Assembly: GCA_021731205.1 (NCBI GenBank)
Contig: JAKFXV010000051.1
Span: 1-25,912 of the forward strand
DNA length: 25,912 bases
From: Nocardioides sp.
GTDB lineage: Bacteria > Actinomycetota > Actinomycetes > Propionibacteriales > Nocardioidaceae
Reading direction: 5' to 3'
Part shown: one piece after another, positions 1 to 25,912 of the stretch
Position numbering within the stretch: the first letter of the stretch is position 1
How the letters are laid out: each line of letters starts with the position of its first letter
Translations under genes and position numbers: made by a program
Notes under the pieces: generated by a model
The model's database searches: none
What the model was told of the DNA's origin: nothing
What the model saw: the letters and a program-made list of their open reading frames with translations, nothing else

Positions 1-1193
1 GAGCAGGCGACCTCACCGGTCGCGTAGAGCCCGGGAACGGTGGACCGGCCCCACAGATCGGTGGCAACCCCACCCGAGGCATAGTGGCAAGCAGGCGCCA
101 CCGGGATCAGTTCGGTCACGGGGTCGACGCCGTGCAGGCGAGCTGTCGTCAAGATCGTCGGGAAGCGGCGTTCCCAGAACTGTGCGCCCAGCAGCCGGGC
201 GTCGAGCCACATGTGCGGATGACCTGTTTCGTGCATCCGCCTCGTGATCGCTTTGGCGACCACATCACGCGGGGCCAGGTCGGCCATCGGATGCAGGCCC
301 TGCATGAATCGGTGTCCGTCGAAGTCGACCAGGAACGCTCCCTCACCACGCACCGCCTCGGAGATCAGTGGCTGCTGGCCGCGGGAGTCGGGTCCGAGAT
401 ACATCACCGTCGGATGGAACTGCACGAACTCGAGATCCCGGAGCACGGCACCCGCGCGCATCGCCACTGCCATGCCGTCTCCGGTGGACACCGAGGGGTT
501 CGTCGTCTGCTCGAAGACCTGCCCCAGACCACCGCTGGCCAAGACGACCGCTCGACACAGTGCGGCGCCCACCCCGTCTTGCTGTCCTTCACCGATCACA
601 TGCAGGGTCACCCCGGCGATGCGACCCGTCGCGGAGGTCAGCAGATCGATGGCCAACGCGTGCTGGATGACCGCGATGCCCGGTGTCGCCTGGACCGCCT
701 CGATCAAGGCGCGTTGAATCTCGGCGCCCGTCGCATCACCGCCCGCGTGGGCAATTCGGTCTCGGTGGTGGCCGCCCTCTCGGGTGAGCGAAAGCTCGCC
801 GTCGTGGAGGTCGAAGTTCGTGCCGAGCGCGATCAGCTCGCGGACGGCCTCGGGACCCTCGGTCACCAGGACGCGGACCGCCTCCAGGTCGCAGGCGCCG
901 GCCCCGGCGACCAAGGTGTCGATCTCGTGCTCGGTCGGCGTGTCCCCCGGACCCAGGGCGGCCGCGATCCCGCCCTGCGCCCACTGGGTCGAGCCCGCGC
1001 TCAGCACGTCCTTGGTCACCACCAGCACCGTCAGGTCCGGGCGTGCATCGTGGAGCCGCAATGCGGCGGTGAGGCCGGCGATGCCGGACCCGATGACCAC
1101 GACGTCCGCGCGAGTGGTCCACCCCGGATCGGGAGCCGAGAGGCGTCCGGGACCCCAGGACGCCAGTTCCTGGCGAACGGCGGCGGCAGGCAT
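1..1193 (-). CDS. nadB: L-aspartate oxidase NadB (3' end outside window)
   Basis: This FAD flavoenzyme oxidises L-aspartate to iminoaspartate, the first step of de novo NAD synthesis with quinolinate synthase NadA. About 397 residues are visible, and the frame stays open to the window edge, so the C-terminal helical part is missing. Seen: the dinucleotide-binding GSGIAG at residues 35-40, the STQWAQGG segment at 68-75, then EFVQFHPT, SEAVRGEGA, ACHYASGGV and YATGEVACS, all typical of the fumarate reductase/NadB flavoprotein family. ACHYASGGV fits NadB particularly well. The ATG at 1193 lies 10 bases after the panC stop, with no clear ribosome binding site, so it is probably translated from the panC transcript. 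An N-terminal lead of about 28 residues precedes the FAD fold. A fumarate reductase or succinate dehydrogenase flavoprotein is the alternative, but the motif set and the cofactor-gene neighbours favour NadB. Confidence 0.93.
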   Translation of the reverse strand, partial: MPAAAVRQELASWGPGRLSAPDPGWTTRADVVVIGSGIAGLTAALRLHDARPDLTVLVVTKDVLSAGSTQWAQGGIAAALGPGDTPTEHEIDTLVAGAGACDLEAVRVLVTEGPEAVRELIALGTNFDLHDGELSLTREGGHHRDRIAHAGGDATGAEIQRALIEAVQATPGIAVIQHALAIDLLTSATGRIAGVTLHVIGEGQQDGVGAALCRAVVLASGGLGQVFEQTTNPSVSTGDGMAVAMRAGAVLRDLEFVQFHPTVMYLGPDSRGQQPLISEAVRGEGAFLVDFDGHRFMQGLHPMADLAPRDVVAKAITRRMHETGHPHMWLDARLLGAQFWERRFPTILTTARLHGVDPVTELIPVAPACHYASGGVATDLWGRSTVPGLYATGEVAC

Positions 1194-1203
1194 GGAGGGC
1201 AGG

Positions 1204-2250
1204 CTAGCCGAACGAGATCGCCATGTTGTCGATGAGGCGGACCCCACCGACAGTGGCAGCGACCAGGATCCGGCCGCCGGTGCCGGGTGGGGGCTGCTCG
1301 ACCAGGTCGCCGAGCTCGTCGTCGGTGATGCGTACATAGTCGACGTTCACATCCGAAGTGGTGGCGAGCCGGTCGTACGCCGCCTGCAGCGCCTGGTCAG
1401 GATTGCGCCCCTGGGCAGCCGCGCTGACGGCGTCTCGAAGTGCCCGGTTCAACACGGCGGCCGACTCTCGAGCGCCCGTCGACAGCAGCCGGTTACGCGA
1501 ACTCATGGCGAGGCCGTCCGGCTCCCGGATGGTCGGCGCACCCGCGATGGTGGTTCGCAAGTCGAGATCGCGCACCATCCGGCGCACCAGCGTCAGCTGC
1601 TGGAAGTCCTTCTCGCCGAAGACGGCGACGTCGGGACGGACCATGCCCAACAACTTGGCCACCACCGTCAGCACGCCGCCGAAGTGACCCGGCCGGGAGG
1701 CTCCTTCGAGAAGGTCGGCCATCGGTCCCGGGGACACGGTCACCTGGGGCAGCCCGCCGAGGTATACCTCGGCGACACTCGGGGCGAAGACGATGTCGGT
1801 GCCGAGCTCGCGACACAGCGCGACGTCCGCGTCGAGGGTCCGGGGATAACGGGCGAGATCCTCGGGGACACCGAACTGCAGCGGATTGACGAAGATGGAC
1901 ACGACGACAGGCCCGCCACCGACGTCTCGGCGTGCGAGTCGGATGAGGCTGGCGTGTCCTTCGTGCAGCGCGCCCATGGTGGGCACGAGGGCGACTCGGA
2001 AGTCTCGAGGCGACTCGCTGCCCACCCCAACAGGATCAGTGGGCACGAGGGCGACTCGGAAGTCTCGAGGCGACTCGCTGCCCACCCCAACAGGATCAGT
2101 GGGCACGAGGGCGACTCGGAAGTCTCGAGGCGACTCGCTGCCCACCCCAACAGGATCAGTGGGCATGAGGGCGACTGGGCCGACCGGGGAGCTCCTCGCT
2201 TCGCCCAGGGCAGCAGCCAAGTCGGCGCGGGTGTGAACGAGCTCCGTCAC
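1204..2250 (-). CDS. panC: Pantothenate synthetase with N-terminal triple-repeat insert
   Basis: PanC condenses pantoate and beta-alanine with ATP to make pantothenate, the coenzyme A precursor, in the cytoplasm. The body from residue 92 is canonical: MGALHEGH (HIGH-type nucleotide motif, 92-99), VSIFVNPLQFG, YPRT, HFGGVLTVV, FGEKDFQQL and the SSRN motif (KMSKS-equivalent). The odd part is the N-terminus. Residues 31-90 are three identical 20-residue units, each ending in RVALVP, the sequence of the first beta strand. The last unit runs directly into T-MGALHEGH, so the active-site junction is intact. An older degenerate version (VALMPT, 26-31) precedes them. The insert makes the protein 348 residues, against about 280-310 for the family. 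The start is a GTG, 19 bases after the upstream stop. It probably forms an operon with the Rossmann/DUF2520 gene and nadB. Confidence 0.96.
   Translation of the reverse strand: MTELVHTRADLAAALGEARSSPVGPVALMPTDPVGVGSESPRDFRVALVPTDPVGVGSESPRDFRVALVPTDPVGVGSESPRDFRVALVPTMGALHEGHASLIRLARRDVGGGPVVVSIFVNPLQFGVPEDLARYPRTLDADVALCRELGTDIVFAPSVAEVYLGGLPQVTVSPGPMADLLEGASRPGHFGGVLTVVAKLLGMVRPDVAVFGEKDFQQLTLVRRMVRDLDLRTTIAGAPTIREPDGLAMSSRNRLLSTGARESAAVLNRALRDAVSAAAQGRNPDQALQAAYDRLATTSDVNVDYVRITDDELGDLVEQPPPGTGGRILVAATVGGVRLIDNMAISFG
1981..2160 (-). repeat. Three perfect 60-bp tandem repeats inside panC
   Basis: Bases 1981-2040, 2041-2100 and 2101-2160 are identical. A partial fourth copy follows: 2161-2176 matches the first 16 bases of the unit with one mismatch (T for C). 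Sixty is a multiple of three, so the panC frame is kept. Each unit contains a 9-base internal direct repeat (GGCGACTCG twice) and imperfect inverted arms near its ends (GTGGGCACGAG against CTCGCTGCCCAC). Both features would favour polymerase slippage. Exact identity of the copies implies recent expansion or homogenisation. There are no spacers, so this is not a CRISPR array. Confidence 0.98.
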
Positions 2251-2269
2251 GGAGATGATCCCGTCGCCG

Positions 2270-3190
2270 TCAGCGCAAGTAAGCGCCGGGCTCGGTCACC
2301 GCGGCTGCCTCCGCGGCGTCGAGGATCTGCGCGATCTTGGCGGCCCGGATCGGCAGCACCCTGCCATCGGTCACGACCCGGCTCAGAGTTGCTCGTGCCA
2401 ACGCCACGTATGACGGCAACGTATGAGGAGCCGAGGCCGCCACCTCGGCGACGTGGTCGCGAACGGTGTTGGCGTCTCCGCGCACGATCGGCCCGGTCAG
2501 GGCGAAGTCTCCAAGAGTCAGGGCGTTCTCCATGGCGGCGTTCAGCAGCGGACGCAGCGTGGCTGCGGGATCCTCCACGCCCGAGGCGGCCAGCAACTCC
2601 ATCGCCTCGGCGACCAGCGTGACCAGGTGATTCGCGCCATGGGCCAACCCGGCGTGATAAAGGGTGCGGTGCCCCTCGGCAATCCACATCGGCACGCCGC
2701 CAAGGTCGGCGATGAGCGTCTCGGCGGCGGCCCTTTCGTCGGGACCGGTCGTGACCGCGAAGGCGCATCCGGCGAGGCGCTCAAGATCCACGCTGGTCCC
2801 GGTGAACGTCATCGCTGGATGGATAGCCATCGGTCGGGCGCCCACTGCGGTCGCCTCCGCCAGCACCGCCAGTCCATGGCGGCCGGAAGTGTGCACGACC
2901 AATTGACCGGGGCGGATGGCTGCAGCACCTGCCAGCATGGTGGCGACGTTCTCGATCATGTCGTCCGGGACGGTCAGCAGCAGTACGTCGGCGGCTCTGG
3001 CCACCGCGCTCGGCTTGAGTACGTCGACCCCGGGGAGCAGATCGTCGATGCGACGGCGGGATGCGTCCGACTCGCCGGCCACGGCCACGATCTCATGGCC
3101 CGCGGAGCGCAGCGCCGCACCCAGGACAGCACCGACGCGACCAGCGCCAACGATCCCGATCGGGCCAACGGCCGCCCCGCCTGCGGACAT
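2270..3190 (-). CDS. Rossmann-like/DUF2520 oxidoreductase-like protein
   Basis: A 306-residue cytoplasmic protein with an N-terminal NAD(P)-binding Rossmann fold (GIVGAGRVG at residues 12-20) followed by VLLLTVPDD and VVHTSG segments. It has a helical C-terminal half (HPAMTF, then YHAGLAHGANHLVTL) typical of the Rossmann-like plus DUF2520 family, which resembles 6-phosphogluconate dehydrogenase-type and ketopantoate reductase folds. Rv3603c, immediately upstream of panC in M. tuberculosis, is the matching neighbour. The substrate is unknown. Position before panC makes a pantothenate-pathway role, such as ketopantoate reduction, a reasonable but untested inference. The ATG at 3190 has no Shine-Dalgarno sequence but a TAGGCT hexamer six bases upstream, suggesting a leaderless mRNA. 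It is the first gene of the likely three-gene operon with panC and nadB. Confidence 0.88.
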   Translation of the reverse strand: MSAGGAAVGPIGIVGAGRVGAVLGAALRSAGHEIVAVAGESDASRRRIDDLLPGVDVLKPSAVARAADVLLLTVPDDMIENVATMLAGAAAIRPGQLVVHTSGRHGLAVLAEATAVGARPMAIHPAMTFTGTSVDLERLAGCAFAVTTGPDERAAAETLIADLGGVPMWIAEGHRTLYHAGLAHGANHLVTLVAEAMELLAASGVEDPAATLRPLLNAAMENALTLGDFALTGPIVRGDANTVRDHVAEVAASAPHTLPSYVALARATLSRVVTDGRVLPIRAAKIAQILDAAEAAAVTEPGAYLR

Positions 3191-3196
3191 GGGCTC

Positions 3197-3202
3197 AGCC
3201 TA
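3197..3202 (-). promoter_or_regulatory. Candidate -10 box for the DUF2520-panC-nadB operon
   Basis: On the minus strand TAGGCT ends six bases before the ATG at 3190, so transcription would begin at or next to the start codon (leaderless). An 18-base spacer separates it from GTCACA (3221-3226), which matches the TTGACA consensus at four of six positions and lies inside the 3212-3227 palindrome. Inferred from sequence only. Confidence 0.45.
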
Positions 3203-3211
3203 CGCGCACCG

Positions 3212-3227
3212 GGTCACAGCTGTGACC
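3212..3227. promoter_or_regulatory. Perfect 16-bp palindrome, possible operator
   Basis: GGTCACAGCTGTGACC is fully self-complementary. Outer CC and GG pairs, after a one-base mismatch on each side, extend it to about 22 bp. It overlaps the sulfatase stop codon (3214-3216) and the putative -35 region of the downstream operon. No T-run follows on either strand, so an operator is more likely than an intrinsic terminator. The half-site order (TCACA...TGTGA) is the reverse of the CRP consensus. Confidence 0.4.
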
Positions 3228-4749
3228 TGGTCAGCCGACGCGGTAGCGAACCGAAGTTCGGGTAGCACTCAACGGTGCCCGAGCAGGTGCGTAGCACTGC
3301 CAAGCGCCGGCGCAGCTCCTTGCGGATCGGGACGTAGCGCTTGGCGCTGGACAGGTTCCGGAGTTGATAGGGATCGAACTTGCGGTCGTACAGCTCGATG
3401 AACCCGCTCTTGAAGCGGATGAAGGTGTACCGCTTGTCGCGGATCCCTCGGTAGTCCCAGACGCTGTCGCTCGCGTCATTGGTGATGTTGCCGCCTTGGA
3501 TCAGCCTGGTCTGTCGGTCACTGACGCTTGGTTGGGCGAGCATGCCGTAGAGCGAGGCGCCGTCCATGGTGCGGCCCGGCTCAACACCGGACAGGTCGAC
3601 GATCGTGGGAGCGATGTCCACGATGCTCGCGGTGCGTGCCAGGTTCACCCCAGCGGGCACTCCCGGCCCACGCATCAGCATCGGGATCCGCAGTGACTCC
3701 TCATAGGCCAGCCGCTTGCCCCGGAATCGATGCTCGCCCATCATCCAGCCGTTGTCGGAGGTGAAGATGATCAAGGTGTCCTCGAGCTCGCCCGCTTCGT
3801 CCAGAGCAGCGACGGTGTCGGCGACGGCGTCATCGACCGATGCCAGTGCTCGGATCCGCGCAAGGAACATGCCGTTCATCTCCGCGGGGTCCTTCTTCGA
3901 CTGACCCCGGATCAGCTTGGGCTTGTCCTTGACGTTCGCTTCGTTGAACGACGGTTTGGACTCTGCGGGGTTGCGGGTGCCGGCGTACAGGCCGGCGTAC
4001 TCGCTCTCCGGCAGTGGAGGTGTGCCGCACCGAAGACCATCGATCTCGGAGTCACAGATGTTGTGCGGGGCGACATAACTGGCCCAGAGGAAGAAGGGGT
4101 TGGGCCCACCGGACCAGTCCTCGATCTTGCTCCGGGTCTTCTCGGCAACGTAGTCGGTGATGTAGGTGTCGGTGTGGACCTGCGGCGTGCCGTTGTTGGC
4201 CTGGGTGTAGTTGTAGTAGTCATACGTGCCCTCGATCGTGGGGTCCCACAGATCCCAGCCGACCGGTCGGCCGTGGACGTCGAAGTGGTACTCGTTGAGG
4301 AACTTCCCGATGAACCCGGTCTTGTAGCCCGCATCCTTGAGCCATGCTGCGACCGTGTTGTCCCGTCCCTGCAGCGCGGAGTAGCCGCCGCGCACGCCGC
4401 GGTTGGCGTAGACGCCGTTGTTCTGGGCGTACTGCCCGGTGAGAATCTCTGCTCGAGCAGGGCAACACAGCGGATGCGGAGAGATCGCCGACTCGAAACT
4501 GACACCGAACCCACCCAGCGCCGCGCGCGTCTTCGGCATCCAGGCCATGTCGCTGGCGGCTTGGTCGTCGGTCGTGATCAAGATGATGTTCGGGCGGTCA
4601 CCAGGGGCTGCGACCAGGGCGGCGCTAGCACTCAGTGGGCCGGAGGGACTGGCTCCGAAATTGCCGGCGGCGGAGACGGCCAAGGTGACCATGGCCACGC
4701 TCGCGCTCAAACCCATGCGTCGTCGTGACGCACGCCGCACGGATCCCAT
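3214..4749 (-). CDS. Secreted sulfatase (formylglycine-dependent, arylsulfatase family)
   Basis: A type I sulfatase that would hydrolyse sulfate esters outside the membrane. With the ATG at 4749 it has 511 residues; earlier ATGs give up to 525. The N-terminus has a basic patch (RRASRRR) and a hydrophobic run ending in an Ala/Ser-rich stretch, consistent with a signal peptide. Positions below are for the 525-residue form. Catalytic features seen: TTDDQ (metal Asp at 75-76), CCPAR at 109-113 matching the C-x-P-x-R formylglycine signature, IGKFLNEYHF (Lys163), APHN (His243), SDNG (345-348) and GEHRFRGK. The overall layout (PNIILITTDDQ, LTGQYAQNNGVYAN, GYKTGFIGKFLNEYH) resembles N-acetylglucosamine-6-sulfatase-like enzymes, but the substrate cannot be read from sequence. 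The formylglycine-generating enzyme is not in this window. The nearby sulfotransferase-like genes suggest a sulfated surface glycan as a target. Confidence 0.93.
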   Translation of the reverse strand: MGSVRRASRRRMGLSASVAMVTLAVSAAGNFGASPSGPLSASAALVAAPGDRPNIILITTDDQAASDMAWMPKTRAALGGFGVSFESAISPHPLCCPARAEILTGQYAQNNGVYANRGVRGGYSALQGRDNTVAAWLKDAGYKTGFIGKFLNEYHFDVHGRPVGWDLWDPTIEGTYDYYNYTQANNGTPQVHTDTYITDYVAEKTRSKIEDWSGGPNPFFLWASYVAPHNICDSEIDGLRCGTPPLPESEYAGLYAGTRNPAESKPSFNEANVKDKPKLIRGQSKKDPAEMNGMFLARIRALASVDDAVADTVAALDEAGELEDTLIIFTSDNGWMMGEHRFRGKRLAYEESLRIPMLMRGPGVPAGVNLARTASIVDIAPTIVDLSGVEPGRTMDGASLYGMLAQPSVSDRQTRLIQGGNITNDASDSVWDYRGIRDKRYTFIRFKSGFIELYDRKFDPYQLRNLSSAKRYVPIRKELRRRLAVLRTCSGTVECYPNFGSLPRRLTRSQL

Positions 4750-4756
4750 CGCGCAA

Positions 4757-4762
4757 ATACTA
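4757..4762 (-). promoter_or_regulatory. Candidate -10 box for the sulfatase gene
   Basis: TAGTAT on the minus strand fits the actinobacterial TANNNT -10 element and ends seven bases before the ATG at 4749, with no Shine-Dalgarno between. This favours a leaderless transcript and the 4749 start over ATGs at 4791 and 4782. No good -35 is visible. Confidence 0.5.
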
Positions 4763-4824
4763 CCGATGAACCGCACCTTCATTGGCATCACGGCCCAAGC
4801 AGTGCGTCTGCGAGACTGTGCGCC

Positions 4825-6246
4825 GTGACGAGACAGGGCACCCCGGTGAAGAATGTGGCCGTTCTGTTAGCCGGAGGAGTCGGTGCTCGGATCGGCCTGG
4901 ACATCCCGAAGCAACTGCTGAAGGTGGCGGGCAAGACGATCTTGGAACACTCGCTGATCGCCTTGCACGAGCACCCACTGGTCGACGAGGTGGTGATCAT
5001 GATGGCGCCGGGACACCTCGACGCCGTTCGCGAGATCGTCCGAGCCGGCAACTACACAAAGGTCAACGCGATCCTCGAGGGAGGCGTCACCCGCAACGAG
5101 ACCACCCTCAAGGCCTTGTCGGGAATCCCTCCGGAGCCGTGCAACATCTTGTTCCATGACGCCGTCCGGCCGTTGGTCACTCAACGGATCATCACCGAGT
5201 GCTTCGAGGCACTCCAGAAGCATGGGGCCGTCGACGTCGCCATCCCTTCGGCCGACACGATCGTCGAGGTCGACCACGACGACGTGATCCGGGCAATCCC
5301 ACCGCGCGCTCAACTGCGCCGGGGGCAGACCCCTCAGGCTTTTCGTTCCGACGTCATCCGCGCGGCGTACGCCAAGGCTGGGGAAGACCCCCACTTCGAA
5401 ACCACCGACGACTGCTCGGTCGTGCTCCGCTATCTCCCCGACGCGCCGATCGTGGTCGTGCGCGGGGATGAGCGCAACATGAAGGTGACCGAGCCGATCG
5501 ACGTATACCTGGCAGACAAGCTGTTCCAGCTGACCAGCAACGACGTGCCCACTCCGGGTTCGGACCAGGAGTACGAAGCCCTGCTCACGGGCAAGACCCT
5601 GGTCGTCTTCGGCGGCAGCTACGGCATCGGCGCGGACATCGCAGCGTTGGCCGATCGCTTCGGGGCGAATGTGCACTCGTTCAGCCGCTCGAGTACCCAG
5701 ACCCACGTCGAGCGGCGCGCCGACATCGAGGCTGCGGCGGCGACGGCGATAGCGGCCACCGGGCGGGTGGACTTCGTCGTGAACACCGCCGGGGTGTTGC
5801 CGCGGGGCACGCTGCTGGACACCAGCGAGGAGACGATCTTCGCGGCTACCGAGATCAACTACTTGGCGCCGGTCTTCATAGCTCAGGTCTTCTTCCCCCA
5901 CTTGGCGGCGACGAAGGGCGCGTTGTTGCTCTTCACCTCAAGTTCCTACACGCGCGGTCGCAGTGGCTACAGCTTGTACTCATCGGCGAAGGCGGCCACC
6001 GTGAACCTGACCCAGGCACTTGCCGACGAGTGGGCGGGCGACGGCGTACGTGTCAACTGCATCAACCCCGAGCGCACCGCGACGCCGATGCGAACCAAAG
6101 CGTTCGGGCAGGAGCCGTTGGGGTCATTGTTGGATTCCGAGACCGTGGCTCGCACCTCCTTGGATGTGCTCCTCTCACGTGAGACCGGGCACATCTTCGA
6201 CGTCCGCAAGGACGACCCGTTCGGCCCAGGATCCGAAGGCGATTGA
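4825..6246 (+). CDS. Bifunctional ribitol-5-phosphate cytidylyltransferase / ribulose-5-phosphate reductase (Bcs1/Acs1-like)
   Basis: It predicts synthesis of CDP-ribitol, the donor for ribitol-phosphate polymers. Residues 10-235 form an IspD/TarI-type cytidylyltransferase: LLAGGVGARIG (14-24) with PKQ at 28-30, FHDAVRP (110-116), RRGQTPQAF, TTDD and NMKVTEPID. Residues 255-473 form a short-chain dehydrogenase: GGSYGIG (263-269), NTAG (320-323), Ser 372-374 and Y385-xxx-K389. This order and the 473-residue length match Haemophilus influenzae Bcs1/Acs1, a fused CDP-ribitol synthase that reduces ribulose 5-phosphate and activates the product. Plain IspD of the MEP pathway lacks the SDR half. 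The gene runs opposite to its neighbours. Start: GTG 4825 or GTG 4846; neither has a clear ribosome site. The TagF-like polymerase nearby is the expected user of the product. Confidence 0.88.
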   Translation: MTRQGTPVKNVAVLLAGGVGARIGLDIPKQLLKVAGKTILEHSLIALHEHPLVDEVVIMMAPGHLDAVREIVRAGNYTKVNAILEGGVTRNETTLKALSGIPPEPCNILFHDAVRPLVTQRIITECFEALQKHGAVDVAIPSADTIVEVDHDDVIRAIPPRAQLRRGQTPQAFRSDVIRAAYAKAGEDPHFETTDDCSVVLRYLPDAPIVVVRGDERNMKVTEPIDVYLADKLFQLTSNDVPTPGSDQEYEALLTGKTLVVFGGSYGIGADIAALADRFGANVHSFSRSSTQTHVERRADIEAAAATAIAATGRVDFVVNTAGVLPRGTLLDTSEETIFAATEINYLAPVFIAQVFFPHLAATKGALLLFTSSSYTRGRSGYSLYSSAKAATVNLTQALADEWAGDGVRVNCINPERTATPMRTKAFGQEPLGSLLDSETVARTSLDVLLSRETGHIFDVRKDDPFGPGSEGD

Positions 6247-6269
6247 GACTGCGCGGATCGACGCTCGGC

Positions 6270-7523
6270 TCAATGCCTGCGAAGAAACCGGCGCAGCCGC
6301 TCAACGATCGAGGGCGGGGCAGCCAGTTGGGTGCGAAGCCGCTGGATCTCGTGCATGGTGCCGGCCATGCGGTCGGCCACACGAAGTCGGCGGTGCCGCT
6401 CCCGGACGGCGGCCTCGATCGGGCCTTGCACTCGGTCAGGGGCCAACGGGAGTCCCTGGATGCGCCCCAATTGGATCAGGACTCCGGCGAGAAACTGGGC
6501 GGCCACGTCTCCCGGGACATCGCTCACGGTCGCGACGCCGCCTGCCGGGGGAAGCTTCGTGGGGTTCGCCAGCGTGGCCAACGACCCGAGCACTCGGACG
6601 CCGCTTGCCCCGATGCCGGCGCTGATCTCCGCGCCGATCGCAACTCCCCGATCGACAGCCCAAGGGGGAGTCGTCAGCCGGGTTTCCGTGGCCGAGGGCC
6701 TTCTGGCTCGGACGTGCTGAGCCGCACCGAATCTGATCAGCTCGGTGTAGTCCGAGGCCGACCAGTGCTCGGCGACGTAGTCCGCATTGAAGCGGCGGAG
6801 CACCTCGGTCTCGGCGAGCGTCAACGACCTGTTCGCCGGGACTTCTTGCGCCACCAGGGTCTCGCCCGGCAGCCCGAGTAGGTCCTCGAAACTGCGCAGC
6901 AGCATGCCCGGGTCATGCTCGTCGAGGACGATGACAGTGACCCGGTCTGCGCCGACGACGCCGGCCCAGCGGGCCACCAGAGCATCGTGGCGATGGCGTT
7001 GCCAGAAAGTCGGGGTGATCGCCTTGGGAGGGGTCGCCAGAACGCCTTCGAGCCATTCGGAGTAGGCGATGACGGCTCGATTCTGGACATACTGCTGCCA
7101 CTGGGAAGCCAAGATGTTGACCACGGGGCGCAACGTGATGACCACGTGCAATCGCTCAGGTCCGAGCTGTGAGGCGATCCGTCGCGCCCGCTCGTCGTTG
7201 GCTTCGCAGAAGAACTCGCTGCTCAGCACGGCTGCCCGCGCCGACGAGCGCTGCACCTCCTCCACGAGGGCGCGCCAGGCAAGCTCCCCGGCGTCGGGGC
7301 TGTTCGACGGCAACCGGCGCTTGGTCGCCGCACCGATCGCTGCGGTCATGGAATGGGCTCGGTCGCCTGCATAGTGAACACCGTGGGCCGCCAGGCGTTC
7401 GCGGCTGTGGTGGAAGGCTGCCTGGACCGCCGTTGTGCCCGTCGTGTGGGGCCCGATGTGCAGCACGACCTCGGACGGCGGGCCGGGGGTGTCGGGCGCG
7501 TTGGTGGCGGCAGCCGAAGTCAC
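6270..7523 (-). CDS. Sulfotransferase-like protein A (catalytic Lys replaced by Thr)
   Basis: A 417-residue member of the bacterial carbohydrate sulfotransferase-like family, related to the two proteins at 21805-24208. Family members transfer sulfate from PAPS. The N-terminal motif is LHIGPHTTGTTAVQ (residues 21-34), aligning with HIGPxKTGT; the residue equivalent to the PAPS-contacting lysine is Thr27 (ACG, one base from AAG). The second, 3'-phosphate type motif is retained: VVITLRPVVNILASQWQQY with Arg132 and Ser140. The C-terminus is basic (VERLRRFLRRH). It starts at GTG 7523, overlapping the upstream stop by four bases (GTGA), so translation is probably coupled. It could be inactive, use another residue, or have lost sulfotransfer for another role. 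It converges with the CDP-ribitol synthase gene, with 23 bases and no clear terminator between them. Confidence 0.8.
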   Translation of the reverse strand: MTSAAATNAPDTPGPPSEVVLHIGPHTTGTTAVQAAFHHSRERLAAHGVHYAGDRAHSMTAAIGAATKRRLPSNSPDAGELAWRALVEEVQRSSARAAVLSSEFFCEANDERARRIASQLGPERLHVVITLRPVVNILASQWQQYVQNRAVIAYSEWLEGVLATPPKAITPTFWQRHRHDALVARWAGVVGADRVTVIVLDEHDPGMLLRSFEDLLGLPGETLVAQEVPANRSLTLAETEVLRRFNADYVAEHWSASDYTELIRFGAAQHVRARRPSATETRLTTPPWAVDRGVAIGAEISAGIGASGVRVLGSLATLANPTKLPPAGGVATVSDVPGDVAAQFLAGVLIQLGRIQGLPLAPDRVQGPIEAAVRERHRRLRVADRMAGTMHEIQRLRTQLAAPPSIVERLRRFLRRH

Positions 7524-8521
7524 CGCGCCTCCCATTCGGCGCGCAGGGAGGAAAGCTCGTGCAGGCGATCGCGCCATGCGGACAGATCCGGTGCGGGTGG
7601 CAGCGCCACCGTCACCGCGCGGCGTAGCACCTCGATCCCGGCCTCGGCCACGAAGTCGGTCGGCAGGTCCGCCGACCCATCCAGCCGCAGCGGCCAGAGC
7701 AGCGCGTCGGCGTACCCGGTCATCTCCCACCCCGCGGCAACGGCTTCTCGCCGGATCCGTTTCGAGAACGCGCGCAAAGCGACGCCGGTCTCGGGCGTGA
7801 CCAACCTCGCCAGGTCCTGATCTGTGCCGCGTCGAAGGATCGCGACCAGGTCGAGGGCACGATGCCTCATGGTGAGCCGATACGTGGCGTCCGCCTGCTC
7901 GATCTGGCTCCACACCTCGGCGGCGACCGCCGCGGCGACAGGCGGGAGCCCGTCGAGATCCGGCTGATCGGGCATCGTGGGAACGTGCGGCACCCCGAGC
8001 AGTTCGGTCGCACTCAGTTCGTCGATCGGATCCGGCCAGACGAACAGACGGCGGCGAGACTGCTTCACAGCTCCTTGGCGAACGAGCATCAAGTCGTAGC
8101 GCCACGTGGCCGTGGCGCCGCCTGCCTGATGCTGTTGGCTGATGGGATCGAGCACCTCTTCACGGATCCAGGCCTCGAAGTTCTCGCGTGCGGACTCGGC
8201 GAAGGCGCGTTGCAGCAGCGTCGGGAAGGTCGGCAAGACGACGATCGCGGTGTCCGCTACGGCACCCGGTTCCGTGGAGACGACCGCGCCTTCACGCGTC
8301 GTGCGCACCGTCACGCCGAGGTCGTCGATCTCTCCAGCACGTGACTGCCACCAGGATTCGGTGAGGGCGGCATTGAGCCCGGCCCGCCCAGAGGGGTGCA
8401 GCGCCTGAGGAAAGACGATACGAAGCAGCAGGTCCGCGTCCCAGGCCGGCGCTTGGACGGCCTCGAACTCCGGATCGGTCTCGGTGCCCGGTACGGAAAC
8501 CGAAGTCCCGGGGTGTGCCAC
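7520..8521 (-). CDS. Unrecognised protein coupled to sulfotransferase-like A
   Basis: I do not recognise this family. It is a soluble-looking protein of 333 residues (335 if GTG 8527 is used), with no signal peptide or membrane helix. Visible features: a Trp-rich early section (APAWDADLL, ESWWQSR), a mid-region RLFVWPDPIDELS, a Leu/Arg-rich helical section (RLTMRHRALDLVAILRRGTD) and a helical C-terminus ending LSSLRAEWEAR. It lies between the polymerase (18 bases from its stop) and sulfotransferase-like A, which it overlaps by four bases, so it probably works with one or both. The start at GTG 8521 is preferred because TAGGGT lies seven bases upstream, but the AGGG in it could equally be a weak ribosome site for either GTG. 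The function is open. Confidence 0.8.
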   Translation of the reverse strand: MAHPGTSVSVPGTETDPEFEAVQAPAWDADLLLRIVFPQALHPSGRAGLNAALTESWWQSRAGEIDDLGVTVRTTREGAVVSTEPGAVADTAIVVLPTFPTLLQRAFAESARENFEAWIREEVLDPISQQHQAGGATATWRYDLMLVRQGAVKQSRRRLFVWPDPIDELSATELLGVPHVPTMPDQPDLDGLPPVAAAVAAEVWSQIEQADATYRLTMRHRALDLVAILRRGTDQDLARLVTPETGVALRAFSKRIRREAVAAGWEMTGYADALLWPLRLDGSADLPTDFVAEAGIEVLRRAVTVALPPAPDLSAWRDRLHELSSLRAEWEAR

Positions 8522-8528
8522 ACCCACA

Positions 8529-8534
8529 ACCCTA
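8529..8534 (-). promoter_or_regulatory. Candidate -10 box or weak ribosome site before the unrecognised gene
   Basis: TAGGGT on the minus strand is seven bases before GTG 8521. It fits TANNNT, but the AGGG core also resembles a Shine-Dalgarno, so the reading is ambiguous. It sits in the short gap after the polymerase gene. Confidence 0.3.
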
Positions 8535-8539
8535 TCGAC

Positions 8540-11500
8540 TCAATCGGGGTCGAAGAACGCGTCCACAACGCGCTCGGCTGCCCGCCCGTCCTGGAGATAG
8601 TTGAACCTGTCGTGGAATGCGTCGTAGGCGGCGGCGTAGTCCCGCGACACCTTGGGCAGGTCCTGCAGGGCCTCGATCACCTGCTCAGGACGGTCGAGCA
8701 ACGGGCCGGGGGCTGAGGGAGCGAAGTCGTAGAGGAACCCGCGCACCGAGCCGGTGTACTCGGCCAGGTCGGGCACCAGGAAGAGCATCGGTCGCCTGGT
8801 CAAGGCGAAGTCGAACCGGAGCGAGGAGTAATCCAACACCGCGGCGTCGGCAGCCAGGATCAGATCGTTGATCTCCGGATAGTGGGTGACATCGATGAGC
8901 CGGGCCGAATCCACGGCCCGACCCCCCGCTTTGCCGTGGAAACGGTGCCCACGCATCAAGAAGACGAACTCTGGCCCCAGCGACTCGCTCGCGTCCTCAA
9001 GATCGATGTGTTCGACGCGTTCGGCGTTGCGATAGTTGGTTGCCAGATCGTCGCGCCAGGTGGGTGCGTACAGCACGGCCGTCTGGTCGGCTCCGATGCC
9101 CAGCAGCTTCCTGGTCCGTTCACGCGTCTGGTCGGCGTCCGCCGCCAACAGGTCGTCGTCGCGTGGATACCCGGCGCTGTGGATCGCACCGGAGTAGCGG
9201 TACTCGCGGCGATAGTGCTCGTCCATCTCCGGGGTGGGGGTGAGGATGAGATCCCAGTCCTCGGCCGTTCGCGCGAGCTCGGCATCGATCCGACGCGGCG
9301 TGAACTGCTTCGCCGTCCACAGCCGGATGCCCATGGACTTGGCCGGATAGCCGTGGAAGGTCTGCAAGAACTTCTGCCCGGGACGAGGCGAGAACCAACG
9401 ATCGAAGTCGATGTTGTTGACCAGATAGCGACTCGTCGCCAGCGCGTCGTACCAGGCCGAGGTGTTGAGCACGACCGGAACGGCGCCCTCGGGCACCCAG
9501 CACGAGCGGTCGTAGACGCCCCAGAACAAAGTCCATTCCGGGAATCGTCGGCGCAGTTCGCGATGGATCGCGACCTGACTGTCCGTGGCCGAAGCACCGA
9601 CGTACGACTGGAGATAGACCTGATGGTCGTTGATCGCGCGATCCGCGCCGAGACCAACCTGCAGGCGCCGCTGATAGTAGGGGCTGCGCTCCTCGGCAGG
9701 AACCGGGCGAGCCAGGTAGAGGCCGGCCTCGATCCCCCTTCGGAACAAACGCCAAGAGTAGACATCGGTGTCGACCACGTCGAGCATCGTGGAAAGCAAC
9801 TCGGGCGACAGTTGGACAGAGCCCGTCCGCGCACCACACGTGAGTTCGAACGCGTAGCGCCCACTCGGTATCGGCATCGAGCCACGGCCCCACTCGTCGG
9901 CCTCGAGGTCGGCTTCCCAGCTGGAACGCCCATCGCCGGCTTCGGCCAGTTCGCCCAGGGTCAGGGTCTGCTGCGGACCCCGGAGCCGCAGCTCGTGGGT
10001 CCGCGGTCGCTGCCCGAGGAACCGGCCCTGGACAACCAGTCGCGGTGGGGTCCCCGGGTGAACCGTGATCTGTTCCAGTTGGAGTGTGCGTCCCGGGGCA
10101 GCGGGTCGGGTGCCCCCGCGCTTGCCGGTGCCGCCTCGCGGTGAGGAAACCAGCACAGCCACCGCGTCGGGGTGCGGGTTCAGGGATACGTGTGTGTCTC
10201 CGGTCTCGACCGCCGGGAACTGCGCGGTGCCGAGCAGACCTGCAATGCCCCGCTCGTCGCGCCTGGTGATCCCCGACGTGCGGCTGAGCGCGCCCAGAGT
10301 GAGTGCGACCTCGAACCGCCAGGTTCGTTCGTGCTCGCCATGGATCGGCAGATCCCGGACCGGCAGGGTGAGAGTCAGCAACCCGTCGCCGTAGTCCTGA
10401 TAGCGATGTTCTGCGAAGTGGTTGACCGCAGACGTCCAACCCAGCGCGGCCGGCACCTGCACCCGTTCACCGGTGGTGACATCGACCATGACGACATCGA
10501 CGCTTGCGCCATCCCTGCCGCCCTCGGCGAACGAGACGAAGTCCACCCAGGTGAACAAGGTGATCTCCAGGGTGTCGTCCGGGAGCCGGCGCACGTTGCG
10601 AAGCACTACCTCGAGAGCCGTCTCTGCCGGCGACATCAGGTAGGTGTCGTCCGGCACGTCCCATTCGGGATCCCGAAAACCCGGCAGCCGCGCGTAGACG
10701 CGCCCATCCTCGACCAGAGTCGCCTTGTTCCCCTGCTCGAACCAGCGAGCGACAACCAGGTCGGCCAATCGCCCTTGCTGGTCGTCAGCGAGCAACCACA
10801 CCTTCACCCGAGACTCGGCCCGGATGCGATCCGCGGCGGCGGGAGCCAACTCGAGCAGCGCGCGAACGTAGCCGCGCAATTGCGACCAGTGCGCCGCTCC
10901 GGCGACTTCGACCCGGTCCAAGAACCCCTGAAGTTCGCCATCCAGGACAGACGCGACCCAGTGGTCGATCACGTCGTCGGTGCCGACGGCCCGCACGGCG
11001 GCCAACGTGGCCTCCTGCTCGCCCAGCCAGGGGGTCAGATCTTCGAGGGGGTCGACCAGCGCCCCCACCGGCACGCCCACCGCACGATTCATATCGCGAT
11101 AGGCGACCACATCGACCACATCGAAGGTCTTGGCTGCCATCGTGGCGCGCAGCACGCGCTCTGCCTGCGTCACCTCGCTGCCCAGCCACGCCTCCTGACC
11201 GGCCAACCAGAACGTCGTACGGAACATCCGGTTCTCGAGTCCCAGGTTGGTGACGACGGCAGGGCAATCGCTGATCGACAGATTGCGTCCCGACACCCCG
11301 ACCAACGGTTCTCGGATCTCGCGCACCTTCCGGCCCAGGGTGACCACGGATCGACGGTGCCCGACGGCCAGGTCCGCACCCGACTCTGCGAGCGACTGCG
11401 CCAAGGCCGCGACGCCTCGCGGTGGCAACTGGTCCTCGCCCTTGACGAACTGGACGAACTCGCCTCGGGCGGCCGAAGCTCCCGTTGCCTGAGCACCTGT

Positions 11501-11851
11501 TCGGTCGCGAGCTGCGGTGGACAGCAGTCGCACCCGGACATCGGCCGACGCGTGTCGCCGCACGAGGGGTCGTACGTCCACCGCCGGTCCCCACAACGAG
11601 ACGACGATGTCGACCTGGGCATGCGACTGGGTGCGGATGGAGTCGAGACAAGCGTCGAGGAAACGCGCGTCGGCATCGCTGGCGGTCACCACGATGCTCA
11701 CCAGTCGCGGAGCCGAGGCTCCTCGCGGTTCACGATTGCGCAACCGGCGCAGTCCACGACGCAACGGTTGAGGCAGTGCCTGGTCGACCCTGGCCAGCCT
11801 TGCTTCGAGCCGACCCACCAACCCAACAACCCTGCTTTCAGCGACTGGCAC
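8540..11851 (-). CDS. GT2-like / TagF-like polyol-phosphate polymerase fusion
   Basis: A 1103-residue protein predicted to polymerise a polyol phosphate, probably ribitol phosphate, on the cytoplasmic face of the membrane. Residues about 50-250 resemble a GT2 glycosyltransferase, but the usual acidic nucleotide site is degenerate: SLWGPAVD where DDGSxD is expected, and FVKGEDQLP (135-143) where the DxD would be. Residues about 330-650 form a linker with beta-rich segments. The C-terminal 380 residues are a TagF/CDP-glycerol glycerophosphotransferase domain: FLQTFHGYPAKSMG (828-841, catalytic His region), YAPTWRDD (928-935), RGHRF (967-971), DYSS (1007-1010) and RGFLYDF. TagF family members use CDP-glycerol or CDP-ribitol; the CDP-ribitol synthase next door favours ribitol. 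No membrane helix is visible, and basic N-terminal helices may bind lipid. The start is GTG. Confidence 0.88.
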   Translation of the reverse strand: MPVAESRVVGLVGRLEARLARVDQALPQPLRRGLRRLRNREPRGASAPRLVSIVVTASDADARFLDACLDSIRTQSHAQVDIVVSLWGPAVDVRPLVRRHASADVRVRLLSTAARDRTGAQATGASAARGEFVQFVKGEDQLPPRGVAALAQSLAESGADLAVGHRRSVVTLGRKVREIREPLVGVSGRNLSISDCPAVVTNLGLENRMFRTTFWLAGQEAWLGSEVTQAERVLRATMAAKTFDVVDVVAYRDMNRAVGVPVGALVDPLEDLTPWLGEQEATLAAVRAVGTDDVIDHWVASVLDGELQGFLDRVEVAGAAHWSQLRGYVRALLELAPAAADRIRAESRVKVWLLADDQQGRLADLVVARWFEQGNKATLVEDGRVYARLPGFRDPEWDVPDDTYLMSPAETALEVVLRNVRRLPDDTLEITLFTWVDFVSFAEGGRDGASVDVVMVDVTTGERVQVPAALGWTSAVNHFAEHRYQDYGDGLLTLTLPVRDLPIHGEHERTWRFEVALTLGALSRTSGITRRDERGIAGLLGTAQFPAVETGDTHVSLNPHPDAVAVLVSSPRGGTGKRGGTRPAAPGRTLQLEQITVHPGTPPRLVVQGRFLGQRPRTHELRLRGPQQTLTLGELAEAGDGRSSWEADLEADEWGRGSMPIPSGRYAFELTCGARTGSVQLSPELLSTMLDVVDTDVYSWRLFRRGIEAGLYLARPVPAEERSPYYQRRLQVGLGADRAINDHQVYLQSYVGASATDSQVAIHRELRRRFPEWTLFWGVYDRSCWVPEGAVPVVLNTSAWYDALATSRYLVNNIDFDRWFSPRPGQKFLQTFHGYPAKSMGIRLWTAKQFTPRRIDAELARTAEDWDLILTPTPEMDEHYRREYRYSGAIHSAGYPRDDDLLAADADQTRERTRKLLGIGADQTAVLYAPTWRDDLATNYRNAERVEHIDLEDASESLGPEFVFLMRGHRFHGKAGGRAVDSARLIDVTHYPEINDLILAADAAVLDYSSLRFDFALTRRPMLFLVPDLAEYTGSVRGFLYDFAPSAPGPLLDRPEQVIEALQDLPKVSRDYAAAYDAFHDRFNYLQDGRAAERVVDAFFDPD

Positions 11852-11859
11852 AGGCGGGC

Positions 11860-11865
11860 AGTCTA
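11860..11865 (-). promoter_or_regulatory. Candidate -10 box for the polymerase gene
   Basis: TAGACT on the minus strand ends eight bases before GTG 11851, with no Shine-Dalgarno between, suggesting a leaderless start. The box overlaps one arm of the inverted repeat at 11862-11887. No -35 match is evident. Confidence 0.4.
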
Positions 11866-11887
11866 CCGGTCGGCTGTGCCCGGTAGA
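11862..11887. promoter_or_regulatory. 8-bp inverted repeat upstream of the polymerase gene
   Basis: TCTACCGG (11862-11869) and CCGGTAGA (11880-11887) are perfectly complementary arms around a 10-base spacer, in the 51-base gap between the transporter lipoprotein stop and the polymerase start. One arm covers the putative -10 box. It could be a repressor operator or, as RNA, a hairpin ending the transporter transcript. There is no T-run, which weakens the terminator reading. Confidence 0.4.
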
Positions 11888-11902
11888 GGACCTCTCGCAG
11901 CG

Positions 11903-12835
11903 TTAGAGCAAGCCCTCGGAGGTAAGGAAGTCGCGAGCCACGTCGGCCGGTTGCGCCCTGTCGACCGAAACCAAGCCATTGAGTTCGGTGAGCTTCTCTG
12001 TGTTGAGTGCGGCCATCAGCGCGTTGAGCAGATCGCCCACCTCGGGATTGGCGTCCAAGAACTCTTGGCTCACGGCCGGCACGAGGTTCTGCGCCGGCTG
12101 GATGGCCTGGTCGTCTGCCAACAGCAACAGCCCCTGGGCGGCGAGTGTGCCGTCCGTGGTGCTGGTCAGACCCAACTGTGCTTCATCCTTCAAGACCGCC
12201 TGATAGGTCTGCTCGCTTGCGAAACCCAGCGGGAGAATCTCGGTGATGTCGATGCCATAGGTCTGGCTCAAACCGCCCTCACAATCCGGGCGACCTTCGC
12301 AGTCGGGCGCCGCCGCCAAGACCACGGACTTGCCCGCGAGGTCGGACAAGGTGGCGACCCCCTCCGCGTCGGCGTACGCCTGCGAAACGAAGAAGGCATT
12401 CGTGTCGGTGGCCGCAGAAGGCTCCAGCATCACGATGCCGGCATCGTCGAGCAGCGACTGCGCGTTCGCGAGCGACTCCGCCGCGTCACTGGTGGTCAAC
12501 GATGGAGCATCGGCTCCGTTGACAGTGGTGTTCAAGAAGTTGACGATGCCGCCGACGTACTCGGGCACCACATCGACGTCACCGGGGAAAGTCTGCATAT
12601 AGACGTCGCGCGTGTCGACGAGTTTGACCTCCGGCTCGTAGCCCGCGTCGGCCAGGAGTTGTTCGTACATGCTGGCGACCAGGACAGCCTCCGGGAAGGC
12701 CTGGCCGGAAATGCGCACTGCCCCCTTGTCGGTGGGCGTTTCACCGGTGTCGGCGACCTCGTCGCTCGCGCAGGCCGTCGCTAGGAGCAGCGTCGCCACC
12801 GCCAGCGCGCCACTGATCATCGGTCGTGTCCGCAT
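11903..12835 (-). CDS. Glycine betaine/choline-type ABC transporter substrate-binding lipoprotein
   Basis: A 310-residue extracytoplasmic binding protein of the OpuBC/OpuCC/OsmF/ProX family, which binds quaternary-ammonium compatible solutes. The N-terminus has RTRP then a hydrophobic run ending LLATAC, giving Cys22 as the likely lipidated residue (alanine at -3 is a slightly non-standard lipobox). Family signatures seen are GDVDVVPEYVGG (solute-site region) and CEGRPDCEGGLSQTYGI. The start is secure: ATG 12835 has a strong GGGAGGT four bases upstream. A longer in-frame extension upstream would run into the permease region and is rejected. It is the last gene of a permease-permease-lipoprotein run, separated by 113 bases holding an 18-bp palindrome. 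The exact ligand (betaine, choline, carnitine or other) cannot be assigned without the aromatic-box alignment. Confidence 0.92.
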   Translation of the reverse strand: MRTRPMISGALAVATLLLATACASDEVADTGETPTDKGAVRISGQAFPEAVLVASMYEQLLADAGYEPEVKLVDTRDVYMQTFPGDVDVVPEYVGGIVNFLNTTVNGADAPSLTTSDAAESLANAQSLLDDAGIVMLEPSAATDTNAFFVSQAYADAEGVATLSDLAGKSVVLAAAPDCEGRPDCEGGLSQTYGIDITEILPLGFASEQTYQAVLKDEAQLGLTSTTDGTLAAQGLLLLADDQAIQPAQNLVPAVSQEFLDANPEVGDLLNALMAALNTEKLTELNGLVSVDRAQPADVARDFLTSEGLL

Positions 12836-12948
12836 GTCTACCTCCCGTGGTGACACCCGGGTGTCACGCGTTCGAGTCGTCTGGAAGAACCTTCCCCCAC
12901 CCAACACTGCCGGGGTCTGTTCCGAGCGGGAGGAACCAGAGAGTGAGA
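12836..12948. other. 113-base gap between permease and binding-protein genes
   Basis: This is the largest gene-free stretch. From the permease side it holds a short hairpin (GGAAG-AAC-CTTCC, 12883-12895), the 18-bp perfect palindrome at 12850-12867 and the strong ribosome site of the lipoprotein gene. No convincing -10/-35 pair was found. It may hold an internal promoter or an mRNA-processing site that raises binding-protein output over the permeases, as is common in ABC operons. Confidence 0.5.
12850..12867. promoter_or_regulatory. Perfect 18-bp palindrome before the binding-protein gene
   Basis: GTGACACCCGGGTGTCAC is fully self-complementary and sits 14 bases upstream of the ATG at 12835, next to the GGGAGGT ribosome site. 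It may be an operator for a solute- or osmolarity-responsive regulator, or an RNA hairpin that protects the lipoprotein mRNA. There is no T-run, so it is a poor intrinsic terminator. Confidence 0.5.
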
Positions 12949-13665
12949 TTACGGTTTGGCTACGGCTGGTGCCACGGTCTGGGGCGTGCGTGACGTCGCG
13001 CGCGCCAACGCATACGCCGATCCGATCTCGAGTACCAGCGCCACGGCGGCGACCACCACGGCGCCGGCCACGCCCTTGGGGTAGTTCGAACGGTAGAACC
13101 CGTCCGTGATCACGCGTCCCAGGCCGGGCCCCGCGACCATGGCCGCAATCGTTGCGGTAGCCCACACCTGTACGAGCGCCAGTCGGACGCCGGTTCCGAC
13201 CAACGGCAGCGCGAGCGGAAGTTCCAGGCGCCAGAACCGCTGCCAGGGCGTCATGCCCATGCCCGCTGCCGCCTCCTGCAACTCTCCCGGAACCTCACGG
13301 ATGGCGACGTACGCATTGGTGATGATCGGGGGCAGGGCGAACAAGGTCAGGGCGATCAGGGTCGAAAGGCCCGCGCGACCGTAGGGACCCAGCGTCGCCG
13401 TCCCGGGCCAATCCGCGGTGACAAACAGCCCGAGCAGGGCGAAGGTCGGCACCGCGCGCCCGACGTTGCTGATGTTGATGGCCAAGAAGCCACCCCGGCC
13501 TACATGCCCGAGCCACAGTGCCAGCGGAAGCCCGATCACCAGGGCTGCCAGGAGCGCGGTCACCGTGATCAGAAGTTGTTGCCCCAGCAACCGCAGCATG
13601 CCGTCGTCGCCGGACCAATGCGCAGCATCGGCCAGATAGCGCCAGGTCTCGAGAGCGATCTGCAT
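12949..13665 (-). CDS. Quaternary-amine ABC transporter permease (OpuCD/OpuCB type)
   Basis: A 238-residue inner-membrane permease with about five or six hydrophobic segments, the first at LLITVTALLAALVIGLPLALWLG. It carries the EAA loop that docks the ATPase: EVPGELQEAAAGMGMTPWQRFWRLELPLALP. Other hallmarks of the osmoprotectant family are NVGRAVPTFALLGL and MVAGPGLGRVITDG. ATG 13665 overlaps the upstream permease stop by one base (TGATG), implying coupled translation. The longer reading starting at 14235 is only a frame extension through the other permease. It likely forms a heterodimer with the neighbouring permease. Confidence 0.92.
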   Translation of the reverse strand: MQIALETWRYLADAAHWSGDDGMLRLLGQQLLITVTALLAALVIGLPLALWLGHVGRGGFLAINISNVGRAVPTFALLGLFVTADWPGTATLGPYGRAGLSTLIALTLFALPPIITNAYVAIREVPGELQEAAAGMGMTPWQRFWRLELPLALPLVGTGVRLALVQVWATATIAAMVAGPGLGRVITDGFYRSNYPKGVAGAVVVAAVALVLEIGSAYALARATSRTPQTVAPAVAKP

Positions 13666-14339
13666 CACGCCACCCGCGCCCACGGGGTGAGCAGTCGCTG
13701 GAGGATCACCAGCAGAAGGTCCAAGACCACGGCCAACACCACGCAGAGCACAGCTGCGGTGAACAACTCCGCTCGAAAGTTGTTGTCGACGCCGTCCTTG
13801 ATGAGATTGCCGAGCCCGCCGTACGACACGAGCGTGCCCACTGTCGTCAACGCCACGGTGGACACCATGGCGACCCGCAGCCCCGCAAAGATCACGGGGA
13901 GCGCCAGCGGCAGTTCGACGCTGGCCAGCAGGCGTCCGGATCCGAACCCCATCCCCCGCGCGGACTCCCGCACGTCCTCGGGAACCGAACGTAGCCCGGT
14001 CAACAGCGCGTTCACCAAGATCGTGAGGGCGTAGCCGGCCAGGCCGATGATCACGGTCCACGGGGTCAGTCCCGTGAACGGCACGAGGAGCGGAAACAGG
14101 GCAAGTGAGGGAATCGTGTACAGCCAGGTGGAAACGCCCAGCATGGCGGTCTCGGCGCGCGGTCGCCCGCGCGCCAGTAGGGCGGCGGGTAGGGCCAGCA
14201 ACAGTCCCAGCCCCACGGAGGCGAGGGTGATCCACACGTGCTCGATCGTGGCTTCCACGACTTCGGGAGCCCGATCACGGAGGTAGTCGGCGCACACCCA
14301 GTCGTTGACCAATCGGCTATAGCAACTGGGCCCGGCCAT
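13665..14339 (-). CDS. Quaternary-amine ABC transporter permease (OpuCB type), partner subunit
   Basis: A 224-residue permease and the partner of the next gene. It starts with a short polar lead, then hydrophobic segments (VWITLASVGLGLLLALPAALLA, WLYTIPSLALFPLLVPF, and others) and an EAA loop (SVPEDVRESARGMGFGSGRLLASVELPLALP). VALTTVGTLVSYGGLGNLIKDG matches the osmoprotectant permease family. I choose ATG 14339; ATG 14369 or GTG 14363 are possible, the latter with TAGCGT eight bases upstream, and would nearly abut the divergent ATPase start. With the 14339 start the two divergent genes are only 28 bases apart, so their promoters must overlap coding or start sequence. Confidence 0.9.
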   Translation of the reverse strand: MAGPSCYSRLVNDWVCADYLRDRAPEVVEATIEHVWITLASVGLGLLLALPAALLARGRPRAETAMLGVSTWLYTIPSLALFPLLVPFTGLTPWTVIIGLAGYALTILVNALLTGLRSVPEDVRESARGMGFGSGRLLASVELPLALPVIFAGLRVAMVSTVALTTVGTLVSYGGLGNLIKDGVDNNFRAELFTAAVLCVVLAVVLDLLLVILQRLLTPWARVA

Positions 14340-14354
14340 TGAATCCGACGTGGG

Positions 14355-14360
14355 TAGGCT
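14355..14360 (+). promoter_or_regulatory. Candidate -10 box for the ABC transporter ATPase gene
   Basis: TAGGCT, identical to the box before the DUF2520 gene, ends seven bases before ATG 14368. It suggests a leaderless transcript from the very short divergent gap. No -35 consensus is visible at normal spacing. Confidence 0.4.
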
Positions 14361-14367
14361 CACGGTC

Positions 14368-15408
14368 ATGGACGCTACCGGTCCGCCGACGGGCGCGACG
14401 GAATCCGAGGCCTCCTCACCGCCGATGATCCGCCTGACCGGTGTCGGCAAGACCTACGCAGACGGCACCGTCGCGGTCGACAACGTCACCCTCGACGTTC
14501 CGAGGGGCTCTGTCACGTGTCTTGTCGGGCCGTCCGGTTGTGGCAAGTCCACCACGTTGAAGGTGATCAATCGGCTCATCGAACCGACGAGTGGATCGAT
14601 CGAGATCGACGGGCACGACGTCATGACCCAAGATCCTGTGCACTTGCGCCGGCGCATCGGCTACGTCATCCAACAGGTCGGCTTGTTTCCGCACCAGACG
14701 ATAGCCACGAACGTGGCGACCGTCCCGGCGCTCCTGGGGACGCCGAAGTCCACGGCGAGGCTGCGTGCCCTGGAACTGTTGGAGCTCGTCGGACTCGACC
14801 CAGTGATCTACGCCGATCGTTACCCGCACCAACTCTCGGGCGGCCAGCGTCAGCGGGTCGGCGTGGCGCGCGCCCTTGCAGCCGACCCCCCGGTGCTGCT
14901 GATGGATGAACCGTTCGGAGCCGTGGATCCGGTCATCAGGGAACGTCTGCAAGACGAGTTCCTCCGACTGCAGCGCGAACTCCACAAGACGGTCGTCTTG
15001 GTCACCCACGACATCGACGAGGCGATTCGGATGGGAGACCAGGTGGCCGTGTTCGCCACCGGAGGCAGGCTGGCTCAGTGCTGCGCACCCGCCGAACTGT
15101 TGGCCCGGCCGGCCGATGACTTCGTGGCCGACTTCGTCGGCTCGACGAAGGGCCTGCGTCGGCTGGCCGTGACCCGCATCGATCCCGCGTATCTCGAGCC
15201 TCCGGACTCGCCCGACCCAGACTTCGACGGCGCGGATGCCCTGAGTGGGGATCAGATCCTCGTCGATGTGTCCTGCACCCTCGAGGAGGGACTAGCCGCG
15301 CTGCTGCGCGACGACCGCGATCGGGTCGCGGTCACGAACGGGACGCGGGTGCTGGGATTCCTCACGGCCAACGGCGTGCATCGAACCCTGCGGGCAGCCG
15401 TGCACTAG
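14368..15408 (+). CDS. Quaternary-amine ABC transporter ATPase with one CBS domain
   Basis: A 346-residue cytoplasmic ATPase that powers compatible-solute uptake with the two permeases and the lipoprotein. Motifs seen: Walker A GPSGCGKST (54-62), Q-loop near 102-103, signature LSGGQRQRVGVARAL (156-170), Walker B VLLMDE (176-181), and switch His214 in VTHDIDEA. The C-terminus contains a single CBS-like segment (ILVDVSCTLEEGLAALLRDDRDRVAVTNGTRVLGFLTANGV). OpuA/OpuC ATPases usually carry a tandem CBS pair that senses ionic strength, so a single copy may mean reduced or different gating. The start at ATG 14368 fits the -10 box; GTG 14350 and ATG 14425 are alternatives. It diverges from the permeases, unlike the usual co-directional arrangement, and ends five bases from the convergent coiled-coil gene. 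Confidence 0.93.
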   Translation: MDATGPPTGATESEASSPPMIRLTGVGKTYADGTVAVDNVTLDVPRGSVTCLVGPSGCGKSTTLKVINRLIEPTSGSIEIDGHDVMTQDPVHLRRRIGYVIQQVGLFPHQTIATNVATVPALLGTPKSTARLRALELLELVGLDPVIYADRYPHQLSGGQRQRVGVARALAADPPVLLMDEPFGAVDPVIRERLQDEFLRLQRELHKTVVLVTHDIDEAIRMGDQVAVFATGGRLAQCCAPAELLARPADDFVADFVGSTKGLRRLAVTRIDPAYLEPPDSPDPDFDGADALSGDQILVDVSCTLEEGLAALLRDDRDRVAVTNGTRVLGFLTANGVHRTLRAAVH

Positions 15409-15413
15409 CCCGC

Positions 15414-16100
15414 TCAGGCCGTCTTGCCGATCGGTCCGGAGTGCTGCCAGGCGGAAACCTCGGCCAGGGCTGCATCCAGTTCGGCCAATGCCGAGTCCAG
15501 GTCGGTTCGAGCCAGGACCAGGTCGGTCTGGGTCGTCACGAGTTCGCCCTCGGTGAGGATCAGCTCGGCGCGCAATCCGGTGAGCTCCTGTTGGAGCTCG
15601 GTCAACCGCTCCATGCTCGCGGCGGCGCGACCCTCTGCCTCGTCGAGCGCTGCTGCGGTCAGTTGCGCGCTGTGCTCTGCGACGTCGGCGCGCTCGGCCT
15701 CCGCGCGCACCTTGCGGATCGCCTCAGCCGCGCGGCGCTGGGCACTGCTGAGGGCCACCTCAAGCTCCTCCACGGCGATCTCTCGACGTTGGATGCGATC
15801 CATCATGGCCGCCTGGAAGGCGTCATTCTCTTCGGCGCGAGCCTCGCCGAGACTGAGGTAGTCCTGGGCCAGTTCGGCTCGACCCCGTCCGGCTTCGACG
15901 CGCCCGATGATCACCTCGGAATAGGTGAGTCGGGTCGCACCAGCACCGAGGACCACTGCAAGGACCGCTGCGGCGGCCAACTGACCGACCGAGCCAAGGG
16001 CGATGGCGGCGCCAACGATGAGCGCCGCTGCCACAATCAGCAAGAAGGAGAGCGTCAAGCGCAGGCTGCGCTGACGTCGACGTGCATGCGGGGAAGGCAT
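15414..16100 (-). CDS. Membrane-anchored coiled-coil protein of unknown function
   Basis: A 228-residue protein I cannot assign to a family. After a basic N-terminus (HARRRQRSLR) there are two hydrophobic segments, about 14-36 and 39-56, probably a membrane hairpin. Residues about 70-215 are a long Ala/Glu/Leu/Arg-rich stretch with heptad character (many LxxAxxE steps), predicting a coiled coil in the cytoplasm, followed by the short tail WQHSGPIGKTA. The ATG at 16100 has a ribosome site GAGGT inside the end of the DUF3180 gene, ten bases upstream, so it is the last gene of the folate operon run. The position matches Rv3604c in M. tuberculosis, also a membrane protein, but I cannot claim homology. 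Confidence 0.82.
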   Translation of the reverse strand: MPSPHARRRQRSLRLTLSFLLIVAAALIVGAAIALGSVGQLAAAAVLAVVLGAGATRLTYSEVIIGRVEAGRGRAELAQDYLSLGEARAEENDAFQAAMMDRIQRREIAVEELEVALSSAQRRAAEAIRKVRAEAERADVAEHSAQLTAAALDEAEGRAAASMERLTELQQELTGLRAELILTEGELVTTQTDLVLARTDLDSALAELDAALAEVSAWQHSGPIGKTA

Positions 16101-16110
16101 GGACCTCAGA

Positions 16111-16665
16111 CTAGGTCGACTCGTCCCCGGATCGCACGCGACACGCGCGCTGGAGCATGAGCGCGCTGAGCGTCATCACCGTGCCGCCGAGGCCAGTCAC
16201 AGCGGCGCGGATGGCATGAGTCAGGGCGTAGTCACCGCTGATGAACAACCAACTCATCGCGAACCCGAAGTAGCCACCGGCAAGCAGGGCGCCTACCAGG
16301 GCACAGGCTCGCGCGAGCACCAACCGGTTGACCGACCGTTGAAAGTCCAGGCGTGCATGGCCACTTCGACGCCCAGGGGACCACCACCTAGATCGCGAGC
16401 CTCCGGGCTGAAGCTGCCCCCAGGTCACCCAGGCAAGCACGCCGAGAAAGCCCGCGGCGACGTACGGAGCCAGCACTTGGCTCCACGACACGGCAGGTGC
16501 GTAACCCCAGGTCGCGTCGGCAACCCGGTGCAGCGACCAACCACCCACCAGACCCATCACGACACATGCGGTCAAGGCCGCAGGGGAAACGGGCTGGATG
16601 ATCGGGCGCCGTGGCGGTCCCGACTCGCCCGGCCCTGCGTCAGCGTTGGGCTCGGTCTCGGTCAC
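16111..16665 (-). CDS. DUF3180 membrane protein
   Basis: A 184-residue integral membrane protein of the actinobacterial DUF3180 family, consistently found after folK (Rv3605c in M. tuberculosis). Four hydrophobic segments are visible: about 29-45, 62-83, 117-138 and 150-170. A basic loop (SRSRWWSPGRRSGHARLDFQR) and a conserved-looking NRLVLARACALVGALLAGGYFG lie in the second half. GTG 16665 overlaps the folK stop by four bases (GTGA), so I reject the longer frame starting at 16782, which only mirrors folK. The function is unknown; synteny links it to the folate operon but no catalytic motif is seen. Confidence 0.9.
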   Translation of the reverse strand: MTETEPNADAGPGESGPPRRPIIQPVSPAALTACVVMGLVGGWSLHRVADATWGYAPAVSWSQVLAPYVAAGFLGVLAWVTWGQLQPGGSRSRWWSPGRRSGHARLDFQRSVNRLVLARACALVGALLAGGYFGFAMSWLFISGDYALTHAIRAAVTGLGGTVMTLSALMLQRACRVRSGDEST

Positions 16666-17231
16666 CTGGTCTGTAGCACCAGGTCGTCGCGGCGAGAGAC
16701 CCCGTCGGTGCCGACGGTCTCGAGGAGCTCGGAGATCGGTCCGGCGTCCGGGATCACAGCATCGGGCTCGACGTCGTGCCATGGCGCAAGCACGAAGGCA
16801 CGACCTGCGGCTCTGGGGTGCGGCAGTTGCAGAGTAGGACCGTCACACCGCTTCTCACCGACCACGATCAGGTCGACGTCCAAGGTGCGAGGGGCGTTCA
16901 GGGTGTCACTGCGCTGCCGGCCATAGGCCTCCTCGATGGCCAACGCGCGCTCAAGGAGCATGGCGGCCGAAAGGGTGGTGTCGACCAGGACGACGGCGTT
17001 GAGGTAGCGGCCGGATCCTTCCGGAGACTCCACCGGTTCGGTCTCGTAGACCGGTGAGACGTCGGTCAGCCAGACGTCCGGTGTGTCCTCAAGGCTGTCG
17101 ATGGCCCCTTGCAGACTCACCATCCGTTCACCAAGGTTCGCACCGATCGACAACACGGCCCGTCGGATCGGATGCATGTCTCCGGTCAGGGTGTCGGTGT
17201 CGACGATGTGAGGATTCGGCGTCTCCGTCAT
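16662..17231 (-). CDS. folK: HPPK, 6-hydroxymethyl-7,8-dihydropterin pyrophosphokinase
   Basis: FolK transfers pyrophosphate from ATP to 6-hydroxymethyl-dihydropterin, feeding dihydropteroate synthase. The 189-residue protein shows the family order SIGANLGER (28-36), TDVSPVYETEPV, YLNAVV, the catalytic loop segment YGRQRSDTLNAPRTLDVDLIVVG (103-125, with Asp118 and Asp120 as likely magnesium ligands) and LPHPRAAGRAFVLAPW. ATG 17231 is chosen because the fold begins soon after; AGGA lies four bases upstream and GGAGGG further upstream. The frame before it, up to 17369, mirrors folB. About 22 residues precede the core, slightly more than in many homologues. It forms a run with folB and DUF3180. 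Confidence 0.95.
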   Translation of the reverse strand: MTETPNPHIVDTDTLTGDMHPIRRAVLSIGANLGERMVSLQGAIDSLEDTPDVWLTDVSPVYETEPVESPEGSGRYLNAVVLVDTTLSAAMLLERALAIEEAYGRQRSDTLNAPRTLDVDLIVVGEKRCDGPTLQLPHPRAAGRAFVLAPWHDVEPDAVIPDAGPISELLETVGTDGVSRRDDLVLQTR

Positions 17232-17274
17232 CGTGTCCTGCCCTCCTCTCGAACTGGTCTCCCGTGCTGGGACA

Positions 17275-17634
17275 TCAGTTGGCGCGTCGAACGGTGAGTG
17301 CGACGTCGGTGAACGATGCCTCGATCGGCGCATCGGGCTTGTGCACAGTGACCTCCACCCATTCAACACGGTCCACGGCCAGACAGGTATCCATGATCCG
17401 ATGGGCCAGTGTCTCGATGAGGTCGACCGGGTCGCGTTCGACGCAGTTCTTCACCGCCGCTGTGAGGGCTCCATAGTCGACGGTCAACTGAAGGTCGTCG
17501 CTCGCCGCGGCCGGTCCGGTGTCCAATCCGAGCACGAGATCGATGACGAATCGTTGACCCACCCGCCGCTCGAAGTCGAACACGCCGTGGTGCGCGAAGC
17601 ACTCGATGCCTCGGACCGCCAACTGATCGCTCAT
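17275..17634 (-). CDS. folB: Dihydroneopterin aldolase
   Basis: FolB cleaves 7,8-dihydroneopterin to 6-hydroxymethyl-dihydropterin and glycolaldehyde. At 119 residues it has the normal family length. Seen: RGIECFAHHGVFDFERRVGQRF (pterin-site region), VDYGAL with Tyr54, LIETLAHRI with the pterin-binding Glu74, and VTVHKPDAPI carrying the catalytic-type Lys99. ATG 17634 overlaps the folP stop by four bases (ATGA) and has GGAGGG three bases upstream, so it is preferred to ATG 17655. It is translationally coupled to folP. Confidence 0.95.
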   Translation of the reverse strand: MSDQLAVRGIECFAHHGVFDFERRVGQRFVIDLVLGLDTGPAAASDDLQLTVDYGALTAAVKNCVERDPVDLIETLAHRIMDTCLAVDRVEWVEVTVHKPDAPIEASFTDVALTVRRAN

Positions 17635-18485
17635 GGACCCTCCACCTTGCTCCAAACGGCCAGCGCGTCGCGCGCCGACCTGACCTCGTGGACCCGAACG
17701 CCCCAGACACCGCGCTGCGCTAGCAGAGCAGTCAGCGCCGTTGTGGCGGACTCACGGCCATCAACCGGTCGCTGGCTCCCATCGGGGGCGGCCAGGAGAG
17801 CGCCCAAGAACGCCTTGCGACTGGCGCCCACCAGGAGCGGGTAGCCCAGGGCAGCCAACTGCGAGATTCCGCGGATCAGTGCCCAATTGTGCTCGGCTGT
17901 CTTTGCGAACCCGAGTCCGGGGTCCAGGACCAAACGCTCGGAGCCGATCCCGGCCGCAAGGGCCGCCTGCGCCCGGGCGGCGAGTTCGGACCGTACGGCG
18001 GCGACGACCCCTCCTGGGTCGTCGTAGATCGCGAGATCCTGCATTATCCGGCTCTGCGCCCGCCAGTGCATCGCGATGTACGCCGCCCGGGACGCGGCCA
18101 CGACCTCCAGCATCCTGGGGTCGGCCAACCCGCCCGAGACGTCATTGACGATCGTGGCTCCAGCCTCGATCGCCGCCGAGGCGACGTCGGCGCGCATGGT
18201 GTCCACGGACACCACCACGCCCTGCTCGGCCAGGGCTCCGATCACGGGCAGCACCCGTTCGAGCTCCACAGACGCAGCAGCGCGCTCGGCGCCAGGCCTC
18301 GTGGACTCCCCGCCGACGTCGACGATGTCGGCGCCCTGGGCGACCATCGCCAGCCCGTGCCGCACAGCGGCCTCGGTGTTCAGCCATCGGCCGCCGTCGG
18401 AGAAGGAGTCGGGGGTCACGTTCAAGATCCCCAGCACACGAGGGCGTCCGAGCGGGGCGAGCAACTCCTGCACCGGCGGGCCCAT
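17631..18485 (-). CDS. folP: Dihydropteroate synthase
   Basis: FolP joins the pterin pyrophosphate to p-aminobenzoate and is the sulfonamide target. The 284-residue TIM-barrel protein shows GILNVTPDSFSDGG (19-32), DIVDVGGESTRPGAE (53-67, with the loop 2 motif STRPGA), the NDVSGG strand, VLDPGLGFAKTAEHN and GASRKAFLG. These are the conserved pterin- and diphosphate-binding elements, so the enzyme looks active. Actinobacteria may also carry a second FolP-like paralogue; the folate-operon location favours true FolP here. ATG 18485 overlaps the folE stop by one base (TGATG). Confidence 0.96.
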   Translation of the reverse strand: MGPPVQELLAPLGRPRVLGILNVTPDSFSDGGRWLNTEAAVRHGLAMVAQGADIVDVGGESTRPGAERAAASVELERVLPVIGALAEQGVVVSVDTMRADVASAAIEAGATIVNDVSGGLADPRMLEVVAASRAAYIAMHWRAQSRIMQDLAIYDDPGGVVAAVRSELAARAQAALAAGIGSERLVLDPGLGFAKTAEHNWALIRGISQLAALGYPLLVGASRKAFLGALLAAPDGSQRPVDGRESATTALTALLAQRGVWGVRVHEVRSARDALAVWSKVEGP

Positions 18486-19066
18486 CAGCGGCTGTTGATC
18501 AGCGCCATCGCCTCACTGCGCGTCGTCGCGTTGCGCAACATCACGCCACGGACCGCAGAGGTGATCGTGCGGGCTCCGGCCTTGCGCACACCGCGCATGG
18601 TCATGCACAGGTGCTCGGCCTCGATAACGACGATCACGCCGCGGGCCTCCAGCAGTTCGACCATGGCGTCGGCGATCTGGGTGGTCAGCCGCTCCTGCAC
18701 CTGTGGCCGCTTGGCAAACACGTCAACCAACCGAGCGAGCTTGGACAGACCGGTGATCTTGCCGGACTCGGCCGGGATGTACCCCACGTGGGCTACACCT
18801 GTGAAGGGCACCAGATGGTGCTCGCACATCGACCACAGCTCGATGTCGCGGACCAGCACCATCTCGTCGTGCCCGATGTCGAACGTCGTGGTCAAGACGT
18901 CTTGGGGCGTCATCCGCAGACCAGCGGTCAGCTCTTCGTAGGCCCGCGCCACGCGTGCCGGGGTGTCCCGGAGCCCTTCGCGCTCGGGGTTCTCCCCGAT
19001 GGCATACAACAACTCGCGTACGGCGGCCTCGGCCCGCGCTTGATCGAAGGCTGGGACGTCGCTCAA
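18485..19066 (-). CDS. folE: GTP cyclohydrolase I
   Basis: FolE converts GTP to 7,8-dihydroneopterin triphosphate, the first folate step. With the TTG start the protein has 193 residues. Zinc ligands Cys81 and His84 (MCEHHLVPF) and Cys154 (EAEHLCM) are present, as are the conserved [23 protein letters not shown] and TTSA-type (ITSAVRG) segments. TTG 19066 is chosen because GAGGAG lies six bases upstream and the translation starts close to the conserved [18 protein letters not shown] at 19123 would add 19 residues and overlap ftsH. The gap to the ftsH stop is 22 bases. The fol genes are ordered folE-folP-folB-folK, as in mycobacteria. Confidence 0.96.
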
Positions 19067-19088
19067 CGAAAGCTCCTCGCCTGAGATC

Positions 19089-21125
19089 TCAGCTGGATCC
19101 GGGGACTGACTCCGCAGCGGCACCCTGGGGGGCGTGCGCGGGAACCTCGGCCTCCGGCGCTGCGGCCTCCGGAGGTACGGCGGACTCGCCCTCGGGCGGC
19201 TGGGCCCCCGCGATGGCCCGGTCGCGAATCTCCTGGGGCACCTCGATCGGCGGAATGGTGGAGGGGTGGCGCGAGGGCGATCCCGTCCATGCCGGACGTG
19301 CGGCGCGCCTGCGCAACGGCTCGAAGACCCGCGCTACCGCAGCCTTGTCGAGCGTCTCCTTGTCCATCAGCTCCAAGACCAGCGCGTCGAGCACGTCGCG
19401 GTTCTCTTCCAGCACGTCGAAGGCCTCTTGATGAGCATTGGCCAGGAGCTTCTTCGTCTCCTCGTCGATGATCGCCGCGACGTCTTCTGAGTAGTTGCGG
19501 GTGTGGCCCAGGTCGCGCCCCAAGAACGGCTCGCTGTTGGAGTCGCCCAACTTGATGGCGCCGAGCCGCTCGGTCATGCCGTACTGGGTCACCATCGCTC
19601 GAGCCAGCGCCGTCGCCTTCTCGATGTCGTTGCCGGCTCCGGTCGTCGGGTCGTGGAAGACCATCTCCTCTGCGGCCCGACCGCCGAGCATGTAGGCCAG
19701 CTTGTCGAGCATCTCCGACCGGGTCTGCGAGTACTTGTCCGAGTCGGGCAGCACCATGGTGTAGCCCAGGGCTCGACCGCGCGGCAGGATCGTCACCTTG
19801 TGCACCGGATCGGTGCCCGGAAGCGCGGCCGCGACCAGCGCGTGCCCGCCCTCGTGGTACGCCGTGATCAGTTTCTCGTGTTCGCTCATCAGCCGCGTCC
19901 GACGCTGCGGCCCCGCGATGACGCGATCGATCGCCTCGTCCAGCGCCTCGTTGGTGATCAGCTTGGAACTGCCGCGCGCCGTCAACAGCGCGGCTTCGTT
20001 GAGCACGTTGGCCAGATCGGCACCGGTGAAGCCAGGAGTGCGTCGGGCCACGTTGAGGAGGTCGATCTCGGGCGACATCGGCTTGCCGCGCGAGTGCACC
20101 TGAAGGATCTTGTGGCGGCCTTCGGTGTCGGGGGCGTCGACCTGGATCTGACGGTCGAACCGTCCCGGACGCAGCAACGCCGGGTCGAGTACGTCGGGAC
20201 GGTTGGTCGCGGCGATCAGGATGACCCCGCCGCGCACATCGAAGCCGTCCATCTCGACGAGGAGCTGGTTGAGGGTCTGCTCGCGCTCGTCGTGTCCGCC
20301 GCCCATGCCGGCACCGCGGTGCCGCCCGACAGCGTCGATCTCGTCGATGAAGACGATGGCCGGCGCGTTCTCCTTGGCTTGCTCGAACAGGTCACGAACC
20401 CGGCTGGCTCCGACGCCGACGAACATCTCGACGAAGTCCGAGCCGGAGATCGAGTAGAACGGGACGCCGGCCTCGCCGGCGACGGCGCGGGCCAGCAGAG
20501 TCTTGCCGGTTCCGGGCGGACCGTAGAGCAGCACACCCTTGGGGATCTTGGCGCCCACGGCCTGGAACTTCGACGGCTCTTGGAGGAACTCCTTGATCTC
20601 ACCGAGTTCTTCGATCGCCTCTTCACAGCCGGCCACATCGGCAAATGAGTTCTTGGGCATGTCCTTGGTGATCAGCTTGGCCTTCGACTTGCCGAACTGC
20701 ATGATCCCGCGGCCCCCACCACCTTGGGCCTGGTTCATCAGGAACAGGAACAACAAGATGATCAGAAGGAACGGGAACAACGTCGCGATGATCGAGACGA
20801 AGAGACTCGGTTGCGGATACTCAGAGTTCTGGGCCTGGATGGCTCCGGCGTCGACCTGCTTGTTGACCTCAGCGATCAACTCTTCCTGCTGGCCGGCCAC
20901 CCACGTCGAGGTCACCTTCGTGTCGTCGTCGAGAACCGCGCGGATCTCCTGGTCGCCGTCGATGAACGTGATGCTCTTGACGTTGCCCGACATGATCTCT
21001 TGGCGCATCTCGGAGGTCGGCACCTCGTCGTAGCCACCGTTGGGCGCGAGGTACTGCATGGCCAGCAATACGCCGACCACGGCCAACACGATCCACACCC
21101 AGGGACCCTTGAATATCCGCTTCAC
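19089..21125 (-). CDS. ftsH: ATP-dependent zinc metalloprotease FtsH
   Basis: A membrane AAA+ protease that degrades membrane and regulatory proteins as a hexamer. The 678 residues show an N-terminal membrane helix (about 9-26), an extracytoplasmic domain (27-108), a second membrane helix (about 109-130), Walker A GPPGTGKT (202-209), Walker B IVFIDE (257-262), the second region of homology ([21 protein letters not shown], 306-326) and the zinc site HEGGH (424-428) with Asp500 as likely third ligand. The usual zinc motif is HEAGH; Ala-to-Gly does not touch ligands. The tail after about 615 is Pro/Ala/Glu-rich and probably disordered. The start is GTG 21125 with only a weak GAAG ribosome site. 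Confidence 0.97.
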
Positions 21126-21189
21126 AGACTTCTTTCGCCGCGCTGTGAGCCGGCGCGAGACACCAGCCCTATCGATGCTTGACGTTACA

Positions 21190-21212
21190 CGTGCTGGCCA
21201 ACGCTCAGCACG
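21190..21212 (-). terminator. Hairpin after hpt, possible weak terminator
   Basis: CGTGCTG (21190-21196) pairs with CAGCACG (21206-21212) around a nine-base loop, just past the hpt stop in the 93-base gap before ftsH. No T-run follows on the minus strand, so it may instead be an attenuator or have no function. The rest of the gap, 21126-21218, shows no clear -35/-10 pair; a TAGGGC at about 37 bases before the ftsH start is a weak candidate. Confidence 0.3.
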
Positions 21213-21218
21213 GGCGAC

Positions 21219-21770
21219 TCAGGAGTAGACGCGCGGAGCGAGAGTTCCGATCGCTCGCAGATTGCGGTACCGCTCCTTGTAGTCCAAGCCGTAGCCGACC
21301 ACGAACTCGTTGGGGATCTCCCAGCCGACGTACTTCACGGGCACGGTCATCTGCGCGGCATCGGGTTTGCGCAGGAGCGTCGCAATCTCGACGCTCGCGG
21401 GCTTGCGACTGGACAGGTTCGAGATCAACCAGCCCAAAGTGAGCCCCGTGTCGATGATCTCGTCGACCACCAGCACGTGCCGTCCTGAGATGTCGGTGTC
21501 GAGATCTTTCAAGATGCGCACCACTCCGCTGGACTTGGTGCCCGAGCCGTACGACGACACCGCCATCCAGTCCATCTCCACGTGTCGGTCCAGAGCTCGC
21601 GAGAGATCGGCCATCACCATCACGGCACCGCGCAACACGCCAACCATGAGCAGATCCTTGCCGGCGTAGTCGGCGTCGATCCGAGCCGCCATTTCGCCAA
21701 CCTTGGCGAGGATCTGATCCTCGGTGAACAACACCCTGACGAGGTCGTTCTCCACCTGCGGCGAATCCAT
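21219..21770 (-). CDS. hpt: Hypoxanthine(-guanine) phosphoribosyltransferase
   Basis: A purine-salvage enzyme that makes IMP or GMP from hypoxanthine or guanine and PRPP. At 183 residues it has the standard length. Seen: VGVLRGAVMVMADLSRAL (the pyrophosphate-loop region), the flexible loop SSYGSGTKSSG (72-82), the PRPP motif VVDEIIDTGLTL (101-112) and KYVGWEIPNEFVVGYGLDY (purine-binding region), the classic HPRT set. ATG 21770 is preceded six bases upstream by TAGGGT, either a -10 box for a leaderless mRNA or a weak ribosome site. In most actinobacteria hpt directly follows tilS; here two sulfotransferase-like genes intervene. Confidence 0.97.
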   Translation of the reverse strand: MDSPQVENDLVRVLFTEDQILAKVGEMAARIDADYAGKDLLMVGVLRGAVMVMADLSRALDRHVEMDWMAVSSYGSGTKSSGVVRILKDLDTDISGRHVLVVDEIIDTGLTLGWLISNLSSRKPASVEIATLLRKPDAAQMTVPVKYVGWEIPNEFVVGYGLDYKERYRNLRAIGTLAPRVYS

Positions 21771-21776
21771 GGGCCC

Positions 21777-21782
21777 ACCCTA
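21777..21782 (-). promoter_or_regulatory. Candidate -10 box for hpt
   Basis: TAGGGT on the minus strand lies six bases before ATG 21770, in the 34-base gap after sulfotransferase-like B. If it is a promoter, hpt keeps its own expression despite the genes placed upstream. The AGGG core could also act as a ribosome site. Confidence 0.35.
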
Positions 21783-21804
21783 TGCGGAGGGCTCGCCCGC
21801 CGGC

Positions 21805-23001
21805 TTATCGGCGCGACTCAAGGGCCGAAATGAGTCGACGCACCCGAGTGACTGCGGCACGTCGCAATCGCGATGTCGGAGAAGCGGCGGCCGCTTCGGC
21901 GGTGGACCGCAGTTCTTCAAGCATCGCTCGACGGCCCTGTCGTACGCCGTACTCCACCCCCACGCGATAGAGCCGATAGGCCAAATCACCTGCTTCCTCG
22001 ACGCCCACGCGACTCGGCGCGACAGGGTCGGAGGCATAACTCAGCGGATCGACGAACAGGTCGTCGAGGTCGCCAACCACATTGACCCCTGAGCCTCGGG
22101 CTTGCTCCACCCACGGGCGCAGCTTCTCGTTCGCCGCTTCGGCCGCCCACCGAGGGGTGGCGATCGGGGTGCCGGCCGGGTTCTCGATGGACGCTGCTGG
22201 TCTGCGATGGATCACCGCCTCGCGAGCGTTCTTGAGATATTCGGTCCTCGATCCCCCACCCTCCTTGAAGGCGGTGTTGAACGCACGCAACATCTCCATC
22301 TCATCGTGGGGGAACGACGGGTTGGCGACCAGGGGATCCGGGGTCAGGGTTCCGGCAGGCACCCCGACCAGCGCCTCGAACGCCGCGAACAGCATGCCCC
22401 GGTCGGTCGGGCTGAGGACCACCAGCGTGATGTTCTTCGCGCCCACTAAGGGGATCCACAGATCCAACTGGTGGCCCAGGTTGTGACGTCGCCAGAAGGG
22501 GGACGTGGTCGGATTGCCAGCACTCGGGTCCAGGGTTCGGGCCAACCAGCCGTCGTAGGAGAGGCTCATCTCGTCCTGAATCGACTGTTGCCAGTTGGAG
22601 GCCAGGATCGAGGCCAGCGGGCGGAGCGTGATCACGATATGGATGGGTCCGGCCATCGCATCGAGGAACGGCCCGATCTTGGCCTCGGAGATGCCCGCCA
22701 AGGTTTCGCTGCTAAGCACCACGCGATCGGCCCGCGAGGCCTGGATGCTGGCGGCGAGCCTGGCCCAGCGCTGTGCCGCATCTGCGGGATAGCCCTCCGG
22801 CACCGTGTCATAGGCAGCGGCCATCATCGCGACTCGGGAGTGCCGGAGCTTCCCGGCATACTCGACGCCGTACTCCGCCAACGCAGCACGGGAGTGATGG
22901 AAGGCGCCCTGCAGGGCGCTCGTGCCGGTCTTCGGTGGCCCGATGTGGACCAACCGGGTGCCCACCTCAATGGGCACGATGTCAGCTATCGAGTTAGCCA
23001 C
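21805..23001 (-). CDS. Sulfotransferase-like protein B
   Basis: A 398-residue relative of sulfotransferase-like A and C. The PAPS 5'-phosphosulfate loop is intact: VHIGPPKTGTSALQGAF with Lys24. The 3'-phosphate motif is IVITLRPLASILASNWQQ with Arg127 and Ser135. The mid-section VVLSSETLAGIS, the DPTNPSF-like segment (DPLVANPSF) and the ATPRWAAEAANEKL segment are shared with C, and the C-terminus is Arg-rich. Known relatives transfer sulfate to carbohydrates, but the acceptor here is unknown. It begins at GTG 23001, overlapping gene C by eight bases, so the two are co-translated. No signal peptide or membrane helix is seen, so it would act in the cytoplasm on a precursor. Insertion between tilS and hpt is unusual. 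Confidence 0.85.
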   Translation of the reverse strand: MANSIADIVPIEVGTRLVHIGPPKTGTSALQGAFHHSRAALAEYGVEYAGKLRHSRVAMMAAAYDTVPEGYPADAAQRWARLAASIQASRADRVVLSSETLAGISEAKIGPFLDAMAGPIHIVITLRPLASILASNWQQSIQDEMSLSYDGWLARTLDPSAGNPTTSPFWRRHNLGHQLDLWIPLVGAKNITLVVLSPTDRGMLFAAFEALVGVPAGTLTPDPLVANPSFPHDEMEMLRAFNTAFKEGGGSRTEYLKNAREAVIHRRPAASIENPAGTPIATPRWAAEAANEKLRPWVEQARGSGVNVVGDLDDLFVDPLSYASDPVAPSRVGVEEAGDLAYRLYRVGVEYGVRQGRRAMLEELRSTAEAAAASPTSRLRRAAVTRVRRLISALESRR

Positions 23002-24208
23002 GTGGTGGTCCTACGCGGGTCGCGACTGCGTCGGGCAGGAGCCCGATCACCTTCGTGGCTGCGCGACGCAGCGGGTGACGGCGTGTGGGTGGCTGGGCTG
23101 CGAGGGAGGCTTCGGTGCGGCGCTTGGCTGCTCGCAGGGCCTGCTTCGCGCCGTACTTCGTCCCGGCGACATACATCAAATAGGCGAGCTCGCCGGCAGC
23201 TGCGGTGGCGATCTCCGTGGGGGCCTTCGGCGCCTCCTCGAAGTCTGCTGGATCAACCAACAGATGCTCCGGATCGCCGATGACCTGAGCGTCCGAAGCA
23301 CGTAGGGCCGCGATCCACGGACTGGCGGCGTCGTTGGCCGCTTCCGCGACCCACCTCGGGGTGGCGATTTTCACCGACGGTGATTGCACCGGCTCCACCT
23401 TCAGCCCCTCCAGAGCCTTGCCTCGCAAAGCGTGCAGGAACTCCGTGCGATCGCGTCCATCGGCCACGAAGGCCCGATTGAACGCCGCCAGCGCTGCGAT
23501 CTGACGATGGTCCAGCGAAGGATTCGTGAGGGATGAATCCGGCGTCAGGGATCCCGTCGGCAGCGCAAGGAGTGCTTCGAAGGAGTGCAAGAGCATGCTC
23601 CGATCCTTCGGGTCGAGGACCACGAAGGTGATGTTCTCTTCGCCGATGATCGGGCCCCATCGGTCGATCTGACCCGCCAGATCGAAACGTTGCCAGAATC
23701 CGGGTTTTCCTCTGCTTCCTCGGTCGGTGCCGAAGAGTTCGTGCAACCAATCGGTGTAGGCCTGGGTTTGCCCTTCCTGGACCTGCTGCTGCCATCGCGA
23801 GGCCACGATATTGGCCAGCGGACGCGTCGTCAGCACGATCTGTACCGAGCCCCCTAGGTCGGCAACGAGCTGCTCGGCCCGGCTCGACGACATTCCGGCC
23901 AGAATCTCGCTGCTCAAGATGACCCTGTCCGCCCGAGAGGTGCGGATACTGCGCGCGAGTCTGGCCCACTGCTTGGGCGCGTCCGTACGGAAGCCTGCCG
24001 GCATCCGTTCGTAGGTGATCGCCGTCGTCGCGGTCCGTGAGTGCCGCCGCTTGCCGGCATACTCGACCCCATGCTTCGCGAGGGTCTCGCGGCAACTGTG
24101 GAGGGAGCCCTGCAGCGCCGTCGTTCCCGTCTTGGCGGGCCCGATATGGACCAAGCGAGTGCCCACGGGAACCGGGCTGATCTCGCTTACGGCGGTGACG
24201 TGACGCAT
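22994..24208 (-). CDS. Sulfotransferase-like protein C
   Basis: A 404-residue paralogue of B, clearly a tandem duplicate: HIGPAKTGTTALQGSL (Lys26), VEYAGKRRHSRTA (B has VEYAGKLRHSRVA), VILSSEILAGMS, IVLTTRPLANIVASRWQQQ (Arg129, Ser137), ITFVVLDPKDRSMLLHSFEALLALPTG, and KIATPRWVAEAANDA. Both PAPS-type motifs look complete, so activity is plausible. It diverged from B substantially, so the duplication is not recent and the two probably differ in acceptor. The ATG at 24208 lies 48 bases after the tilS stop; I see no ribosome site and no clear promoter, so the start is somewhat uncertain. The acceptor and any link to the teichoic-type cluster are inferred. Confidence 0.85.
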   Translation of the reverse strand: MRHVTAVSEISPVPVGTRLVHIGPAKTGTTALQGSLHSCRETLAKHGVEYAGKRRHSRTATTAITYERMPAGFRTDAPKQWARLARSIRTSRADRVILSSEILAGMSSSRAEQLVADLGGSVQIVLTTRPLANIVASRWQQQVQEGQTQAYTDWLHELFGTDRGSRGKPGFWQRFDLAGQIDRWGPIIGEENITFVVLDPKDRSMLLHSFEALLALPTGSLTPDSSLTNPSLDHRQIAALAAFNRAFVADGRDRTEFLHALRGKALEGLKVEPVQSPSVKIATPRWVAEAANDAASPWIAALRASDAQVIGDPEHLLVDPADFEEAPKAPTEIATAAAGELAYLMYVAGTKYGAKQALRAAKRRTEASLAAQPPTRRHPLRRAATKVIGLLPDAVATRVGPPRG

Positions 24209-24256
24209 AAGGCATTCTTGCAGGCACCATCTTGGCGGCGCGGTGTGGTGGCCTTC

Positions 24257-25234
24257 CTAGTCCCGCCCGTCCCGGATGAATCGCAGGGTCCTGCCGCGTC
24301 GAATCGCGGTCAGATGGCCGGGCAACTGGATGGACTTGGGGAGCTGGGTGCTGTTGGCCACCTGTTGTTCGAGAGCGGCGACATGTACGGCGAAAAGCTC
24401 CCCGGGCGGGGAGCCGGCCGCCACGGCCGCCATCCGCAGCATGCGCGAGCGGACTGCCTTCGGGTAGCCAAGCAACGCGTCGACGTCGAATCCCGTGGCC
24501 GGGTCGTAGTCAGCCATGGCCCGTTCGGCAAGCTCATCGAGGGCAAGCACGTCATCACGAACCAAGTCACCGGTCCGTGCCAGCGCGGCCGCCACGCCTG
24601 GCCCTAGCTCCTGTTCGAGGACCGGCAGCGCCCGATGCCGCACTCGGGCCCGGAGGAAGCGGGGATCGTCGTTGTGGGGATCCCGCCACCAGGTGATCCC
24701 CGCGGCGGAGCAGGCTGCCTCGGTCTGGGCGCGGCTGATCGTCAGCAACGGCCGCCGGAAAACCCCGAAGGCTGTCGGCATGCCCATGATCGAGCGACCG
24801 CCCGAGCCGCGGGTCAGCCCCATCAGCACCGTCTCTGCTTGATCGTCGCGAGTGTGGCCGAGCAACACGATCGCCGGATCGAATCGATCGGCGAGCTCGC
24901 GGAGTACGGCGTATCTCGCCGTGCGTGCCGCCGCCTCCGGGCCGTCGCCGCTGACCTGGACCCGGACCCGGATCGACGCCGTCTCGCTCACCCCCAGCTG
25001 CGCCATCTGTTTCACGACGCTGAGGGCCTGGTCGGCGGAGTCGTCTTGCAGACCGTGGTCCACGGTGACTCCGACAACGTTTCGACCACGGGCCTCGAAC
25101 ACCGTGGCCGCCAGCAGCGCCAGCGAGTCCGCTCCGCCGCTGCACGCCACCACCAGGGAGCGCTCGACCGGCTCGTCGCTGATCGACGCCCGGACCGCGT
25201 TGCGCACCGCGGAGATCGCAGGATGGAGCGTCAT
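24257..25234 (-). CDS. tilS: tRNA(Ile)-lysidine synthase
   Basis: TilS adds lysine to C34 of the CAU-anticodon tRNA-Ile using ATP, changing its decoding from AUG to AUA; it is essential in most bacteria. The 325-residue protein has the PP-loop SGGADS (32-37), VTVDHGLQDDSADQA, GHTRDDQAETVLMGLTRGSG, MGMPTAFGVFRRPLL and WWRDPHNDDPRFLRARVRH (the conserved D-P-x-N segment). The C-terminal part is short, as is usual in actinobacteria, which lack the full TilS C-terminal domain. ATG 25234 lies nine bases after the metalloprotease stop. The tilS-hpt-ftsH-fol order is conserved in actinobacteria. Confidence 0.95.
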   Translation of the reverse strand: MTLHPAISAVRNAVRASISDEPVERSLVVACSGGADSLALLAATVFEARGRNVVGVTVDHGLQDDSADQALSVVKQMAQLGVSETASIRVRVQVSGDGPEAAARTARYAVLRELADRFDPAIVLLGHTRDDQAETVLMGLTRGSGGRSIMGMPTAFGVFRRPLLTISRAQTEAACSAAGITWWRDPHNDDPRFLRARVRHRALPVLEQELGPGVAAALARTGDLVRDDVLALDELAERAMADYDPATGFDVDALLGYPKAVRSRMLRMAAVAAGSPPGELFAVHVAALEQQVANSTQLPKSIQLPGHLTAIRRGRTLRFIRDGRD

Positions 25235-25243
25235 CGGCCCGAC

Positions 25244-25912
25244 TCAGCCGTGGACGCGAGTGATCCAGGCCGTCGGATCATGGATCTCGGTCTTGGACGG
25301 CAGGTGCGTGGGATCGGCCCAGACCGCGTTGAAATCGGCCATGCCGACCTTGTCCACGACCGTCCTGACGAAGGCTGCCCCATCGCGATACTGCGCCATC
25401 TTCGCCTCGAGGCCCAAGATCCTCCGCAGCCACCGATCGAGCGAGCCGGCTCCCTTGCGGCGCTCGTTGAACCGAGCCCGGATCGCGCCGACCGACCCGA
25501 TCACGGACGGCCCGACTCCGTCCATGACGACGTCCGCATGGCCCTCCAGCAGCGACATCACACCCGTGAGGCGGTCGAGGATGGCCGCCTGCTCCGGGGT
25601 GCTCACGATGTCGACCAGACTCCCCCTGCGCTCGCCCGGGCCTTCCCCACGCACGGCCTCCGCCACCCGTTTGAGACCGTCCTCGAGCAACGAGGACGAC
25701 TCGACCGAGTCGAGCAACGCCGACATCTCCTGGAACACGTGCTCCCGCATCCACGGGACAGCCGTGAACTGCACCCGATGGGTCTCCTCGTGGAGGCACA
25801 CCCAGAGCCGGAAGTCCGATGGGTCGACTCCGAGCTCGCGTTCTACGTGCACGATGTTGGGCGCCACCAGCAGCAGCCGACCGTGTGGCGGGGCGAAAGG
25901 GTCGAACTGGCC
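25244..25912 (-). CDS. DUF2342-family zinc-dependent metalloprotease (5' end outside window)
   Basis: The C-terminal 222 residues of a protein whose frame is open to the window edge. The visible part begins GQFDPFAPPHGRLLLVAPNIVHVERELGVD and contains the zinc motif HEETH in WVCLHEETHRVQFTAVPWM, which matches the actinobacterial zinc-dependent metalloprotease/DUF2342 (coenzyme F420 biosynthesis-associated) family; Rv3626c is the syntenic mycobacterial gene. The rest is helical (RARFNERRKGAGSLDRWLRRILGLEAKMAQYRDG). No substrate is known. A GTG at 25867 would give a shorter frame but would lose the conserved lead, so it is not the real start. It is followed nine bases later by tilS and is probably in the same operon. 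Confidence 0.85.
   Translation of the reverse strand, partial: GQFDPFAPPHGRLLLVAPNIVHVERELGVDPSDFRLWVCLHEETHRVQFTAVPWMREHVFQEMSALLDSVESSSLLEDGLKRVAEAVRGEGPGERRGSLVDIVSTPEQAAILDRLTGVMSLLEGHADVVMDGVGPSVIGSVGAIRARFNERRKGAGSLDRWLRRILGLEAKMAQYRDGAAFVRTVVDKVGMADFNAVWADPTHLPSKTEIHDPTAWITRVHG

Follow-up and report, generated by a model that had tools for sequence, protein, structure and literature searches.

The panC locus and its tandem array

The sequence analysed here, hereafter the window, is a stretch of 25,912 nt that represents the entire contig 2 of a draft assembly (350 contigs, 2.09 Mb, 84% complete) from a Nocardioides-like uncultured bacterium. It carries a panC gene located downstream of a gene encoding a Rossmann-like/DUF2520 protein. 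The position of both genes and of the repeated units found within panC is given in Table 1.

Table 1. Features of the panC region of the window
Feature	Position	Strand	Comment
panC, pantoate--beta-alanine ligase	1204..2250	-	348 aa, GTG start; sole panC match in the assembly
MGALHEGH active-site motif	1954..1977	-	residues 92-99; intact and immediately following unit 3
Unit 3 (coding order)	1979..2038	-	residues 72-91; its RVALVPT is the predicted strand 1 (87-91)
Unit 2	2039..2098	-	same 60 bp; residues 52-71, one-base shift; low-confidence loop
Unit 1	2099..2158	-	same 60 bp; residues 32-51, one-base shift; low-confidence loop
Partial copy 0 (VALMPT codons)	2159..2176	-	17 of 18 bases as in the unit end
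Normal PanC N-terminus	2176..2250	-	residues 1-25, MTELVHTRADLAAALGEAR..., predicted helix 8-20
Upstream gene, Rossmann-like/DUF2520 protein	2270..3190	-	

Within panC, TRF detected an array with a period of 60 bp (window positions 1979-2176; 3.3 copies, 99% matches, score 389). Its three complete units are the same 60-mer with zero mismatches, and 100 shuffles gave no match in a search that allowed up to three mismatches. The exact period-60 run extends over 187 nt (1979-2165), beyond which single mismatches occur at 2166 and 2177. Copy 0 and the end of each unit form a short direct repeat with a spacing of 60 bp. The codon phase of the units lies one base lower than the TRF phase, the codons of unit 3 being at 1978-2037, and the codon directly 5' of the motif ATG is ACC and not ACT. 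Read in coding order, the protein runs from VALMPT through three DPVGVGSESPRDFRVALVPT to MGALHEGH; the units occupy codons 32-91 and add 60 in-frame residues. The array thus consists of more than the two head-to-tail, near-identical, in-frame units that define an intragenic minisatellite.

An in-frame triplication had been proposed in a preliminary description of this DNA, and is confirmed by TRF, by the exact 60-mer matches and by the codon layout. The sequence also bears out that each unit re-encodes the first-strand sequence and that the final unit restores the normal junction before MGALHEGH. The coordinates proposed at that time (1981..2176) began two bases late with regard to the TRF start at 1979, the remainder being correct.

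The panC reading frame is open and without stops. Its product exceeds the PanC family cutoffs of both TIGR00018 (272.1 bits vs 212.75) and PF02569 (303 bits vs 20.7). According to the alignment, the catalytic residues are kept as H96, H99, N122, Q125, K214 and Q218, which align with His44, His47, Asn69, Gln72, Lys160 and Gln164 of the M. tuberculosis enzyme (catalytic-residue list from PMC5772511). The corresponding database protein (P0001, 257 aa; window 1204-1977) starts at M92 and is devoid of helix 1 and strand 1; this start is likely a start-prediction error at the repeat.

Predicted structure of the PanC product

In the AlphaFold2 model, helix 1 is retained, strand 1 is formed by the last RVALVPT and the HIGH-like motif is in place. 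Residues 21-80, located between helix 1 and strand 1, were modelled with low confidence, and the connection between these two elements comprises 66 residues vs 5 in the control P0005. Mean model confidence is 84.8 for the window PanC vs 92.9 for the control, the values near strand 1 (10-residue blocks) being 84 and 88 vs 98 and 90. The choice of the last copy by AlphaFold2 is not independent of the alignment used (A1), because this alignment already favours that copy, with strand 1 of the homologues set against the last copy and gaps set against the others.

In the PanC fold, the helix 1-strand 1 connection lies at the strand end opposite to the ATP site. The repeat had been described as next to the active-site motif, which holds for the DNA since it abuts the motif; in the model, however, the extra residues form a loop between helix 1 and strand 1. 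Overall, the product is most likely a working PanC enzyme in which the array is tolerated as an exposed loop. A tolerated floppy extension, one of the alternatives raised earlier, is the best-fitting reading.

Distribution of the array

No second panC was matched in the assembly (84% complete, 2,092,539 bases), and the cluster of the window PanC protein contains one sequence from one contig. Those of the closest homologues that carry a name come mostly from Nocardioides. For the 120 homologues listed out of 7999 scored, identity to the window PanC did not exceed 67%, its own protein excepted. Two of these 120 begin at the motif methionine, one being the window's own protein, and were excluded. 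In the 118 that remain, all having residues before the motif, the motif methionine occurs at positions 15-46 vs 92 in the window PanC, and none has a comparable array; by simple arithmetic, removal of the units would bring this methionine to position 32.

The TRF scan of PanC loci, from 400 bp upstream to 300 bp downstream, dealt with 105 loci including the window (L001), after 29 of 134 had been left out for having no match to the motif pattern. No array with a score above 70 was found at the 104 other loci, as compared to 389 in the window. The genus search covered 215 genomes including the window's own, one of which gave no match. Some of the matches listed align from residue 30-80 instead of ca. 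85, and the sequence of one such early-aligning match that lies outside the TRF scan of PanC loci (G110) displays a normal N-terminus. A homologue search with residues 26-98 gave no match at E 0.001, which says little since even true PanCs yield poor scores over so short a stretch. A plasmid search returned a single 55-base match, annotated as panC, and a literature search found no description of a panC repeat among the titles and abstract openings listed. Relatives sharing the units, which the preliminary description had named as evidence against its reading, were looked for, and those examined were without units. The array is confirmed and is uncommon for panC; bacterial genes with recent in-frame tandem duplications are, as a phenomenon, already known.

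Other repeats and neighbouring genes

The TRF scan of the assembly covered 92 contigs (1-88, 100, 200, 300 and 350, with contigs 1, 3, 4 and 5 represented by their first 20 kb), and the panC array has the highest score in this part of the assembly (971,754 of 2,092,539 bases). Sixteen TRF rows had a period of at least 20, at least 90% matches and a score of at least 90, with seven located in no frame open for at least 150 codons. Other repeats were also observed. Contig L170 (453-634; G000 contig 24) contains tandem copies of a 59-bp unit that has a ATGAGCGAAGCGAG start and whose GGAGGAGTC end is purine-rich. The family of this unit is dispersed, with 15 matches on 13 contigs (two of the 15 being the query's own array), and is in tandem in L170 and L155; we take it to resemble a MIRU-type interspersed repeat. 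Arrays of a ca. 21-bp unit resembling GAGGCGTCACAAACACGCG were found in both orientations in the six contigs L180, L173, L045, L202, L042 and L176, and a ca. 31-bp unit containing GAAATCACG or a similar sequence recurs in L164, L203, L204 and L042.

In relatives, the panC region usually continues more directly to the HPPK-TilS side. In the window, DUF2520-panC is separated from the HPPK, pterin-binding, GTP cyclohydrolase, FtsH and TilS genes by a region (3217-15405) encoding a sulfatase, an IspD-SDR fusion, a CDP-glycerol glycerophosphotransferase with a glycosyltransferase domain and a glycine-betaine-type ABC transporter. The fusion (4825-6246) is a single protein of 473 aa composed of an IspD/TarI-like cytidylyltransferase and a short-chain dehydrogenase.

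Proposed origin and expansion of the unit

The array is probably the result of a recent in-frame intragenic minisatellite expansion in a housekeeping enzyme gene, which would be tolerated with PanC remaining functional. One unit may have become three by replication slippage or by unequal recombination between short repeats, the ca. 17-bp repeat that would flank a single unit (strand-1 codons VAL[M/V]PT) being the natural starting point for either process. As 60 bp amounts to 20 whole codons and no stop occurs in the coding frame, the reading frame survives. The protein would keep helix 1 and use the last RVALVPT as strand 1, as predicted, while the earlier copies and their linkers would loop out at the helix 1-strand 1 connection. 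Since PanC is most likely functional, the array is probably nearly neutral and its copy number unstable. Direct repeats are unstable in M. smegmatis, a related high-GC actinobacterium in which they raised precise deletion ca. 1,000-fold (PMC3519483). The units are identical and copy 0 is divergent, and we therefore infer that the expansion is recent; the letter-perfect units support what had been deduced earlier from their exact identity.

The 42-nt core of the unit has a poorer codon bias than the rest of panC (GC3 of 0.57 vs 0.83); in a comparison set of 2686 windows of 14 codons, drawn from seven genes of the window, 87 have values as low. This hints at a young or non-coding origin. Several candidate sources of the first unit were considered. 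An older tandem copy of the preceding sequence is alignable, with the 42-nt core not above chance (scores as high were reached by 114 of 500 shuffles and by 673 of 3000 windows of the genome). An inverted copy produced by template switching is suggestive at best: GTGGGCAGCGAG in the core is a near-inverse of the unit end, and among 3000 random 18-mers of the assembly scored against the core, 46 reach the score of the unit tail and 494 that of copy 0. Capture from elsewhere in the genome was rejected, matches in the assembly being limited to 15 nt exact or 20 nt at 90%. Finally, relatives in the genus provided one 40-bp match (see below), which was treated as chance.

Alternative explanations

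The alternatives were graded separately, and their likelihoods are not mutually exclusive. That the array is an assembly artefact, the true gene having zero, one or another number of units, is unlikely, although the draft consists of 350 contigs and the longest exact repeat (127 nt) is near the limits of short-read assemblers. All k-mers of positions 1900-2300 are unique at k of at least 128, one is repeated at k = 127 and many are at smaller k. However, the unit-unit junction (GTGCCCACTGATCC) differs from both the copy 0-unit junction (ATGCCCACTGATCC) and the unit-motif junction, so that a graph assembler should need reads spanning at least two units. The presence of at least two copies is hard to explain away because the unit-unit junction has a sequence of its own. 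Three copies would be the straightforward answer for an assembler run at large k; the true number could also be higher, in which case a short-read assembler might still write three. An earlier remark that mis-assembly usually collapses repeats agrees with PMC6868369, in which collapse of repeats longer than the k-mer is the better-described error, but the copy number is fragile nonetheless because of the 127-nt exact repeat, and most tandem-repeat copy numbers of this kind are beyond short reads according to PMC12817950. Slightly less probable still is a weak or dead PanC, either as an early pseudogene or as a deleterious variant, with pantothenate taken from neighbours. The insert adjoins the active-site motif, confidence at strand 1 is below that of the control, and the six substitutions at highly conserved columns equal the maximum found among 44 other homologues. 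Against this stand the open frame, the catalytic residues, the predicted intact fold and the status of this gene as sole panC match. It is quite improbable that translation begins at an internal codon, leaving the repeats as a mostly untranslated leader. By inspection, the context of the start codon at 2250 is not strong, in-frame alternatives are present (GTG at codons 36, 49, 56, 69, 76 and 89; TTG at 11; ATG at 29 and 92) and the database prediction begins at M92. Yet the N-terminus (MTELVHTRADLAAAL) is similar to that of relatives and is modelled with high confidence, and a start at M92 would delete strand 1.

Two further readings assign a role or a mobile nature to the unit. We give very little credence to copy number as a contingency (phase-variation) device tuning coenzyme A synthesis, and equally little to the related idea that a hypermutable in-frame repeat might offer alternative first strands, with the number of units grading PanC activity or stability and hence coenzyme A supply. 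By analogy, such a device could draw on the deletion rate cited above for M. smegmatis and on the promoter tandem repeats of M. tuberculosis, which vary in copy number within cultures (PMC12817950). However, a 60-bp unit, being a multiple of 3, is unable to switch the reading frame as in frameshift phase variation, and varying PanC has no known advantage. The searches also turned up no other strain, species or contig that carries the unit, whatever the number of copies, and the earlier proposal that copy number tunes coenzyme A synthesis is left unsupported, no second strain or close relative having been found. The least probable explanation of all holds that the unit is a palindromic mobile element whose insertion left the reading frame undisturbed. 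The unit DNA may form a hairpin of -17.3 kcal/mol on the plus strand (z -3.67, 0 of 200 shuffles), the minus-strand hairpin has a z of -2.49 (2 of 200 shuffles), the best-rotation control gave 0 of 150 and 3 of 150, the inverted arms of 20-21 nt are 70-71% complementary, and the core codons are low in GC3 as given above. On the other hand, an equally strong fold was obtained for 8 of 200 60-mers taken at random from the window. No dispersed copy was found in the 2.09-Mb, 84% complete assembly, where the best non-array matches are again those of 15 nt exact and 20 nt at 90%. Among 214 other genomes of the genus, a 40-bp match occurs in one, within an unrelated ORF. This match (G171, L238 1485-1524), with 86% similarity to a portion of the unit, falls within an ORF of 797 codons and is probably due to chance.

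Significance and comparison with known systems

An expanded minisatellite in panC would be an apparent natural case of a core enzyme that retains its catalytic residues and absorbs ca. one-fifth more length immediately before the nucleotide-binding strand. It illustrates how repeats may enter housekeeping genes of high-GC actinobacteria, and also how gene starts can be mis-set, the database protein beginning at the active-site methionine. If copy number proves variable, the array would provide a simple tolerance test in an enzyme of a vitamin pathway; it is currently a curiosity.

When compared to bacterial PanC (TIGR00018 / PF02569; M. tuberculosis 1mop), the window protein shares the domain, the predicted fold and the catalytic residues, and differs in that 60 additional residues separate its helix 1 from strand 1. 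Rickettsia palindromic elements are hairpin-capable units that occur in frame in genes; the panC unit likewise lies in frame in a gene and may form a hairpin, but no dispersed copies were found in the assembly. Intragenic tandem repeats such as those of Legionella pneumophila (PMC2639597) also consist of head-to-tail units in coding sequence, whereas the panC array is located in a conserved core metabolic enzyme, beside a nucleotide-binding motif. Finally, the variable tandem repeats of M. tuberculosis described in PMC12817950 belong to a high-GC actinobacterium as well and include a 57-bp promoter-repeat insertion, close in size to 60 bp; these repeats are variable and located in promoters or pe/ppe genes, while the panC array lies inside panC and was found in one assembly.
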